A stretch of 64,000 nucleotides of DNA from assembly GCA_028280225.1 (NCBI GenBank), contig JANQMF010000102.1, positions 1 to 64,000 on the forward strand, read 5' to 3'. Origin of the DNA: Pseudomonadales bacterium (GTDB lineage Bacteria; Pseudomonadota; Gammaproteobacteria; Pseudomonadales; Azotimanducaceae). The translations under genes and the position numbers were made by a program. Below, piece by piece: positions 1 to 64,000 of this stretch; the first letter of the stretch is position 1; each line of letters starts with the position of its first letter. The notes under the pieces were generated by a model. It was not told the DNA's origin. It worked only from the letters and a program-made list of their open reading frames with translations, and did no database searches.

Positions 1-1689
1 CACCTGCCTCTGGAAGATTGTGTCATTGACGGCGAACTGGTGGTCAACAACGCCATGGGCAGGCCGGATTTCAGCCTGTTGCAACAGCGTGCCCGGTCTA
101 TGTCCACCCACCAGGTGGCCGTCAGCGCCGTTACCCAACCCGCCAGCTACTATTGTTTTGATCTACTGGGGCTGGCCGGCATCGACCTGCGGCACCTGCC
201 CCTGCTTGAACGCAAAAAACTGCTGAAAAAAATAATTCCCCCCCATAGCGCATTCATCTATTCGGAACACGTGCTGAACAGAGGCTTGCAGGTGATGGAC
301 ACCGCAACCCAATTGGGTATTGAAGGTGTGGTCGGAAAAAAAATGGACACCACCTACACACCCGGACGGTCCAAATATTGGATAAAGGTGCGAAAACAGC
401 GCACCGACGACTTTGTGGTTGCCGGTTGGTCACCCGGCCGTAACAATCCCCGGGATATCGGTGCCTTAATCCTTGCGGAATACCGGGGCAACAACCTCAC
501 CTATGTGGGCCACGCCGGAGCGGGACTGAGCAACACCCTGCGTCAAAGCCTGCAACCGGTTTTCAAACGCCTGGCCCGCAAGACCTCACCGTTGCAGGAT
601 ATTCCGGACACCCCGCGAACCCTGTACTGGCTGACGCCGAAACTGGTGGTTGAGGTGGGTTACGCGGAATACACCCGGCATGGCCACCTGCGTCAACCCG
701 CCGTCCGGCGCCTGCGGGATGATAAAAGCGCCACGGAATGTATCGGTGCCGCAGATACCCCAACACCGGCACCGTCCGCCCTGCCCGCGCCCGCAGTGGT
801 CACCACAAACCCGGACAAAGTATTTTTCCCCAAGCCCGGGTTTACCAAACAACAGGTGGTCACCTATTACCGGCAGGTGGCCCCGGCCATGCTCCCCTAT
901 CTGGAAGACCGGCCCATTGTCCTGACCCGCTTTCCCGACGGTGTAGACGGTAAGTCGTTTTATCAACGGGATGTCCCCGACTATGTTCCGGATTGGATTC
1001 GCCGGGCGGAGCTGTGGAGCGATACTGAGGAACCCAAGCCGGTGACGTACTTTATCCTGGAGAAGGCTGAAGATCTTGCCTATGTGGCCAATATGGGCAC
1101 CTTGCCCATTCATATCTGGCACAGCCGCGCCCGCAGCCTGGAGATGGCGGATTGGTGTGTTCTGGATTTAGACCCCAAATCCGCCCCGTTCAGCGATGTG
1201 GTGGTTCTGGCCCAGGCCATCGGCAGCCTGGCTGATGAAATCCGCCTGCCGGCCTACGTTAAGACCAGTGGCGCCTCCGGCCTGCACGTGCTGTTGCCCC
1301 TGCACCGCCAGCTCAATCACGAACAGTCCAGAACCCTGGGTGAACTGCTGGCCACAGTGGTGGTTAACCGTTACCCCAACATCGCCACCATTACCCGCCG
1401 GCTGCGCGCCCGCCAACAGAAAGTGTACGTTGACTATATGCAGAACGGGCATGGCCGTTTGATTGTGGCCCCGTATGCGGTGCGGGCGGAAGCCGCCGCC
1501 AGCGTATCCATGCCCCTGCATTGGCATGAGGTGCGCAAGGGGCTGGCCAATCACAAATATCATATCGGGAATGCCATGCGGCGGATCAACCGGGGGCCGG
1601 ACCCCTTTGCCGGTGTGCTGACGGATCAACCGGATTTAACCCGCAGCCTGGAGCGGCTGCAGCGTATTTTTGCCCGGGAAATAGACTAA
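1..1689 (+). CDS. ligD: DNA ligase D, ligase plus polymerase domains (5' end outside window)
   Basis: LigD seals double-strand breaks with Ku in bacterial non-homologous end joining. The reading frame is open from base 1, so the start lies upstream. The first visible codons carry ligase motif III (DGELV, about nt 28-42), followed by motif IV (EGVVGKK, about nt 322) and motif V (WIKVR, about nt 379), then the OB-fold part. From about nt 810 a primase-polymerase (LigD Pol) domain follows: KVFFP, a long RFPDGV segment, the metal-binding VLDLDP (nt 1159-1176) and SGASGLHVLLPL. The domain order is therefore ligase then polymerase. Any N-terminal phosphoesterase domain or the catalytic lysine motif I would be outside the window, and no ku gene is visible. 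The family call is secure. Confidence 0.95.
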   Translation, partial: HLPLEDCVIDGELVVNNAMGRPDFSLLQQRARSMSTHQVAVSAVTQPASYYCFDLLGLAGIDLRHLPLLERKKLLKKIIPPHSAFIYSEHVLNRGLQVMDTATQLGIEGVVGKKMDTTYTPGRSKYWIKVRKQRTDDFVVAGWSPGRNNPRDIGALILAEYRGNNLTYVGHAGAGLSNTLRQSLQPVFKRLARKTSPLQDIPDTPRTLYWLTPKLVVEVGYAEYTRHGHLRQPAVRRLRDDKSATECIGAADTPTPAPSALPAPAVVTTNPDKVFFPKPGFTKQQVVTYYRQVAPAMLPYLEDRPIVLTRFPDGVDGKSFYQRDVPDYVPDWIRRAELWSDTEEPKPVTYFILEKAEDLAYVANMGTLPIHIWHSRARSLEMADWCVLDLDPKSAPFSDVVVLAQAIGSLADEIRLPAYVKTSGASGLHVLLPLHRQLNHEQSRTLGELLATVVVNRYPNIATITRRLRARQQKVYVDYMQNGHGRLIVAPYAVRAEAAASVSMPLHWHEVRKGLANHKYHIGNAMRRINRGPDPFAGVLTDQPDLTRSLERLQRIFAREID

Positions 1690-1821
1690 TATCTGTCTTA
1701 AATACGCAGTATCTGAGGGTTCCTTAATCAATGACGCCAATTGGAGTGAGGAGTCTGACAGGCTTAACCGCAAGAGGGGGGATTACACTCTATAGTGAAT
1801 CTCGGAACCTGGCTTGTAGAG

Positions 1822-2301
1822 CTAATCCTCGTTGAATCCCTCCATAAAAGCAGCCATCAGCTTATAATTTTCATCAAAGTCTTCTACGCCCCTCACACTC
1901 ATTTCCGAGCAGAATGTATCCAGGAATTCTATACTGAACACACGCTCGATCGCTTTGGTAGATTCAGTGTTTGCTAGACCAGCAACACGCCGGCCGAGGA
2001 ATTGGGCAGCCACGCATTCAATGTCCCCGTCATAATGATCGATCAGTTCCGGTTGGGTCCAAACTGAATCCCGGAGAGATTGGTAGCTCTCCCAATCGGC
2101 TACGTCAACAGCGAAATCAACATCCTCGGTTACGCGTTGAATAGCGACGCCATAGTAGTGATGCATGAGCATATCGCGTGCGGCAGCACCAACGAGCAAG
2201 TACGGTATTGATAGGTTGTTGGCTTCCTCCGAAATCGCTTCGATGACGTGAATCGATGCGTCATCAAGCTTCCCCGAGATGTTGAGCAATTCGCTCGTCA
2301 T
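1822..2301 (-). CDS. Short AbiEii-like nucleotidyltransferase (putative type IV toxin)
   Basis: This 159-aa protein has a minimal nucleotidyltransferase signature: VGAAARDML near residue 37 (an hG-x-x motif with Ala in place of the usual Gly/Ser) followed by TEDVDFAV, which gives the Dx[DE] metal-binding pair. AbiEii toxins are usually close to 300 aa, so this is a half-length form keeping the N-terminal catalytic fold. The start is well supported by AAGGAGG seven bases before the ATG. The gene overlaps the 3' end of the AbiEi-like gene by 38 bp, so the two are translationally coupled. Toxin function is inferred from this pairing. It could instead be a more general nucleotidyltransferase. The region is visibly AT-richer than its flanks, which suggests acquisition by transfer. 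Confidence 0.75.
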   Translation of the reverse strand: MTSELLNISGKLDDASIHVIEAISEEANNLSIPYLLVGAAARDMLMHHYYGVAIQRVTEDVDFAVDVADWESYQSLRDSVWTQPELIDHYDGDIECVAAQFLGRRVAGLANTESTKAIERVFSIEFLDTFCSEMSVRGVEDFDENYKLMAAFMEGFNED

Positions 2302-3307
2302 ATAGCCTCCTTGCTGTCTCTAGATTTCTTGCGTCATGCGTAGCCATCAAATCGGCGTACGTCATCATGGGGTCCGTATACCCTTCATCCCCATCACCTA
2401 ACCAGGTTTTTTCGTAAACAATAACAGTTGCGATCTCTTGCGCAGTTCTGGTCCTCGTTAAGTGAGCGGTTGTGATGAGCTTGTTTAGCGCTTCTCTTGG
2501 GAGATAGACAGTCACAACTTGCGGCTTTAGATACCGGGTATAGTGTGTCGCTGCGATTTCGCCGCCCCAACAACCGCCCAGATCTCGCAGATCAGTTTCT
2601 TTCCACCAGTACATGTCAGTGGCATTAAACTTACCCAACATAACTTTGTCGCGAAGCGTTGCCGGGTAGCGTTCAACCCACTTCTGGAACAACTCGGCTC
2701 TGCGAATGAGAACTCTCTTCTTTCTGCGCTGAACCATATAGCCCTGTTCTTTTAGATCATCCATTGCCTTGCCAACCGTACCCAGGGTGACACCAGCAAT
2801 CCCGGCTATCTCTCGGTAGGGTAGCTCGACTCTCTCCGGTTGCCTTAGCAACGCGTAGGTTACTTTTAAACCCGCAGTCGTAAATGCACGAGCGACTTTT
2901 CTGGGACCAGCGATTGCATCCCCTGTCGGTCGATTGCCTTTGATCTGGATGTGAAGCCCTGGCTGTTTTATGAAGGCATTGGCTGCTGTGTCCAGAAATT
3001 GAACATTCGCATCGCGCAGCCGTTCAGCGATATTTGGGTTAACGTAATCGGCAATAAGTATGCCGTTTTCTAACTGGGCAATTTGTTCGATTAGCGCGCC
3101 AGTTGGGATATGTTGGGTCCAGCGTTTTATCTCCGCTTGATACTTCACGTTATCAATAACCAGCAAAGCGTCAATGTAGATTGTGCGTTCGCCTCTATCA
3201 ACCTGCATTTCACGCTGTAGAACATCGATATCAAGGCCAATCAGTTCTGCTGCGGCCTTTTGAGCCATGTTCAGAATTTCGGTTTCTGCTTTTGTTGTGC
3301 GCGTCAT
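2264..3307 (-). CDS. AbiEi-like antitoxin/regulator with nuclease-like N-terminal domain
   Basis: From the ATG at 3307 the product is 347 aa. Residues about 40-65 read YIDALLV...YQAEIKR, a D-x12-E-x-K spacing as in the PD-(D/E)xK fold, followed by ILIADYVNPNIAERL and VQFLDTAANAF, typical of AbiEi-like type IV antitoxins (DUF2186 group). A winged helix follows at about 125-200 (PYREIAGIAGVTLGTVGKAM, then KKRVLIRR). The frame stays open upstream to 3397, but this upstream stretch lies across the two palindromes and is unlikely to be coding. AbiEi proteins neutralise the AbiEii nucleotidyltransferase indirectly and repress their own promoter at inverted repeats, and two such repeats lie just upstream. 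Whether the D/ExK residues are functional is unknown. Confidence 0.8.
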   Translation of the reverse strand: MTRTTKAETEILNMAQKAAAELIGLDIDVLQREMQVDRGERTIYIDALLVIDNVKYQAEIKRWTQHIPTGALIEQIAQLENGILIADYVNPNIAERLRDANVQFLDTAANAFIKQPGLHIQIKGNRPTGDAIAGPRKVARAFTTAGLKVTYALLRQPERVELPYREIAGIAGVTLGTVGKAMDDLKEQGYMVQRRKKRVLIRRAELFQKWVERYPATLRDKVMLGKFNATDMYWWKETDLRDLGGCWGGEIAATHYTRYLKPQVVTVYLPREALNKLITTAHLTRTRTAQEIATVIVYEKTWLGDGDEGYTDPMMTYADLMATHDARNLETARRLYDERIAQHLGEA

Positions 3308-3324
3308 GTATGCAAATCTACTTC

Positions 3325-3341
3325 GTATTTTAATAAAATAC
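3325..3341. promoter_or_regulatory. 17-bp palindromic operator candidate, proximal copy
   Basis: GTATTTTA-A-TAAAATAC is a perfect palindrome around one central base, 18 bp before the ATG of the AbiEi-like gene. An identical core lies at 3376-3392, 51 bp apart start to start (about five helical turns). Allowing for flanks (ATTTCTTG on the other strand here, ATATCTTG there) the two sites face each other. This is inferred to be the autoregulatory operator. Confidence 0.65.
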
Positions 3342-3375
3342 AAGAAATATGATATACAGTATGATTCAATATCTT

Positions 3376-3392
3376 GTATTTTAATAAAATAC
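3376..3392. promoter_or_regulatory. 17-bp palindromic operator candidate, distal copy
   Basis: This is an exact second copy of GTATTTTA-A-TAAAATAC. The AT-rich 34 bp between the copies probably holds the promoter of the AbiEi/AbiEii pair. Dimers bound at both sites could bridge over it. Confidence 0.65.
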
Positions 3393-3505
3393 AGCAATCA
3401 ACTGCATACGCAAATAAGTTGGAGAAACGGCTTCAGTTTGCCGGAGTTTCCACAAGAAACTGTAGGCAGAAAGGCCAGGACCGCCTGATCCGGAAAAACA
3501 CGCGG

Positions 3506-4129
3506 CTAGTCGAAAAAGGTCGGCAGGTGGGGATGACGGTGGTATTCGAAGGCCATATGTATATCATCAGCAATCACGCGCCCGGTGGACAGCTCCGGCA
3601 GTTCATCCACGCCAAAAAAGCCCGCATTCATGGTTTCCAGACCGGCGCCGGGTGTACAGTCCGCTGACGCGGCACAAAGAAAATAGAACTTATAAAAATC
3701 CCGGGCATCCGCCTTAAACGCATGTCTGGCCTTGTGACGTACCGCAATCAACTGTTGCACCTCAACCTCAATGTTGGCCTCTTCGAGAATTTCTTTGGCC
3801 ACATTTTCTCCCGCTGAAATGCCCACATCCGCGTAACCACCGGGCAGGGTCCACAGTTGGTCCGAGCGTTCCTGGACCAGCAGAATTTTATTGTCCTGAA
3901 TAACAGCGCCGCGCACATCCACCTTGGGGGTGGCGTATCCCTGACTGTAATCCGGTACCAGATCGGTAATGCGCTCCACCGGCACCGTGGCCAGATCACT
4001 GAGCATCTGATGTGCTATGGCGCCAATTTCCGCGTAGCGTTCTTTGTCGTATTGACGCGCACCAAAGTGTAAGCCGGTGGAGGCTATCGCCTGAAGTTTT
4101 TTGGCATACCCTAACCAGCGGTCTTCCAT
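3506..4129 (-). CDS. NUDIX hydrolase with N-terminal helical domain
   Basis: The 207-aa protein has a helical N-terminal part (residues about 1-65, beginning WLGYAKKLQAIASTGL and RYAEIGAIAHQML) typical of the NUDIX subgroup with an added N-terminal domain, then a NUDIX fold (LLVQERSD, LWTLPGGYADVG). The NUDIX box at about 99-120 keeps the metal-ligand core KEILEE (112-117), but the upstream Glu is Ile, the Arg is Lys and the late Gly is Asn. A hydrophobic residue at the first Glu position is common in this subgroup, so I expect an active nucleotide-diphosphate hydrolase; the substrate cannot be told. It stands alone, with about 110 bp between it and the AbiE operators. Confidence 0.88.
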   Translation of the reverse strand: MEDRWLGYAKKLQAIASTGLHFGARQYDKERYAEIGAIAHQMLSDLATVPVERITDLVPDYSQGYATPKVDVRGAVIQDNKILLVQERSDQLWTLPGGYADVGISAGENVAKEILEEANIEVEVQQLIAVRHKARHAFKADARDFYKFYFLCAASADCTPGAGLETMNAGFFGVDELPELSTGRVIADDIHMAFEYHRHPHLPTFFD

Positions 4130-4181
4130 ACAACCATTTCCTTAGCTTCGCGTTTACGAAGACTTGGTGCAACGCAAAGTT

Positions 4182-4769
4182 CTAGCCGTCCGCGGACTTG
4201 GCTTTCTTTTGGTCCCGGGCTGCCTTTTTGGCATCTGAGCGGGCCGCCTTAAGGGCATCCTTCAGCGCCAGCAACGACTCATTGCTGATACTCTGGAAGC
4301 TGGGAATAAAACAGGGTGGGCCGGGTTCGATCTCCCGCAGAAATCCATAAGATCCCCGCAATGTATCCATTACACACAGGCGGTTGGAGCGGGTTTCGTA
4401 CAGGACCGGATTACCTTTGCGTAACCCCGGACAACGATGCTGGAACTGCACCAGATAATATTCGTTTCTACCCGTGCGAAAAACCACATGTTTGGCATCC
4501 AGTACGTCCACGCTGCGAATCTTATGGGAGTTAAGGCAGCGAGGGGAATCCACATAGTCACTGGCCTGAGGGTCGCGGCTGAGCAACTCTTCCACGCTTA
4601 ACTCAGCTTCGTCGTCCTGAGCATTTTCCGCCGCATAGGCGGGCATCACCATGCCCACCAGCAGTAGAAGCACCCACAGGGCCAGCCCGGGCACTCTGCG
4701 CCTTGGTGAATGACACCCTACAAACCGGCTTTGTTTATCCCACACCTTTAATCCACATCTAATCCACAT
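4182..4769 (-). CDS. DUF6491 family exported protein
   Basis: The product is 195 aa with a basic N-terminus and a hydrophobic stretch (LALWVLLLLVGMVM) ending at AYA, about residue 46, so it is probably exported. The mature part has the DUF6491 pattern: a CLN segment, VDVLDAKHVVFRT, YYLVQF, a CPGL motif and a later PPCFIP. The four cysteines could form disulfides in the periplasm. The C-terminus is Lys- and Ala-rich (DAKKAARDQKKAKSADG). The function is not known. The ATG at 4769 gives an unusually long n-region; a GTG eight codons further in is an alternative. Confidence 0.75.
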   Translation of the reverse strand: MWIRCGLKVWDKQSRFVGCHSPRRRVPGLALWVLLLLVGMVMPAYAAENAQDDEAELSVEELLSRDPQASDYVDSPRCLNSHKIRSVDVLDAKHVVFRTGRNEYYLVQFQHRCPGLRKGNPVLYETRSNRLCVMDTLRGSYGFLREIEPGPPCFIPSFQSISNESLLALKDALKAARSDAKKAARDQKKAKSADG

Positions 4770-4849
4770 CCCAGTCTTTGCTGTGTTGAGCAGACCCTTT
4801 GCTATCCTACCCCAGGTTAGATACAGGCGTCTGCTTTTTCAGCAGACTC

Positions 4850-5767
4850 CTAATGTGGGCTAAAGTTCAACGCTGTTAACGTCTGCAGGGCCGTTTCGCA
4901 ATCATCAACAATTTTATCGGTTAACAAATCGTCCGCCCGGGTTTTGCCACGGTTTACCGCCACAATGGGTATACCCCGTTCGTGGGCACGACGGACAAAA
5001 CGAAAACTGGAATAAACCATCAACGAACTGCCAACCACCAACAGCGCGTCCGCCTGGGAAACCCAGGCATAAGCCTGGGCAACCACGGTCTTGGGTACAC
5101 TGTCGCCAAAAAACACCACGTCGGGTTTTAGAATACCGCCGCAGTCTGCACAGTTGGGCACCTTGAAGCGGCTGAAATCCAGCCGCGCCAGATCCGCGTC
5201 GCCATCGGGCGCCGGGGTGAATGCGCCGGACAGATTGTCCGGATTGTGCAGATCCAGGAAGTCCTGAACCGAAGCCCGGGCCAAGGTGCGCTGACACCGG
5301 GTACAAATAACCCGATCCAGGCGGCCGTGTAAGTCAATCACCCGCTGTTGGCCGGCTTTTTGATGCAATCGGTCCACATTCTGGGTAATGACCCCCACCA
5401 GCCTGCCGCTGTTTTCCCATTGCACCAGCGCCTGGTGGGCCTTGTTGGGAGCCGCCCGCATAAATTCCGGATAACCCACCTGGCTGCGCGCCCAATATCT
5501 TTGCCGCCAATGGTGGGTGCGCATAAATTCCTGGTGCTGTACAGGCTGAACTCTTTTCCATTCACCCTGTTCGTCCCGGTAGTCTGCAATACCGGACGGC
5601 GTGCTGCAGCCAGCCCCGGTAATAACCAACAGCCGCCGGCTGTCCTTCAGGACCCGGGACACCCTGGCATAGGCTGATGGACTAACCCTCACCCGGCACA
5701 AACTTTGACCGCGGGCATACGACTTTGCTGATAGAGCATAAAGCGTTCCGGCAAAAATGCCGGGCAA
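4850..5767 (-). CDS. NAD-dependent protein deacylase, Sir2 family
   Basis: Sirtuins remove acyl groups from protein lysines while consuming NAD+. The 305-aa product shows [10 protein letters not shown] (51-60), [19 protein letters not shown] (128-139), the catalytic His in DLHGRLD (H147), zinc cysteines C155/C158 and C206/C209, VVFFGDSVP and [12 protein letters not shown]. The GIADYR and NVDRLH spelling and the length suggest a class II (SIRT4-like) enzyme. The annotated ATG leaves about 27 residues before the core begins; a GTG at 5686 is an alternative start. It is divergent from the glutathione transferase gene, with 71 bp between starts. Confidence 0.93.
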
Positions 5768-5838
5768 AACCAGGGCAGATTACCCAAATTTTTAGTAGCA
5801 TGAAAGAACTATACGATTCGTAAGCATAAGGCGCCAAA

Positions 5839-6459
5839 ATGATTCAACTCTACGGTCTGAAAATGAGCAACTACTATAGCCTAACCAAGGCACTGCTGAT
5901 CGAGAAGGACCTGGCTTTTGAGGAAGTTAAAGCTCCACCCACCCAGGAAGAAGACAATCTGGTGCGCAGCCCCATGGGCAAGATGCCCTCCATTGGGGTG
6001 GATGGGCAATATATGTCCGAATCCCTGGCCATCGCCGCCTACCTGGATCGGCTGCAGCCCACTCCGGCTTTGCTGCCCGCTGACCCTTTTGCCGCCGGCA
6101 AGGTAATAGAACTGGTATGCCATCTGAAACTGAACGTAGAACTGGTAGCCCGACGCTGTTTGCCCGAGGCTTTTTTTGGCCAGACGGTGAGCGAAGAAAC
6201 TAAGGCATCCACCCACAAGGATCTGGCCAAAGGCATGCAAGCGGTCCGGCGTTTGATGGTGTGTGGTCCCTACGCGGTCGGCGATACCCTGACCCTGGCC
6301 GACTTTTACACGTTTTATACCTTTGGCCTGGCCAGCGGAATCACCCAGGCCATCTACGGCGAAAATCTGCTGGACGGTCACGACAACATAGCACAATTGC
6401 TGACTAAGCTGGCGCAACATCCCAGCATCGCCAGGGTAGAAGCGGAAAAGGCAGGTTAG
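5839..6459 (+). CDS. Glutathione S-transferase family protein
   Basis: The 206-aa protein has an N-terminal thioredoxin-like domain (MIQLYGLKMSNYYSLTKALL, KMPSIGVDG with the cis-proline, then SESLAIAAYLDRL) and a helical C-terminal domain containing YAVGDTLTLADFYTF, the conserved GST N-capping region. This makes it a cytosolic GST using glutathione for conjugation or peroxide reduction; the class and substrate cannot be assigned. It is followed after 6 bp by the convergent symporter gene, so it is probably monocistronic. An AAGGCG stretch precedes the ATG. Confidence 0.9.
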   Translation: MIQLYGLKMSNYYSLTKALLIEKDLAFEEVKAPPTQEEDNLVRSPMGKMPSIGVDGQYMSESLAIAAYLDRLQPTPALLPADPFAAGKVIELVCHLKLNVELVARRCLPEAFFGQTVSEETKASTHKDLAKGMQAVRRLMVCGPYAVGDTLTLADFYTFYTFGLASGITQAIYGENLLDGHDNIAQLLTKLAQHPSIARVEAEKAG

Positions 6460-6465
6460 CAACCC

Positions 6466-7977
6466 TCACCGTTGCGCTTTAACGTCCGCCGGCACCGCAA
6501 CAGGGTCAGCGTCCGCCGGGTCACCAGACCCCGTGGCGGGGGCTGATGCGCTCCAGGACAGAACCACATAGGTGAGCGTGGAGGCCAACAGCCCCGGAAA
6601 GACCTCATGCACGGTATCCCGCCAACCCAGGCTAATCCAAACGATCAGCGTGGTGACCCCAACCGCCATACTGGCCAGAACCGCCCGGCTGGTGCCGCGC
6701 CGCCAGTGCAGGCCCAGGACTACCGCCGGGAAAAAGCATACGGCGTAAAGGCTGCCGGAAAATATGGTGATTTCGACAATATCTCCCGGCGGGTTGAGCG
6801 CCAGAATAGCCGCCACCACGGCAAAGCCAACCACCGCCGCCCGGGTCCGGCTCACCTGCCCCGCCGGTGACTGACGCGATGTATAAGGGGCAATGAGGTT
6901 TTTAAACAGTGTGGATGCCGCCACCAGCAGGACGCTGTCCATGGAAGACATGGCGGCTGCCAGAATGGCCACAATCAAAAAGTCTGCCGCCCACAGAGGA
7001 AAGACGTTAGTATCCGCCAACATGGTGGGCACAATCAGATCCGTATCCACCACCTCAGCCATGATCAGGTGAGCATAAATCCCCACGGGGAACAGGCAAC
7101 CCTGGATCACTAACAAACCGAGCACCGCCACCCAAATCCCCCGGCGCAGGGCACGTTCATCCTTAAGGGCAAAAAATCGCGAAAGCTGGCGGGGGTCCAC
7201 CAGGAGCTTCAGCGACCCGGACAAGGAGATGCCCAGCAGAACCACGAAGGGTAACCCCCCATTCCAGTCAAAGAGGAATTCCTTGTCGGGTAGGTCACTC
7301 AGTTGTGTAATGGCACCCACACCCCCCGCCGCGGTAGTGACAAAGTAAAAAATGGTCAGCGAACCAGCCACCATCAGCAAACCTTGGATGACATCGGTAC
7401 GCACCACCGATACAAACCCGCCAATGGAGGTATAAAGGACCACAATCAGCAGGGTGACACCGACGGCGAGCTCATACGAAATGCCAAGAAACTGCTGAAA
7501 CAAATGCCCCGCACCCTTAAAAATGGCTATGAGATAAAGAATGCTGGCAAATACAACCACTATGGCCGCCACCCCTCGCAACAGCGGGCCCTGACCCTGA
7601 GTTGGGTCGGGTTGGGCAAAGCGCCCCACCAAAAAGTCCGGAATGGTCAGGGCATCCCACTGTTGGGCAAACCGCCGCATGCCGGGGCCCACCCACCGCC
7701 AGGACAACCAGGTAAATACCACCAGGCTTGCACCCATGAACAACCAGGGCAGACCATAAGCATAACCCTTACCCGCGTGCCCAATATAACTGTTGGTGCT
7801 GGCAAAGGTGGCAAAAAAGGAAATACCTATGGCCACCCCGCCCAGGTTGCGCCCACCCACATAGTAGCCGGCAAGATCTTCACTGGCCTTGCCGCCCACA
7901 TAGGCGTTGTACAAAAGCACCCCGGTATAGAGGCAGAGCAAGCTCACCGCCAGCCAATGCTGCGCTATCCAACCCAT
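6466..7977 (-). CDS. Sodium:solute symporter family (SSF) transporter
   Basis: The 503-aa integral inner-membrane protein has about 12-13 hydrophobic segments. Visible family features are VGGRNLGGVAIGISFFATFAS near residue 40 (unwound first core helix), IVVLYTSIGGFVSVVRTDVIQ near 180, the SSF signature region, and AAAMSSMDSVLLVAAS near 340, which holds the Ser/Asp cluster typical of the Na+ site. SSF members couple Na+ entry to uptake of sugars, amino acids, carboxylates or nucleosides, and the substrate is not evident here. The C-terminal 25 residues are Asp/Pro/Ala-rich and probably cytoplasmic. It converges on the GST gene. Confidence 0.92.
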   Translation of the reverse strand: MGWIAQHWLAVSLLCLYTGVLLYNAYVGGKASEDLAGYYVGGRNLGGVAIGISFFATFASTNSYIGHAGKGYAYGLPWLFMGASLVVFTWLSWRWVGPGMRRFAQQWDALTIPDFLVGRFAQPDPTQGQGPLLRGVAAIVVVFASILYLIAIFKGAGHLFQQFLGISYELAVGVTLLIVVLYTSIGGFVSVVRTDVIQGLLMVAGSLTIFYFVTTAAGGVGAITQLSDLPDKEFLFDWNGGLPFVVLLGISLSGSLKLLVDPRQLSRFFALKDERALRRGIWVAVLGLLVIQGCLFPVGIYAHLIMAEVVDTDLIVPTMLADTNVFPLWAADFLIVAILAAAMSSMDSVLLVAASTLFKNLIAPYTSRQSPAGQVSRTRAAVVGFAVVAAILALNPPGDIVEITIFSGSLYAVCFFPAVVLGLHWRRGTSRAVLASMAVGVTTLIVWISLGWRDTVHEVFPGLLASTLTYVVLSWSASAPATGSGDPADADPVAVPADVKAQR

Positions 7978-8128
7978 ACTTGTTGTTTACTCTTTATTTA
8001 CTCATTATTTTCGTTGTTTTGCCGCTTTACCCTTGGCCCGAATGATCAGGCCTGATGTGTTTCAACCCTAGACTTTTTTTGCCTTTCCTGGGTATCCTCG
8101 GGGCTCATGAGACCCATAGTATAAAGTT

Positions 8129-8323
8129 ATGCGTTATCTTGTTCAGTTCGTTATTCCGGGGCTGATTTTTCTGGGTGCCATCTATGCGGTAACCCGTCAC
8201 AAGAGTCACGCCCACTCCAGCCAGGACGACGGTGCCGGGGTTTTTCTGACCATTCTTGTCATCGGTTCGGTGGTTGCCGTCGCCACCCTATTTGTCTTGA
8301 ATGTCAACTGGGGAGACTTATGA
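8129..8323 (+). CDS. Small two-helix membrane protein
   Basis: The 64-aa protein has two predicted membrane helices (residues about 3-20, LVQFVIPGLIFLGAIYAV, and about 40-58, VFLTILVIGSVVAVATLFVL) joined by a short His/Ser/Asp-rich loop. Its stop overlaps the start of the dioxygenase gene in an ATGA arrangement, so the two are translationally coupled. I do not recognise the family. A small membrane partner for the oxygenase or the divergent symporter is only a possibility. Confidence 0.7.
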   Translation: MRYLVQFVIPGLIFLGAIYAVTRHKSHAHSSQDDGAGVFLTILVIGSVVAVATLFVLNVNWGDL

Positions 8324-9168
8324 GTGAGCTCCAGGTTGCGCCAGAGGCCAACAACTTTGGTGCAGCCATTACCGGGGTAGATCTCAGTCAGCCGCTAGAT
8401 ACACAGACAGTGAAAGAAATTCGACAGCACTGGCTGGCCCACCAGGTGATCTATTTCCCGGACCAGCCCCTGGAGCACTGCCAGCTGGAACGCTTTACCC
8501 GGTACTTTGGCGACTTCGGCAACGACCCCTACGTACAATCCATTGATCAGCACCAGCACATTCTCGAAATACGTAGGGAGCCTAGCGAAGCGGTTGCGCC
8601 TTTTGGCGGGTCCTGGCATTCGGATTGGTCTTTTCAGGCCGCTCCACCCAGCGCTACCCTGTTGCACGCCAAAATCATTCCACCCCATGGTGGTGACACC
8701 CACTATGCGGATGGCTTTCGCGCCTACGAGCAGTTGGACCCGGCCTTGCGTCAGGAGATTGAACATCTGGTTGCGGTACACAGCGCCCGGCGGCCCTACA
8801 GTCACGAGGGTTACCAGCGCAGCGGCGGAGATCAACGCAGTATGACCATCTTGCCCAACGATGACGCCTGGCGAACCCAGGAGCATCCGCTGATTCGCAC
8901 CCACGCTGAGTCCGGCCGCAAAGCCCTGTGGGTTAACCCCGTGTATACCATCACTATTAAAGATATGCCCGAACCTGAGGCAGACACCCTGTTACAGCGG
9001 TTGTTTGATCACGCCTTACAGGAAAAGTTTGTTTACAAACATAAGTGGTCAGCCAATATGCTCACCATGTGGGACAATCGCTCTGTCCAGCACTGCGCCC
9101 AGGGTGGTTACGACGGCTACCGCCGGGTTCTTCACCGCACCACGGTTGCCGGCGAGCAGCCCCATTAG
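8320..9168 (+). CDS. TauD/TfdA family 2-oxoglutarate-dependent dioxygenase
   Basis: These Fe(II) enzymes oxidise a substrate while decarboxylating 2-oxoglutarate. The 282-aa product carries the full iron triad: H100 and D102 in SWHSDWSF and H258 in NRSVQHCA, with arginines in YDGYRRVLHRT (about 269 and 273) for the 2-oxoglutarate carboxylate. The length is normal. GGGGAG lies six bases before the ATG, which overlaps the stop of the small membrane protein gene. The substrate is unknown: taurine, chlorophenoxy-acid and other sulfonate or ether cleavers share this fold. The nearby symporter is a reasonable candidate importer, but it is on the other strand. Confidence 0.92.
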   Translation: MSELQVAPEANNFGAAITGVDLSQPLDTQTVKEIRQHWLAHQVIYFPDQPLEHCQLERFTRYFGDFGNDPYVQSIDQHQHILEIRREPSEAVAPFGGSWHSDWSFQAAPPSATLLHAKIIPPHGGDTHYADGFRAYEQLDPALRQEIEHLVAVHSARRPYSHEGYQRSGGDQRSMTILPNDDAWRTQEHPLIRTHAESGRKALWVNPVYTITIKDMPEPEADTLLQRLFDHALQEKFVYKHKWSANMLTMWDNRSVQHCAQGGYDGYRRVLHRTTVAGEQPH

Positions 9169-9238
9169 CCGGGTGACGCCCGCCGGGGCTAAGTTTGCAA
9201 GGGCCGGGAGTACAGGCACCCGGGGTACAGGGTTTAAG

Positions 9239-11842
9239 GTGCGCGGTATCAGATTGAATCTATCCTTGCCGGGCTGGGGCTTGCCGGGAGTGTGGGTATT
9301 GTTGGCCCTCAGCCTGGCCCTGCCCGCTGCGGGGTCAGCCCAGGACTATATGCCGCCGGACCTTCGCAGCCGGGTGGATCAGCTGAAGGTGGATCTGGGG
9401 CGCATTCCCACCACCCGAATTAATGCCCCGGCACGGGCAAAGTTGGTCTGGGACTGGTTAAACGCCTATGCCATTAACGGCGGCTATGTACCCGTTGATG
9501 CAACCCTGGTGGTTGCCCGGGTATTGGGCCGGGATCCACAGCAGGCCGCAACACCAGACCATGCTGAGGTTCTGCGGGCCCTGGACCGGTTGATTAGCGA
9601 GTTCGCCTTTTTGGACAATTCACCGGACGGCATCGGCACCCTGACTGCAGACTTGGGGCCTTTTACCGCAGCCACCCATGCCACCATTCAGCAAACCTAT
9701 ACCGTTGGCCAACAACCTATTCAAGCGGGCGGATCTTTTCTGGTGGCCCGTCACTTCATGGCGAATTTTGGTGACTGGCAAACTGTGGATGCCCAGGCAC
9801 CCCACTATATCTCCATTAAGAGCAGCAATCCCAGGGTGACCTTCGTCACCCGTACGGTGCCACGCAAGGGTATGCACGGTGGATTCAGGCAACCGCGTAA
9901 TACCTTAGCCTTCCAGGTGGCTTCGGGTACCTTGGAACCCGGAGATCAAGTGGTCATTACCTACGGGGATACCAGCGGCGGATCGCCCGGCATTTTGACC
10001 CCCAGTTTCTCCAGCGATCGTATGCCTTTGCCGCTATATGTGTCCTTTTCCGAAAAGGGACAGTACTTCAGCCTGCCTATTCAACCAATCAAGATCAGCG
10101 GACGGGAGGTGCGTGGAGTGACCGCCTTTGCCCCGTCCATTGTCAAACCCGGTGAAAACTTTACCCTGACCGTGCGAGCCCGGGATGAATTTTATAACCG
10201 CGCCGTGGGTGACATTCCGTCTTGGACGGTTTTGCTGAACGGCCAGGTCTGGCAGACCCTGGACAAGACAGAACCCATTACCCGGATCAGCACCCGGATA
10301 GACACTCCGGGGACCTACTTTGTGACCATTCAAAGCGGTGATGGTCAAATCCAGGGCACGGGGAATCCCATCTGGGTGAGCGCAGAAGAGCGGTTACCTA
10401 TCTATTGGGGAGATACCCATGGACATTCAGGCTTTGCGGAAGGTATTGGCACCCCTGAGCGGTTTATGACCTGGGCACGGGATGACGCTCAACTGGATTA
10501 TGTCACCCATTCCGAACACGACATCTGGCTGGATGATGCCGAGTGGGCTGTGTTGCGCAACAACGTTGAGACATACAGCCGGGACGGCAAATTTGTCGCC
10601 TTTCTGGGTTATGAATGGACCGTTGACAATACCTCCGGTGGACATCACAACGTGCTGTTCCGTCACCCCCAGAACAAAAGCCGGGTACCGGCGCAGTTTT
10701 ATCCTACCCTCACCCGTCTCTACCAGGGGCTGCGGGCACAGAACAAGCCCGAGGATGTAGTCGTTATCCCTCACGCTCACCAGGCCGGTGACTACCGCCT
10801 GAGCGATGCGGAGTTGGAGCCGCTGGTGGAGATTATGAGCCAGCACGGCAATTTTGAGTGGTTTGGGCGTCTTTATCTGCAACATGGCCACCAGGTAGGT
10901 TTTATTGCTGCCTCGGACAACCATCTGAGCCAGCCGGGATTTTCCGCCCCGCTTGGCGGCTCACTCTCCCAGCGGGGGGGATTAGGTGCGTTAATCGCTC
11001 CCGCGCGAACCGCAGACGACCTGTTTAACGCGATGAAAAGCCTGCGCACTTATGCCACTACAGGGGACCGGATCATTGTGGACTTTTCCGTGAACGGCGC
11101 CGCCATGGGCGAACGTACCGCGTTTAACAAGACTCGCAATATCAGCGGCCGGGTGATTGGTACCGCACCCATTGACCGTATCGAGGTGGTCAAAAACGAA
11201 GCGGTCCTGTTCAGTCGAGCATACTATGCTGAAGAGAGCGACAAACTGGGCAAGGACGAGACCTTTTTGCTGACCTTTCAATCCGATTCAAAGCCGCTCA
11301 ACCCCGGAGATAATCCCCGGGGTTGGCGCACCTGGCAAGGCACCCTGGAGGTCAGCAATGCTGACATTGTCAGCATGCAGGCCTATGACGCAACCTTTCC
11401 CACCCAGACGGTGGAAACTTCAACCACATCCCCAAACCGGCTGGTTTTTAACACTAAAACCCGGGGTGGTACCAGTTCCTATCTGCTGCACCTGAATAAT
11501 ATTCAGCGCACCAGCAAGCTACGTTTTGATATTGTGGAACATGCGGAAACCGGCGGCGCACCGCCAATCTACCGCCCCCACCAACGCATACCCGCCCTCA
11601 CCTTTGAGCTGGCCCTGAAGGATATGCAGCAGGGCCGGGTGAGTCATCGCCAGACTTTTGCGGGTTACACCGATCAGATTGTGCTGCGAAAAATTGTCGA
11701 AACCGGCGAGCAGGACGTCTCCTTTGAATTCACCGACGAAGGTACCCGGCAAGGTGACTATTACTACCTCCGGGTTTTCCAGGCCAACGATGCGGCAGCC
11801 TGGTCCAGCCCCATCTGGGTTGGCGGGCATCCCAGCCGTTAG
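9239..11842 (+). CDS. Exported DUF3604 domain protein (PHP-like metal-dependent)
   Basis: From the GTG at 9239 the product is 867 aa and starts with a signal peptide (GWGLPGVWVLLALSLALPAAGSAQ). The frame is open further upstream, but that part overlaps the dioxygenase gene and looks non-coding; a TTG at 9254 is another possible start. An Ig-like middle part (EVRGVTAFAPSIVKPGENF) leads to WGDTHGHSGFAEG (about residue 390) and YVTHSEHDIWLDD (about 422), metal-binding His/Asp motifs of the DUF3604 family, which resembles PHP phosphoesterases. More ligands follow in VVIPHAHQAGDY and AASDNHL. Function is unknown; a periplasmic hydrolase is likely. It lies 70 bp after the dioxygenase gene and may be co-transcribed with it. 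Confidence 0.88.
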   Translation: MRGIRLNLSLPGWGLPGVWVLLALSLALPAAGSAQDYMPPDLRSRVDQLKVDLGRIPTTRINAPARAKLVWDWLNAYAINGGYVPVDATLVVARVLGRDPQQAATPDHAEVLRALDRLISEFAFLDNSPDGIGTLTADLGPFTAATHATIQQTYTVGQQPIQAGGSFLVARHFMANFGDWQTVDAQAPHYISIKSSNPRVTFVTRTVPRKGMHGGFRQPRNTLAFQVASGTLEPGDQVVITYGDTSGGSPGILTPSFSSDRMPLPLYVSFSEKGQYFSLPIQPIKISGREVRGVTAFAPSIVKPGENFTLTVRARDEFYNRAVGDIPSWTVLLNGQVWQTLDKTEPITRISTRIDTPGTYFVTIQSGDGQIQGTGNPIWVSAEERLPIYWGDTHGHSGFAEGIGTPERFMTWARDDAQLDYVTHSEHDIWLDDAEWAVLRNNVETYSRDGKFVAFLGYEWTVDNTSGGHHNVLFRHPQNKSRVPAQFYPTLTRLYQGLRAQNKPEDVVVIPHAHQAGDYRLSDAELEPLVEIMSQHGNFEWFGRLYLQHGHQVGFIAASDNHLSQPGFSAPLGGSLSQRGGLGALIAPARTADDLFNAMKSLRTYATTGDRIIVDFSVNGAAMGERTAFNKTRNISGRVIGTAPIDRIEVVKNEAVLFSRAYYAEESDKLGKDETFLLTFQSDSKPLNPGDNPRGWRTWQGTLEVSNADIVSMQAYDATFPTQTVETSTTSPNRLVFNTKTRGGTSSYLLHLNNIQRTSKLRFDIVEHAETGGAPPIYRPHQRIPALTFELALKDMQQGRVSHRQTFAGYTDQIVLRKIVETGEQDVSFEFTDEGTRQGDYYYLRVFQANDAAAWSSPIWVGGHPSR

Positions 11843-11849
11843 TGTTCTT

Positions 11850-12275
11850 GTGACCTTTGTTCTTCATCCGCAACTGGCAGCCGATACGACTGTCGTGGCC
11901 AAACTTGACCTGTGCCGCGTTTTGCTGATGGAAGATGCACGTTATCCCTGGCTGATTCTGGTACCACAACTTGCTGATCTTAAGGACCTGCATCAGGTGC
12001 CTTCCGGCCACCAAGCCGCCTTGTGGCAAGAAATTAACCAGGCTTGTACGGTTCTGGAGCAGGTCACCCGGCCCTATAAGCTGAACGTGGCTGCGCTGGG
12101 TAATCAGGTGCCCCAGCTGCACATTCATATTATTGCCCGAAATCCGGAGGATACCGCCTGGCCCGGCCCCGTCTGGGGGGTTGGCAAAGCGCAACCCTAT
12201 GGGGAACACAACCGGGCAGAGTTGATCAAACAGCTCAGCGCGGCTCTGGGCACAGGCACTACGGCAGGGGAATAG
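11850..12275 (+). CDS. HIT family hydrolase
   Basis: The GTG at 11850, seven bases after the preceding stop, gives a 141-aa protein beginning VTFVLHPQLAADTTVV, which matches the usual N-terminus of proteobacterial HIT proteins. The longer upstream frame overlaps the DUF3604 gene and is rejected. The histidine-triad segment is QLHIHIIAR (H91, H93). The third histidine of HxHxH is Ile, as in many of this subgroup, followed by the typical AWPGPVWG tail. Members cleave dinucleoside polyphosphates or nucleoside phosphoramidates. Its last 17 bp overlap the convergent GST gene. Confidence 0.88.
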   Translation: MTFVLHPQLAADTTVVAKLDLCRVLLMEDARYPWLILVPQLADLKDLHQVPSGHQAALWQEINQACTVLEQVTRPYKLNVAALGNQVPQLHIHIIARNPEDTAWPGPVWGVGKAQPYGEHNRAELIKQLSAALGTGTTAGE

Positions 12276-12879
12276 GATTTACCACCGCCGGGACGTCATA
12301 ACCCCGCTGCACCGCCGGACGTTGTGCCATTTCTACATACCAGCGTTTGAGATGAGGGTAGTCTGACCAACTGATATCATGCCATTCGAACCGGGATATC
12401 CACGGCCAGGTGGCCATGTCGGCAATGGAGTATTCACCACTCAGGTATTCAACCTGGGCGAGACGGGTATTAAGTACCTGATAAAGACGTTGAGCTTCTG
12501 CGGCAAAGCGTGCCTCGGCGTAAGGTGCCTTACCTGGGTTAAAGTGCAGGAAATGATGTACCTGCCCCAACATTGGGCCCACACCACCCATCTGCAACAT
12601 CAGCCATTCCAGGGTGGTATACCTGTCCTCTCCCCAAAACTGATGATATTTGTCAGCCAGATAGATAAGAATCGCGCCGGACTCCATAAGACTACGGCGG
12701 GCGTCCCAGTCGTAAACAGCCGGAATTTTGTTATTGGGACTCAGGGCAAGAAAGGACGGACTGAATTGTTCGTCCTTAAGAATGTTCACCGTATGAACAT
12801 TGTACTCCGCGCCAAATTCCTCCAACGCAATGGAAACCTTGCGACCGTTGGGCGTGGCAAAGGTATACAGATCAAACAT
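12259..12879 (-). CDS. yfcG: Nu-class glutathione transferase / disulfide-bond oxidoreductase
   Basis: The ATG at 12879 gives a 206-aa protein starting MFDLYTFATPNGRKVSIAL. Thr9 and Asn11 fall exactly at the positions used by E. coli YfcG to hold glutathione, and NNKIPAVYDWD and ESGAILIYLADKY complete the thioredoxin-like half. The C-terminal helical half has YSIADMATWPWISRFEWH. YfcG-type proteins reduce disulfides using two glutathiones and lack a catalytic Ser, Tyr or Cys. An 11-residue upstream extension is possible but does not fit the family. The assignment to this subgroup is good; the cellular substrate is not known. Confidence 0.9.
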   Translation of the reverse strand: MFDLYTFATPNGRKVSIALEEFGAEYNVHTVNILKDEQFSPSFLALSPNNKIPAVYDWDARRSLMESGAILIYLADKYHQFWGEDRYTTLEWLMLQMGGVGPMLGQVHHFLHFNPGKAPYAEARFAAEAQRLYQVLNTRLAQVEYLSGEYSIADMATWPWISRFEWHDISWSDYPHLKRWYVEMAQRPAVQRGYDVPAVVNPIPLP

Positions 12880-12953
12880 AGATACGGCAATCGCTGAGAA
12901 AGGAGCCTGCAATATACCCGCCCACCAACACCAACAGAAGCCTCCAACCCAAT

Positions 12954-12988
12954 CCGCTAACGTTGGGGTCAGACCCCAACGTTAGCGG
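12954..12988. repeat. 35-bp perfect palindrome, REP-like or bidirectional terminator
   Basis: Two 17-bp arms (CCGCTAACGTTGGGGTC and its reverse complement) flank a single A. The right arm covers the stop and last codons of the XRE gene, and the left arm lies after the GST start region. It would form a very strong hairpin in either transcript. There is no clear T-run, so it is not a classical intrinsic terminator. The GGGGTC-A-GACCCC core resembles palindromes spread by REP-associated transposases; that link is inference. Confidence 0.7.
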
Positions 12989-13722
12989 TTTCGTTTTAGG
13001 GCGCGCATGTCGTCGGGTTCCCAGGCATCGCGGAAGGCCAGCAGTAACCCGGCGCCGGTGCGCTGGGCCAGGGGCAGTTGTGCATCTGCATCAGCCGCTT
13101 CGTTAAATTCTTCGTAGAGGCGGCGCAGTTTCTGCACAAAGTGACTGGCGGTTGCTTCACTGACCGTACCCCAGGCAAAGCGGAAGCTGTCCTGGGTGCG
13201 TACCAACTTTTTGTCCAGAAAATTGGTCAGCACGCTGCGGACAAAAAATTGTTCAATAGGCCCATTGCGGCGCCAGCGAAATCCCCGGGACACACACAGG
13301 CGATACCTATTCTGGGGCAGCAGCTCAATCACCCCCAGCCGGTCCAATTTGGTGAACAACTGTTGCAGATGATGGGTATCGATATCGTACTCACTGAGCA
13401 CGTCCTCAAAGCGGTAGCGGTTGAGCACACAGATGGCTGCGATAAACAGGTGCAAGTCGTCCGCCAGCTCACGTTCCTGAGCTTCACCAAGCTCAAGCAA
13501 CCGCTCATGTTTGTCATCCACATTGCGCACCAGTTCGAGCAAGTCCGCACCGGCAAGTTCACATACTTTTTCCATCCGCGCCACGCTGAAAGCGCAATCC
13601 TTAAACAAACGTTTTACGCTGGCTTCGCTCAACTCCAGGTGTTGTGCCACATGCGCGTAGGTGAGGCCGGCTTTTTTCAAGGCACCCTTTAGCGCCTGGG
13701 TTAAATCACTGTTTCGCGACAT
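12982..13722 (-). CDS. XRE-type helix-turn-helix regulator with long C-terminal domain
   Basis: From the ATG at 13722 (AGGAAAAGCC just upstream) the product is 246 aa. The first 60 residues form an XRE helix-turn-helix (LTQALKGALKKAGLTYAHV, LELSEASVKRLF). The rest is mostly helical with a second winged-helix-like part (FTKLDRLGVIELLPQNRYRL), an arrangement seen in many gammaproteobacterial regulators of unknown ligand. It diverges from the diguanylate cyclase gene across 191 bp that contains a TGTGAA-N4-TTCACA palindrome. Its stop codon sits inside the 35-bp palindrome. The regulator call is firm; the target genes are unknown. Confidence 0.87.
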   Translation of the reverse strand: MSRNSDLTQALKGALKKAGLTYAHVAQHLELSEASVKRLFKDCAFSVARMEKVCELAGADLLELVRNVDDKHERLLELGEAQERELADDLHLFIAAICVLNRYRFEDVLSEYDIDTHHLQQLFTKLDRLGVIELLPQNRYRLCVSRGFRWRRNGPIEQFFVRSVLTNFLDKKLVRTQDSFRFAWGTVSEATASHFVQKLRRLYEEFNEAADADAQLPLAQRTGAGLLLAFRDAWEPDDMRALKRNR

Positions 13723-13804
13723 GGCTTTTCCTATGTGGTTTTTTTGACACTGCAACAACCCCGAAAGGTCCAGGCTGACAAGAATCGCATAGCTGCACCC
13801 ATAG

Positions 13805-13820
13805 TGTGAAGGTGTTCACA
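13805..13820. promoter_or_regulatory. Operator-like palindrome between XRE and GGDEF genes
   Basis: TGTGAA-GGTG-TTCACA is a perfect inverted repeat with six-base arms in the divergent intergenic region. It resembles sites bound by XRE or CRP-like dimers. Binding by the adjacent XRE protein is a guess from position. Confidence 0.4.
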
Positions 13821-13913
13821 GTTCTTCACCTCCAGCCTTGAGGTTAAACCCCGTAGCACTAATCATTAACCGGTTGAAAACCCAATAACGTATGACTAAA
13901 GGACCTGTCACTC

Positions 13914-15467
13914 GTGTTTCAGTTGACTGTATGGTCACTACCGCCGCTGATTACCGCCATTGTTGCCGTTGCCGCCTATCGTCGTAGCAAGGTGCGTGCC
14001 TACGTGCCCGGCGGTCACGCCCTGCGTTTCTTATTCGCCGCCCTGATCTTCTGGATCATGGCTCAATTGCTGGGCACCCTGGTTGTTAAGCCCAATGCCA
14101 AGCTGCTGGTGGAGCAGCTCTCCCTGGTGGGCATCACCCTGGTCCCGGTTGCCTGGTTTATGTTTGCGCTGACCTACAGCCAGCGGGTGTTGAAGATGTC
14201 CCGGCGCCTGATGAATTGCGCCTGTTTGCTCCCCTTCATCACCGTTTGCCTGGCCTTTACCAACGGCTCACATGGGTTGATCTGGGAAACCTGGACAATG
14301 ATTGAGTACAAAGGATATATCGGGCTGGTAACCACCCACGGCCCCTGGTTCTTCCTGAACGCGGTTTATTCTTACGGCCTGATGCTGGTGGCCACCGCTA
14401 TCCTGACCTTTACCCTCAGCCAATCAGAACAGCACTACCAAACGGTGTTGGCTGCCTTGTTTGCCCCTCTCCTCGGCATTATGGTTAACCTCTTTTACCT
14501 GTCACCCCTGAATCCCCTGCCGTGGTTTGACTTTACCACCGTGGGTACCCTGGTGGGCATTTTGCTGCTGGATCTGGGTATCTTAAGAAAAGGCCTGCTG
14601 AGCCGCACACCGGTCCTGCGCGAGCGGGTGGTTGAATACCTCACAGATCCGGTATTGGTGATCAGCGATAGCGGGAATATCCTGGATGCTAACCAATCCG
14701 CCATGCACGCCTGGGGCAAGGCGCAAGACCACATTCTGCAGACCAATATACAGCAATTAATCGACACCTTGCCCATGAGCCGCCTGCGCGGCAATCACGG
14801 CCATACCGAAGTCACCATCAGCGGCCAGGCTTACGAGGTGGCTACCACCAGCCTGGACACCACCAACCCAAAATCCGACATTGCCCTGGTCTTTCGAAAT
14901 GTCACCGCGCGGCTGCAGGCGGAGCGCGAGTTACGGGCGGTAAAGGATGAACTGGAACGCATGGCCCACACCGACCCGCTTACCAATATGTTTAACCGGC
15001 GCTTTTTTATGCAGCGCCTTAACGAAGAATTCGAACGGGTACGGCGCCACGGCAACGCGGTATCGGTGCTTATTTTTGACCTGGACCACTTTAAGCAGGT
15101 AAATGACACCTACGGTCACGCTGTTGGTGATGCGGTGCTCACCGCTGTGGCCCAGGTGGTCAACGAGGTAAAACGGGTGACCGATGTGGCCTGTCGTCTC
15201 GGTGGTGAAGAATTCGCCATGTTGCTGCCCGAAACCAGCAAAGCCGGCGCCATCAAACTGGCCCAGCGCTTACGCGCGGGTATCGAAGCCTTTCCTTACC
15301 AACAACATTGCGGACACCCGCTGACTGCCACAGCCAGCATTGGTGTGGCTACCGTAACCCACGGTAACGCCGCCCCGGATACCATCCTTAAGGTTGCGGA
15401 CCGGGCGCTATATCGGGCCAAAAACAGCGGCCGGAATATGGTCTGTGTGGATAACGACCTGGACTAA
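13914..15467 (+). CDS. Membrane diguanylate cyclase (7TM-PAS-GGDEF)
   Basis: The enzyme makes cyclic di-GMP from two GTP. The 517-aa protein begins at a GTG. It has about seven membrane helices in residues 1-225 (histidine-kinase-type N-terminal 7TM sensor), a PAS-like domain at about 235-330 (VVEYLTDPVLVISDSGNIL), a short helix (ELERMAHTDPLTNMFNRRFF) and a GGDEF domain with the intact active-site loop GGEEF at 430-434. RVTD lies five residues before it, so the product-inhibition I-site (RxxD) is present. The enzyme should therefore be active and feedback-controlled. It overlaps the convergent DUF4340 gene by four bases. Confidence 0.95.
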   Translation: MFQLTVWSLPPLITAIVAVAAYRRSKVRAYVPGGHALRFLFAALIFWIMAQLLGTLVVKPNAKLLVEQLSLVGITLVPVAWFMFALTYSQRVLKMSRRLMNCACLLPFITVCLAFTNGSHGLIWETWTMIEYKGYIGLVTTHGPWFFLNAVYSYGLMLVATAILTFTLSQSEQHYQTVLAALFAPLLGIMVNLFYLSPLNPLPWFDFTTVGTLVGILLLDLGILRKGLLSRTPVLRERVVEYLTDPVLVISDSGNILDANQSAMHAWGKAQDHILQTNIQQLIDTLPMSRLRGNHGHTEVTISGQAYEVATTSLDTTNPKSDIALVFRNVTARLQAERELRAVKDELERMAHTDPLTNMFNRRFFMQRLNEEFERVRRHGNAVSVLIFDLDHFKQVNDTYGHAVGDAVLTAVAQVVNEVKRVTDVACRLGGEEFAMLLPETSKAGAIKLAQRLRAGIEAFPYQQHCGHPLTATASIGVATVTHGNAAPDTILKVADRALYRAKNSGRNMVCVDNDLD

Positions 15468-16453
15468 CCGCTGCCGGCAGGAGCACCGTCACCAGCCGCA
15501 TCTTCCCCGATATCTCCATCCTCCACAGCCTCATCCGGGCTAAAATCAGTGTCGGTCATCAGTAACTGCTCCGCAACGTAGGCAGGTAGCCGAAACAACT
15601 GGGGCTCATCCTCACCGGCTATGTCGCCGGCAATCTCACGGGCAATAAAGTAGTCGCCGCCCCCGGACGCCCCCGCACCGTCTTCAGCCGCTGTTTCCTG
15701 AAAGATATTCAGATGATGTTCCGCACTTGCCGTAGTTACCCGGATAGTGGCACGTTTATCAACCGCCTGGGCATCTCCAATTCCCAGAACCGACAGGGTT
15801 TTAAAGCGATTTGCATAGGTTTGGGCCGGGCCTGATGCCGCAGGCTCACCATCAATAGTCCAATTGTCATCCACCCTGGCTAAAATCTGTGCCGGGGACC
15901 GGTCTTCTAACTGCACTTCGATTTTTGTCGGCTCACCGGTGGCCAACAAGCCTTTGTTCAACCAATCATCAATGGACGCACCCACTTCAAAATTGGAAAG
16001 GGCAACACTGAACACCTCTTCGCTGTCAGCTTTGCGGGCATGCACCCGCTGATAACCGGGAGAGGTACCCAGAAAGAGTTGGGCCAGGGTTTCATCGTTT
16101 GCCAGCAGCCGCAAACGGCGCTGAAAATTCTCTTCGCCAACCTCAAACCGCTCGACACTGCTGCTGGTTGCAGCAACCGGCCAGGGCGCGGACAGGTTCA
16201 CCAGCTTGTTAAGCAAACCGTCCACCTTGTCCTCATCAGCGGGCAACGATTCAACCTGCCAGCCCGTTGCGGTTTTGTTGAGGGTAATCGTATGGTCAAC
16301 ATCGCTGATTTCCAACCCGGATAACCCGGCGGCATCAAAGTTCAACAACACTGCCCCCTCATCCTGATCGGCACGGGGGATAAACCAGAAACCGGCAATC
16401 ACAACCAACTGCACAACAGCAAGCACTGACAATAGTCCTATGCGAAAATTCAT
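15464..16453 (-). CDS. DUF4340 domain protein of the Gld-type ABC system
   Basis: The 329-aa protein has one N-terminal membrane helix (IGLLSVLAVVQLVVIAGFWF) followed by a periplasmic DUF4340 region (GLEISDVDHTITLNKTATGW, a LINKLVNL-like segment and FLGTSPGYQRVHARK). The C-terminus is acidic and Gly-rich. DUF4340 proteins regularly sit behind GldA/GldF/GldG-type ABC genes, and here the ATG overlaps the stop of the permease-GldG fusion by four bases, so it is the third gene of that operon. It is probably a periplasmic accessory subunit of the exporter. No molecular function is established. Confidence 0.88.
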   Translation of the reverse strand: MNFRIGLLSVLAVVQLVVIAGFWFIPRADQDEGAVLLNFDAAGLSGLEISDVDHTITLNKTATGWQVESLPADEDKVDGLLNKLVNLSAPWPVAATSSSVERFEVGEENFQRRLRLLANDETLAQLFLGTSPGYQRVHARKADSEEVFSVALSNFEVGASIDDWLNKGLLATGEPTKIEVQLEDRSPAQILARVDDNWTIDGEPAASGPAQTYANRFKTLSVLGIGDAQAVDKRATIRVTTASAEHHLNIFQETAAEDGAGASGGGDYFIAREIAGDIAGEDEPQLFRLPAYVAEQLLMTDTDFSPDEAVEDGDIGEDAAGDGAPAGSG

Positions 16454-19329
16454 GACGCCTCCTTAAACCAGCTGTTGTATACCGCTGCCCTGGCTTGACG
16501 GCGCTGGCGAAAAATCAGGGACACCCCCAGTACCCCCAGCAATGCAAGTCCATAGTTTATATATTCAACAGTTTCCTGTTCGCCTGCCGGCATGCCGGGC
16601 AATGTCCGGTTAAAATTGCCCCGCGCCCGGATGCCGATCAGGCTTTGATCCTCCAACGCCCAATCAACAATATTTGCCATCATCTGCACCGAATTGCCAT
16701 ACAGGGTACCGGTCGCCGAACCCACCATCTGCAGGGTCTGATCCGCCAGAAAGTCACTGGAGGAAAAGACCAGCAAACGGGCAGATTCCGCAGACTTGCT
16801 GATCACCCCGGAAACCACACCCAGGTCCGCTTCATCACCAGCTTCATCTCCGTCCCGGGCTTTCTGGCTTTCGGGCGCAGCCAACAATGGTGAACCCTTT
16901 TCGGCAAAATAGCTGGTGAACGTGCCTTCCAGCAGCACGCCAACATTTTGCGCACCCTGCTCACCTTCGGGTTTAAATTCCGACAAACCCTGCTCATCCA
17001 CCTTGGGCATGACATTGGTACCTTCGGTCTGCCAGCTGTCGCCACTGGATTGCAACAACGGTGTGAACTTCACCTCAGCCCCGGCACTTACGGTAATCGG
17101 TGAGGGCCAGGACAAGGTCATTTGCTGGATGCCGGTGAAGATAGGCGAGTCCCCGGCAATCCCCTCGCCGCGCACGTCCACAAAGTAGGGATAATCCAGC
17201 ATGGCCATGTCTTGAAAGGTAAACCCACCCACCTGCCGGGTGATGGGCACCGGAAATGCGGTATTTTGAGGGTCCATCACAAACGCCTGCTGAATATCGA
17301 CACCCTGATGACCCAGCCAGTCTTGCAAACCGGTATTGCGTGGCGTGGCGGTTAATGTCCCGGCGGTGGGGCGGACATCAAAAGCCCCGCTGGCCACAAC
17401 CACTGTCCCGCCCTTCATCAAGAACTGATCCACGGCAAAAACCTGCTGTGCAGAGAAATCCGTGGGGTCCAAGATCATCAGCAGATCCGCCTCTGCAGGA
17501 ACCTGTCCGGAACTTAAGTTGTTGTTGACTACATTAAAGTCGCTGGTCAAAAAGCCTTCCAGTTCAGCAAAGCTGTGTTCCTGCGGCGCCTGGCCTTGCA
17601 ACATATGGGGGGGTAACGAAGCCGGTTTGGCCACAACCACCGTCTTCAACAGACCTGAGGCAAACCGTTTTAAACCTTCTTCCAAGCCCCGCTTGAGCCC
17701 CGCTGGTGTCATATCTTCCGGGATGGGAATCTGCACCACCACATCGTCCTGCTTAAGGGTTAAGTAAAAGTAAAACTGCCGGGTATCAAACAGGCTGGTG
17801 GCCATGGGCTGAAAGCCATAGTCGTCAGCAATCTGCTGGGCAACCGCATTACCGTCAGCCTCGGGTTCAACCATCTGATGGCTGAAGTTACCACCCCCCT
17901 CAGCGGCCAGGTCTGCCAACACCCCGCTTAACTGTTGGCGCAGTTCCACCAGGGGCTGGGGCAGCAGATCAGGGGATGAGATATAGCCGACAAATTCCAC
18001 CGGATCGTTGATGTTGGCAAAAATTGAATTCCCCCCCTGGAATCCATACAGAACCTGTTTGATGCTGCGCGTAATGTCAAACTCAGGGTTCTTAAGCTGT
18101 ACATCCAGGTCCGTTTCGCTCTGTACCTTAACTTCGATCAAATCCCGAAAGCCCAGCACCTCGTACTGATCCCCGTACAGGACCAGTACATCAAAGTATG
18201 AATTCACCAGCGCCGCCTGATGACGGTCTGCGACCTGAAACGGAATGGCACGAATGCCGTACTTGGTATTCGCCTCGTTCTCCAGTTCCGGATCATCCGC
18301 GGGATCTACCAGTTCCACCCGGACCTTGCCGCCGCCGGCCACTTCATATTCGCGCAGCAGATCCTTCATCCGAGGCACCAGGGGTGACAGCAGGGGATGG
18401 GTTTTGGCGCTGAAATAGCCGCGAATCAGCAAGGGTTCGCGAAGCTGTCCAAGATATCCCTTGGTGGAAGCGGATATGGAGTAGATTTGACCCTGGGTCA
18501 TGTCCACACGCAGGACATTGATATTGGCCAGCCAGACATTCGCCAACAGCACATTAACCACCAACAATCCGCAAGCCATGCGCCAACCCTGCTGCCCCCC
18601 ACGGTCACCCCCGCCGGCCCACTTCCGCTGTTCCAAGGCATAGATATTCAGGATCAAAAAGGTGGCCAGCACCGACACATAAAAGTACAAATCCCGCAGA
18701 TCCAAAACACCCCGGGTGATGGCATCAAAACGTGAGCCGCTGCCCACCGCAACCAGAGCATCCCGGACCACCCCGCCAAACAGACCCACTATGGTTTCGG
18801 TACCCAATAGATAAAACAGGCCACACAATCCCGCTGCGCTGATCAGGCTGACAATCTGACTGTCGGTCTTGGCACTGACAAATAAGCCGATGGCGATGTA
18901 GGCACCACCCAGCAACAGGGCCGCAATGTAGCCGGCAACCACGGGCCCCCAATCCAGATTGCCCAACAGGACAACACTCAGGGGTAAGGGTAAGGTTAAG
19001 CACAGGGCAATGGCCAACAACACAAAACAGGCCAGGAATTTACCCAGCACAAATTCCGCGGTACTCACCGGTACCGTGACCACAAACTCCAGCGTACCGC
19101 TACGCCGTTCTTCGCTCCACATGCGCATGGTCAGCGCTGCACTCAGGAAGATCAACAGCACCGGCAGCCATTCGAACATGGGACGCACATCCGCTATGTT
19201 GCGCGCAAAAAACGACTCCACCCAGAAAAATATAAACAGGGTGGCCACCAAAAAGGCACCCAGAAACAGGTAGCCGATGGGTGAGGCAAAAAATTGATTC
19301 AGTTCCTTGGAGTGAATCTGCCGGATCAT
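16450..19329 (-). CDS. ABC-2 permease fused to GldG-like periplasmic protein
   Basis: From the ATG at 19329, preceded by GGTGAGG, the product is 959 aa. Residues 1-240 form a six-helix ABC-2 permease like GldF (SKELNQFFASPIGYLFLGAF, RMWSEERRSGTLEFVVTVPV). From about 265 a new membrane helix leads into a GldG-like periplasmic region (RVDMTQGQIYSISASTKGYL, then the DPADDPE and ADLLMILDP blocks), closing with a C-terminal helix and a basic tail. In Bacteroidetes gliding bacteria GldF and GldG are separate; the fusion is common in Proteobacteria, where gliding is not implied. With the ATPase upstream and DUF4340 downstream it forms one exporter of unknown substrate. Confidence 0.9.
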   Translation of the reverse strand: MIRQIHSKELNQFFASPIGYLFLGAFLVATLFIFFWVESFFARNIADVRPMFEWLPVLLIFLSAALTMRMWSEERRSGTLEFVVTVPVSTAEFVLGKFLACFVLLAIALCLTLPLPLSVVLLGNLDWGPVVAGYIAALLLGGAYIAIGLFVSAKTDSQIVSLISAAGLCGLFYLLGTETIVGLFGGVVRDALVAVGSGSRFDAITRGVLDLRDLYFYVSVLATFLILNIYALEQRKWAGGGDRGGQQGWRMACGLLVVNVLLANVWLANINVLRVDMTQGQIYSISASTKGYLGQLREPLLIRGYFSAKTHPLLSPLVPRMKDLLREYEVAGGGKVRVELVDPADDPELENEANTKYGIRAIPFQVADRHQAALVNSYFDVLVLYGDQYEVLGFRDLIEVKVQSETDLDVQLKNPEFDITRSIKQVLYGFQGGNSIFANINDPVEFVGYISSPDLLPQPLVELRQQLSGVLADLAAEGGGNFSHQMVEPEADGNAVAQQIADDYGFQPMATSLFDTRQFYFYLTLKQDDVVVQIPIPEDMTPAGLKRGLEEGLKRFASGLLKTVVVAKPASLPPHMLQGQAPQEHSFAELEGFLTSDFNVVNNNLSSGQVPAEADLLMILDPTDFSAQQVFAVDQFLMKGGTVVVASGAFDVRPTAGTLTATPRNTGLQDWLGHQGVDIQQAFVMDPQNTAFPVPITRQVGGFTFQDMAMLDYPYFVDVRGEGIAGDSPIFTGIQQMTLSWPSPITVSAGAEVKFTPLLQSSGDSWQTEGTNVMPKVDEQGLSEFKPEGEQGAQNVGVLLEGTFTSYFAEKGSPLLAAPESQKARDGDEAGDEADLGVVSGVISKSAESARLLVFSSSDFLADQTLQMVGSATGTLYGNSVQMMANIVDWALEDQSLIGIRARGNFNRTLPGMPAGEQETVEYINYGLALLGVLGVSLIFRQRRQARAAVYNSWFKEAS

Positions 19330-19330
19330 A

Positions 19331-20251
19331 TTAAACCTCACCTTGCAGCCCTCCTTCATTTACTTCTTTAAATATGACTTCCAGGTCCCGGGTGATGGGA
19401 GAAATTTCGTAAACCGGCAATTCCGCCGCAATCAGGGCGCGGGAAATATCCGCCGCCGCTTGATCTACCTCCCGGTCAACCTCCACATGCCACAGCCCGG
19501 GACTTTCCTGGTGGCTGTGCCGCACAAAGGCTAACGGCGCCAATGCCCCGCCCAGCGGGTCACCGGCATTTGCCAGGCTGCGCACCCGCAGGTGATTGCT
19601 GCGGCGTAAGTCCGCCAGACGTTCGTCTATGGCAATCTTGCCGTTGCGGATAATGATGGCGCGATCACATACCGCACTGACTTCCTGCATGATATGGGTG
19701 GACAATATGACCGTGGCCTGTTCCGCAAGCTGTCGGATAAGACCACGCATTTGTTGAATCTGGTTGGGGTCCAAACCATTGGACGGCTCATCCAGGATCA
19801 GAAATTTGGGGTTATGCAAAATGGCCTGGGCCACCCCAACACGCTGTTTGTAACCCCGGCTGAGGGTGTCCAGACGATCCAGCACTTTTTCTTTCAGCTG
19901 TGTGCGGGCCACCGCCTGGGGCACAACATCCCTGGGCTTTAACCCACGCAGTTGAGCGGCAAAACTCAAGTATTCGGCAACGGTCATTTCCGGATAAATG
20001 GGTAAGTTCTCCGGCAGGTAGCCCATCCGTGCCTGCACGGACAGAGGTTCTGCCTGGACGCTGATCCCGTCAACCCGCACCTCCCCGGCAGTGGGGCCCA
20101 GATAGCCGGTGAGCATTTTCATGATGGTGGACTTACCGGCACCGTTGTGCCCCAGCAAGCCAACCACCTCCCCGGGTGAGATGTTGAAGCTCACGTCGTC
20201 CACCGCGGCAAATTCTCCGTAACGGCGAACCAGGTTATTAGCCTCGATCAT
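19331..20251 (-). CDS. ABC transporter ATP-binding protein, GldA-like
   Basis: This 306-aa ATPase drives the adjacent permease. Walker A is GHNGAGKST (34-42), the signature LSRGYKQR (130-137), Walker B LILDEP (151-156) and the switch His H186 (ILSTH). The last 80 residues form an extra domain typical of ABC-2 exporter ATPases. It is the first gene of a three-gene operon; the permease ATG follows its stop by one base. A 17-bp palindrome lies 78 bp upstream of its start in the region shared with a divergent hydrolase. Confidence 0.95.
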   Translation of the reverse strand: MIEANNLVRRYGEFAAVDDVSFNISPGEVVGLLGHNGAGKSTIMKMLTGYLGPTAGEVRVDGISVQAEPLSVQARMGYLPENLPIYPEMTVAEYLSFAAQLRGLKPRDVVPQAVARTQLKEKVLDRLDTLSRGYKQRVGVAQAILHNPKFLILDEPSNGLDPNQIQQMRGLIRQLAEQATVILSTHIMQEVSAVCDRAIIIRNGKIAIDERLADLRRSNHLRVRSLANAGDPLGGALAPLAFVRHSHQESPGLWHVEVDREVDQAAADISRALIAAELPVYEISPITRDLEVIFKEVNEGGLQGEV

Positions 20252-20328
20252 AGTTGTCCTTAAGCCAATTTTACGGTTGGCAAAATATGGATTGAGGGAA
20301 AAATTTCAAGTGGTTTTATCCCTGTAGG

Positions 20329-20345
20329 GGTAACAAATTGTTACC
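20329..20345. promoter_or_regulatory. 17-bp palindrome between ABC operon and hydrolase
   Basis: GGTAACAA-A-TTGTTACC is a perfect inverted repeat around one base, centrally placed in the 161-bp divergent region. It is a plausible operator for either direction; no regulator gene is adjacent. Confidence 0.45.
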
Positions 20346-20412
20346 ATCTTTGTGCGACAGGTAAAAACAGAATTTCAACGAAACTAAAACGAAGCAATAA
20401 AAGAAAAGCATT

Positions 20413-21036
20413 ATGGAAATTATGGGCCCCGCCGGACCGCTGGAAGCCACCTTAGACCAGGCTGTTAACGAAAAAACCATTACCGCCATATTATGTCACC
20501 CCCACCCGGCGTATGGGGGATCGATGCACGATGCCGTGGTCAACACCGCCACCCAGGTATTTTTACGGCACGGGGTTAACTGCATTCGTTTTAATTTTCG
20601 CGGTGTGGGTGCCAGCGCCGGCACTTATGGTGACGGCGTTGGCGAAACTGAAGATTTACTGGCTGTGGTCAACTGGCAACAGCAAGAATACCCCCGGGAC
20701 AAACTGTGGCTGTGTGGTTACTCCTTTGGCGCCAACGTGGTATGGCGCAGCCTGGCAACCGCGGCCCCCGCCCGGGCTTTTCTCATTGCACCCCCCATCA
20801 GCATGATGGAATTTGCGGAACAGGACGGGACGGATACGGTGATCAACGCCATCGCCGGAGACCGTGACGATTTTGTGGATCAGGACAGGATTGGTCAATG
20901 GCCGGGAGTAACCCACCATAATATCCCCGGTGCGGATCACTTCTTCTCCGGCGCCCACGATGCCCTCGGCGAAACCCTGGAAGCGCTGGTCCGCCAGCCC
21001 GGTCAGACAATCACCGAACCGGTCAGTGCCTCGTGA
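20413..21036 (+). CDS. Alpha/beta hydrolase (COG2945-like)
   Basis: The 207-aa protein has the compact alpha/beta-hydrolase pattern of this subgroup: LCHPHPAYGGSM (28-39) near the oxyanion hole, RFNFRGVGASAG (59-70), the nucleophile elbow GYSFGA with S104, an Asp around 150-153 (AGDRDD) and the catalytic His in GADHFF (H176). It lacks a signal peptide and is probably cytoplasmic. The substrate is not predictable; esterase activity is likely. The ORF overlaps the convergent NnrU gene by 34 bp. Confidence 0.87.
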   Translation: MEIMGPAGPLEATLDQAVNEKTITAILCHPHPAYGGSMHDAVVNTATQVFLRHGVNCIRFNFRGVGASAGTYGDGVGETEDLLAVVNWQQQEYPRDKLWLCGYSFGANVVWRSLATAAPARAFLIAPPISMMEFAEQDGTDTVINAIAGDRDDFVDQDRIGQWPGVTHHNIPGADHFFSGAHDALGETLEALVRQPGQTITEPVSAS

Positions 21037-21686
21037 AAGTAATACGCCACGGCGTAACCCGCCAGGCCCAACAACACCGGCACCCACAACTCTGACAACA
21101 CCAATCTGTTGCGCCCGGTGACAATGGCTAAAAAGGGTAAATTCGACGTCACCCGGGCATAAGATCCCCAGCCCGGCCCCAGGGTTTGAGCTTTCTTCAG
21201 GTCGATGAGCACACCCCCAAGACCGCTTAAGAGTACAAAGCTGCCAAAAAATATAATGGAGACCAGATCGCCATTGGCAACAATGTGCCCCAGCCCCCAG
21301 ATGACAATGGCCCACTGCAGCGGGTGCCGGGTAATGCGCGTGACACCCCGGGCCAGGTCGGCCGCCTGGGTGGGGTCATCCAGACGCACGCCCAGGTTGG
21401 TGGGGTTGGTGACCAGAAAACCACCCAACAAAAATATAAAGGCCAAAGGCATGGTGATTTTGGATACCCAGTACAAGTCCGGGTTGGGCAGCCACAGGTA
21501 GTCAAACCTGGGAACCCGGCCATAGGTCCAGATCAGATAGGCGAGGCTTGCCGCCGCCACTATGGAATAAAATGCCAGATAGGGCCCGGTGCCAATTTTA
21601 TCCACCAACACCCGGCGCACCGGGGAACTTGAAATTCCCAGGTGGGTGATCACCCACAATAGACCCGCCAGCCACATTTCCGCCAT
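21003..21686 (-). CDS. NnrU family membrane protein
   Basis: From the ATG at 21686, with AGGAG seven bases upstream, the product is 227 aa with about six membrane helices. The family core RVTRHPLQWAIVIWGLGHI is followed by NGDLVSIIFFGSF, resembling isoprenylcysteine methyltransferase-like membrane proteins. NnrU was named from nitric-oxide-related clusters, but no nitrogen-oxide genes are near here, so the biological role is open. A 37-residue upstream extension is possible but not supported by hydrophobicity or the ribosome site. Confidence 0.85.
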   Translation of the reverse strand: MAEMWLAGLLWVITHLGISSSPVRRVLVDKIGTGPYLAFYSIVAAASLAYLIWTYGRVPRFDYLWLPNPDLYWVSKITMPLAFIFLLGGFLVTNPTNLGVRLDDPTQAADLARGVTRITRHPLQWAIVIWGLGHIVANGDLVSIIFFGSFVLLSGLGGVLIDLKKAQTLGPGWGSYARVTSNLPFLAIVTGRNRLVLSELWVPVLLGLAGYAVAYYFHEALTGSVIV

Positions 21687-21947
21687 TTTGTTCTCCTTAT
21701 TGGTATGGAACGAGTTAACGCTTGCCAGAAAAAACTTTTTGTCCTTTCTTCCCACGCTTGTCTGACGGGAACCTCCCGTGCAGCGCAAGGGTATCAAAGC
21801 CCGGGGTCCCGGTGCTGCCCTTGTTGATCATTCATCAGCACCCTGGTGAAGCCGGATCACATGAATTGTGGCTGACCGGCGAGTTGCGAGTATACTGCAC
21901 GGACCGCACCCGGGTGGTAAACAGGCAACAGAAACGGGGGACCCCCC

Positions 21948-23021
21948 ATGTACGCTCATGACACTCTGCTCAGGGAAACCCTGATCACGGCCCACGCACA
22001 AAGCTGGCAAGCCATTGCCGCCCCCGGAGCCTTTTTGACCGGTGCCCAGCGGGTGGAGGTGGTACGCACCACCCGGGACGCACTATTCTGCGAGTTGTGT
22101 CACAAGCGGAAACAGGCACTGAGCCCCAATGCCGTCGCGGGCGAGCACGACTACCTTGGTCCTTTAGAACCCGAAATGGTTGAATTGATCCACCGCCTGC
22201 GCACCGACCCGGGCAGATTAACCAAGGCCTGGTTTGACCACCTGGTGCAAGCCATGGGAAAAGAAACCTACGTGGAAATTGTCAGCATCGTTTGCAGTGT
22301 TGTCATCATCGACACCCTGCACAACAGCTTGGGTTACGGAGTGCCTGAGCTGCCGACACCCAAACGCGGACAACCCAGTGGGGAAGTTAACCCGGATGCC
22401 GTGGATGACGGCGCCTGGGTACCCATCGCCGCCGGGACAACACAAATGGCAGATACCGGCTTGCCCGTAGTGCCCAATATCGCGCGCGCCCTGGGGCTGG
22501 TGCCCAGTGCCTTCAGCCTCTTCTTCTCCACTTTCCGCCCCCACTACGCGCTGAAGGATATCAATCTTTCCATCAGCCAAAGTCAGGCGGAATACGTGGC
22601 GGCACGGGTGAGTGCCATGAATGAGTGTTTCTACTGAACCACCTCACATACCATGCTGCTCCGGGCGAGCAGCGCGCAAGAAGGCCACAACGCTGATCTG
22701 CAGAGCGTCACCGATACATCCTTAAGTCCCGGGGTGCCCCAAGGTGACTGCCTGGCTGAGCTGACCGAAACCACAATCAACGGTGACTGGTTACACATGG
22801 CACAGATCCGCGGACGGGCGGAAGCCACCATGGGTCCCCAGCAGGTGGTTGATGCATTAACCGTGGCGGCGGCTTTTAACGGCATCACCCGGGTAGCTGA
22901 CGCCACCGGCATCCCCCTGGATGATAATACGGCAGCGGTGACACAAGATATGCGGTTACAAACGGGTATCGAAAATTTTGCTTACGCGAGCAAATCCGCC
23001 CGTTACGACAAGCTTAATTAG
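21948..23021 (+). CDS. AhpD-like peroxidase-related selenoprotein (in-frame UGA = Sec)
   Basis: Two ORFs (21948-22637 and one opening at 22653) are in the same frame, separated only by TGA at 22635-22637. Read through, they give one 357-aa carboxymuconolactone decarboxylase/AhpD-like protein. The TGA falls inside NECFY-TGA-TTSH, so decoding it as selenocysteine gives C-F-Y-U-T-T-S-H, the AhpD CxxCxxxH redox motif with Sec at the second Cys (C227/U230/H234). A second CxxC, CELC, is at 48-51. A seven-bp hairpin follows at a distance typical of bacterial SECIS elements, and a selenium gene (mnmH) is in the window. AhpD-like selenoproteins are a known family. The alternative is a Cys-to-stop mutation (TGC or TGT to TGA). 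Thiol/selenol peroxidase-linked reduction is the likely role. Confidence 0.8.
22635..22637 (+). other. Recoded TGA (selenocysteine codon 230)
   Basis: This TGA occupies the position of the resolving or attacking cysteine of the AhpD motif and is followed by 127 further in-frame sense codons that match the second half of the family. The recoding is inferred from this alignment and the hairpin downstream. Confidence 0.75.
22655..22673 (+). promoter_or_regulatory. Candidate bacterial SECIS hairpin
   Basis: GCTGCTC (22655-22661) pairs perfectly with GAGCAGC (22667-22673) around the loop CGGGC. The apical loop begins about 24 nt after the TGA and has G as its second base, fitting the known bacterial SECIS rules of a short G-bearing loop 16-37 nt downstream. 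SelB would bind it. The element lies inside the coding sequence, as is normal in bacteria. Confidence 0.6.
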
Positions 23022-23051
23022 TTCCTGTCCGTAAAAAGGCCGCCATACCGG

Positions 23052-23462
23052 TTAACTACGATATTGGCGCTCGGAATTGCCCGCGGATATCTGTTCGTTT
23101 AACGTCCAGAAATCGTAGATCACCCCGATACCCAGTAAACCCAGGGAAACCAGGTACAACAACCCCGTTCCCCACTTGCGCTGGTAAAAACGATGCAGTC
23201 CAAATACACCTAAAAACACCAGAAAAATCCAGGCGACGGTATAATTCAGCTCCCCGGATTGGTATCGTCGGTCCGCGGAACGTTCCAGTCCGGGCATAAG
23301 AAACAGATCAACCAACCAGCCGATACCCAGCAGACCCAGGGTAAACAGATAAATTGTACCGCTTACGGGTCTGCCGAAGTAAAAACGGTGCGCCCCCAGG
23401 AAGCCGAAGATCCATAACACATAACCCACCAACAGGCTATGCGTGTCATTGGCTTGTTGCAT
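23052..23462 (-). CDS. TM2 domain protein (two tandem copies)
   Basis: The 136-aa membrane protein contains two TM2 repeats: GYVLWIFGFLGAHRFYFGRP and, later, AWIFLVFLGVFGLHRFYQRK, each followed by a second helix (LGLLGIGWLVDLFLMPG and LGLLGIGVIYDFWTL). The G-x-HRFY motif defines the family. TM2 proteins are widespread small membrane proteins whose function in bacteria is not established. It is convergent with the selenoprotein gene, 30 bp apart. Confidence 0.92.
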   Translation of the reverse strand: MQQANDTHSLLVGYVLWIFGFLGAHRFYFGRPVSGTIYLFTLGLLGIGWLVDLFLMPGLERSADRRYQSGELNYTVAWIFLVFLGVFGLHRFYQRKWGTGLLYLVSLGLLGIGVIYDFWTLNEQISAGNSERQYRS

Positions 23463-23596
23463 AACCTAGATAACCTCGTTCATTTGCATATTTTGAATAT
23501 TACCGAGTATTTGTCGCAAATCACTAAAAATAGTTTGCCCCCGGCAAAAACCGGCCTTCGGCCTCAAAATTCCACCCAACGTGTACACCGCGCAAA

Positions 23597-24604
23597 TTGA
23601 GCATTAAGATTAATCCCCCCAGGCGAGACGGGTTACCGACATTGCAAACACCATTTGAACCGCTGCCGGCGCCGGATTTTCCGGAACCGGTACTTGTCCC
23701 CACCAACGGTGTTGAACTGGAGGTATTCGGTGCCGGTGAGGCCCATCAGCGGGCCATAGTGCTGTGCCACGGGTGGCCGGAACACGCCTACTCCTGGCGC
23801 CACCAGATAGCCCCCCTGGTTGACGCCGGCTTCCATGTCCTTGTCCCCAATCAGCGGGGTTATGGCCAATCCAGCCGGCCCGCGGCGGTGACCGACTATG
23901 ACATCACCCACTTAACCGGAGATCTGGTGGGTTTGCTCAACCATTATGGTTACGAAGACGCCATCTTTGTTGGTCATGACTGGGGTGCCCTTATAGTGTG
24001 GAATCTGGCGATGATGCACCGGGAAAGAGTGGCCGGCGTGGCCAACCTGAGTGTGCCTTTTATGCAGCGGGGGACCACAGAGTGGATAAGCTTGTGGGAG
24101 CAAGCCCTGGGGCAGGACTTTTACATTGTGCACTTCAACCGCCAGCCCGGCGTGGCAGATGAAATTTTTGCCAAAAACAGCAGGCAGCTATTGCGGAATC
24201 TGTATCGCACCAACCAATGGCATCACCCCCCCATGGAACTTGAGGGTATGCCGATGATCGCCATGGCTAACCTGGCAGATGTGCCCGGCGACCTGATTAT
24301 GTCCGACGCCGAGCTTCAGGTATTTGTCGATGCCTTCGACCAGGCCGGCTTCACCGGAGGGTTGAACTGGTACCGGAACTTCTCCCGTAACTGGGAAATT
24401 TCCGGCCACTACGAACAAACCATCACCCAGCCCACCTTAATGATCTACGGCGACTATGACATGGTCCCCAAATCCCCGGATTTGGATCAAGTGGTTGCCG
24501 ATCTGGAAGTTCACAGCCTGGATTGTGGTCATTGGGTACAACAAGAGCGTCCGCATGAGACCAACGCGCTACTGCTGGATTGGCTGACAAGGAGATTTAC
24601 CTGA
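23597..24604 (+). CDS. Alpha/beta hydrolase, epoxide hydrolase-like
   Basis: The 335-aa protein has the epoxide-hydrolase layout: HGWPE (58-62) forming the oxyanion hole, RGYGQSSRP, the nucleophile elbow GHDWGA with Asp at 128 instead of Ser, a helical lid and the catalytic His in CGHWVQQERP near residue 315. An Asp nucleophile fits epoxide hydrolases and haloalkane dehalogenases; the lid tyrosines (WYRNF near 254) favour epoxide hydrolysis. The apparent start is TTG, with a poor ribosome site, so the first 20 residues are uncertain. Its stop overlaps the next ATG (TGATG). Confidence 0.88.
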   Translation: MSIKINPPRRDGLPTLQTPFEPLPAPDFPEPVLVPTNGVELEVFGAGEAHQRAIVLCHGWPEHAYSWRHQIAPLVDAGFHVLVPNQRGYGQSSRPAAVTDYDITHLTGDLVGLLNHYGYEDAIFVGHDWGALIVWNLAMMHRERVAGVANLSVPFMQRGTTEWISLWEQALGQDFYIVHFNRQPGVADEIFAKNSRQLLRNLYRTNQWHHPPMELEGMPMIAMANLADVPGDLIMSDAELQVFVDAFDQAGFTGGLNWYRNFSRNWEISGHYEQTITQPTLMIYGDYDMVPKSPDLDQVVADLEVHSLDCGHWVQQERPHETNALLLDWLTRRFT

Positions 24605-25092
24605 TGACAGACATTCATGGCCTGCACCACGCAGCCTATCGTTGCCGCTGCAGTGAAACAACCCGGGCCTTTTACGAGGATTTTTTGGAGCTACCCCTGG
24701 TGGAAGCTTTTCCCATCAAAACCACGGCCACCGGCCGCCAGGCAGACGTCTTACACACCTTCTACCAGATGGCTGACAGCTCGTGTATTGCGTTCTTTGA
24801 AGCACCTGATGAAGCTTTTGAATTTAAAGCGCAAAACGATTTTGACTTGCATATTGCCCTGAGCGTGGACATGCCGGTTTTACAGCGCATGCTGGCCAAG
24901 GGTAAGGCCGCGGGTATGGAAGTCCGTGGGCCCAGCGATCACGGCTTTATTCATTCCATTTACTTCCGTGATCCAAACGGCTACGTGGTTGAACTGGCAG
25001 CACCCAGCGGCGCCGGGACAGGCAGTGCGTTTGATGCACAGCGCGCCCGGGAACGGCTGAACGAATGGAATCAGGTGCACCCGCCCAGCTGA
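24604..25092 (+). CDS. VOC family (glyoxalase-fold) protein
   Basis: The ATG at 24604 overlaps the stop of the epoxide-hydrolase-like gene, so the two are coupled. The 162-aa product has the vicinal-oxygen-chelate pattern: a metal-binding His in GLHHAAYRC, FYEDFLELPLVEAF, FFEAPDE, a second half starting LHIALSVD and the Glu ligand in YFRDPNGYVVELA. VOC enzymes include glyoxalase I, ring-cleaving dioxygenases and epoxide-opening fosfomycin-type enzymes. With its neighbour it could act on an epoxide or aldehyde, but this is inference. Confidence 0.9.
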   Translation: MTDIHGLHHAAYRCRCSETTRAFYEDFLELPLVEAFPIKTTATGRQADVLHTFYQMADSSCIAFFEAPDEAFEFKAQNDFDLHIALSVDMPVLQRMLAKGKAAGMEVRGPSDHGFIHSIYFRDPNGYVVELAAPSGAGTGSAFDAQRARERLNEWNQVHPPS

Positions 25093-25094
25093 GT

Positions 25095-25484
25095 TTATTG
25101 CAGGAGAATGACCCGCACCGCGCCCACCATGGCCATACCCAGCAGCACCACGTTAACCACCATGGTGCCAATCATTCCCGCGCCACGGGATTGAGGGTCG
25201 GCAATGTAGCTGCGGAAGTAGTAAGCCCGCGCACCCAAAAATACTACCCCCAAGGCAACCGCCGCCAGTGCATTGGCGAAGTAGCCCGCGGCATAACAGG
25301 ACGGCACAAATACAACAAGCTGCTCCAGCGTATTTTGATGAGCCCGGTGAAAACGTTCGAAGGTCTCATCCCCGCTGGTTGCCGGGGCGGAAACACCATG
25401 CCGTCCCCGGGCCCGTCCCACGGCCACCCCAAAGTACAAATATTGGATTAAGGCCAGGCTAACAATTACCGTAACGTAAGCCAT
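25095..25484 (-). CDS. MAPEG family membrane protein
   Basis: The 129-aa protein has four membrane helices with the MAPEG pattern: a first helix, FERFHRAHQNTLEQLVVFVP (the conserved ERxxRAHxNxxE segment), a YFANALAA helix and FLGARAYYFRSYI. Members are glutathione-dependent or eicosanoid-metabolism relatives that form trimers in the membrane; bacterial members often have glutathione transferase or peroxidase activity. It converges on the VOC gene with two bases between stops. Confidence 0.92.
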   Translation of the reverse strand: MAYVTVIVSLALIQYLYFGVAVGRARGRHGVSAPATSGDETFERFHRAHQNTLEQLVVFVPSCYAAGYFANALAAVALGVVFLGARAYYFRSYIADPQSRGAGMIGTMVVNVVLLGMAMVGAVRVILLQ

Positions 25485-25516
25485 CTCTAGCGCTCCTGCT
25501 TATCTCAAAAAAGACC

Positions 25517-26035
25517 TTATTCGACTGCCAGCATAAAGGCGGCCGTCGCCTCGGCAACCACTACGTTGTCTGCTTCGCGAATCACCTTACCTTCCATCTG
25601 AGCCAGGCGTCCACGACGCTTGAGGCACCGGCCTTCAAGACGGACCGGCGTACCCACCGGCAGCTCACTACGGTAGCGAATTTCCGCTTTGCCGGTAAAA
25701 CACCGGTCGCCGCGCAGCCATATCCAATTTGCCATAACGTCGTCTAACAGACTGAAGATAATACCGCCGTGGGTTACATTGTCATAACCCATGTGTTCGG
25801 GCTTGGGCGTGAACCTGGCAACACAGACGTCGTTTTTGATGTCAAAATTTACCCCCAGGCCAATTGGATTGGACGGCCCACAGACAAAACAATGATTGCT
25901 CTGGGAGTTAAGCCGTGCCGCGTGCCTGGGACTGATCGCCGGGTCCGCATCCCTGGCGCCACTATTGCTTGTCGAATTGTTATTATCGGGTTTGCTCATC
26001 ATCAACATCATTGTTCGCTTCGGGGTATGATGCAT
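25517..26035 (-). CDS. PaaI-type hotdog thioesterase
   Basis: The 172-aa protein carries NHCFVCGPSNPIGLGVNF, HMGYDNVTHGGIIFSLLDDV (catalytic-loop HGG and the Asp/Glu helix region) and a hotdog beta-sheet (GKAEIRYRSELPVGTPVRLEG). It should hydrolyse acyl-CoA esters. The N-terminal 30 residues are low-complexity (SKPDNNNSTSN), and an internal ATG at 25999 is an alternative start. It diverges from the NUDIX gene, with the two N-termini almost abutting. Confidence 0.88.
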   Translation of the reverse strand: MHHTPKRTMMLMMSKPDNNNSTSNSGARDADPAISPRHAARLNSQSNHCFVCGPSNPIGLGVNFDIKNDVCVARFTPKPEHMGYDNVTHGGIIFSLLDDVMANWIWLRGDRCFTGKAEIRYRSELPVGTPVRLEGRCLKRRGRLAQMEGKVIREADNVVVAEATAAFMLAVE

Positions 26036-26064
26036 GTTTTCATCAACACAAGCACCACTCCAGT

Positions 26065-26673
26065 TTGTATACCCTCAGCAAAATCAGAAAGGCCCTGGCT
26101 GCCCACAACCCGGAGTTTGTGCAACCCCGGTCCAAGACCCGCCAGGCGGCTGTTGCCATCATCATGCGCGAGACCCAACAGGGGCCACAGATGCTGTTTA
26201 TCCAGCGCGCGATCAAGGATGGCGACCCCTGGTCCGGGCACATGGCCTTTCCCGGCGGTCACCGCGATCCCGGTGACCCTTCCCTGCAGGCTGCGGCCAT
26301 GCGCGAAACCTTTGAAGAAATTGGCCTGGATCTGTCACGCGCCGACTACCTCGGCGCCCTGAATCATCAACAAGCCCAACCCCGGGGCCGTATCCTGGAT
26401 ATGTTGATTGCCCCCCACGCCTTTCAAATCGACGGTGACCCAATCTTCAAGCCGAACTATGAGGTGGCGGAAGTGGTATGGACCGCACTCCCCCCCATGG
26501 CCCGCAACGAAATTCACGACACCGAAACCTATCCCATGGCTGGCGTGCCCACAGTATTCAACGGCTATCGATTGGAGCAGGGGCACTTTGTATGGGGGCT
26601 CACTTACCGCATTCTGCAGACCTTTTTTGCCACCCTGGACCCCTCCTGGGAACCTGTCGAGGAACCGGAATAA
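26065..26673 (+). CDS. NUDIX hydrolase, CoA pyrophosphatase-like
   Basis: From a TTG at 26065 (MYTLSKIRKAL) the product is about 202 aa; the frame is open back to 25969 but that part lies inside the divergent thioesterase gene. The protein has RQAAVAIIMRE, then LFIQRAIKDGDPWSGHMAFPGGHRDPGD and the NUDIX core AAMRETFEEIGLDL. The PWSGHMAFPGG segment is the UPF0035 signature of coenzyme A diphosphatases (NudL/YeaB type). In the NUDIX box the first Glu is Asp. The start codon is uncertain. Confidence 0.87.
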   Translation: MYTLSKIRKALAAHNPEFVQPRSKTRQAAVAIIMRETQQGPQMLFIQRAIKDGDPWSGHMAFPGGHRDPGDPSLQAAAMRETFEEIGLDLSRADYLGALNHQQAQPRGRILDMLIAPHAFQIDGDPIFKPNYEVAEVVWTALPPMARNEIHDTETYPMAGVPTVFNGYRLEQGHFVWGLTYRILQTFFATLDPSWEPVEEPE

Positions 26674-26679
26674 ACGACT

Positions 26680-28080
26680 TCAGGCCAGACGCAGCCGGTG
26701 GAAGTTGGCCACTGCCAACCCTGTTGCCACGCTGGTAAAGGGGTCGTGTTCCACCACCCGTTGACCAAAGCGGCTATCCAGCAACCCCTTCACCGCCGGG
26801 ATCAGACTGGAGCCGCCGGTCCGCAGGACCACGGCAATATCCTCCGGGGTTAAATTGGCCCGACGCAATACCACATCCACCGCCTCGGCAACCTGATTAA
26901 GCAGGGGTTGGATCAGCCGCTCAAATTCAGTGCGCTGCATGGCAATTTCCACATCAATTTCCGGAATGTCCAGCGTGGCCACCTCTGCATCGGAAAGGGC
27001 TGCCTTAAATTCTTTTATTCGGGAGAACAGCAGGTAGCTGAGGTTGTGCTTAATGACCTCACGCAGACGTTCGAACTTGCGCCTGGCATGCCCGCCCATG
27101 GCAATACACTCCATCACCGGCGTGGTAAATTTATTCTGATTCAGGGTATAGGTAATCGCCCAGTTGAGCAGCAGATCAGCAAAGTCTTCAAAGGGAAACC
27201 GGGTTTCAATCTCCCTGTCCATCCCCCGCCGGCGCCACTGCTCACCTTCCCCAAGCAGTGGAAATAACAGTTTTCTGAACAACAGCTGATCGATGTGGTC
27301 TCCACCAAGACCAATACCGTGAGTCGCCGCCACGTCAAAGTGCCCGCCATAACGGCGCAGCACACACAGGTCCAGGGTACCGCCGCCAAAATCAACGGTC
27401 AGCAGATAATCGCCCCCCTGATCCGGATGGGTATGCAGATAGCTGGCCGCGGCGGCAATGGGTTCGGGATAAAAGTGTTGCTGGCGAATACCGGCATATT
27501 TGTAGGCTTCGGACAGCCGCGCCAGGGCCAATTGGTTGCGGTGAGCATCCCGGCCTTCAAAATTAACCGGATGGCCCAGGTGAGCATCACTTATGCCGCC
27601 GGTCCGGGATTCAACCCCCTGGCGAATACGCAACAGCAGCGGGGTAATTAACGCCACCAGACGAAAAGGCTGATCAAATACCATCAACCGCCGTACATGC
27701 TCATCCCCCAACAGCCTTTTGGTGCCCCGGAATAACCGCCCTTGCAGACCACCATCGGTGACCGGTGCGCCATATATTTTTGTGGTGGCGGTATCCACCG
27801 CACCGGGTTCTTCATCCCCACCCTCACCGTCCACAAACTGGCTGACCTCGCCAATCACTTCCGGCGTTAACTCCACCGTACGGCCACTATTGTCAGCAAT
27901 GTACTGATCAATCGCCGCCTGCCCGGTTTTGGTTTGATAATCCCGGTCGATATAGGTGGCTGAAGGCATGATCGGCCCATCGGCCTCCAACCCAATCAAG
28001 GTGATCTGTTCCCCGTCAAACACCGCTGCCGCGGAGTTTGTGGTGCCAAAATCAATGCCGATGCCCAGCCCTTTGTTCAT
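26680..28080 (-). CDS. Hsp70-family protein, YegD-like
   Basis: The 466-aa protein has an actin-type ATPase fold: phosphate-1 loop GIDFGTTNSAAAV (8-20), a phosphate-2 segment LLTVDFGGGTLDLCVL near 215 and an adenosine motif VVLRTGGSSLIPAV near 410. It ends after the nucleotide-binding domain and lacks the DnaK substrate-binding domain, as in E. coli YegD. An acidic insert (GEGGDEEPG) lies near residue 85. The chaperone or regulatory role of YegD is unresolved. It sits in a minus-strand pair with the CoA-transferase 14 bp upstream. Confidence 0.9.
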   Translation of the reverse strand: MNKGLGIGIDFGTTNSAAAVFDGEQITLIGLEADGPIMPSATYIDRDYQTKTGQAAIDQYIADNSGRTVELTPEVIGEVSQFVDGEGGDEEPGAVDTATTKIYGAPVTDGGLQGRLFRGTKRLLGDEHVRRLMVFDQPFRLVALITPLLLRIRQGVESRTGGISDAHLGHPVNFEGRDAHRNQLALARLSEAYKYAGIRQQHFYPEPIAAAASYLHTHPDQGGDYLLTVDFGGGTLDLCVLRRYGGHFDVAATHGIGLGGDHIDQLLFRKLLFPLLGEGEQWRRRGMDREIETRFPFEDFADLLLNWAITYTLNQNKFTTPVMECIAMGGHARRKFERLREVIKHNLSYLLFSRIKEFKAALSDAEVATLDIPEIDVEIAMQRTEFERLIQPLLNQVAEAVDVVLRRANLTPEDIAVVLRTGGSSLIPAVKGLLDSRFGQRVVEHDPFTSVATGLAVANFHRLRLA

Positions 28081-28094
28081 TCCGGCCCTGGTTG

Positions 28095-29261
28095 CTAAGA
28101 CTCTGTTTGTGGAAGCTGTTGCACCAGTACGTCCTGCCAGGTATCAATTTCCTCATCCGTCATGCCTAACCAATCCGCCAGCACCTCAACATTGTGCTCA
28201 CCCAGATGGGGTGCCCCGCCCTGAATCCGGGCTTGACCATGAGCATAACGATAGGGGGAGGCGGGGATGGGGCGCACACCACCGGCCCGATCGTCCACCT
28301 CAGCAATGGTGCCACGGGCGCGGACACTGGCAAGATCCCGGGTATCCCCTGCCTTGCGCACATCCCCCCAGGCAATATTCATCTTATCCAGAGCCGTGAT
28401 AACCGCGTCCCGGTCCTCACAAGTTTCATTAAAGAACTGATGAGCAGCTTGCCGCCGTGCGGTAATTTTGTCCGCCAAGTCAGCATCTTCGTCCAGGCCA
28501 TCGGTCAGCCCGTAGACCTTGCGTAACTGATGCCAGATGAACCGAAAATCACCCGCCAGCATCAGATGCCCACCAGAGGTGGCATGGACTTCATTCGGCA
28601 TGGGCCTTTTTATTTCATCCAACGCATAGTTCATGCCGTCGTTGGTCACCATGGTGGCGTCCACCATGGCCAGGTCAATATGGTCACCCCGGCCGGTTTG
28701 TTCCCGGGCGTACAGTGCCGCCAACAATGCTACTAATCCGTGCAACGAGGCATTTGTATCCGCTATGGACGAAGGTAAATCCGCCGGAAAGGCATTGCTG
28801 ATTTCCGCCTGTCTTTCAACCAGGCCGGTTTCTGCATGTACAATGGGGGCGTATGCCGCCCTGCGGCTGTCGGGGTTGTCCGCACCAAATCCGGAAATTG
28901 ACAACATGATCAGCCGGGGATTTACCGCCGCCAGGGTGGCATAGTCCAAACCCAGCCGGCCCATCACGTCCGGCCGGAAATTTTCGATCAAGATGTCCGC
29001 CACCCCAACCAGGCGTTTAACGAGGCCGGCACCGCGCTGCCCGCCCAATTCAACGGAGATATCCCGTTTACCTGCGTTTTGTTGATTAAAATAACCCGAT
29101 ACCCCGGCAACCTGCCGCCCCCAGATACGGGTAATATCACCTTCAGGGGGCTCCAGCTTGACCACATCAGCACCCAGGTCCGACAACATGCGTCCGGCAA
29201 AGGGACCCGCCAGCACTCTCGACATATCCAGGACCCGCAACCCCGCCAGCGGAAACCCCAT
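28095..29261 (-). CDS. CaiB/BaiF family CoA-transferase
   Basis: The 388-aa class III CoA-transferase starts with LAGLRVLDMSRVLAGPFAGR, has DVVKLEPPEGD, NPRLIMLSISGFG and an Asp at the usual nucleophile region (SIADTNASLHGLVALLAAL, about 165-185). These enzymes move CoA between carboxylic acids such as carnitine, formate/oxalate or bile acids. The GAYAPIVHAETGL segment precedes the active Asp. The substrate is not inferable from the neighbours. Confidence 0.93.
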   Translation of the reverse strand: MGFPLAGLRVLDMSRVLAGPFAGRMLSDLGADVVKLEPPEGDITRIWGRQVAGVSGYFNQQNAGKRDISVELGGQRGAGLVKRLVGVADILIENFRPDVMGRLGLDYATLAAVNPRLIMLSISGFGADNPDSRRAAYAPIVHAETGLVERQAEISNAFPADLPSSIADTNASLHGLVALLAALYAREQTGRGDHIDLAMVDATMVTNDGMNYALDEIKRPMPNEVHATSGGHLMLAGDFRFIWHQLRKVYGLTDGLDEDADLADKITARRQAAHQFFNETCEDRDAVITALDKMNIAWGDVRKAGDTRDLASVRARGTIAEVDDRAGGVRPIPASPYRYAHGQARIQGGAPHLGEHNVEVLADWLGMTDEEIDTWQDVLVQQLPQTES

Positions 29262-29330
29262 ACTTAATCCTTAATAGAAAAAAACCGCCAAACTTTATAC
29301 TCCCAGCGCCTGCTTGGGTAGAATTTAGGC

Positions 29331-29525
29331 ATGGATAAACCCATCAACCTGCAACGATACAAAAAAGACCGGCTGAAACGGCGCGGCAAGGAGACCACCC
29401 TGTGCGCCAGAGGATTCCATAAATGGGTTTTTGACGACAAAAAGCAGTATGACGTCAAACAGGGCAAGCTGATCAGCGTGCAGCGCTGCAGCCGCTGCGG
29501 CAAACAACGCTCACACGTTCAATAA
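29331..29525 (+). CDS. Small zinc-ribbon-like protein
   Basis: The 64-aa basic protein (MDKPINLQRYKKDRLKRRG) has a possible zinc site: Cys and His in LCARGFHKW and the pair in RCSRCGKQRS. Similar short proteins occur in other gammaproteobacteria, but I know no assigned function. A nucleic-acid contact is possible given the charge. It is divergent from the CoA-transferase and ends 16 bp before the convergent msrA. Confidence 0.75.
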   Translation: MDKPINLQRYKKDRLKRRGKETTLCARGFHKWVFDDKKQYDVKQGKLISVQRCSRCGKQRSHVQ

Positions 29526-29541
29526 TCCTTCGCCGGGCAAT

Positions 29542-30171
29542 CTACCCACAAGATACTCCGGTACCGCCAAGGCCACAGTAGCCATTGGGCACCTTGGCCA
29601 GGTATTGCTGATGATAGTGTTCAGCGTAGTAAAACTCCGGTGCCGGCAGAATTTCAGTTGTGATCTGCCCGTAACCGGCATTTGCCAGGGCTTGCTGATA
29701 GGCGGCGGCACTGGCCAGGGCGGCGGTGTGCTGCTCCTCATTGTAGGTGTAAATGGCCGAGCGGTACTGGGTACCCAGATCGTTACCCTGGCGCATACCC
29801 TGGGTTGGATCATGCCCTTCCCAGAACACACCCAGCACCCGGGCAAAAGAAATCACCGCAGGGTCGAAGACCACCAGCACCACTTCATTGTGCCCGGTGG
29901 CGCCGCTGCAAACTTCTTCATAAGTCGGGTTAGGGGTAAAACCACCGGCATAACCCACCGCCGTGGTATAAACACCCCCGGTCTGCCAGAACAATCGCTC
30001 TGCCCCCCAAAAACAGCCCATACCGACCTGGACACACTGCATATCTCCCGGAAACGGAGGCAACAAAGGCCGGCCGTGGACAAAATGTTCCGCCGGTACC
30101 GACATTTTTTCCTGACGGCCGGGCAACGCGTTTTCAGCACTGGGCATTTCAAGTTTGGCACCTAGGCGCAT
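29542..30171 (-). CDS. msrA: Peptide methionine sulfoxide reductase A
   Basis: MsrA repairs the S-epimer of methionine sulfoxide using thioredoxin. The 209-aa length matches E. coli MsrA. The active-site motif [12 protein letters not shown] places the catalytic Cys at 53; the family blocks [19 protein letters not shown] and [20 protein letters not shown] are intact, and a resolving Cys is in the [12 protein letters not shown] tail. The residue is an ordinary cysteine here, not Sec. It stands alone. Confidence 0.97.
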
Positions 30172-30388
30172 GGCAATCTCGATATGGATAGGTCGAAACA
30201 GAGTGTAGCCTACCCGCTTTTGACCAGAAACCCCCCGTTAATCCGACCGGCGGCACCTGATGAGAAATTGCCTTCGCCAACGAACATCCGAAGGACCTTG
30301 GGGTCTAAACAAGGCGCACAAATAAGATCAAACACCAATGTTCGAGTCTGAGTTCCATCCACGCTTATGGAGTGCTATAAACACACCA

Positions 30389-32116
30389 ATGTTATTTTCT
30401 GCCACCCCCCGCGCCATTTTGCCGCGCCGCAATCTTAAGTTTGCCCACTGGGTTTTCCTGCCGGTTTTCTATTTTGTTAGTTTCATCAGTTTCCCGGCTG
30501 CGGCAAACCCCTTCCTGGAAGATCCCGCTTACAAGCCATTGATCAGCCAGCTCGGTTTGGCAAAAGATGAATTTTTGGCCGGGGATGATTTTGCCGCTAA
30601 CTTCAAGCGCCTGAATGAACTGGAAGCACAGGCTCTGCAATTGTCCGCGGATGAACCCCTTAAGCTGGGTAGTTTGGGTTCCGCCATTCTCGACATCTAT
30701 CCGGCAAGCCAGACGGGACACTTTGTACTGCAAAAGTTTTATGCTCACGTGGGGGCGAACGAGGCTTACAACCGCCACACTGCCTTGCTGGATTATCTCC
30801 AGCAAGCTATGCAGCGTGGGGGCGACGGGTCGTTTAGCGCCCCTTATCCGGTCATGACCATCCACGACGCCCACGCCTTTGCTCAAACCAACAGGGGGTC
30901 GCCGGTGGGTTCTATCTTTCAAAGCAACAATTCCGTAGCGCTGGGTTACCTGATGGTTGTCCAACCCGGAAAGGGTGATAAGGGTGCCCTGGATCATATC
31001 GCCTTTAACCTGGAACACTTGCTTGAGGGTTTCACCCAGTCGGGCAGCCCGGCAACCGACGAGGCCGCCCCGCCCGACCTCGAAACACAGTTGTCCTATG
31101 TCAACAACCCCTGGGTGCTGATCCGGTTGTTTGCCGCTGACGGAGATACCGCGGCCCAAAGCGCCATTGGTGCCTACCTGGCTTCGTTGCAAAAATATGA
31201 TCAGGCAATCGGCTGGCTGAAGGTGGCTGCTCGCACCGGGAACCTTCTGGCCAACCGGTTGCTGGCCCGTATTTACATGACTAAGGCTGAAGACAGTGAA
31301 GATGAGCAAACCCAGGCACAGTTCAAGGATCTGGCTTTGGAAAACCATATGCACGCCATTGCCCTGGGTTCCACCAACTCCATGTACACCCTGGCCAACC
31401 TCTACCTGAACAACTACTTTGGCGAAGACAACAAAGAGGCTGGTTTGCCGCTGTTAGAACAAGCGGCAGACCTGGGCCACACCGAGTCCCTGATTTATCT
31501 TGGACATCTGTACAACAACGGCAGGCAGGTCGACAAAGATCTGGTTAAAGCAGACGAGTACTTTGCCCTGGCCGCCAATAGCGACGACCCTCAAGCCATT
31601 ATCAATTACGGGCGGTTTCTGACCGCAGATCCGACCCGCGCGGCAAACTCCAGCATATTTTCCGCGCTGCAAAATATCGCCGGGGATGGACAGCCGGAAG
31701 CCATGGTCGTTTTGGGCAATCTATATGCCCGGGGTATCGGCACCCCCCAATCTATCCGCTCCGCGGTGCGCTGGTACAAGCGCGCCGTCAGGAAGGCACC
31801 GGACAACGCAGACATCGTCAACGAAGTGGCCTGGACATTAACGGTATCCGATGTTGAAGGGCTTAAGCGCGGCCGTTACGCCAAGCGTATTATGGATAAG
31901 TTGATGAGTGACGCCGCAATGCGGGAACGTCCTGAGTACTTGGACACGTGGGCTGCGGCCCACGCGGCTATCGGGAACTTCGAAGAGGCAGTTAAACTGC
32001 AGGAGCAAGCCATCGCCGTGGCAACAGCGCAACAAAGAACAGATGTGATGGACATCTTAAAAGAACATCTTGAACAATTTAAATCCTCCACAACAATCAC
32101 CGAAAAAGCCCCCTGA
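30389..32116 (+). CDS. Exported Sel1/TPR-repeat protein
   Basis: From the ATG at 30389 the product is 575 aa with a hydrophobic export segment (WVFLPVFYFVSFISFPAAA). An ATG at 30338 would add 17 residues. The first 270 residues are a unique region; Sel1-type repeats follow from about residue 300 (AAQSAIGAYLASLQKYDQAI, ALGSTNSMYTLANLY, LGHTESLIYLGHLYNNGR, PEAMVVLGNLYARGIG), ending in TPR-like helices. Sel1 proteins act as scaffolds in envelope assembly or signalling; the partner is unknown. The 3' end overlaps the possible start of mnmH by 47 bp. Confidence 0.85.
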   Translation: MLFSATPRAILPRRNLKFAHWVFLPVFYFVSFISFPAAANPFLEDPAYKPLISQLGLAKDEFLAGDDFAANFKRLNELEAQALQLSADEPLKLGSLGSAILDIYPASQTGHFVLQKFYAHVGANEAYNRHTALLDYLQQAMQRGGDGSFSAPYPVMTIHDAHAFAQTNRGSPVGSIFQSNNSVALGYLMVVQPGKGDKGALDHIAFNLEHLLEGFTQSGSPATDEAAPPDLETQLSYVNNPWVLIRLFAADGDTAAQSAIGAYLASLQKYDQAIGWLKVAARTGNLLANRLLARIYMTKAEDSEDEQTQAQFKDLALENHMHAIALGSTNSMYTLANLYLNNYFGEDNKEAGLPLLEQAADLGHTESLIYLGHLYNNGRQVDKDLVKADEYFALAANSDDPQAIINYGRFLTADPTRAANSSIFSALQNIAGDGQPEAMVVLGNLYARGIGTPQSIRSAVRWYKRAVRKAPDNADIVNEVAWTLTVSDVEGLKRGRYAKRIMDKLMSDAAMRERPEYLDTWAAAHAAIGNFEEAVKLQEQAIAVATAQQRTDVMDILKEHLEQFKSSTTITEKAP

Positions 32117-33179
32117 TACCTCCCCGGCGCAAAGCTTGGGGACTTTTGCGGCGGTTCAACAACGTCTTATCGATGTCCGCGCGCCGGCGGAATATCAAAA
32201 GGGCCACCTGCCCCATAGCATTAATTTGCCTATTCTGAATGATGACGAGCGCGCCCGGGTGGGCACCACGTACAAACAGGTGGGCAATGCCGCGGCCACC
32301 GCGCTTGGGCACAGACTGGTATCCGGCCAGGTTAAGGCTGCACGGCTGCAACAGTGGATCGATGCCGCCAGGGGCCATCAAGTCCTGGTGATGTGCTGGC
32401 GGGGGGGAGCCCGTTCACAGCTTGCCCAGACCTGGTTACGCGACGCCGGCATAACCGTAGAACGGGTCGCCGGCGGGTACAAAACCTTACGCCGGCAATG
32501 TCTACAGGCCCTGGAAACAGCCACTCAAACCAAGGCATGGTGGGTAATCGGGGGCCGTACCGGAGTGGCCAAAACCGTGCTGATTAATCAATTGCCGCAA
32601 AGCATCGATCTGGAGGGGTATGCCAATCATCGCGGTTCTGCCTTTGGCGGTCATGTTGAGGAGCAACCCGGTCAGGCGACATTCGAAAACGCCCTGGCTT
32701 ATCAATGTGTGGTACACCCATCCAACCTTCTGTACGTAGAAGATGAAAGCCGCACAATTGGCCGCCTTGGTCTGCCGGAGAGTTGGCTTGCACCGATGCG
32801 CAGCGCCCCGATTGCCCTGGTTGAAGCGGATCTGGATACCCGCTGCCGACACATCTATGACGAATATGTGGGTGAACCCCTGGCCTGCGGACGCGACCCC
32901 CGGGCCTTGCAGGCCCAGTATCAGCAGGCTCTGCAACGGATATCCCGACGCCTGGGTGGGTTAAGATATACCCGGATATCCCAACTGCTGGACAATGCCT
33001 TTGCCGGACGGGGTACTCATGAAGCCTGGATCAGCAACCTGCTGACCCAGTATTACGATCCGATGTACGACTATCAGCTGAGCAAAAAGAAGTTGCGGAT
33101 AAAATTTGCCGGTAACTTTGATGACGTCAAGGGTTTTCTCCTGGATCTGGCTGCGCAACGGGGTTCCAACCAGCATTGA
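32070..33179 (+). CDS. mnmH: tRNA 2-selenouridine synthase
   Basis: MnmH (SelU/YbbB) exchanges sulfur for selenium in the wobble 2-thiouridine of tRNA Lys, Glu and Gln, using selenophosphate. The 369-aa product has an N-terminal rhodanese domain (LIDVRAPAEYQKGHLPHSIN, catalytic C109 in VMCWRGGARSQ) and a C-terminal P-loop domain. The P-loop at 162-169 reads GRTGVAKT, with Ala where the family normally has Gly before the Lys; the following VEEQPGQATFENALA and the DESRTIG segment are normal. The TTG start overlaps the Sel1 gene; a TTG at 32136 is an alternative. Its presence implies selenophosphate supply in this cell. Confidence 0.93.
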   Translation: MNNLNPPQQSPKKPPDTSPAQSLGTFAAVQQRLIDVRAPAEYQKGHLPHSINLPILNDDERARVGTTYKQVGNAAATALGHRLVSGQVKAARLQQWIDAARGHQVLVMCWRGGARSQLAQTWLRDAGITVERVAGGYKTLRRQCLQALETATQTKAWWVIGGRTGVAKTVLINQLPQSIDLEGYANHRGSAFGGHVEEQPGQATFENALAYQCVVHPSNLLYVEDESRTIGRLGLPESWLAPMRSAPIALVEADLDTRCRHIYDEYVGEPLACGRDPRALQAQYQQALQRISRRLGGLRYTRISQLLDNAFAGRGTHEAWISNLLTQYYDPMYDYQLSKKKLRIKFAGNFDDVKGFLLDLAAQRGSNQH

Positions 33180-33211
33180 GTTAATGGGCAGTCTAGCGGC
33201 TACGCAGAGCC

Positions 33212-33568
33212 CTAATGATGATCATGTCCATGGGGGCGCCGGGCAAAAGAATCACTGCGCTCAGCCAGAGCTTCAACAGACACCACCCCCTGATTTGACA
33301 GTACCTGATGAAGGGCAGTCTGGAAGTGTTCGTAGTAACGATACTCGTCCGTTTCCCCTTCAACCTCCTGGTGGTCCGCATCCCACCCGGCAATCACCTT
33401 GATCAGTTCGGCCTGAAAATCCGGCCAGGTGAATACCCCGGCTTCGTGGAGGGTGATGGCCATGCCAAATACCCTGCCCTGCCAGGGTTCCGCAAACAAG
33501 ACCTCACCATTGGCCATGGGCGGCTGCAGTTCGTCCGCCAGGGGCAGGTTTTGCGGCTCAGACATCAT
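33212..33568 (-). CDS. Nitrile hydratase accessory protein (activator/metallochaperone)
   Basis: The 118-aa protein matches the P14K-type activator of cobalt nitrile hydratases: [50 protein letters not shown], and a C-terminal RRPHGHDHH, a histidine-rich tail likely to help load metal. Such proteins escort the alpha subunit and assist cobalt insertion and cysteine oxidation. It overlaps the 3' end of the alpha gene by 11 bp and is last in the operon. Confidence 0.93.
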
Positions 33569-34136
33569 CGAGAACCGTTACCCCAATCATACTATCCCGG
33601 GACACACGCCGGGCCAGTTCGGCTTCAGCCAATCCCTGCCAGGCTTGCGGCTGGACCGGCAACACCATATAACGCACTTCAGCAGAAGAGTCCCAAACCC
33701 GTATTTTTTTCTCCCGCGGTATTTCCGTACCAAACTCCTTTAGCACCTTGCGCGGTTCGCGCACGATGCGGGATCGATACGCCGGATCCTTGTACCACTT
33801 GGGTGGCAGTCCCAGCACCGCCCACGGGTAACAGGAACACAATGTACAGACCACCACGTTGTGTACCTGTTGGGTATTCTCCACCACAACCAGCTTGTCG
33901 ATCTGCCCCCCTTCAAAGGCAAACTCCGCAATAGCCGCGCTGCCGTCCGCCAGCAGCCTTGCTTTAAAGTCCCCATCACGCCAGGCCCTGGCCACCACTC
34001 TGGCACCGTTCATAGGCCCAACACGCTCATTGTACCGGGTAATCACCGCATCCACGTCCTCTGCGCTCAAGAGCCCGCGTTCAGTCAACAAACTTTCCAA
34101 GGCTTCAGCGCGAATGGCCGCGGTTGTTTCACTCAT
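33558..34136 (-). CDS. nthA: Nitrile hydratase alpha subunit, cobalt type
   Basis: The enzyme hydrates nitriles to amides. From the ATG at 34136 the subunit is 192 aa. The metal-binding loop [10 protein letters not shown] puts the ligands at C97, C100 and C102; Thr between the first cysteines marks the cobalt type (iron types have Ser). The middle and last cysteines are the ones oxidised to sulfinate and sulfenate. [19 protein letters not shown] and [10 protein letters not shown] are conserved. The start overlaps the beta gene by 8 bp, giving tight coupling. Confidence 0.96.
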
Positions 34137-34821
34137 CAATTTTTTCCAGATAAGGCTCAAACAGGTCCAGGCAGACCTCCACCCCGGGTTCGGTGTCTGC
34201 CCCCCACAGCTCAGCCGCAACAAATTGCACGGTATATAGATGTGTTGCGCACTCGCCCCGGCCATGGGCATTGGTGTCCGGGAAAACCCAGGTATTGTGC
34301 CAGGCGACAACCTGCCCCCGGGCTGCCCTGGCATACCCGGGCAGCCGGGTATGACCACTGACGGCGGTTGGGGTGGTCACTACCCAATCCCCTACGTTGA
34401 ATAACGCCGGTGTCGTACACTCCCGGCCGGCATGTCCTGTGGTGGCCCCGGGCGGCGGATACTGCTCCCGCAAACCTTCCGGACGGGCAGCAATCCGGGT
34501 GTCGGCTTGAGCCCCCAGGTGTCCGGCCCGGGCGCTGATTTCATCCTGGGTAAGCACGCCCGCTTCCACCAGCATGGTTTCCACCCCGCCCAGCCAGCGG
34601 CCATAGTAGCCGTCGTCCAGATAGCTGACCGGATCGATTCGCTCAATGGCATGACGAAAGTAGTCGACATTTGGCGCCACCCCGGTTGTGAGCAGCTTGT
34701 TCACCACCGCCATCATCACCCCATGCCAGCGTTGGGCAAAACCGGGGTAGCGCTCACCCGGCGGGTGATCAACCACCTTGCCATGCCCATGTTTACCACC
34801 AAGATCGTGTATGCCGTCCAT
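34129..34821 (-). CDS. nthB: Nitrile hydratase beta subunit
   Basis: The ATG at 34821 gives a 230-aa protein starting [14 protein letters not shown], the standard beta N-terminus; another ATG ten codons upstream (34851) would overlap the GH78-like gene's stop. The segments HWRHG-like [29 protein letters not shown] and the SH3-like C-terminal half ([31 protein letters not shown]) are normal. Gene order beta-alpha-activator is that of cobalt nitrile hydratases. No amidase gene is next to it, so the amide is either released or handled elsewhere. Confidence 0.95.
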
Positions 34822-34834
34822 ATGTTTAAGCGCG

Positions 34835-37447
34835 TCAGCCGACGTTGACATCCAGCAGCGTCGGGACCCCGTCACCACCGGCGCCAAAATCCATAATAAA
34901 ACTGTGCCGGCCGCTGCGCACCGGGTACTCTATGCCGTCGGGCATCACCACCACGGCGGTACAGCTCGGCGGGATCAGCACATCCAGCTCAAAACAGTTT
35001 TCTTTTATCTCCCAACCCACTTCATACAAACCTTGCAGGGTGCTGAGAGAGGCGGAGATCATATTGATGGGAGAACCGGCAAGGAATTGTTTGCCCAGCG
35101 GTGGCATGGGTTGGATGCGCACCCGACGGTAGCCATTCAGCTCCTGCGCATAGTCTTCGTCGACGGCAATACCCACCATGGACTCCACCAGCCATTCAAT
35201 CAAACCGATCTCCGCAATATCAAAGCGTCCCGGATGCCGGGCAACCAGTTGTTCACCGGCGTTAATATTGCCAAACCAACTGGGTTGAGAGGTTTGCAGC
35301 AGCACCATATAGGCCATGTCCAAACGACCGGCATTGGACAGGGCCGGCAACAGGTGCCGCAACACCATGGGCACAACGTCGGCATGATAATTGGCGGTTT
35401 GCAGCAAGTTAATCAGCCCACGCTCTGCCAGGTTAACTTCGTGCCCTTCCAACAATTCATTCGCCAGGGCCGCCACATAAACCGACTGACTGTCTCCGGC
35501 CAGATAACCGTCCAGGGTCAAAAACCGCTGACGGAATTGTGTGCGCAGATCGTCCGCCAGCTTGTTCAGCCACGCTATATCGTCCAGTTCCCCAAGGATA
35601 AGCGCCATGCGGCCGGCCAGTTTTAAGGTGCCGTATAAGGTTGCCGTGGCAACCAGACCGGCATGAGCCCCGGCGCCGTACAAGCCGGGATCCGCGTCCT
35701 GCCTCACCAGGGTGTGGCTGTGGCGTTGATAGGACAAGGCGCCAATCCTGACCTCGGGGTAAAATTGTTCCAAGGTTCTAAGGTCATCTTGATGGCGATA
35801 GATCGCCCACAACACCTGGACAAAGGTTTCAAACTGGGCAACCGGATCAGCAACGGCATCCGCCGTCGCCTGTACCGGTCCGCCGGACTGACCCAGAGCG
35901 GGGACAAAGGCTGACGCCGGTTCCCCCGAGCGGCCGCTGCTGACCATATCCCACAACCACTTTGTAATCAGCGCATGGCTGCGCTCCTGTTGGGCAAACA
36001 TCGGCACCCAGGTGGCAGCATACCCGGCATGCGGCAGCCGTTGGGAAAGCTCAACCCCCCGCATGGGCACCGACAGGGCTACCCCGCTGATACTGTTGTC
36101 CAACACGTTGATCAACTCGTTCAGGGTGGCGTGATCCGAACGCAGTTTCAGCGCCGGCTGTTCCGGATAGGCAATGCGCAGCGCCAACAAATCTTCAATC
36201 TCGCTTACACCTTGGGTAAATTCCACCCGGGCGTAACGAAAACTGTGCAGGGCAAACTCAGGCTCACAAATCTGCACATGGCCTCCCTCAAGGGCACCGG
36301 CGGTGGTGGAATAGGCGTCGACACCCACCTTCGTAAACTGATCGTTTAAGCTGTACTGAACCTGGACATTATCCGGCGCAAAGCTGCGCAAACTGACCCG
36401 CACCCTGCCGACAATGGCCTTGCCAAAGTCGTACTCCATCACCACCCGCCCGGACCGCCGGGGCAATGGCGGCAGCTCCAGGGGGCGCAGAACCTGGGTG
36501 ACATTCAGAGCCGGAAACAGCTGGCTGCGTAACTCACCGGCAAAGGCCGGCTCGATACGCACCGGCGACCAGTGATTGTCATCAAAGCCTGTCCGCTGCC
36601 ATCCGTCCGGCACCTGGTTAAAATCTACATGTTCGCCGCCGTTGATGTCCGCAGCCAGAATCCAGCTCGGATACCAGCGCCAGGTTTCATCACTGGCGAC
36701 GGAAAGTTGCTGTCCATCCTCAAGATCAACCTTGAGGAAAATCCGGATGGCCGCCCGGGCGCCATAAACCGTACGTCCCAGCCCGGGAATCGATCCGGCA
36801 TAAAACCCGTCAGCCAGCAATACGCTGAAGACGTTTGTGCCAATATCAAGGTGATCCGCAACATCAAAAGTCTGGTAGTAACACTCCTGGCTGTAATCAC
36901 ACCACACCGCGGCGCTATGCAAGGCCGGCAGGGCTGTCCCATTTACGGCAAACTTGTAATCTCCCAGCGCGGCGACATACAGAGTTGCCCGCTCCACCCC
37001 TGAGCCCAGATAAAATTCCCGGCGCAGAGCACTGGCCTGTACGCCCCGGCTGCGGCTACCGGCCAGCGGGCTGGCGATCCACCGGCCCTGCCAGTCGTCA
37101 TTGGTGGCCAGACCCATCTCAAAAAAAGCCGGTTCACTCCAGGCGCTGCCCAGACCGTCGCTGTCGAAGGTGCGCACCTTCCACCACACCCGCTGGCTGG
37201 CGGCGAGTTCAGCACCGTCATATTCAATGTGGGCGGAGTTGGGGGAATCGACCCTGCCGCTGCGCCACAAATCCGGCTCATCAATACCCAGCAGTTCGCA
37301 AGATGAGGCGGCAAATATCTCGTAGGCTGACTGAATTTCCGCTGCGCGCTGATCTTCCACCCACCAGGACAGACGTGGTCTGGCCGCCGTGATCCCTAGT
37401 GGATTATGAACAAATTCGCATCGCAAACGGAGCGGAGCGCTGGGCAT
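34835..37447 (-). CDS. GH78 alpha-L-rhamnosidase-like protein, catalytic acids missing
   Basis: The 870-aa protein has the GH78 layout: an N-terminal fibronectin-like domain (LRCEFVHNPLGITAARPRLS), carbohydrate-binding sandwich domains (YVAALGDYKFAVNGTAL, LLADGFYAGSIPG) and an (alpha/alpha)6-barrel region. The family's catalytic stretch (D-C-P-Q-R-x-E-R-L-G-W-T-G-D) corresponds here to MRGVELSQRLPHAGY near residue 460, with the Asp, general-acid Glu and second Asp replaced by Arg, Gln and Tyr. The usual TIWERW motif is also absent (IGLIEWLVESM instead). There is no signal peptide. It probably has no rhamnosidase activity, or a different one. It ends 13 bp before nthB on the same strand. Confidence 0.8.
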   Translation of the reverse strand: MPSAPLRLRCEFVHNPLGITAARPRLSWWVEDQRAAEIQSAYEIFAASSCELLGIDEPDLWRSGRVDSPNSAHIEYDGAELAASQRVWWKVRTFDSDGLGSAWSEPAFFEMGLATNDDWQGRWIASPLAGSRSRGVQASALRREFYLGSGVERATLYVAALGDYKFAVNGTALPALHSAAVWCDYSQECYYQTFDVADHLDIGTNVFSVLLADGFYAGSIPGLGRTVYGARAAIRIFLKVDLEDGQQLSVASDETWRWYPSWILAADINGGEHVDFNQVPDGWQRTGFDDNHWSPVRIEPAFAGELRSQLFPALNVTQVLRPLELPPLPRRSGRVVMEYDFGKAIVGRVRVSLRSFAPDNVQVQYSLNDQFTKVGVDAYSTTAGALEGGHVQICEPEFALHSFRYARVEFTQGVSEIEDLLALRIAYPEQPALKLRSDHATLNELINVLDNSISGVALSVPMRGVELSQRLPHAGYAATWVPMFAQQERSHALITKWLWDMVSSGRSGEPASAFVPALGQSGGPVQATADAVADPVAQFETFVQVLWAIYRHQDDLRTLEQFYPEVRIGALSYQRHSHTLVRQDADPGLYGAGAHAGLVATATLYGTLKLAGRMALILGELDDIAWLNKLADDLRTQFRQRFLTLDGYLAGDSQSVYVAALANELLEGHEVNLAERGLINLLQTANYHADVVPMVLRHLLPALSNAGRLDMAYMVLLQTSQPSWFGNINAGEQLVARHPGRFDIAEIGLIEWLVESMVGIAVDEDYAQELNGYRRVRIQPMPPLGKQFLAGSPINMISASLSTLQGLYEVGWEIKENCFELDVLIPPSCTAVVVMPDGIEYPVRSGRHSFIMDFGAGGDGVPTLLDVNVG

Positions 37448-37517
37448 CTTCGCTTAATTTTTCCTCAAGAATTAGCCCAATAGTTTGCGCCTCGCAATGC
37501 AGCGGCGCAACCGCTGG

Positions 37518-38414
37518 TCAGGCCAGAAACCGCTCCATGGCCTGCAAAATGACCTGGGGCTGGTCATGATAGGTCCAATGCCCAGCGTTTTTTACCACCT
37601 GTAATTGCGCGCCGGAGAAAAAGGCCAGACTCCCATCCTGACCAATACGGTGGGGCAGGCCCCCGTCCGCGTTTATGATCAGCACCGGGCAGGTAATCTG
37701 CTGCCACAGCTCAATCACATCCGCCTGGGGCAGACCCGTGGGCAAAAAGTTAAAGGTGTAGTTATCGTATTTCCAGGAAAATGAACCATCTTCCTGTTGA
37801 TTGGAACCGTGAATGGTCAGGTGCAGGGCTTGTGCGGCAGCTAAATTTGGATTGGCCTGTTGCATGCGCCCGTATGCCGCTTCCAAAGTCGGGTAGCGCC
37901 GGGGCTGACGCCCGGCCAAAGCCCGGGTTTGCTCTACCCAGGCGCGTAAGCGGCTTTGCACGGAGTTGGGCTGGGGGTCGGTCCACAGGCCAATACCCTC
38001 AATGACAACCAGTTTTTTTACCCGTTCGGGAAAAATACCCGCAAACAGTGCGGCAATGGCACCACCCAGGCTGTGGCCAGCCAGAATAATCTCCCGGGCG
38101 CCGGACTGTTGAATAAGCTGGTGCAAATCGTAGACGTAGTCGATGTAGGTATATGCAGAACCCCGCAGCCACTCCGAATCCCCATGCCCGCGCAGATCAG
38201 GCGCCATGATGTGATAAAACTGTTTCAGCTGCCCGGCTAAATCGTCCCAGGTGCGGCAGTGATCCTGTAAGCCGTGCACCAGCACCAGAGGGGGTGCGTC
38301 GCCGTTACCCCAGTCGATATAGTGCAGCCGCAAACGCTGGGAAAAATAAATATGGGAGGCGGGTGAAGCCAGGGGCTGATCCACCCGGGAGGCTTTCCGG
38401 GGTGTGTTGTTCAA
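37518..38414 (-). CDS. Alpha/beta hydrolase
   Basis: The 298-aa protein starts at a TTG with AGGAG seven to ten bases upstream; the stop of the LysR gene overlaps this start. It has LVLVHGLQDHCRTWDDLAGQ, the nucleophile elbow GHSLGGAIAALFAG (Ser near 111), an Asp around 250 (INADGGLP) and the catalytic His in NAGHWTYHDQP near 283. This is the general serine-hydrolase family that includes lipases, haloperoxidases and lactonases; no specific substrate is suggested. The overlap implies co-expression with the LysR-type regulator. Confidence 0.88.
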   Translation of the reverse strand: MNNTPRKASRVDQPLASPASHIYFSQRLRLHYIDWGNGDAPPLVLVHGLQDHCRTWDDLAGQLKQFYHIMAPDLRGHGDSEWLRGSAYTYIDYVYDLHQLIQQSGAREIILAGHSLGGAIAALFAGIFPERVKKLVVIEGIGLWTDPQPNSVQSRLRAWVEQTRALAGRQPRRYPTLEAAYGRMQQANPNLAAAQALHLTIHGSNQQEDGSFSWKYDNYTFNFLPTGLPQADVIELWQQITCPVLIINADGGLPHRIGQDGSLAFFSGAQLQVVKNAGHWTYHDQPQVILQAMERFLA

Positions 38415-39310
38415 ATCATCTCTCCTATCAGAACATCCTGACGCCGTTCAAAAACTCCCCGCACATGGTCCAGAAAAACCCGCACCCGCTGGGCCTTACG
38501 CAAATCCGCGTGACTGAGCAACCACAACATCGGGCCCATCTGCGGCGGCATGTGGGGCAAGCGCACCAGGCTGTCATCCCCATCCGCCAAAAACCGGGGC
38601 AAAATCCCCATGCCCATGCCGGCCCTGATGGCGGTTTGATGCATTTGAATTTGCCCACATCGTATATGGACCCGCACTGCCGGAAAATAGGTCTCTTGCA
38701 GGTCGCGATACAGAGCCATGACTTCTCCGGTACCCACCCAATCAACCCAGGGTACCCCAGGCACCCCAGCCCCGGTCATCACCGCCGGGTGGGCTTGGAT
38801 CAACTCAGGGCCGGCATAGGCACACAGCGTCACCCGGCTCAACGGCCTGCCTACCATGTTTTGCGGCGGGTGATCCGTGGCGCGTATGGCCACATCAACA
38901 TCCGCCAACTTCAGGTCCATATCCTGATAGCTGGGAATGATTTCAAGGTCAATGTCCGGATACAGGGTGGTAAAGGGTTTGAGTTCGTCCAACAGAAAGC
39001 TGACCGCCAATACATCCGGCACCGCCACCCGAATCCCACCCGCCAGCCGCTGGTCCAGACCTTTTAACGTCTGCTGAATGTCTTCAATCTGCAGCCCAAC
39101 CGCCTCCACCTGAGCAACCACCCCGGCACCCTCCAGGGTGATGCGCAGGCCGGATGACGAGCGGTTAAACAGACGCACCCCCAGGTCCTGTTCCATTTGA
39201 TCCAGACGCCGGGTGACCGTGGACGGATTTACCCCCAGTTGTTCCGCAGCGCCCCGCACCGATCCCACCTTGGCCAAGGTGGCAAAATAGCGTAAGTCAT
39301 CCCATTCCAT
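38411..39310 (-). CDS. LysR-family transcriptional regulator
   Basis: The 299-aa protein has the LysR helix-turn-helix at the N-terminus (MEWDDLRYFATLAKVGSVRG, LGVNPSTVTRRLDQMEQDLG) and a periplasmic-binding-like effector domain (VAVPDVLAVSFLLDELKPF, DVAIRATDHPP). It is first in a two-gene unit with the hydrolase. Upstream are repeated GTTGC elements and an ATGTTAC-N5-GTAACAT palindrome that could be its binding sites. The inducer is unknown. Confidence 0.92.
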   Translation of the reverse strand: MEWDDLRYFATLAKVGSVRGAAEQLGVNPSTVTRRLDQMEQDLGVRLFNRSSSGLRITLEGAGVVAQVEAVGLQIEDIQQTLKGLDQRLAGGIRVAVPDVLAVSFLLDELKPFTTLYPDIDLEIIPSYQDMDLKLADVDVAIRATDHPPQNMVGRPLSRVTLCAYAGPELIQAHPAVMTGAGVPGVPWVDWVGTGEVMALYRDLQETYFPAVRVHIRCGQIQMHQTAIRAGMGMGILPRFLADGDDSLVRLPHMPPQMGPMLWLLSHADLRKAQRVRVFLDHVRGVFERRQDVLIGEMI

Positions 39311-39338
39311 GGGATCAGACTAAGGCATGAACGCCCAC

Positions 39339-39403
39339 GTTGCAAATACGCAACGCACTGTTGCGTTACTTATGGTTGCAATTAATGTTACCCAAAGTAA
39401 CAT
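39339..39403. promoter_or_regulatory. Cluster of inverted repeats upstream of the LysR gene
   Basis: GTTGC-AAATAC-GCAAC (39339-39354), a further GTTGCG at 39360 and ATGTTAC-CCAAA-GTAACAT (39385-39403) lie within 65 bp. This density is typical of LysR-type operator regions. The last palindrome overlaps the possible -10 of the small RNA candidate that starts just downstream, so the regulator may control both directions. Confidence 0.5.
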
Positions 39404-39410
39404 ACCCACA

Positions 39411-39545
39411 TCGCAACAGACATTGCACACAGTTCCCAGAGGGATATCCGCATCCTCCCTCCCTCCCCTTCCCACGGATATCCCTCACATATTCAAAGTA
39501 GGCTGGGCTGGAGATCTCGAGAAGATCTCAGCTCCCCTACTTTTT
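39411..39545 (+). ncRNA. Candidate small RNA with C-rich hairpin loop
   Basis: Most of the 311-bp gap between the LysR gene and the Rieske gene is explained by a possible small RNA. A perfect ten-bp stem (GGGATATCCG at 39441-39450 with CGGATATCCC at 39475-39484) presents a 24-nt loop made almost entirely of pyrimidines with repeated CCTCC, the complement of Shine-Dalgarno sequences. A terminator-like hairpin with T-run follows. A weak promoter (TTGCAA at 39376, TAACAT at 39398, 16-nt spacing) would start transcription near 39411. Small RNAs with exposed CCUCC loops are known in other Proteobacteria. The 5' end is a guess, and no homology is claimed. Confidence 0.5.
39495..39545 (+). terminator. 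Intrinsic terminator of the candidate small RNA
   Basis: AAAGTAGG pairs with CCTACTTT, with an inner imperfect stem (GAGATCT / AGATCTC around CGAGA), followed by TTTTTCTTT on the plus strand. On the minus strand only TTT follows, so it is oriented for plus-strand transcription although no plus-strand protein gene precedes it. Confidence 0.7.
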
Positions 39546-39621
39546 CTTTGTAAATCCGTAAATGTTTCCCCGCACAGCCGTCCGCGCACAGATTAGATGC
39601 ATGGGACACGGGTAGGTCAGG

Positions 39622-40422
39622 TCAAAAGGTCAATATCAGGGTGCCGTCCTTCTCCGCCACCGTGGGCACCCGGCCAAGCTGTTGACTGCCGCCCAGGGTG
39701 CACCGGCCGGAACGAACGTCAAAACGATAGCCGTGCCATGGACAGGTGACTTCACCCTGTTCATTGATAGGGTCTGTCAGCGGCCCCAGTTGGTGTGGGC
39801 AAGCGGCGGGGTACACAACCCATTCATCGGCAAAACGGTTAACCAGAAAGTCCCGGCCCGCCAACACCACGGCAACAGGCAGCGCGGATGCGTCAGGCAC
39901 CTCCACCTGGGTGCTCTCTTTCACACGAATTGAATCCAGACGTTGGTCCAAGCGCCGCTGGCGCTCGGACATCATCCACACATCTTCATCGTACAGGGTC
40001 TCGTAAGCCCGGGCGTACGCCATGCCCACCTTGTCTCTGGACGGCGCCGGTACATTGGGCACAAAAAAATCGATGACCAGGTCCAGTTGCCGCTCGCCGG
40101 TTGCAAAAACATGAGTCCATATTTCCGCACCCTGACTGGGCCCCTCAATATTCCGCGTAATCCAGCGCCTGCAGCTTCGATCCAGGCGCAATTCAAGCAA
40201 ACTGTCTTCGCCTCCCGGCGAGGTTACCCGGGCCCGCCATCCCCAGGCGCCACAGGCCACCATTTTGATGGCGGCAAAACTGGAACTGTGCAGGTGAGGC
40301 AGATGTTCCCAGTCCAGGGCATTTTCGTACATCCGTTCCAGGGATACCGGCACCGTGCGCTTGTAGGTGCCCACGTGGTCCAAACGGGAGTCATTATTGG
40401 CGGGCACAAATTCGTAACGCAT
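39622..40422 (-). CDS. Rieske oxygenase-like protein with reversed domain order
   Basis: The 266-aa protein has a SRPBCC-type (ring-hydroxylase catalytic-like) domain first: ENALDWEHLPHLHSS at 33-47 gives the N-x2-D-x2-H-x2-H/H pattern of the mononuclear iron site. A complete Rieske [2Fe-2S] domain is last: C208-P-H210, then C227-P-W-H230. Standard Rieske oxygenases have the Rieske domain at the N-terminus and are over 350 aa. The middle helix region has DEDVWMMSERQRRLD. No reductase or ferredoxin gene is adjacent. A small oxygenase or an electron-transfer protein is possible. Its ATG lies three bases after the ileS stop... i.e. ileS follows it downstream in the same direction only in mirror order: the ileS 3' end is at 40425, just upstream of this start. 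Confidence 0.82.
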   Translation of the reverse strand: MRYEFVPANNDSRLDHVGTYKRTVPVSLERMYENALDWEHLPHLHSSSFAAIKMVACGAWGWRARVTSPGGEDSLLELRLDRSCRRWITRNIEGPSQGAEIWTHVFATGERQLDLVIDFFVPNVPAPSRDKVGMAYARAYETLYDEDVWMMSERQRRLDQRLDSIRVKESTQVEVPDASALPVAVVLAGRDFLVNRFADEWVVYPAACPHQLGPLTDPINEQGEVTCPWHGYRFDVRSGRCTLGGSQQLGRVPTVAEKDGTLILTF

Positions 40423-40424
40423 GT

Positions 40425-43400
40425 TTAACCGGCCTTCGCCAGGGCAAAAGAAAATTCTACTCCATCAATTTCCGCCTGCACCGTGGCTTCATTTTCCGCA
40501 ACCACGGGTGCAGCCCCTGCATCGGTCAGGTCAACAATGGACAGAGCCAGGGTTTCCTGTTTGATATAGTCTTCGTGCTCCGTGGTCGCCAGCGCCAGTT
40601 CACCACTGGTCCGATAAACCACGTGAATACGGTCGCTCACCTGAAAACCCTGATCCTTGCGGGCACGCTGAATACGATTCACCACCTCGCGGGCATAACC
40701 CCCACGAATCAATTCCGGTGTCAACCGGCAGTCCATGTCCACGGCAATTTTGGAATTGGATACCGTATTTTTCCCCGCCCGGGCTTGCTGCAGAACCTGT
40801 ATTTCTTCAGCGTCAAAGGTCTCATCCAGCAGGGTCAGTTGCCCGGTTTGTTGCAACTGTGATATCTGCCCCTTATCCAGCCGGTTGATCACCTGTTGAA
40901 ATTCTTTCATACGCTTGCCCAGCCGTTTCCCCAACAGCGGAAAGTTAGGTTTTGCCACCAATTCAATATAGGACTCTTCATCATCGGTATAATCCACCTC
41001 ACGCACATTCAGCTCGTCACGCAGATAACCGTCCAACGATTGCATCTGCGCCAGCAGGTCCGTATCCCGATTGATCACCGTCAGGCGGGCCAGGGGGGTA
41101 CGCAGGCCAATTTTCACCTCTTCCCGCTTTTGCCGCCCCAGCAGGATAACCTGCCGCATCCGGTCCACCGCCTGCTCCAACTCCGGCTTAATCAAGTCGT
41201 TTTCCGCTTTTGGATAATCACACAGGTGCACCGATTCAGGAGATGCGGGCTGGCCGGACAACCCGGCCAGTTCCCGGTAGAGATATTCCGACAAAAATGG
41301 GGCAAAAGGCGCCATGACCTGGGACAGTTCCACCAGGGCCATATACAGGGTGCTATAGGCGGAGATTTTGTCCGCCGTCACTTCTTCACCCCAAAACCGC
41401 GAACGGTTCAGCCGAATATACCAGTTGGTCAAATCTTCAATAAAGTCGAACAACTTAGGCACAACGTTGTACAGCCGGTACTGCTCCATTTCTGTTGAAA
41501 CATCCGCTTTCAGGGTTTGCAACCGGGATACAATCCACTGATCCAGAACGTTGTCGCCATGGTGCAATCCTTTGTCCGGCGACCAGTTATCGATAGCCGC
41601 GTAGGTGCGCAGAAAAGAGAAGGCGTTGAACCAGGGCAGCAGGGCCCGCCGGGTCATATCCCGCACCCCGGCGTCGGCAAAACGCTGCTCTTCACCTTTG
41701 ACCAGGCCCGAGTTAATGAGGTAAAGGCGCAAGGCATCCGCCCCATACTGCTCCATCAATTCGTCCGGCGGGGTGTAGTTGCGCAGGCGTTTCGACATTT
41801 TTTTGCCGTCTTCCGCCATAACCATGCCGTTGACAATGACATTGCGAAACGCGGGCTTGTCGTAAATGGCCGCCGCCAGCACCGTCAAGGTATAAAACCA
41901 GCCCCGGGTCTGGTCCAGGCCTTCCGCAATAAATTCAGCAGGAAATCCGGCGCTGAAGATATCTTCGTTTTCGAACGGGTAGTGCAATTGAGCATAAGGC
42001 ATGGAACCGGACTCAAACCAGCAATCCAACACCTCTTCGATGCGGCGATAAACACCTTCTTCACCATCAACGCTAAACTCTAACGGATCCACAAACTCGC
42101 GGTGCAGGTCGTCAACGCGCACGCCGGTATATTGATACAGCTCTTCCACCGAGCCCATACACAACGCCTTACCCGTGGTATCGTTCACCCAGACCGGCAG
42201 CGGCGTCCCCCATACCCGGTTGCGGGAGATTGCCCAATCAATGGCACCCTCCAGCCAATTACCAAAACGACCGTGTTTGATGTGGTCCGGGACCCAGTGA
42301 ATGCTTTCGTTGGCCGCCAGCAATTGATCTCTGATTTTGGTCACGCTGACGTACCAGGATGGAATGGCCCGATAAATCAGCGGTGTATCCGACCGGTAAC
42401 AATAGGGATAACTGTGTTGAATCACACCCTGCTGATATAGAGACCCCTGCTGACGCAGATATTTGATAATGTCCTTGTCCGCATCCTTGACATGCTGGCC
42501 GGCAAAGTCCGTGACTTCGCCGGCAAACAATCCGTTTACGGTGACCGGGCAGGCAAAAGCCGCCACGTCATGTTCACTCAGAACCCGGTGGTCATCCTCA
42601 CCAAAGGCCGGAGCCAAATGCACCATGCCGGTACCGCTTTCGGTGGTCACATAGTCGTCGCTGACCACCACAAAGGCGCCTTGTTCCACCTGATCCGCAA
42701 AGTAGGGGAAGATGGGCTGATACTTTTTGCCCACCAGGTCCCGGCCCTTACACTGCGCCTTAACCTCCAGGTTGTCATAAGCAGAAAGACGCTCCCGGGC
42801 CACGTAAAATTTCTTATCCACCGCCGCGTCATGGACCAGGACATAGTCGATATCCGCCCCCACACAAATGGCTAAATTGGACGGCAGAGTCCAGGGGGTG
42901 GTGGTCCAGGCCGCCAGGTACGCATCTTCCGTCTCAAGCTTAAACAATACGGTGATAGCCGGGTCCTGCACATCCATATAGTTGGAGGTGGCTTCAAAAT
43001 TGGACAGCACCGTACCCAGGGCGGTGGACACAGGCATGACCTTAACACCCTGGTAGATCAGCCCCTTATCCCAGAGTTGTTTAAAGACCCACCACACGGA
43101 TTCCATATACTGGGGATCCATGGTTTTGTAGTCGTTGTCAAAATCGATCCAGCGTCCAAGGCGGGTAATGGTATGGCGCCACTCCTTAACATACCGCTGA
43201 ACAATGCCCCGGCATTCATCGTTGTACCCCGCCACCCCAAGCTGGGCAACCGCATCCTGGGCCGACATTTTCAGCTGCTTGTCGATCTCGTGTTCAATGG
43301 GCAGTCCGTGACAGTCCCAGCCAAAACGCCGGATGACATAACGGCCGTTCATGGTCCAATAGCGGGGCACAATATCTTTAATGGTACTGGCCACCAAGTG

Positions 43401-43586
43401 CCCGTGGTGAGGTAAGCCGGTGGCAAAGGGAGGGCCGTCGTAAAAGATGTAGGGCTTTTTTTCCCGGGTATTTTCTAATGACTTTTCAAAGGCACAACTG
43501 TCTTCCCAAAATTTCAGGATCTTGTGCTCCATGTCGACAAAAGAATGTTGCCCGCTGTCGGAGGGGGTACCGGTCTGGCCTGCCAT
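40425..43586 (-). CDS. ileS: Isoleucyl-tRNA synthetase, IleRS2 type
   Basis: This enzyme charges tRNA-Ile. From the ATG at 43586 it is 1053 aa; a GTG at 43646 would add 20 residues. The HxGH motif is HHGH (60-63) inside FATGLPHHGHLVASTIKDIV, and the second motif is KMSKR near residue 597. The spelling GPPFATGLPHHGH, the length and the C-terminal domain are those of the eukaryote-like IleRS2 group, whose members resist mupirocin; the HxGH motif is unswapped, so not the hyper-resistant variant. WTTTPWTLPSNLA and the editing-domain GTGMVHLAPAFGEDD are intact. No second ileS is in view, so it may be the only copy or a duplicate. Confidence 0.96.
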   Translation of the reverse strand: MAGQTGTPSDSGQHSFVDMEHKILKFWEDSCAFEKSLENTREKKPYIFYDGPPFATGLPHHGHLVASTIKDIVPRYWTMNGRYVIRRFGWDCHGLPIEHEIDKQLKMSAQDAVAQLGVAGYNDECRGIVQRYVKEWRHTITRLGRWIDFDNDYKTMDPQYMESVWWVFKQLWDKGLIYQGVKVMPVSTALGTVLSNFEATSNYMDVQDPAITVLFKLETEDAYLAAWTTTPWTLPSNLAICVGADIDYVLVHDAAVDKKFYVARERLSAYDNLEVKAQCKGRDLVGKKYQPIFPYFADQVEQGAFVVVSDDYVTTESGTGMVHLAPAFGEDDHRVLSEHDVAAFACPVTVNGLFAGEVTDFAGQHVKDADKDIIKYLRQQGSLYQQGVIQHSYPYCYRSDTPLIYRAIPSWYVSVTKIRDQLLAANESIHWVPDHIKHGRFGNWLEGAIDWAISRNRVWGTPLPVWVNDTTGKALCMGSVEELYQYTGVRVDDLHREFVDPLEFSVDGEEGVYRRIEEVLDCWFESGSMPYAQLHYPFENEDIFSAGFPAEFIAEGLDQTRGWFYTLTVLAAAIYDKPAFRNVIVNGMVMAEDGKKMSKRLRNYTPPDELMEQYGADALRLYLINSGLVKGEEQRFADAGVRDMTRRALLPWFNAFSFLRTYAAIDNWSPDKGLHHGDNVLDQWIVSRLQTLKADVSTEMEQYRLYNVVPKLFDFIEDLTNWYIRLNRSRFWGEEVTADKISAYSTLYMALVELSQVMAPFAPFLSEYLYRELAGLSGQPASPESVHLCDYPKAENDLIKPELEQAVDRMRQVILLGRQKREEVKIGLRTPLARLTVINRDTDLLAQMQSLDGYLRDELNVREVDYTDDEESYIELVAKPNFPLLGKRLGKRMKEFQQVINRLDKGQISQLQQTGQLTLLDETFDAEEIQVLQQARAGKNTVSNSKIAVDMDCRLTPELIRGGYAREVVNRIQRARKDQGFQVSDRIHVVYRTSGELALATTEHEDYIKQETLALSIVDLTDAGAAPVVAENEATVQAEIDGVEFSFALAKAG

Positions 43587-43799
43587 TCGCTGAATATGCC
43601 TTAAAAACGAGGCGCGTATATTACCGATGGGCTGATTAACTTGCACTCCCTGCCGGCCCGCGGTGGGCCCACCTGCGGTAGGCCCAAGGTACGCCAGGAG
43701 GAATAATCCCGCTTAGATGAGGGGGTGGCGATGTTGAAAACATCAACTTGATTATTGGTGACGACAACCTCGCCGCCACCTAAGGTGCATCAGGCGCGG

Positions 43800-44114
43800 C
43801 TAGGCGCCGATCGCCTCGCGCTTGTCGAACTCCCGGAAACGCGGACTTAAGGGGCGGCCCATGGCATAAGAATCAAGGACAAAGTCGCGGATCACACTTT
43901 TGATGGTCTCCGCGTCGTTGTGCTCTTTCAACAGTTCTTTCAACAGGCCCGCCTCAATTTCCGCCTCGAATTGACTTTCATAAGGACCTACCGAGATACC
44001 CTCACGGGTCTGAAAGTACCAATGGTTTTGCCCTTCCAGGAAGACCCGATCCGATCTAAACCAGGTGCGGGGTTGTTCTGCCTGCCGTGCAACCTTGCTG
44101 TACTGACTTGTCAT
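43800..44114 (-). CDS. DUF6316 family protein
   Basis: The ATG at 44114 gives a 104-aa protein; a TTG 13 codons earlier is less likely. The core is TWFRSDRVFLEGQNHWYF followed by QTREGISVGPYESQFEAEIE, which matches the small gammaproteobacterial DUF6316 group (a TREG..GPY/F block after an aromatic strand). The remainder is helical and charged. The function is unknown. The 213 bp between it and ileS holds only short imperfect inverted repeats. Confidence 0.72.
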   Translation of the reverse strand: MTSQYSKVARQAEQPRTWFRSDRVFLEGQNHWYFQTREGISVGPYESQFEAEIEAGLLKELLKEHNDAETIKSVIRDFVLDSYAMGRPLSPRFREFDKREAIGA

Positions 44115-44303
44115 GAATCTGTCCAAACGTTCACTTAAGCGTACATTCTGCAAAACTTGCCCGGGGCTGTATGTGGTTAAGCATTAAGAAATTGTAATTT
44201 AATCCTTATAAACCACGGCTTTTTGACATCAACCCGTCCTTTCTTCACCAGGATGGACTGTTGGTCAATATTTTTGTCTATCAGACATAGGTCCGCCTGC
44301 TCC

Positions 44304-45161
44304 TCAACCCAGCGCGTTTTCCAGCAGCACATCAATTTTTACCGCCAGTTTATCCAGGCTGGACGCCCCCAAAGGCACTACCAACTGTTGGACCCCCAGG
44401 GCCCGGTACCCGGTAATGGTCTGTTGATTAACCGGATGGCGATTCGGGCTGACGATAAGCTGAATATCGTCCAGGCTTCGCCCGGCGGCGGCCAACTCAG
44501 CTTCCAGTACCGGCAACTTTGCCTCCAGCATTTCGGGTGTGAGATCAAAGCCGTACCAGCCCTGACCACGCTGGGCCACACGTTTAAGCGCCGCCTTGCT
44601 TTCACCGCCCACAATGATCGGCGGATGTGGGGTCTGGACCGGTTTGGGATTTAAGTGACACGGAGACAACTGCACCGTTGGACCTTCAAACTGGGTCACG
44701 CCCGCTGACCACAGGGCAGTCATGGCATCCAGATATTCATCACACAAACGCCCGCGCTGGGCAAAATCCACACCCAGGTTGTCGAATTCTTCCTTAAGCC
44801 AACCCACCCCAATACCAAAGTCCACCCGGCCGGCGGACAGGTAGTCCACATCCGCCACCATTTTGGCGGTATAGACCGGCTGGCGTTGGGGTACCAGACA
44901 AATTCCCGTGCCCAGACGCAGTCTGCGTGTATGCGCCGCAATATAGGTCATGGTGGTAAAAGGATCCAACAGACCCACCGGATCTCCGGGTATCCGGCCG
45001 TTATCGCTGTAGGGATAGGTGGACGCATATTCCGGAAAAAACATGACATGCTCCGGTACCCAGATGCCATAAATGCCTTTATCTTCAACAAGCTGGGCTG
45101 TTTCCCGGATAAAGTCCGGAGGGGTGTGCTGACTGAAGCCCATGGCCAATCCGATATTCAA
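44304..45161 (-). CDS. LLM-class (luciferase-like) flavin/F420 oxidoreductase
   Basis: A TTG start at 45161 is preceded by GGGAGAG at five bases and gives a 285-aa TIM-barrel protein beginning LNIGLAMGFSQ; the longer frame upstream lacks a ribosome site. Family segments are YGIWVPEHVMFFPEY, RLRLGTGICLVPQRQPVYTA, VDYLSAGRVDFGIGVGWLKE and a C-terminal block IIVGGESKAALKRVAQRGQG. It resembles the TIGR03619 group often labelled F420-dependent, but in a proteobacterium FMN is at least as likely. Substrate unknown; monooxygenase or dehydrogenase. Confidence 0.9.
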   Translation of the reverse strand: MNIGLAMGFSQHTPPDFIRETAQLVEDKGIYGIWVPEHVMFFPEYASTYPYSDNGRIPGDPVGLLDPFTTMTYIAAHTRRLRLGTGICLVPQRQPVYTAKMVADVDYLSAGRVDFGIGVGWLKEEFDNLGVDFAQRGRLCDEYLDAMTALWSAGVTQFEGPTVQLSPCHLNPKPVQTPHPPIIVGGESKAALKRVAQRGQGWYGFDLTPEMLEAKLPVLEAELAAAGRSLDDIQLIVSPNRHPVNQQTITGYRALGVQQLVVPLGASSLDKLAVKIDVLLENALG

Positions 45162-45353
45162 AGTGTCTCTCCCACAAAAAGACACATTTTGGCATGAATT
45201 AACGCCGTCAGGTAATGATCCCAAGGGCGGTGTCTAGTGCCTGAATGACATCTGCCCGTGTTCCTCTCACGGGACAAGAACCCGGGAAGGTGTTACCGGC
45301 TAGCCCTGAACAGCCGGGCGCCGGGACCACAACACCTAAAACACGAGAGAGGC

Positions 45354-45611
45354 CTATTTTGCTCCCGAGCGAAACATGCGATACAACGCCAACAACACAA
45401 TGGCACCCACGGTAGCCAAGCCGACACTCATCAGGTTGAACCCTGTAATGTCGCCAAGTCCCAACGCCGAACCCATAAAGCCGCCCACAAAGGCACCTGC
45501 TATACCAATTGCGATGGTGACAAAGATGCCACCGGGGTCTTCGCCGGGCATAATGAACTTAGCCAACACACCAACCACCAGACCCAATAAAAGCCACGTC
45601 AGAATACCCAT
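45354..45611 (-). CDS. GlsB/YeaQ/YmgE family stress-response membrane protein
   Basis: The ATG at 45611, with AAGGAG upstream, gives an 85-aa protein with three membrane helices and many glycines: WLLLGLVVGVLAKFIMPGED, then GIFVTIAIGIAGAFVGGFMG and a final helix LATVGAIVLLALYRMF. The GEDPGG turn is the family hallmark. These proteins are induced by osmotic or acid stress in several bacteria; mechanism unknown. The 190 bp upstream of the LLM gene separates the two. Confidence 0.9.
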   Translation of the reverse strand: MGILTWLLLGLVVGVLAKFIMPGEDPGGIFVTIAIGIAGAFVGGFMGSALGLGDITGFNLMSVGLATVGAIVLLALYRMFRSGAK

Positions 45612-45783
45612 GTCACTCCTTTCGCGTTGCGCATTAACTGCGTTTGTCCATGGTGCGGCCACAGACCATCAGACTCAATAAAATCAACGCGGGTTTAACG
45701 TCTGTTTTACATTTGCCGCCGGCCGGGCGGTATTTTTGAGCGATGCTAAAAACTGTGCGCCATACCGCGGGCGCTGTTAAACT

Positions 45784-46398
45784 ATGCCTTTACCACTATT
45801 GGCGAATATCCTGCAGCACGTTCGTTCGGAAATTGTTTCAGACGCCGCTGAGCATCTGATTCTGGTCGATTCCAATGACCTGGTCCTGGGCAGTTTGGAT
45901 AAACAAACCTGCCACGATGGGCAGGGTGTTCTGCACCGCGCATTCTCCCTGTTTGTATTTAATGCCCACGGCCATCTGCTGTTGCAGAAACGCGCACCAC
46001 AAAAACGTCTGTGGCCGGAATTCTGGTCAAATTCCTGTTGCTCTCACCCCAGGCAGGGGGAGACTATGGAAGCGGCGGTTCTGCGACGCAGTGAACAGGA
46101 ACTGGGATTCAGTCAACCGGTTGAATTTGTGTATAAGTTTGAATACCAGGCCAGCTACTTAAGCCTGGGTAGCGAACATGAGTTGTGCTCGGTGTTTATC
46201 AGCCGGTTTAACGGCGAACCCAATATCAACGCCACCGAGATCATGGACTGGCGCTGGTGTCCGCCCCAGGAGCTGGAGGTGATGCTTAACACACAACCCC
46301 AGTTATTTACCCCGTGGTTTAAACTCGAATGGCAACGTTTAAGCACCGAATTCGGCCACCGCCTGCCGGCGCAACCGGATAAACCGCCAAAAAAATAG
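45784..46398 (+). CDS. idi: Isopentenyl-diphosphate delta-isomerase, type I
   Basis: Idi interconverts IPP and DMAPP, the isoprenoid building blocks. The 204-aa protein has the NUDIX-like fold: HRAFSLFVFNAHGHLLLQKR (51-70), the active-site Cys in WSNSCCSHPRQGE (C86), AVLRRSEQELGF as the metal-binding Glu helix, then YQASYLSLGSEHELCSVF with the second catalytic Glu. It has an N-terminal extension of about 20 residues relative to E. coli Idi. Type I isomerase is essential where isoprenoids come from mevalonate, and the next gene is HMG-CoA synthase. Confidence 0.95.
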   Translation: MPLPLLANILQHVRSEIVSDAAEHLILVDSNDLVLGSLDKQTCHDGQGVLHRAFSLFVFNAHGHLLLQKRAPQKRLWPEFWSNSCCSHPRQGETMEAAVLRRSEQELGFSQPVEFVYKFEYQASYLSLGSEHELCSVFISRFNGEPNINATEIMDWRWCPPQELEVMLNTQPQLFTPWFKLEWQRLSTEFGHRLPAQPDKPPKK

Positions 46399-46509
46399 GT
46401 ACACCTTAAACGGCCCGGAAAGGCTCGAACTTAAGGTGCAGGAAATATAAAATAGCGCGCGCTTAACCGTCGGTTCGCCGCAATACTAGGTACTCGAACT
46501 GGAGTTTGT

Positions 46510-47967
46510 ATGACAAACCCGAACATTGGCATTAGCGGCTTCGCCAGCTATCTGCCTGCCAACCGCGTTCAATTATCCGATTGGTGCCGCTGGACCGGCG
46601 ACCAATTTGATAAGATCAGATCCGTGGTGGGCACCAGTTTCCGCATGCGCAGCGCCAATGAAAACGCCTACACCATGGCAGCAACGGCTGTCCTGCGGCT
46701 CATCCAGCAATACGATATTGATCCGGAGCAGATCGGTTTCCTGGCCTTGGGTACCGAGTCCAGTACCGACAACTCCGCTGGTGCGGTGATCGTTAAGGGT
46801 ATGGTCAACAGCGTATTACCCACGCTGGGTAAGTCACGTATCAGCCGCGCCTGTGAAGTGCCGGAGTTTAAGCACGCCTGCCTGGGCGGTGTTTATGCCC
46901 TTAAGGCCGCCACCCGTTACCTGGCTACCGACGGCAAAAACCGCATTGCCATTGTTGTATGTTCGGACATCGCTGAATACGAACGTGCCTCCAGCGGCGA
47001 ACCCACCCAAGGCGCCGGTGCCGTGGCCATGCTGATCGAAACGGATGCAAAACTGTTAACCGTGGACCTGGACATCAGCGGCAGTGCATCCGCTTACCGC
47101 GGGCCGGACTTTCGCAAACCCTTTGTCCGTTTCATGGGTCAGGCAGAAGGCCCGTTCCAGCAGCCCCGGGATTTCCCGATATTTAACGGCAAATATTCCA
47201 CCACCTGTTATATCGACGAAGTATTAGCGGCAGCCAGAGACCTGTTTTCCAGAATTGCCACCAAACCCAGCCGTTTTATGCGTAGCATGGTGGCCAGCTT
47301 TCTGCACCGTCCCTACCAGCGCATGGCGGAAACCGGCCTGGCGTTTACTTTCCTGTTAGCCCTGGCCCTGGGGGACGCGGACGACCACCAGGAACTCATC
47401 CAATATGCCCAGGGAGCAGATGTTGATGTCGACAGCCTCATTACCGAACTGATCAGCGATACCAACGTGTATCAGTTAGTGGAAGACGGTAATATTGGTG
47501 AAGAAATTTATCCCCTAAGTTCCCGGGTGGTCAAACACTTCCGCAATACATCACGGTTTTCTGAATTGATGACCGACCTGGGCAGTGCCCAGATGAAAGA
47601 AGTGGGTAATTTGTATACCGCCTCGCTCCCAGCCTGGATGGCCGCCGGTATTGAAAGCGCCTTACAGCAGCAAATCAACCTGACCGGGGAGCAGATCCTC
47701 ACCATTGGCTACGGCAGCGGCGATGCGGCGGAGATTATTCCCATGCAATTTGTCAATGGTTGGCAAAAAGCGGCACAGAAAATTGACTTCTCCACACAGC
47801 TGGAAAACGCTGTGGACATTTCCGCCCAGGACTACGAAGCCCTGCACGATGCCCTTGAACACTCACCAACCAGCCAGCATCCCGGGGTGTTCTACATCGA
47901 GCGGGTGGGCACCGGGAATGCCAATTTTGACGATCGCGGGATTGAGTATTACGCCTACATCAGTTAG
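46510..47967 (+). CDS. Hydroxymethylglutaryl-CoA synthase
   Basis: It condenses acetyl-CoA with acetoacetyl-CoA to HMG-CoA, the first committed step of the mevalonate pathway. The 485-aa thiolase-fold protein starts NIGISGFASYLPANRV and shows a Glu in LGTESSTDNS (E83), the acyl-accepting C124 in EFKHACLGGVYALKAATRYL, SGEPTQGAGAVAML and GYGSGDAAEII near the end. It is longer than the roughly 390-aa bacterial MvaS because of an insertion in the second half (AAARDLFSRIATKPSRF...). CTGGAG lies five bases upstream. The pairing with idi supports mevalonate use; a role in polyketide beta-branching is less likely because no acyl carrier genes are nearby. Confidence 0.9.
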   Translation: MTNPNIGISGFASYLPANRVQLSDWCRWTGDQFDKIRSVVGTSFRMRSANENAYTMAATAVLRLIQQYDIDPEQIGFLALGTESSTDNSAGAVIVKGMVNSVLPTLGKSRISRACEVPEFKHACLGGVYALKAATRYLATDGKNRIAIVVCSDIAEYERASSGEPTQGAGAVAMLIETDAKLLTVDLDISGSASAYRGPDFRKPFVRFMGQAEGPFQQPRDFPIFNGKYSTTCYIDEVLAAARDLFSRIATKPSRFMRSMVASFLHRPYQRMAETGLAFTFLLALALGDADDHQELIQYAQGADVDVDSLITELISDTNVYQLVEDGNIGEEIYPLSSRVVKHFRNTSRFSELMTDLGSAQMKEVGNLYTASLPAWMAAGIESALQQQINLTGEQILTIGYGSGDAAEIIPMQFVNGWQKAAQKIDFSTQLENAVDISAQDYEALHDALEHSPTSQHPGVFYIERVGTGNANFDDRGIEYYAYIS

Positions 47968-48023
47968 CGGGTGCTTGACCCGAATAAGCTGTATTTAACG
48001 ACCGCGCAAGCACCCAAGGTGTA

Positions 48024-48896
48024 TTAGATCAGCAGAATAATTCCCAACAAAACCAGGAGCATGCCCACATATTCCCGGGCCCGCAGTTGTTCCTTTAACA
48101 GCCACACTGAAGTGAAAACCGTAAAAATCAGTTCAATCTGACCCACAGCCCTCACCACCGCTGCGTTCTTCAGGGTCATGGCGGTAAACCATCCTGCTGA
48201 TGCGATCATCCCAATGGCGCCCACCCACAGGGCAACCCGCCAGTTCTTCAGGACACGGTGCATTTCGCCGGGTTCGCGCAATACCAGATAAAGGCCCATG
48301 GTGGCGGTTTGAACGGTGACCGCAAACATCACCGTCAGCCCCGCCCGTTGCAAAAAAGTACCTTCCCCCAGAGCTAAACTGGCACCGCGAAAGCCCACCG
48401 CGGAGACGGCAAAGCCCGCCCCGGCCAGCAAACCCAGCCACAAGGCCCGGTGGGGCCGAAACAACTGCCGCAGGGAAATCTGGCCCGAAAGCAGCATCAC
48501 CCCAACCAGACTGATGCCAATACCGGAGATCACCCAGACATCCAGGGTGTCGCCCAGGATAATCAGCCCAAACAAGGCAGCCTGAGCCGCCTCGGTTTTT
48601 GAATAGGCAGTGCCCACAGCAAAATTGCCTTGGGTAAAGGCGCTGAGCAAACACGCCGTGGCCACCATCTGTGCAACAGCCCCGGTGGTCATATAAATAA
48701 AAAAGCCTGGCGTCAGCCCGGAAATTTCTCCCTGCCAAAGCCACAGCGCATACAGCCAGGCAAAAGGCAGGGCGTACAAAAACCGCACGTATGCAGCGCC
48801 GTTAACGGACAGATCACCCGTCAACCGCTTCTGCAGCAATGACCGGACATTTTGCAGAAAGGCAGCGATGAGGGTAATCCCCAGCCACAGTTCCAT
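48024..48896 (-). CDS. EamA/DMT family transporter
   Basis: The 290-aa protein has ten predicted membrane helices in two EamA repeats (ITLIAAFLQNVRSLLQKRL; then IWVISGIGISLVGVMLLSGQ; second repeat ending VGMLLVLLGIILLI). GTAYSKTEAAQAALFGLIIL and FTSVWLLKEQLRAREYVGML are the two family signature regions. DMT members export metabolites such as amino acids or nucleosides; no substrate is indicated. It converges on the HMG-CoA synthase gene, and a nine-base inverted repeat (GGGTGCTTG ... CAAGCACCC, 47969-48015) lies between them. Confidence 0.92.
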   Translation of the reverse strand: MELWLGITLIAAFLQNVRSLLQKRLTGDLSVNGAAYVRFLYALPFAWLYALWLWQGEISGLTPGFFIYMTTGAVAQMVATACLLSAFTQGNFAVGTAYSKTEAAQAALFGLIILGDTLDVWVISGIGISLVGVMLLSGQISLRQLFRPHRALWLGLLAGAGFAVSAVGFRGASLALGEGTFLQRAGLTVMFAVTVQTATMGLYLVLREPGEMHRVLKNWRVALWVGAIGMIASAGWFTAMTLKNAAVVRAVGQIELIFTVFTSVWLLKEQLRAREYVGMLLVLLGIILLI

Positions 48897-49010
48897 GGGT
48901 AGATTGCCCTGTTCTCAAACCGGCCATCATACTATTAACGTGGATGAATAACCCGGCAACAACCTGTCAATCTATTCCCAACGGTTCCCTCACGGGAAGC
49001 GACCGGTATT

Positions 49011-49029
49011 GATAATAGGAATCATTATC
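49011..49029. promoter_or_regulatory. Fur-box-like site upstream of rubrerythrin
   Basis: GATAATAGGAATCATTATC matches the 19-bp Fur consensus GATAATGATAATCATTATC at 16 positions, with all differences in the central left part. It lies about 165 bp before the rubrerythrin start. Iron control of the cluster is inferred. Confidence 0.6.
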
Positions 49030-49193
49030 ATTGAAAGTATGTGGTATTTTCCGCTGAGTTATAGATGGCATCTATTACCATCATTCACAGTTTCGAATAC
49101 AAACCGCCGCGCCAGCCGCTATACTGACCACGCACTTAGGGTGCTTACGTTAAAGACCCACACTTGAAAACTGACACAGGAGTTCATGTAACC

Positions 49194-49610
49194 ATGGATC
49201 TGAAGGACAGCAATACATTACAAAACCTGAAGGACGCGTTTGCCGGGGAATCCCAGGCCAATCGCCGATATCTATACTTTGCGGCAAAAGCAGACGTTGA
49301 AGGAGAAAATGACGTTGCTGCCGTTTTCCGCTCCACCGCGGAAGGAGAAACCGGCCACGCCCATGGACATCTGGAATACATGGAAGCTGTAGGTGATCCC
49401 GCCACGGGCCTGCCCATCGGCACCACCGCAGACAATCTGAAGGCTGCCATTGCCGGTGAGACCCACGAGTACACCGACATGTATCCGGGTATGGCCAAAA
49501 CCGCCCGGGATGAAAATTTCGACGAAATTGCCGACTGGTTTGAAACCCTGGCCAAGGCTGAGCGCTCTCACGCTAACCGTTTCCAGAAGGCCCTGGACAA
49601 TATGGAGTAG
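49194..49610 (+). CDS. Rubrerythrin family protein (erythrin type)
   Basis: Rubrerythrins are diiron peroxidases. From the ATG at 49194 (AGGAG about 14 bases upstream) the product is 138 aa. The four-helix diiron core has ligands at E19 (AFAGES), E52/H55 (EGETGHAHGH), E89/E92 (GETHEY) and E123/H126 (KAERSHANRF). It lacks the C-terminal rubredoxin domain, so electrons must come from another protein, plausibly the Fe-S protein encoded next. A strong terminator follows at 49639, so part of the transcript probably stops before the downstream gene. Confidence 0.94.
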   Translation: MDLKDSNTLQNLKDAFAGESQANRRYLYFAAKADVEGENDVAAVFRSTAEGETGHAHGHLEYMEAVGDPATGLPIGTTADNLKAAIAGETHEYTDMYPGMAKTARDENFDEIADWFETLAKAERSHANRFQKALDNME

Positions 49611-49638
49611 CCTGACAAAGGTAAAACACACGATAAGC

Positions 49639-49664
49639 AAGGGGCTGCCAGGAGCCCCTTTTTT
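49639..49664 (+). terminator. Intrinsic terminator after rubrerythrin
   Basis: AAGGGGCT (49639-49646) pairs with AGCCCCTT (49653-49660) around GCCAGG, followed by TTTT at once. It is oriented for plus-strand transcripts and sits 47 bp before the Fe-S protein gene, suggesting attenuation inside the cluster rather than a full operon end. Confidence 0.85.
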
Positions 49665-49711
49665 ACGCCACCCATGCATATTCGCATAAAGAGGATCACA
49701 AGGATAATCAT

Positions 49712-51061
49712 ATGGCCACCCGTGAAGGCAGCTTAGAAGCCCCGGATCGACAACCCATCGATTGGCAAGGCGATACGTTTTACGACAAAGATGATCTATA
49801 TGCCGAACTGGAGCGGGTCTATGATATCTGTCACGGCTGCCGCCGCTGCGTCAGCTTGTGTGACGCCTTTCCCACCTTATTCGATCTGGTAGATGAATCG
49901 GACACCTTTGAAGTGGATGGGGTGGACAAGAACGACTACATGAAGGTGGTCGATCAATGCTTTTTGTGTGACTTGTGTGCAGAAACCAAGTGCCCCTACC
50001 TGCCGCCCCACGAATGGGCCGTGGACTTCCCCCACCTGATGTTGCGCGCCAAGGCTTATAAGTTCAAACACAAAGACACCAAGTGGCGGGATCGGCTCAT
50101 CACCTCAACGGATCCAATTTTTGATGCCATCTCCACGCCGGGGGTGGCGGGCCTGGCCAATGCCGCCGCAGCCAGCCCCGGGCTGCGTAAAATGGGGGAA
50201 AAACTGGCGGGGATTCACGCCCGGGCACCACTGCCCAATTTTGTCAGCCGCCCCTTAACCAAGAGGTTATCAGAAGAACATCCCGCCGGGGAAGTTAAGT
50301 CTTGCAACCGCACCACCGGCAAGGTGGCCATCTACGTCACCTGTTACGGCGATCACAACGAACCTCAGGTGGTTGAAGATCTGATTGCAGTGCTCAAGCA
50401 CAACGGCGTGGCGGTAAAAATACTACAAGATGCCGCCTGTTGCGGCATGCCCAAGTTGGAACTGGGTGATTTGCACAAAGTAGGGCAACTCAAAGATGCC
50501 AACATGCCCATCTTTGTCCAAGCCATTGAAGACGGTTATGACATTATGGCTCCCATTCCATCCTGTGTGTTGATGTACAAGCAGGAACTGCCGCTGATGT
50601 ACCCGGAAGATGCAACGGTGCAACAGGTGCGCCAACACTTTTTTGATCCCTTTGAATATCTGATGCTGCGGCACAAGGCAGATCTGGTGGATACCCACTT
50701 CAAACAGCCCCTGGGGCAAGTGGCTTACCATGTGGCCTGTCATCAGCGGGTGCAGAGTTTTGGCATGAAAACCAGGGATTTCCTCAGCCTGATTCCGGAT
50801 ACCGAAGTTACCGCCATTGAGCGGTGTTCCGGTCACGACGGAACTTATGCTGTAAAGGCAGAAACCTATGACAAAGCCATGAAAATTGCGCGGCCGGTCG
50901 TGCGCCGGGTTAAGGAGGCGAACCCGGATACCTTTGGCTCGGACTGCCCCATGGCAGGCCGTTTGATCGCCCATGGCCTGGCGGGTGAGGACGGCACTGA
51001 CGATGACCAGGCCGCGGCCAGCCATCCCATTTCCATGGTGCGCACCGCCTACGGTATTTAG
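49712..51061 (+). CDS. Fe-S binding oxidoreductase with CCG domains (GlpC/HdrD-like)
   Basis: The 449-aa protein has two N-terminal ferredoxin-like clusters: C40-x2-C43-x2-C46-x3-C50 and C83-x2-C86-x2-C89-x4-C94. Two CCG (cysteine-rich) domains follow (AACCGMPKLELGDLHKVG near 245-265 and YHVACHQRVQSF with IERCSGHDGT near 330-370). This is the layout of GlpC- and heterodisulfide-reductase-related electron carriers. It is regularly encoded between rubrerythrin and DUF3501, as here, and probably passes electrons to rubrerythrin. No membrane anchor is seen. Confidence 0.93.
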   Translation: MATREGSLEAPDRQPIDWQGDTFYDKDDLYAELERVYDICHGCRRCVSLCDAFPTLFDLVDESDTFEVDGVDKNDYMKVVDQCFLCDLCAETKCPYLPPHEWAVDFPHLMLRAKAYKFKHKDTKWRDRLITSTDPIFDAISTPGVAGLANAAAASPGLRKMGEKLAGIHARAPLPNFVSRPLTKRLSEEHPAGEVKSCNRTTGKVAIYVTCYGDHNEPQVVEDLIAVLKHNGVAVKILQDAACCGMPKLELGDLHKVGQLKDANMPIFVQAIEDGYDIMAPIPSCVLMYKQELPLMYPEDATVQQVRQHFFDPFEYLMLRHKADLVDTHFKQPLGQVAYHVACHQRVQSFGMKTRDFLSLIPDTEVTAIERCSGHDGTYAVKAETYDKAMKIARPVVRRVKEANPDTFGSDCPMAGRLIAHGLAGEDGTDDDQAAASHPISMVRTAYGI

Positions 51062-51087
51062 GCGGCTTTGATTAACGAGGTAGATTT

Positions 51088-51669
51088 ATGAAACTCACCC
51101 GGGCGGACCTTTGGTCACTGGAAGAATATGCGGAGCAACGGGAGACCTTTCGTGCTCAGGTCATTGCACACAAAAAGAATCGGCAAGTGCTGTTAGGCCC
51201 CCATGCCACCCTGTACTTTGAAGACGCGCTGACCATGAAATATCAGGTTCAGGAAATGTTGCGCGTGGAACGGATTTTCACCCGGGCCGAAATTGAGGAA
51301 GAGCTTGCCGCGTACAACCCGTTGATTCCCGATGGCGCAAATTGGAAAGCCACCTTTATGATTGAATATCCGGATGTGGAAGAGCGCCGGGTTGCGCTGG
51401 CCAAGCTGCCCGGAGTGGAACATAAGGTATGGGTAAGGGTGGGCCAGGGTGAGCGAATATTCGCTGTTGCCAATGAAGATCTGGAGCGTTCCACCGACGA
51501 CAAGGCTGCCGCGGTGCACTTTTTACGTTTTGAGCTGGACAACGCGGCACAACAAGCTGCCAAGGCTGGGGACACCGTCCACATGGGTATCGACCACCCT
51601 GACCTGCCTTATGAAATAACCGTCAGCCCAAGCATATCGCAAAGCCTGGCCGGGGATCTGTCAGCTTAG
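51088..51669 (+). CDS. DUF3501 family protein
   Basis: The 193-aa protein opens KLTRADLWSLEEYAEQRETF and contains RQVLLGPHATLYFEDALTMK, EMLRVERIF and AYNPLIPDGANWKATFMIEY, the DUF3501 pattern. The family is nearly always next to the rubrerythrin and CCG-domain genes, which suggests a shared peroxide-handling role, but no biochemical function is established. It begins 26 bp after the Fe-S gene and its 3' end overlaps the convergent oxyR by nine bases. Confidence 0.92.
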   Translation: MKLTRADLWSLEEYAEQRETFRAQVIAHKKNRQVLLGPHATLYFEDALTMKYQVQEMLRVERIFTRAEIEEELAAYNPLIPDGANWKATFMIEYPDVEERRVALAKLPGVEHKVWVRVGQGERIFAVANEDLERSTDDKAAAVHFLRFELDNAAQQAAKAGDTVHMGIDHPDLPYEITVSPSISQSLAGDLSA

Positions 51670-52551
51670 CAGGTTTTGCACGGTTTCCTGCAAAACCACA
51701 CCCAATTGTTCCAACAGGGCACCCCGGGTGGAAGTGGTGCGCCAGCATAAGCCAATAACCCTATGGGGCGTTTGCCCCCGAAAGGGTAAGTAGCGCACCT
51801 GGGACTGGCGGTTCAGGACCGCAAGCTCGGGCATCAAGGTAATGCCAATATCCGCCGCCACCATCTGACGCAAGGTCTCCAGGGAAGTGGCCCTGAAGTT
51901 GGTATTCTCAACCGCCCTGTGGGTATTGCAGACGTCCAGGGCCTGATCCCGCAAGCAGTGTCCATCTTCCAGCAACAAGACCTGTTCATCCTTGAGGTCT
52001 TCCAGGGCAACACTCTTTTGTTTCGCCTTGGGGTGCTGTTTTGACGCCGCAAACAAAAAGGGCTCTTTAAACAAAGCCAGTTCGCGGATGTTCTCTTCAT
52101 TTAACGGTAAGGCCAATAACAAAGCATCCAAGTCACCTTGCTTTAACATTCGTGTTAACGGTGCGGTCTGAGCTTCGATCAACTGCAGCCGCAGATTCGG
52201 GAAAGCCTTGCGCATGGGGCTTAAGATCTTGGGTAAAAGATAGGGAGCCACCGTGGGGATCACCCCCAGGCGAAAATCACCCCCCAGCGGGTCGCGGTGC
52301 TGTTCAGCCATGCCTGTAAGGGTATTGACCTCGCGCAATACCTTCTGGGCCTGCGCCACAATCTGTTCCCCTGCCGGCGACAGCATCACTTGGCGGTTGG
52401 TACGTTCGATTAGGGTGACCCCCAAGGTCTCCTCAAGTTTTTTCAGCTGGGTGGACAAGGTCGGCTGACTGACAAAACACGCCTCGGCGGCACGACCAAA
52501 GTGTTTGTGTTCCGCAACGGCAACCAGGTACCTCAAGTCTCTTAAATTCAC
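51661..52551 (-). CDS. oxyR: Peroxide-sensing LysR regulator OxyR
   Basis: With the GTG start at 52551 (AGGAAA upstream) the protein is 296 aa, and its redox cysteines fall at 199 and 208 in GHCLRDQALDVC, exactly the E. coli OxyR disulfide positions. The LysR helix-turn-helix is at the N-terminus (NLRDLRYLVAVAEHKHFGRA, VSQPTLSTQLKKLEETLG). A TTG at 52572 would add seven residues and shift the numbering. OxyR senses H2O2 and switches on peroxide defences, fitting its position beside the rubrerythrin cluster. It is convergent with DUF3501. Confidence 0.96.
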   Translation of the reverse strand: MNLRDLRYLVAVAEHKHFGRAAEACFVSQPTLSTQLKKLEETLGVTLIERTNRQVMLSPAGEQIVAQAQKVLREVNTLTGMAEQHRDPLGGDFRLGVIPTVAPYLLPKILSPMRKAFPNLRLQLIEAQTAPLTRMLKQGDLDALLLALPLNEENIRELALFKEPFLFAASKQHPKAKQKSVALEDLKDEQVLLLEDGHCLRDQALDVCNTHRAVENTNFRATSLETLRQMVAADIGITLMPELAVLNRQSQVRYLPFRGQTPHRVIGLCWRTTSTRGALLEQLGVVLQETVQNLLS

Positions 52552-52613
52552 GCTCGATTTCCTGAACTTCAATACATGTTACTTTACACACGCCTGACCA
52601 CGATTGAAGCATT

Positions 52614-53291
52614 TTGAAGCCACTACCCCTGCTCGCAAAAAGTGACGACCTTTGGGTGTTGAACAAACCGGCCCCACTTTCCCTGCTGGCGGACCGGCAC
52701 GCGGAGGACAACCTTTGGGATCAGCTAAAACAACACCCGGGCAAACCTTTTCTGGTACACCGTCTGGATAAAGGCACCAGTGGCGTGTTGTTAATAGCCC
52801 GCAACGCCGCCACCCAGAAAACCCTGACCCGGGCTTTTGCGGCCCGGCAGGTCGACAAGTACTATCTCGCCTGGGTTGTGGGGCAGTTTCCAACCGGTGT
52901 TACCCAACAGATTAATCTGCCCTTGTGCAAAGGCAGAAAAAGCCGATACCGGGTGGCCGGTCAGCGGGAGAATATCCGCTGTGTGGCGCATCGTTATGAG
53001 GTACTCCAGGACCGGGACGGTGTGGACGCCCTGACCCGGGTGCGTTGTCTTTACCAGGGCCCTCACACAAGCCTGCTGCTGATTAAACCCACAACCGGGC
53101 GTACCCATCAAATCCGGGTTCACCTGAGCTGGCTGGGTTATCCCATATTGGGGGACCACCTGTATGGCTCACCCACCGATCCCCAGCAGCAGGCACCGCG
53201 TTTACAATTGCACTGCCGGCATATTGTGATTAACGGCCAAGGCTATCGCGCCCCGGTGGGGGAGAATTTTATGACCACTAACGGCACCTGA
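52614..53291 (+). CDS. RluA-family RNA pseudouridine synthase
   Basis: The 225-aa protein carries the RluA signature HRLDKGTSGVLLIARN with catalytic D52, then AFAARQVDKYYLAWVVGQF, and the C-terminal TTGRTHQIRVHLSWLGYPILGDHLYG. It has no S4 domain, so it resembles TruC/RluA-type enzymes of short length. The RNA target (tRNA or rRNA) cannot be decided. It starts at a TTG, divergent from oxyR across about 60 bp, and could share OxyR-bound regulatory DNA. Confidence 0.92.
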   Translation: MKPLPLLAKSDDLWVLNKPAPLSLLADRHAEDNLWDQLKQHPGKPFLVHRLDKGTSGVLLIARNAATQKTLTRAFAARQVDKYYLAWVVGQFPTGVTQQINLPLCKGRKSRYRVAGQRENIRCVAHRYEVLQDRDGVDALTRVRCLYQGPHTSLLLIKPTTGRTHQIRVHLSWLGYPILGDHLYGSPTDPQQQAPRLQLHCRHIVINGQGYRAPVGENFMTTNGT

Positions 53292-53298
53292 GTGTGTG

Positions 53299-53730
53299 CT
53301 AGCGGTTTAACTTGCCGGTGATTTTTCTGCCCAAGGCGTAAGCGGCCGCAGCAGCGGCCGGGTGGCGGGTCAGCGCAAAGGCAGCCACAGCCAGACCCGT
53401 GCCAACCACCCAACTGCGCAACTGCGGGCTTTGCGCCCGGCCCTGGGCAAGGCGGGAGACCGTATGCTCACAGTTGTTGGTTAAAAGATTATATCCCCGG
53501 CTTGTCCGGCCCGTTTCCACGTGGCTTTGCAAGACCCTGCGCCTGGCTTGAACATCCAGGGATTGCACATACAGCCTGCGCCCGTTACTGAATTCCGCTT
53601 CTGAACAAATGTGCTCACCCTTAAAGGGGGTATTGTGCAAAATCCGGTTGTGGCCCACGGCAATACCTTTGTGCATTACCGGGCCTTTGCGCCGGGAAAC
53701 AATGTCACCGGGACGTATGCGGCTGGCCAT
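53299..53730 (-). CDS. LRAT-like (NlpC/P60 superfamily) protein
   Basis: The 143-aa protein has the permuted papain-like layout of the lecithin:retinol acyltransferase group: a His in MHKGIAVGHNRI (H20), another in LHNTP (H32) and the Asn-Cys-Glu-His block NNCEH (C87) as nucleophile. The C-terminal 50 residues are hydrophobic (WVVGTGLAVAAFALTRHP, AAAAAAYALG) and probably anchor it in the membrane. Bacterial members may act on acyl-lipids or peptides; function unknown. It is convergent with the pseudouridine synthase. Confidence 0.8.
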   Translation of the reverse strand: MASRIRPGDIVSRRKGPVMHKGIAVGHNRILHNTPFKGEHICSEAEFSNGRRLYVQSLDVQARRRVLQSHVETGRTSRGYNLLTNNCEHTVSRLAQGRAQSPQLRSWVVGTGLAVAAFALTRHPAAAAAAYALGRKITGKLNR

Positions 53731-53881
53731 GAACTACCTCCATCTACTGCTTAATCACCCACAATCCATACCCTTGAGATAAGCAATAATCATTCCAACA
53801 TTTTTGCGCCTGGTTCCCAAATAAGCCGGCTATTTGAGCGCGTCACCGGGGCCAATACTGGTGAAATTCGCCAATATTGTG

Positions 53882-54259
53882 TTATTCCGCCCCACTCATA
53901 TGCACAATGGCGGCACGCAGTTCTTCATCACTGCAGGCCATACACAACCCTCGGGGCGGCATAGCCGGCGGGATACCCTCAATGGTTGTCTTCAGCATCA
54001 GCTCAACCCCCTTGGCCAATCTGGGTGCCCAGGCTTCGCTGTCGCCCAATTTGGGTGCCCCGTTCAGCCCCGGTCCATGGCAGGAAAAACAGAATTGCCC
54101 ATAAATCTTAGCCCCGTCAACTTCCGCAACCTCCTCTACCCCTGTCCCGGTGCTGTCTGCCGTGGAGGACGGTGGTGCGGATTCGCCGCAGCCGTATAGA
54201 CCCACGGTCAACAGTAATACGATAAAAGGGGACTTTAAGCTGCCGTTTAATGTGTTCAT
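53882..54259 (-). CDS. Cytochrome c5-like lipoprotein
   Basis: The 125-aa protein has a lipoprotein signal with lipobox LYGC (C24), a Ser/Thr-rich linker, the heme motif CFSCH (57-61), M100 in IPPAMPPRG as likely axial ligand and the CMAC pair (106, 109) typical of cytochrome c5. It should be a membrane-tethered periplasmic electron carrier. Its start is two bases after the stop of the upstream omega-amidase gene, so it is the last gene of a minus-strand operon. Confidence 0.92.
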   Translation of the reverse strand: MNTLNGSLKSPFIVLLLTVGLYGCGESAPPSSTADSTGTGVEEVAEVDGAKIYGQFCFSCHGPGLNGAPKLGDSEAWAPRLAKGVELMLKTTIEGIPPAMPPRGLCMACSDEELRAAIVHMSGAE

Positions 54260-54261
54260 AA

Positions 54262-55038
54262 CTACTCTGTTAACAAAAAATCATCTGCATCTTGCCACAC
54301 CGGAAAAGATTTTCGCAGATCCTTTAGAGCGTCACCGGACAGCCGGTGGGTCATCACCGTGGCTTTGTCAGCCGCTTCACCCACCACCATGCCGTCGGCG
54401 GCATAAATTGAACTGCCACCGGCATAGGCCACCCCGTTGCCGTCCGTGCCCAGAATATTTACCCCGGCCACGTAAGCCTGGTTTTCAATCGCCCTGGCTT
54501 TTAACAAGGTATGCCACGCGTCCTGGCGTGCCTGCGGCCAGTTGGCCACACAAATTAACAGATCGTAATCCTGCCGGTTGCGAAACCAGACCGGGAAGCG
54601 CAAGTCATAACAGATCATCGGACAGATCCGCCATTCACCCAGGGTCAGACAAACCTTTGCCCCACCTGCCTGGTAAAACTGATGCTCATCAGCCATCCGA
54701 AAACGATGACGTTTGTCGTAAGTGGCCACCACCCCATCCGGCGGCACCCAAAGGAAACGATTAAAGATTTTCCCACCCTCTTCAATCACCACACTGCCGC
54801 AGATGACTTTCTGCAAACGGCTTGCGGTGGCCTGCATCCACCGCACCGTAGGTCCGGTCATGGGCTCGGCAATGTCTGCTGATGCCATGCTGAAGCCGGT
54901 GCTGAACATCTCCGGCAGGACCACAAGCTGGCTGTCAGCAGGAAGCTTGCTGAGCAAACCATCAAACAGGTCCCGGTTTGCTTCAGGCTGGTGCCACAGG
55001 GTATGGCTTTGGACTAAAGACAGGGTTAAAGGCTGCAT
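54262..55038 (-). CDS. Omega-amidase / carbon-nitrogen hydrolase, YafV-like
   Basis: The 258-aa nitrilase-superfamily protein has the Glu-Lys-Cys triad: E43 (LPEMFSTGFSM), K109 (YDKRHRF) and C143 (MICYDLRFPVWFRN). The motifs LPEMFSTGFSM and YDLRFP are those of omega-amidases, which hydrolyse 2-oxoglutaramate and 2-oxosuccinamate left after glutamine transamination. The upstream overlapping gene is a glutamine/methionine aminotransferase, so the pair forms the transamination-deamidation route of methionine salvage. Confidence 0.93.
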   Translation of the reverse strand: MQPLTLSLVQSHTLWHQPEANRDLFDGLLSKLPADSQLVVLPEMFSTGFSMASADIAEPMTGPTVRWMQATASRLQKVICGSVVIEEGGKIFNRFLWVPPDGVVATYDKRHRFRMADEHQFYQAGGAKVCLTLGEWRICPMICYDLRFPVWFRNRQDYDLLICVANWPQARQDAWHTLLKARAIENQAYVAGVNILGTDGNGVAYAGGSSIYAADGMVVGEAADKATVMTHRLSGDALKDLRKSFPVWQDADDFLLTE

Positions 55039-56186
55039 AGGACCTCTGCCGCATGGGTGAGGGTGGCATCATCTTTGGCAAAACAAAAACGCAGCAACGG
55101 CTGACTGAGCTGATGCGGATCCTGATAAAATACCGAGATCGGGATGGCGGCCAGTTTTATTTCCCGGGTCCATCGCTGGGCTAAGGCCACATCCTCTTCC
55201 CGGCTGATATCAGCGTAGTTCAACAATTGAAAATAGGTGCCGCCGGACGGGGTCAGGTGAAACCGGCTGCCTTGTAACAAACCACAAAACAGATCCCGTT
55301 TGTATTGATAGAAGTCCGGCAAGTCCAGATGATGACCGGGACACTCCGCCAGAAAATCCGCAATGCCTAATTGTACCGGGGTGTTAACGGTAAAATTAAC
55401 AAACTGATGAATACGCCGGAATTCCGCGGTCAGCGCCGGTGGAGCCACACAGTAGCCGACTTTCCAGCCGGTAACATGATAGGTTTTGCCAAACGATGAC
55501 ACGACAAAACTGCGAGCCCGCAGGTCCTCGTACCGGCACATACTCTCATGGGGTTGACCGTCAAAAATAATGTGTTCATAAACTTCGTCGGACAACACAA
55601 AAATATCCCTGGAATCAACCACACGGCGTAACCCTTCAATATCCCGGCTCCGCCATATTGTACCGGTTGGATTGTGTGGGCTATTGATGATAATCATGCG
55701 GGTGCGCGGGGTGACCACATCCGCAACCTGTTGCCAATTGATGGCAAAGTTTTCCTCCGCCCGCATGGGCACATGAATGGTCCTGCCGCCCTGCAGACGG
55801 ACAACGGGGTCGTAGCTGTCATAGGCCGGATCAAAGACAATCACCTCATCACCCGGTTGCACCGTGGCGGCAATGGCGCAAAACAATGCCTCGGTGGCGC
55901 CGGCGGTAACGGTGACCTCGTTTTCCGGGTCCACAACCGCTCCGTACATCTGCTGTACCTTGGTGGCAATCGCCTGGCGCAACGGCAGCACACCGGCCAT
56001 GGGCGGATATTGGTTGTGGCCGTGGGTGAGGTAATACTGCACCCGGTCCAGCAGATGTGCCGGCCCGTCAAAATCCGGAAAACCCTGTGACAAATTGATG
56101 GCCCCCTGTTCCTGGGCCAGCGCGGACATGACGGTAAATATCGTGGTCCCCACGTCAGGTAATTTGCTGGAAAGCAAGGGACTCAT
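55026..56186 (-). CDS. Methionine aminotransferase, PLP-dependent class I (YbdL-like)
   Basis: From the ATG at 56186 the product is 386 aa; an in-frame TTG five codons upstream is less likely. The segments INLSQGFPDFDGP, NQYPPMAGVLPLRQAIA, INSPHNPTGTIW and FVVSSFGKTYHVTGWKVGYC (PLP lysine near 235) are those of YbdL/KAT-type enzymes. They prefer methionine or its keto acid, using glutamine as amino donor. It overlaps the omega-amidase gene by 13 bp, and its promoter region shares a 28-bp palindrome with the SahR-like gene. Confidence 0.94.
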   Translation of the reverse strand: MSPLLSSKLPDVGTTIFTVMSALAQEQGAINLSQGFPDFDGPAHLLDRVQYYLTHGHNQYPPMAGVLPLRQAIATKVQQMYGAVVDPENEVTVTAGATEALFCAIAATVQPGDEVIVFDPAYDSYDPVVRLQGGRTIHVPMRAEENFAINWQQVADVVTPRTRMIIINSPHNPTGTIWRSRDIEGLRRVVDSRDIFVLSDEVYEHIIFDGQPHESMCRYEDLRARSFVVSSFGKTYHVTGWKVGYCVAPPALTAEFRRIHQFVNFTVNTPVQLGIADFLAECPGHHLDLPDFYQYKRDLFCGLLQGSRFHLTPSGGTYFQLLNYADISREEDVALAQRWTREIKLAAIPISVFYQDPHQLSQPLLRFCFAKDDATLTHAAEVLCSL

Positions 56187-56242
56187 AACAACGCTATCCA
56201 AATAATGAGATCAACGGCATGGTCGCATAAATGTACTTACAA

Positions 56243-56270
56243 CTAAATATCAAAATATTTTGATATTTAG
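56243..56270. promoter_or_regulatory. 28-bp perfect palindrome, SahR-type operator candidate
   Basis: CTAAATATCAAAAT is followed by its exact reverse complement, with no spacer. It lies 57 bp before the aminotransferase ATG and 26 bp before the ArsR-methyltransferase ATG. ArsR-family regulators of the methionine cycle (SahR) bind such AT-rich palindromes. Binding by the adjacent protein is inferred. Confidence 0.7.
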
Positions 56271-56295
56271 ATGAAAGTGATTAAAATGCCCCGCC

Positions 56296-57273
56296 ATGCA
56301 AAGCAGTGCCCAAAAACTCAGTGCCGCCAGGGAAAACACCGCGGGCCCGGATGTCATCCGGGTGAGCAAGGCGGTAGGTGACAACCTGCGGGCCAATATC
56401 CTGCGCGCCCTGGCGGATGACTCATTTGCCGTGCTGGAACTGGGCACTATTTTTGGCATGGCCCAGCCTGCCATGAGTCACCACTTGAAAACCCTGACAG
56501 ACGCGGGTTTGCTGAACAAGCGGCGCGAAGGCACCAGCATCTTTTATTATCGCTGCACATCCGTGGGTCATCCCTTTCTCACCGCGTTGTTTAAGGAACT
56601 GGATAAGACCCCGCTGACAACAACCCAGACGCGCAGGGTTCAACGGGTGTACCGGGAGCGGTTACGCCGTTCCCGGGAGTTTTTTAACGACCACGCTGAC
56701 GCCCTGGCTAAACAAACGGAACTGATCTGCGCGCCCAGTGTTTATGCTGACGCGGTAATCCAGGCTGCGGTTCAGCAACCGGACCTGCAACGCCGGCGCG
56801 CCCTGGAGGTTGGCCCCGGTGACGGCACGATACTAACCGCGCTGAGCGAACACTTTGCTGAAGTTGTGGGCGTGGACAACGCTGAGGGAATGCTCAGCGC
56901 CACCCGGCAAACCACTCAGCCCTACCCCAACGTGCGTCTGTTGGAACAGGACTTTTTTGATTTGGCCGCCACTCCGGGGTACAACCTGGTGCTGGCGTCC
57001 ATGGTTTTACACCACAGCGCGTCCCCCACCGCTTTTTTCCGCCACGCCGGCCAACTCTTGAAGGCCAACGGTTTATTGGTGATTGCGGAACTTTGCGCCC
57101 ACGATCAGGAGTGGGTGAAAGAAGCCTGTGGGGATGTATGGCTGGGGTTTACCCCCAACCAGCTTCAACAGTGGGCCACCCAGGGCGGCTTCAGCCTGGT
57201 CCAGCAACAGTTTTTAGCTCAGCGCAACGGCTTTCGGGTGCAGGTGCATACCTACACGGCAAGGCAAGCCTGA
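56296..57273 (+). CDS. sahR: ArsR-family regulator fused to SAM-dependent methyltransferase (SahR-like)
   Basis: The 325-aa protein joins an ArsR winged helix (28-90: RANILRALADDSFAVLELGT, GMAQPAMSHHLKTLTDAGLL) to a class I methyltransferase fold (LEVGPGDGTILTALSEHF near 165, GVDNAEGML, ASMVLHHSASP). This fusion next to ahcY is typical of SahR, which represses methionine-cycle genes and is released by S-adenosylhomocysteine, the product cleared by the next enzyme. The methyltransferase domain may serve as the ligand sensor. The assignment rests on architecture and neighbourhood. Confidence 0.85.
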   Translation: MQSSAQKLSAARENTAGPDVIRVSKAVGDNLRANILRALADDSFAVLELGTIFGMAQPAMSHHLKTLTDAGLLNKRREGTSIFYYRCTSVGHPFLTALFKELDKTPLTTTQTRRVQRVYRERLRRSREFFNDHADALAKQTELICAPSVYADAVIQAAVQQPDLQRRRALEVGPGDGTILTALSEHFAEVVGVDNAEGMLSATRQTTQPYPNVRLLEQDFFDLAATPGYNLVLASMVLHHSASPTAFFRHAGQLLKANGLLVIAELCAHDQEWVKEACGDVWLGFTPNQLQQWATQGGFSLVQQQFLAQRNGFRVQVHTYTARQA

Positions 57274-57310
57274 CCCACACACCTGACGATTAATCACAGA
57301 GGAATAAAAC

Positions 57311-58672
57311 ATGCCAGATTACAAAGTTGCGGATATTGAATTAGCCGATTTTGGCCGCAAGGAAATATCCCTCGCGGAAGCGGAAATGCCCGCACTCATG
57401 GCGCTGCGTAAAAAGTACAAAGCGGATCAGCCTCTGGCAGGTGCTAAAATCATCGGCTGTATTCACATGACCGTACAGACCGCCGTGCTGATTGAAACCC
57501 TGGTTGACCTGGGTGCCCAGGTACGCTGGTCATCCTGTAACATCTTCTCCACCCAGGATCATGCCGCAGCCGCCATGGCGGCTGCGAATGTTCCGGTTTT
57601 TGCCTGGAAAGGCGAAACCGAAGAAGAATATATGTGGTGTATCGAGCAGACCGTGCTCAAGGACGGCCAACCCTGGGACGCCAATTTACTGCTTGACGAC
57701 GGCGGTGATCTAACCGAACTGCTCCACGACAAGTATCCGCACATGCTGGATACCATCCACGGCATCAGCGAAGAAACCACCACCGGCGTACATCGTTTAT
57801 ACGAAATGATGAAAGACGGCAGCCTGAAGGTACCCGCCATCAACGTGAATGATTCCGTGACCAAATCGAAAAACGATAACAAGTACGGCTGCCGGCACAG
57901 TCTTAACGACGCCATCAAACGCGGCACCGATATGCTGATGGCGGGCAAACGGGCCCTGGTGGTGGGTTACGGGGATGTGGGCAAAGGCTCCGCCCAAAGT
58001 CTGCGCCAGGAAGGCATGATCGTGCGGGTGACCGAGATTGACCCCATTTGTGCCATGCAGGCCTGCATGGATGGTTACGAAGTGGTTTCTCCCTATATTA
58101 ACGGCATCAATACCGGCAAGGCTGAGGACATTGATGTGCGCCTGCTGGATGACACGGATCTGATCGTGACCTGTACCGGCAATGCCAACGTCTGCGACTC
58201 CGCCATGCTGCAAACGGTAAAAAAAGGTGCGGTGATCTGCAACATAGGACACTTTGATAACGAAATCGATACCGCCTACATGCGCGACAACTGGCGCTGG
58301 GACACGGTCAAGGATCAAGTCCATCAAGTCTTTCGCAGCGACGATAACAGCGACTATGTCATTCTTCTGTCGGAGGGCCGGCTGGTTAATCTGGGTAACG
58401 CCATGGGGCATCCATCCCGGGTGATGGACGGTTCATTCGCCAACCAGGTGCTGGCCCAGATGCACTTGTACGATCAGGCCTGGGCAGACCAGCCGGAAAA
58501 CCAAAGGGCACCCATCAGCGTGGAAGTGTTGCCCAAAAAGCTGGACGAAGAAGTCGCTCAGCTTATGGTTGAAGGGTTTGGCGGCACCATGACTCAATTG
58601 ACCCAGCACCAGGCCAAATATATTGGTGTGGCTCAGGAAGGGCCGTTTAAACCCGAATCTTATAAGTACTAA
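57311..58672 (+). CDS. ahcY: Adenosylhomocysteinase
   Basis: AhcY splits S-adenosylhomocysteine into adenosine and homocysteine with bound NAD+, keeping methyltransferases uninhibited. The 453-aa protein has [35 protein letters not shown], the NAD motif [16 protein letters not shown] (about 217-232), [12 protein letters not shown] and the C-terminal KPESYKY ending, with the conserved Lys and Tyr. GAGGAA lies six bases before the ATG. It is 37 bp after the SahR-like gene and likely co-transcribed. Confidence 0.98.
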
Positions 58673-58702
58673 AGATCCGAACAAACCCCTACAGGGACAT
58701 TT

Positions 58703-59566
58703 ATGGAATCGCTGCAAAAAGTGATCAACCTGCTCGATCTGGAAGAGATCGAACTGAACCACTACCGCGCCACCAGCCCCAACGAGGGCTGGCAGCGGGT
58801 TTACGGCGGTCAGGTGATTGGCCAGGCTCTGGTTGCCGCGGCAAAAACCGTTGAAGCGGCCCGCTCCGCCCACAGCCTGCACGGTTACTTTCTGCGTCCG
58901 GGGGATACCCAGGTGCCGATCCTCTACAAGGTGGACCGCATTCGAGACGGCCGCAGTTTTACCACCCGCCGGGTTGTGGCATTGCAAAACGGTCAGGCGA
59001 TATTTGCCATGTCCATTTCTTTCCAGGTGATGGAAGCCGGTCTGGAACACCAGTTTTCCATGCCGCAGGTCCCCAACCCCGAGTCTCTTCCCGACGAAGA
59101 AGACCTCCGCGCGGAACAGGCGAAAAACCAGCCGGAAGCGGTAGACATCCCTTTTGAACCCAGTACCGCTGTGCAGGTGCGTTACATTGATCCCGTGGAT
59201 CTGTTTTCCCCCCAGGCTTTACCCCCGAATCAGATGTGTTGGATGCGCTCGCGCCAGGCCCTGCCCGATGACCCCCGCCTGCACCAGTGTGTTTTAGCCT
59301 ATCTGTCCGACTGGTCACTGCTGGACACCGCAAGCCGGCCGCATGGGGTCAGCTATCTACAAGATACCGTACAGATGGCGAGCCTGGATCATGCCATGTG
59401 GTTTCATCGCGCCTTTCGCGCGGACGAATGGCTTTTGTACGTACAGGACAGTCCTTCAGCCTCCGGAGCCCGGGGCTTCAATCGAGGATTGATTTACAAT
59501 CAAGCGGGTGATCTGGTGGCATCAGCCACCCAGGAAGGCCTGATGCGGCTGGACCCCAAACAATAA
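58703..59566 (+). CDS. tesB: Acyl-CoA thioesterase II
   Basis: The 287-aa double-hotdog thioesterase matches TesB: EIELNHYRATSPNEGWQRVY, GGQVIGQALVAAAKTV, HSLHGYFLRPGDTQVPI and, in the second half, DYHRA-like LDHAMWFHRAFRADEWLLY with the Asp/Thr/Gln catalytic set (AYLSDWSLLDT near 200). It cleaves medium- to long-chain acyl-CoA to free acids. CAGGGA lies eight bases before the ATG. A possible terminator follows at 59605. Confidence 0.96.
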   Translation: MESLQKVINLLDLEEIELNHYRATSPNEGWQRVYGGQVIGQALVAAAKTVEAARSAHSLHGYFLRPGDTQVPILYKVDRIRDGRSFTTRRVVALQNGQAIFAMSISFQVMEAGLEHQFSMPQVPNPESLPDEEDLRAEQAKNQPEAVDIPFEPSTAVQVRYIDPVDLFSPQALPPNQMCWMRSRQALPDDPRLHQCVLAYLSDWSLLDTASRPHGVSYLQDTVQMASLDHAMWFHRAFRADEWLLYVQDSPSASGARGFNRGLIYNQAGDLVASATQEGLMRLDPKQ

Positions 59567-59604
59567 TAGTAAGACCCCCCGGCTTGTGCTGAAGTTAACC
59601 AGCC

Positions 59605-59642
59605 CCGGCATCATCGTCATGTACCGCGCCGGCCTTTTTTTT
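59605..59642 (+). terminator. Possible intrinsic terminator of tesB
   Basis: CCGGC (59605-59609) can pair with GCCGG (59628-59632) around an 18-nt loop, and CC plus eight T follow. The stem is short but the T-run is strong. The T-run is also the antisense of Lys codons in the 49-aa gene on the other strand, so its terminator role is uncertain. Confidence 0.4.
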
Positions 59643-59766
59643 CATCCTGGCTGAGAACAGATGCAGCCAGCTCGCGAATCTCTTTTTCGCTGGCCTTGCC
59701 GGTTTTGAGCACCCTGGCGGCCAGGGAGGACACCGCATCGCTACTTTGTTTTCTGGCTTTTGCCAT
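59617..59766 (-). CDS. Small 49-aa basic protein, Ala/Ser/Lys-rich
   Basis: The ATG at 59766 has TAAGGA about nine bases upstream and opens a 49-codon frame: MAKARKQSSDAVSSLAARVL, a charged middle (KTGKASEKEIRELAASVL) and a Lys/Arg-rich end. Very short proteins with an SSLAARVL-LAASVL pattern occur in many Proteobacteria, with no assigned role. It was found by reading the gap between tesB and the MoxR gene. The periodic hydrophobics suggest two short helices. Confidence 0.6.
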   Translation of the reverse strand: MAKARKQSSDAVSSLAARVLKTGKASEKEIRELAASVLSQDEKKGRRGT

Positions 59767-60045
59767 AACACCATTCCTTACCGGTGATTATCTGCACACT
59801 ACCCATAACACAGCTAAAGCGGCGACCATTCTCTGACCAGGCACGATCTTAATGTGCGCTTGCCGCTGTTTATCAGGATGACGGGGACAGGGGCTTATTG
59901 TGAACCGGGCAGACCCTGGATATGCACCACACACAGCGCGAAAATCGACCGCTATACATCCCCCCTCCCCACTGAGATAATATCGTGCTTTGTGCGTGGA
60001 CGATGTGCTGCGCATACGGTCATCAGTATTGGAACAGCGCAAAAC

Positions 60046-60987
60046 ATGGCGGATATATCAAGCATTGCCGAGTCGGTGGACTCCCTGCAACAACACCTGG
60101 AAAAGCACAACTATATCTGCAGCAATCAGATTGCCACCGCGGTCTACCTGGCCTTTCACCTGCACAAGCCCATTCTTATTGAAGGTCCTCCGGGTGTGGG
60201 GAAAACCGAATTAGCCAAAACCACTTCCGAAATGTTCGAACTGCCGCTGATTCGCCTGCAATGTTACGAAGGTTTGGACGAATCCAAGGCTATCTACGAG
60301 TGGAAGTACGGCAAACAACTGCTGTATACCCAGGTATTAAAAGAAGCCCTGGACGAGGTGCTGGCCGGCGCCAAGGGATTTGCCCAGTCCGTGCAGCGCC
60401 TGCATGAGTTTGGCGATATCTTCTTCTCTGAAGAGTTCTTAGAGCCCCGGCCCCTGCTCAAAGCCTTGAATGAAGAGCAAGGTTGTATCCTGCTGATCGA
60501 CGAGATCGATAAATCCGACCACGAATTCGAATCTCTGCTGCTGGAGATTCTTTCCGACTATCAGGTGTCCATACCGGAGATTGGCACCGTGAAGGCCGCC
60601 CAGGAGCCACCCATGGTCTTCTTAACCTCCAACAATACCCGGGAAATTTCAGATGCGTTAAAGCGCCGGTGTCTGCACCTGTACATCCCCTTCCCGGATG
60701 TGGAACTGGAACGCCGGATCATTCACGCCCGGGTCCCTGAGGTTCCGCCTGAACTCCAACGACAACTGGTCAGTTTTATTCATGAGCTGCGGGACCTGGA
60801 CCTGAAAAAAGTACCCGCCATTTCCGAGACCATCGATTGGGCCCGCACGCTCATGCTGTTGCATACCGAAACCCTGGAGCCCCAATTGGTCAGAGATACC
60901 CTGAATGTGATTCTGAAATTCCAGGAAGACATCGAAAATGTGGACGGCGAAATTAATGCGCTGACCGCCAAAATCCGCAAGGCTTAA
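60046..60987 (+). CDS. MoxR-family AAA+ ATPase
   Basis: The ATG at 60046 (GGAACAGC upstream) gives a 313-aa AAA+ protein; the open frame before it has no family similarity. Walker A is GPPGVGKT (47-54), Walker B is LLIDEIDKSD near 150, sensor 1 is FLTSNNTREISDALKRRC. MoxR ATPases act with VWA-domain proteins as chaperones that insert metals or mature enzyme complexes; a VWA gene follows after four bases. No CO dehydrogenase or methanol dehydrogenase gene is in view. Confidence 0.94.
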   Translation: MADISSIAESVDSLQQHLEKHNYICSNQIATAVYLAFHLHKPILIEGPPGVGKTELAKTTSEMFELPLIRLQCYEGLDESKAIYEWKYGKQLLYTQVLKEALDEVLAGAKGFAQSVQRLHEFGDIFFSEEFLEPRPLLKALNEEQGCILLIDEIDKSDHEFESLLLEILSDYQVSIPEIGTVKAAQEPPMVFLTSNNTREISDALKRRCLHLYIPFPDVELERRIIHARVPEVPPELQRQLVSFIHELRDLDLKKVPAISETIDWARTLMLLHTETLEPQLVRDTLNVILKFQEDIENVDGEINALTAKIRKA

Positions 60988-60991
60988 ACCC

Positions 60992-62491
60992 TTGGATCGC
61001 ACCCTTACCAACTTCATCCGGGCGCTGCGTACAGCGGATGTGCGCATCTCAACCGCTGAAACCCTGGATGCCATGAATACCGTTGAACTGGTGGGGTACC
61101 GCGACCGGGAATTTCTGAAACACTCCCTTTCCCTGGTGCTGCCCAAAACCGCGGACGAGAAAGAAACCTTTGACAGTTGCTTTGATCAGTTTTTTCGCTT
61201 TGAGGATGTCAGCTCACAACAGAATCCGGAGCACGAGGGCAGCGACACGGGTGACGACCAGGCCGGCGGGGACAGCGGTGAAGGTGGCGGCAGCGGTGAT
61301 CGCCAACCCGGTCAACCGCCAACGGGAACCAACAGCGGCAAAAAGAAGTCCAAGGCCAAGAAACCCAACAACAATCTTTACGAAGAAGAGGAAGAAGAAG
61401 ACCTGGGTCCCGGGGACATGGCTGAAGCAGCCAGCGCTCTGGGTCAGTTGTTGATGAAAAATTCCATGGTTGATCTGAGTATGGAAATGGCCAAGGCGGG
61501 AGAAGAAGTAGGGGTGCGCGACATCCAGATCTTTACCCAGAAGGGCCTGTACACCCGACGCATCATGGACGCCATGGGCCTGGCTGAGCTTAACGGTGAA
61601 ATCGGACAGCTGCGCCAGCACCCGCAAATCCCCTCCCGCCGTCTGGGACAGGAGTTAAAACGCCGCCGGGACTTTCTGCGCGAACAGGTCAGGGATTACG
61701 TCGAGCGCCAGTTTCTCTTAAACGCAGACGTTTCCGGCAAAAAGCTCAGGGAAGAACTGCTGCGCAAGGTAAAGTTGTCCAACGTTGAGCACCGCAATTT
61801 CCGCCTGATTCAGGAAATTGTCTACAAGATGGCCAAGAAACTCACCACCATGCATTCGCGCCGGAAAAAAGTCTACAAGCGCGGGCAACTCAACGTGCCC
61901 CGGACCCTGCGGCACAATATGGCTTTTGACGGCGCCATATTTGATCTGCATTGGAAGTCCGTAAAAATTGACCGCCCCAAGGTTTTTGCCATTTGTGACG
62001 TATCCGGCTCGGTGGCCAGTTATGCCCGTTTCATGTTGATGTTTTTGTATAGTCTGGAAGAGGTGATGCCCAAGGTGCGCAGCTTTGCCTTCTCGTCAGA
62101 TCTGGCGGAGGTCACCAGCCTGTTCCAGCGTGACAAAATTGAGGACGCAATCGCCAAGGTCTTGCGGGACTACAGCGGCGGCTCCACCGACTACGGCCAG
62201 GCGCTGCTGGATTTCAAAAACCTTTGTCTGGACGATGTTGATAATCGCACCACCATCATTATTCTGGGGGATGCCCGGAATAACTACGGCGACCCCCATG
62301 CAGAGGTATTAAAGGAAATTTATGACCGCAGCAAACGTGTGATCTGGCTTAACCCCGAAGCACGCCTTTCCTGGAATACCGGCGACTCGGAGATGCGCCG
62401 TTATCAAGCCTACTCACACCAGGTGGATGAATGTAACAGCTTAATGCACCTGGAACGCGTGGTCGGCAACTTGTTGCGTCAGGTCACCTGA
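60992..62491 (+). CDS. VWA domain protein, CoxE-like
   Basis: The 499-aa protein starts at TTG four bases after the MoxR stop. An N-terminal helical domain (TLTNFIRALRTADVRISTAE) is followed by a low-complexity acidic and Gly-rich linker at about 75-150 (GDDQAGGDSGEGGG, NNLYEEEEEEDLGPGD), a helical middle and a C-terminal VWA domain with MIDAS ligands DVSGS (about 334-338) and GGSTDYGQALLDF. It is the usual partner of the preceding ATPase. The client is unknown. Confidence 0.92.
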   Translation: MDRTLTNFIRALRTADVRISTAETLDAMNTVELVGYRDREFLKHSLSLVLPKTADEKETFDSCFDQFFRFEDVSSQQNPEHEGSDTGDDQAGGDSGEGGGSGDRQPGQPPTGTNSGKKKSKAKKPNNNLYEEEEEEDLGPGDMAEAASALGQLLMKNSMVDLSMEMAKAGEEVGVRDIQIFTQKGLYTRRIMDAMGLAELNGEIGQLRQHPQIPSRRLGQELKRRRDFLREQVRDYVERQFLLNADVSGKKLREELLRKVKLSNVEHRNFRLIQEIVYKMAKKLTTMHSRRKKVYKRGQLNVPRTLRHNMAFDGAIFDLHWKSVKIDRPKVFAICDVSGSVASYARFMLMFLYSLEEVMPKVRSFAFSSDLAEVTSLFQRDKIEDAIAKVLRDYSGGSTDYGQALLDFKNLCLDDVDNRTTIIILGDARNNYGDPHAEVLKEIYDRSKRVIWLNPEARLSWNTGDSEMRRYQAYSHQVDECNSLMHLERVVGNLLRQVT

Positions 62492-62504
62492 GTAAGGGTC
62501 TACT

Positions 62505-64000
62505 GTGAGTGAAGCACACCTAAACTCAAAAGCAGAAGACGCAGACTCGGAACAGAACTTTGCCAGAAGTGCCGGCCGCCAGCTGTTGGTATTTGCACTG
62601 CTCGCCGTGGTCTTTCTGGGTGCGCTTATGTGGGGTCTACAGACCCTGGCCAGTATGGTGGGCTCCAGTACCGCCAGCGCCCAGGCTATCGACTACGACA
62701 ACCACATTATTACCATCGCCATCCGCGAAGAACCCCCCCAACTGGATTCCACCCGGGCCACGGATGTCAGCTCCGGCATGATTCTGGGTCACCTTATGGA
62801 AGGGCTGTTGCGCATGGATCTCAACGACCGCCTGGAACCCGCCATCGCCGAGCGCTGGGAACTCACCTCAGCCGGGGCAAAATTCTGGTTGCGCAAAAAC
62901 GCCAGGTGGAGCGACGGCAAACCCATTACCGCACATGATTTCAGCTTTGCCTGGCGCACCGTTCTGGATCCGGCCACCGCGTCGCGCTATGCCTTCCTGT
63001 TGTACCCGATAAAAAACGCCCGGGCCATCAACGAAGGTAAACTGCCGCTTTCGGCATTGGGGGTACGCACCCCGGACGCCCACACCCTGGAGGTGGACCT
63101 GGAAAATCCTACCCCTTATTTTGACAAGATGGTCACCTTCCAGACCTACTTCCCCCTGCGGGAAGATTTTTATCGTTCCACCCAGGGTAAGTACGGGGCG
63201 GATGCGGATAAGTTACTTTCCAGCGGGCCCTTTATCGCCACCAGTTGGATACACGGCGCCAGCATGTATATGGAGAAGAACCCCTACTATTGGGACGCTG
63301 AGCGCATCAAGTTGAATGCCATTAACGTCGGCTATATCACCAGTGATCCGGGTGCTACCCTGAACTTCTTTAAGGATAACAAAATTGCCTACACCACCCT
63401 GGGGGCGGAGGATCTGGCAGAAGCCCTGCAACAGCGGTGGCACATACAACGGGAACAGGATGGTGCGGTATTTTATCTTGAGTTTAATCACCGCAACGAC
63501 CGCCTGACCCGAAACAAAAACTTACGCAAAGCCATGCAACTGGTCCTGGATATGGATGAACTGGTGTACAAGGTGACCAAGCTGCCCGGGTACCTGCCCG
63601 GCGAGTCGCTGTTCCCGGTGTGGCTGATGGGTGTCAACGACTACTTTCGCAAAGAGCATCCCGCCCCCAAGGTGCGGCTTGATGTGGAAAAGGCCCAGGC
63701 CCATCTTCAGCTGGCCAAACAGGAGCTGGGGTTGGAAACCTGGCCGCAGCTTGTCCTGCTCAGCGGTGACAATCCTCTGTCCAACATTCAATCCGAGTGG
63801 ACCCAGGGGGTTTTTAAATCCAAGCTGGGACTGGATCTGAAAATAGATAAACAAATATTTAAACAGCGCCTGGAAAAGATGCACGCCGGCGACTTTGATA
63901 TGGTGTTAGGCGGATGGGGACCGGACTATGACGACCCGCTGACCTTTGGTGATTTATTTGCCTCCTGGAACATCCAGAATCGGGGTGAGTATGCCAATGC
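62505..64000 (+). CDS. Membrane-anchored OppA-like solute-binding protein (3' end outside window)
   Basis: A GTG at 62505 opens a frame that runs through the right edge without a stop (at least 498 codons). A charged N-terminus and one membrane helix (LLVFALLAVVFLGALMWGL, about 28-46) anchor it. Then comes the family-5 extracellular binding-protein fold: NHIITIAIREEPPQLDSTRA, HLMEGLLRMDLNDRLEPAIA, KPITAHDFSFAWRTVLDP, LSSGPFIATSW and AMQLVLDMDELVYKV. These proteins bring oligopeptides or other solutes to an ABC importer, presumably encoded downstream. There is no lipobox, so the anchor is an uncleaved helix, which is unusual for Gram-negative OppA. Confidence 0.88.
   Translation, partial: MSEAHLNSKAEDADSEQNFARSAGRQLLVFALLAVVFLGALMWGLQTLASMVGSSTASAQAIDYDNHIITIAIREEPPQLDSTRATDVSSGMILGHLMEGLLRMDLNDRLEPAIAERWELTSAGAKFWLRKNARWSDGKPITAHDFSFAWRTVLDPATASRYAFLLYPIKNARAINEGKLPLSALGVRTPDAHTLEVDLENPTPYFDKMVTFQTYFPLREDFYRSTQGKYGADADKLLSSGPFIATSWIHGASMYMEKNPYYWDAERIKLNAINVGYITSDPGATLNFFKDNKIAYTTLGAEDLAEALQQRWHIQREQDGAVFYLEFNHRNDRLTRNKNLRKAMQLVLDMDELVYKVTKLPGYLPGESLFPVWLMGVNDYFRKEHPAPKVRLDVEKAQAHLQLAKQELGLETWPQLVLLSGDNPLSNIQSEWTQGVFKSKLGLDLKIDKQIFKQRLEKMHAGDFDMVLGGWGPDYDDPLTFGDLFASWNIQNRGEYAN

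Follow-up and report, generated by a model that had tools for sequence, protein, structure and literature searches.

One reading frame in the window (the whole stretch of 64,000 nucleotides analysed here) raises a simple question: is it a broken gene, or does it encode a selenoprotein in which an internal TGA is read as selenocysteine (Sec)? The frame 21948-22637 starts with ATG and stops at the TGA at 22635-22637, and the same frame is open onward to a TAG at 23019-23021. When the TGA is taken as Sec, the product has 357 residues with a single U, at position 230 in NECFYUTTSH, and the CFYUT motif corresponds to CFY-TGA-T at 22626-22640. The original prediction of two open reading frames split by a single TGA in CFY-TGA-TTSH, and joining into a protein of 357 residues, is thus borne out by the sequence. 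The features discussed below are collected in Table 1.

Table 1. Positions of the features at the locus and of one neighbouring gene (window coordinates unless a locus is named).
Feature	Position	Strand	Description	Evidence
AhpD-related selenoprotein gene (CFYUT family)	21948..23021	+	357 aa with Sec230, stop TAG	NF041238, 402 bits
Predicted N-terminal AhpD-like domain	21972..22397	+	residues about 9-150	AF2, Foldseek; no Pfam match
N-terminal CELC motif	22089..22100	+	residues 48-51	Cys-Cys in 91/99 rows
C-terminal AhpD/CMD domain	22467..22982	+	residues about 174-345; E215, C227, Y229, U230, H234	Pfam, NCBIfam, sequence and structure matches
In-frame TGA, selenocysteine codon (almost certain)	22635..22637	+	residue 230	TGA conserved across the loci read
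SECIS-like hairpin	22655..22673	+	stem 22655-22661 with 22667-22673, loop CGGGC 22662-22666	covariation, fold
O-acetylhomoserine sulfhydrylase gene	L048 4552-5955	-	one of 19 loci	

The product is a member of a known family

The joined product matches the NCBIfam family NF041238 (AhpD_rel_CFYUT) with 402.2 bits (E 2.2e-120, cut-off 175) over residues 9-345, corresponding to positions 2-356 of the 357 of the profile. It does not reach the cut-off of canonical ahpD, TIGR00777 (13.7 bits vs 191.95). The window protein is a member of NF041238, with no difference in kind. In the parts available of the literature searched, this accession is named in a single text, a 2026 review (PMC13188914), which equates the family with 'hypothetical protein 1' from the selenoproteome of the Sargasso Sea published in 2005. 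The available part of the 2005 study (PMC1088965) reports hypothetical protein 1 with a CXXU motif and a predicted SECIS and, separately, AhpD-like CXXU selenoproteins; AhpD-like 1 and 2 are listed in the corresponding part of the GOS study (PMC2398784). These AhpD-like and CMD-like selenoproteins likewise carry CxxU in an AhpD/CMD-type protein, but they form separate families (COG2128/TIGR01926 and PF02627 in the available parts of PMC2398784 and PMC13188914), and the window protein differs from them in having about 150 residues ahead of its AhpD domain.

The TGA is conserved among the relatives

We searched for the family in genomes at large and in genomes related to that of the window. The genome scan confirmed 267 stretches, of which the best 80 were retained, giving 79 loci, and the TGA is present in all 79, after CFY or CYY. 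A motif script made 68 of these 79 calls; the other 11, missed or mis-hit by the script, were read by translation and are all CFYU. The scan was not biased toward TGA, because one of its two patterns came from an alignment with C replacing U. Among the related genomes, the TGA follows CFY in all 30 loci that were fetched, the window's own (L037) included. The two sets overlap, so that the 109 loci read in total are not independent.

The related-genome search gave some match in 44 of 58 genomes, and a match over the cut-off in 30. It produced 47 rows over the cut-off: 45 have one TGA (one of these also has a TAA), and the two without a stop are a TGC homolog and an N-terminal fragment. Loci were obtained for 30 of the 47 rows and, in addition, for L155; the other 16 rows are represented by their stop count. 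L155 (G030:C41:9762-10808) is the sole Cys (TGC) member among the loci read, and the same genome also has TGA members. Relatives thus carry TGA at this position, not TGC or TGT, and a read error at 22635-22637 is very unlikely since they hold it at the same place.

In comparisons with six of six near relatives, nucleotide differences are dominated by third codon positions after the TGA, as they are before it. For L048, differences at the three codon positions number 37/26/63 over the 108 codons after the TGA and 60/42/116 over the 229 codons before it, the 16 codons adjoining the TGA being tallied separately. This concentration on third positions indicates coding selection downstream of the TGA.

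Within the genus, 28 of 37 genomes (the window's own included) have a family match over the cut-off, and within the order 2 of 21; in a sample of 398 genomes of the phylum, at E 1e-40, the window's own genome is the only one with the family. These counts describe a patchy family, concentrated near the window's genus. The nearest named relatives of the window's genome are Pseudomonadales and other gammaproteobacterial MAGs; Myxococcota and Deltaproteobacteria are also named in the titles of the genome-scan stretches. In L107 a second family gene stands in tandem with the first, and in L079 and L085 it is on the opposite strand, in each case no more than a few kb away. Four members (L019, L033, L035, L036) are longer at the C-terminus by about 25 residues, a basic and leucine-rich stretch which the window protein lacks.

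A SECIS-like hairpin follows the TGA

A hairpin begins 17 nt past the TGA (Table 1). We analysed its conservation in a gapless alignment of 96 distinct, N-free segments of 54 nt from the TGA onward. The stem positions pair in 90.5% of 672 cells, vs 85.1% in shuffles (0/500 as high) and 28-51% in structures slid along the alignment, and cells with both sides changed number 31, vs 12.9 in shuffles (0/500). Stem pairs changed on both sides number 4, a count reached by 25 of 500 shuffles. The closing pair, which joins the third bases of two codons, is intact in all 96 distinct sequences (CG in 86, UA in 9, UG in 1); the two outer stem pairs are broken in 28 and 31 of these.

The constraint on the closing pair is visible in codon usage. 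Its Leu codon is CTC or CTT in 96/96 segments; elsewhere these make up 37% of the Leu codons of 51 family genes (counted in 51 of the 79 genome-scan loci). A Fisher test on the 96 segments, in which relatedness is ignored, gives 8e-12. On a tree of 96 rows, built after removal of the fragments L047, L103 and L114, the closing pair changes state at least six times; the independent pairs on this tree, too few for a test at four, gave three in the same direction, none in the opposite one and one without change (p 0.25). In the Cys homolog L155 the two codons read TTA and GTG; the closing and the two outermost pairs are lost, and four of the seven pairs could still form.

Two other scans gave negative results: Rfam at gathering scores has no match in the whole window, and the fold energy of the window's hairpin is not better than that of shuffles (z -0.72, 46/200 as good). 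A SECIS hairpin just after the TGA is the mark of SelB-dependent selenoproteins, and covariation places one here. In the mechanism that we propose, SelB with Sec-tRNA would be recruited by this hairpin and would insert Sec at the UGA.

The genome encodes selenocysteine genes

The genome of the window (4.4 Mb in 242 contigs, 96.7% complete) encodes selA (521 bits), which adjoins selB (339 bits) on contig C49, and selD (272 bits) on contig C181, all over the cut-off. The search for tRNA-Sec (selC) in this 96.7% complete assembly gave no hit over the cut-off, and its five sub-cut-off hits are tRNA-Ser (three), tRNA-Gly and tRNA-Trp. Hence, of the genes on which the original prediction depended, selA and selB are in place together with selD, and selC is the one that the assembly did not yield. 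The contig ends within selB, which runs off it after 382 residues. In a sister genome (L156), selA, a 614-residue selB and tRNA-Sec come in succession, the latter 47 bases past selB. Because tRNA-Sec directly follows selB there, the gap after selB probably holds selC in the window's genome. In the search of the genus, tRNA-Sec was found in 25 of 40 genomes and selA over the cut-off in 29. The family gene itself is adjoined by selA in L097, L110 and L121, and in L107 selA is about 2.5 kb from one of the family genes.

The selD gene (L015 1411-3555, minus strand; contig C181 of G000) is the back part of a frame of 714 aa, and its SelD part has Cys in MRCGGCGAKL. By eye, the front part has the look of an NADH dehydrogenase-type flavoprotein. 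The frame resembles the Ndh-SelD fusions named in the available part of PMC2398784.

Alternative readings of the TGA

Could the TGA be a true stop, the locus being a pseudogene in decay or two separate genes? TGA is a stop in translation table 11, an ATG at 22653 could open a downstream frame of 122 aa, and selC gave no hit over the cut-off in the window's genome. We nevertheless rejected the pseudogene and two-gene readings, to which we give very little credence, given the TGA across the 109 loci read (overlapping sets), the coding selection past it, the hairpin with its paired changes at third codon positions, and the selA, selB and selD genes of the same genome. A changed code, in which TGA would be read as Trp or another residue, is more improbable still. 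The frame is open whatever sense reading the TGA gets, but 6 of the 16 window ORFs checked end in TGA, the position aligns with the Cys of AhpD relatives and with the TGC of L155, and the Sec genes are present; this reading was rejected too. The TGA is almost certainly a selenocysteine codon, and we infer that Sec is inserted in vivo.

Two observations concern the surroundings of the gene. The sequence GGGGGACCCCCC at 21936-21947 is immediately 5' of the ATG and could fold into a hairpin at the start region. Scans for promoters and terminators near the gene found sites in numbers no higher than in shuffles.

The C-terminal domain has the AhpD active-site set

Pfam places a CMD domain at residues 209-243. 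We aligned the window protein with 24 of the 30 related-genome loci (leaving out L022, L023, L030, L039, L047 and the window's own L037), and drew two further alignments from 51 of the 79 genome-scan loci. Residues E215, C227, Y229 and H234 are invariant in 99/99 rows; 98 of these have Sec at residue 230 and the remaining one has Cys. The Glu-x11-Cys-xx-Cys(Sec)-xxx-His set of AhpD alkylhydroperoxidases is therefore found in all 99 rows. As foreseen, the TGA position aligns with the Cys of AhpD relatives and with the TGC of L155. The available part of PMC3141380 gives the same spacing for PA0269 (Glu36, Cys48, Tyr50, Cys51, His55), and for AhpD of M. tuberculosis the set Glu118, Cys130, His132, Cys133 and His137, with His for Tyr. 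Since the set matches those of PA0269 and M. tuberculosis AhpD, Sec230 takes the place of the second Cys.

Sequence and structure comparisons agree with this assignment. In sequence searches, the C-terminal domain finds chains of the AhpD fold (6k40 at E 8.8e-13). The full-length model has a pLDDT of 95.5, and its first nine Foldseek matches are AhpD-fold (2prr, 6k40, 2oyo, 3c1l; E 0.02-0.07), with no structural match at E 0.001 for either this model or that of the N-terminal domain. The proteins PA0269 (2ijc, 2o4d), 2prr (YP_296737.1) and 6k40 are like the window's C-terminal domain by sequence and are among its top structural matches, but they have Cys where the window protein has Sec, and their chains have 145-197 residues vs 357. 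An AhpD-like enzyme with Sec in its redox motif, as originally predicted, is what the family score of the joined product and the conservation of the TGA support.

By analogy with the AhpD mechanism, the selenol of Sec230 would attack the substrate and Cys227 would resolve the intermediate via a selenenylsulfide. The protein would thus most likely be a selenol-dependent hydroperoxide reductase or another disulfide-forming oxidoreductase. Another reading, which we regard as possible and somewhat doubtful, is that the C-terminal domain is not a peroxidase and belongs to some other oxidoreductase or dehalogenase-like enzyme with the same C-xx-U site. Both models have the debrominase Bmp8 among their structural matches, and we saw no family-wide neighbour: the commonest neighbour cluster, the family gene itself aside, occurs at 19 of 80 loci. 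Against this, no row departs from the AhpD proton-relay set, and the chains matched best by sequence and by structure bear the names AhpD or peroxidase-related.

An O-acetylhomoserine sulfhydrylase gene adjoins the family gene in 19 of 80 loci (the 79 fetched and the window stretch). It lies on the other strand, just 5' of the family gene, in the 12 of 12 loci with positions seen. The gene is absent from the 14-kb window stretch that was compared, and we rejected an essential link between the two for this reason.

A predicted second AhpD-like domain

The original prediction also placed a second redox pair, CELC, near the N-terminus, and we located it there (Table 1). The surrounding domain is what is new here, since the family itself was already known: we predict that the N-terminal half repeats the AhpD-like fold, CELC standing at the place that CFYU has in the C-terminal half. 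Modelled alone, the N-terminal 150 residues have an AF2 pLDDT of 95.4, and the first 12 places of a Foldseek search of the PDB are filled by AhpD/CMD-fold chains from 6 entries, at E 0.29-3.4. Superposition with these 12 is poor (rmsd 8.7-10.0, TM by query 0.47-0.58). In the full model, the third helix of the N-terminal half (32-47, then 49-56) begins with CELC and its C-terminal counterpart (211-224, then 228-244) with CFYU; each domain core ends in a long helix (105-127 and 297-320).

Sequence comparisons returned little for this half. A profile of residues 1-150 against one of residues 160-357, a test of duplication by sequence, gave E 0.17, and the reversed control did better, at 0.09. Pfam has no match to the N-terminal half of the window protein and scattered weak ones among 52 rows (best E 0.0048). 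With the profile of this half, an unrelated chain (E 0.54) ranks ahead of the AhpD 6k40 (E 0.76). The doubled fold hence rests on the ranking of the structural hits, as the sequence profiles, E values and superposition are weak. The available parts of the literature searched contain no mention of a doubled AhpD fold in NF041238.

What would the N-terminal pair do? The place of the relay Glu holds V, I, L, M, Q or R and that of the His holds K, R, Q, L, A or N, never Glu or His, in 97/97 covering rows. The absence of the proton relay makes a peroxidase role of this domain unlikely. Of 99 rows, 91 have CxxC and 2 have CxxT; the other 6 have a gap, 2 of them being rows cut short. Six Sec-keeping relatives of 97 are without CxxC (CxxT in 2, the pair missing in 4, L047 among these), and the trait changes at least twice on the 96-row tree. 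L047 has a TAA 21 codons past its TGA and may be a pseudogene or carry a sequence error.

These counts bear on the internal electron relay of the original prediction, in which CELC would take electrons from a reductant and hand them to the Cys227-Sec230 bond, making the enzyme a self-contained peroxidase. The prevalence of CxxC, its position at the start of the third helix like that of CFYU in the C-terminal half, and the predicted AhpD-like nature of the domain fit this scheme. It is not supported as stated, because the domain is without relay residues in every covering row and six of 97 Sec members do without the pair; we consider it unlikely. The existence of such members shows that a relay is not a general rule, and passing of electrons by the N-terminal pair is possible in most members. 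The pair is more likely to be auxiliary or structural, or its domain to be the docking half of a pseudo-dimer, than to belong to a second peroxidase.

Resemblance to sestrins and meaning for the family

The predicted layout recalls Sestrin2, which, according to the available part of PMC4674687, has two AhpD-like globular domains per chain related by twofold pseudo-symmetry. The match to Sestrin2 5dj4_B is weak (402 aligned columns, TM 0.41, rmsd 13.9, rank 27, E 2.8, prob 0.18). The sestrin active site, in the same source, is in the first domain and has one Cys, whereas that of the window protein is in the second domain and has Cys and Sec. As the sestrin active site sits in the other domain, the window protein is not assigned to the sestrins. 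A looser relation, as improbable in our view as the relay, is that the CFYUT family is a bacterial counterpart with a sestrin layout, in which a CxxC domain would feed or sense a Sec-hydroperoxidase domain. If so, one polypeptide would join peroxidase and reductase halves that are separate proteins elsewhere, and the fact that hardly any of the loci read has a Cys form would signify a chemistry dependent on Sec.

Overall, we regard it as likely that this locus is a functional selenoprotein gene in which UGA is decoded as Sec and two AhpD-like domains are joined in one chain. Several agreeing lines of evidence turn what looked like a split gene into a working selenoprotein, of a family without known function. 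If the second AhpD-like domain and the scarcity of Cys forms among the loci read are upheld, they would give concrete ideas of what this family does.
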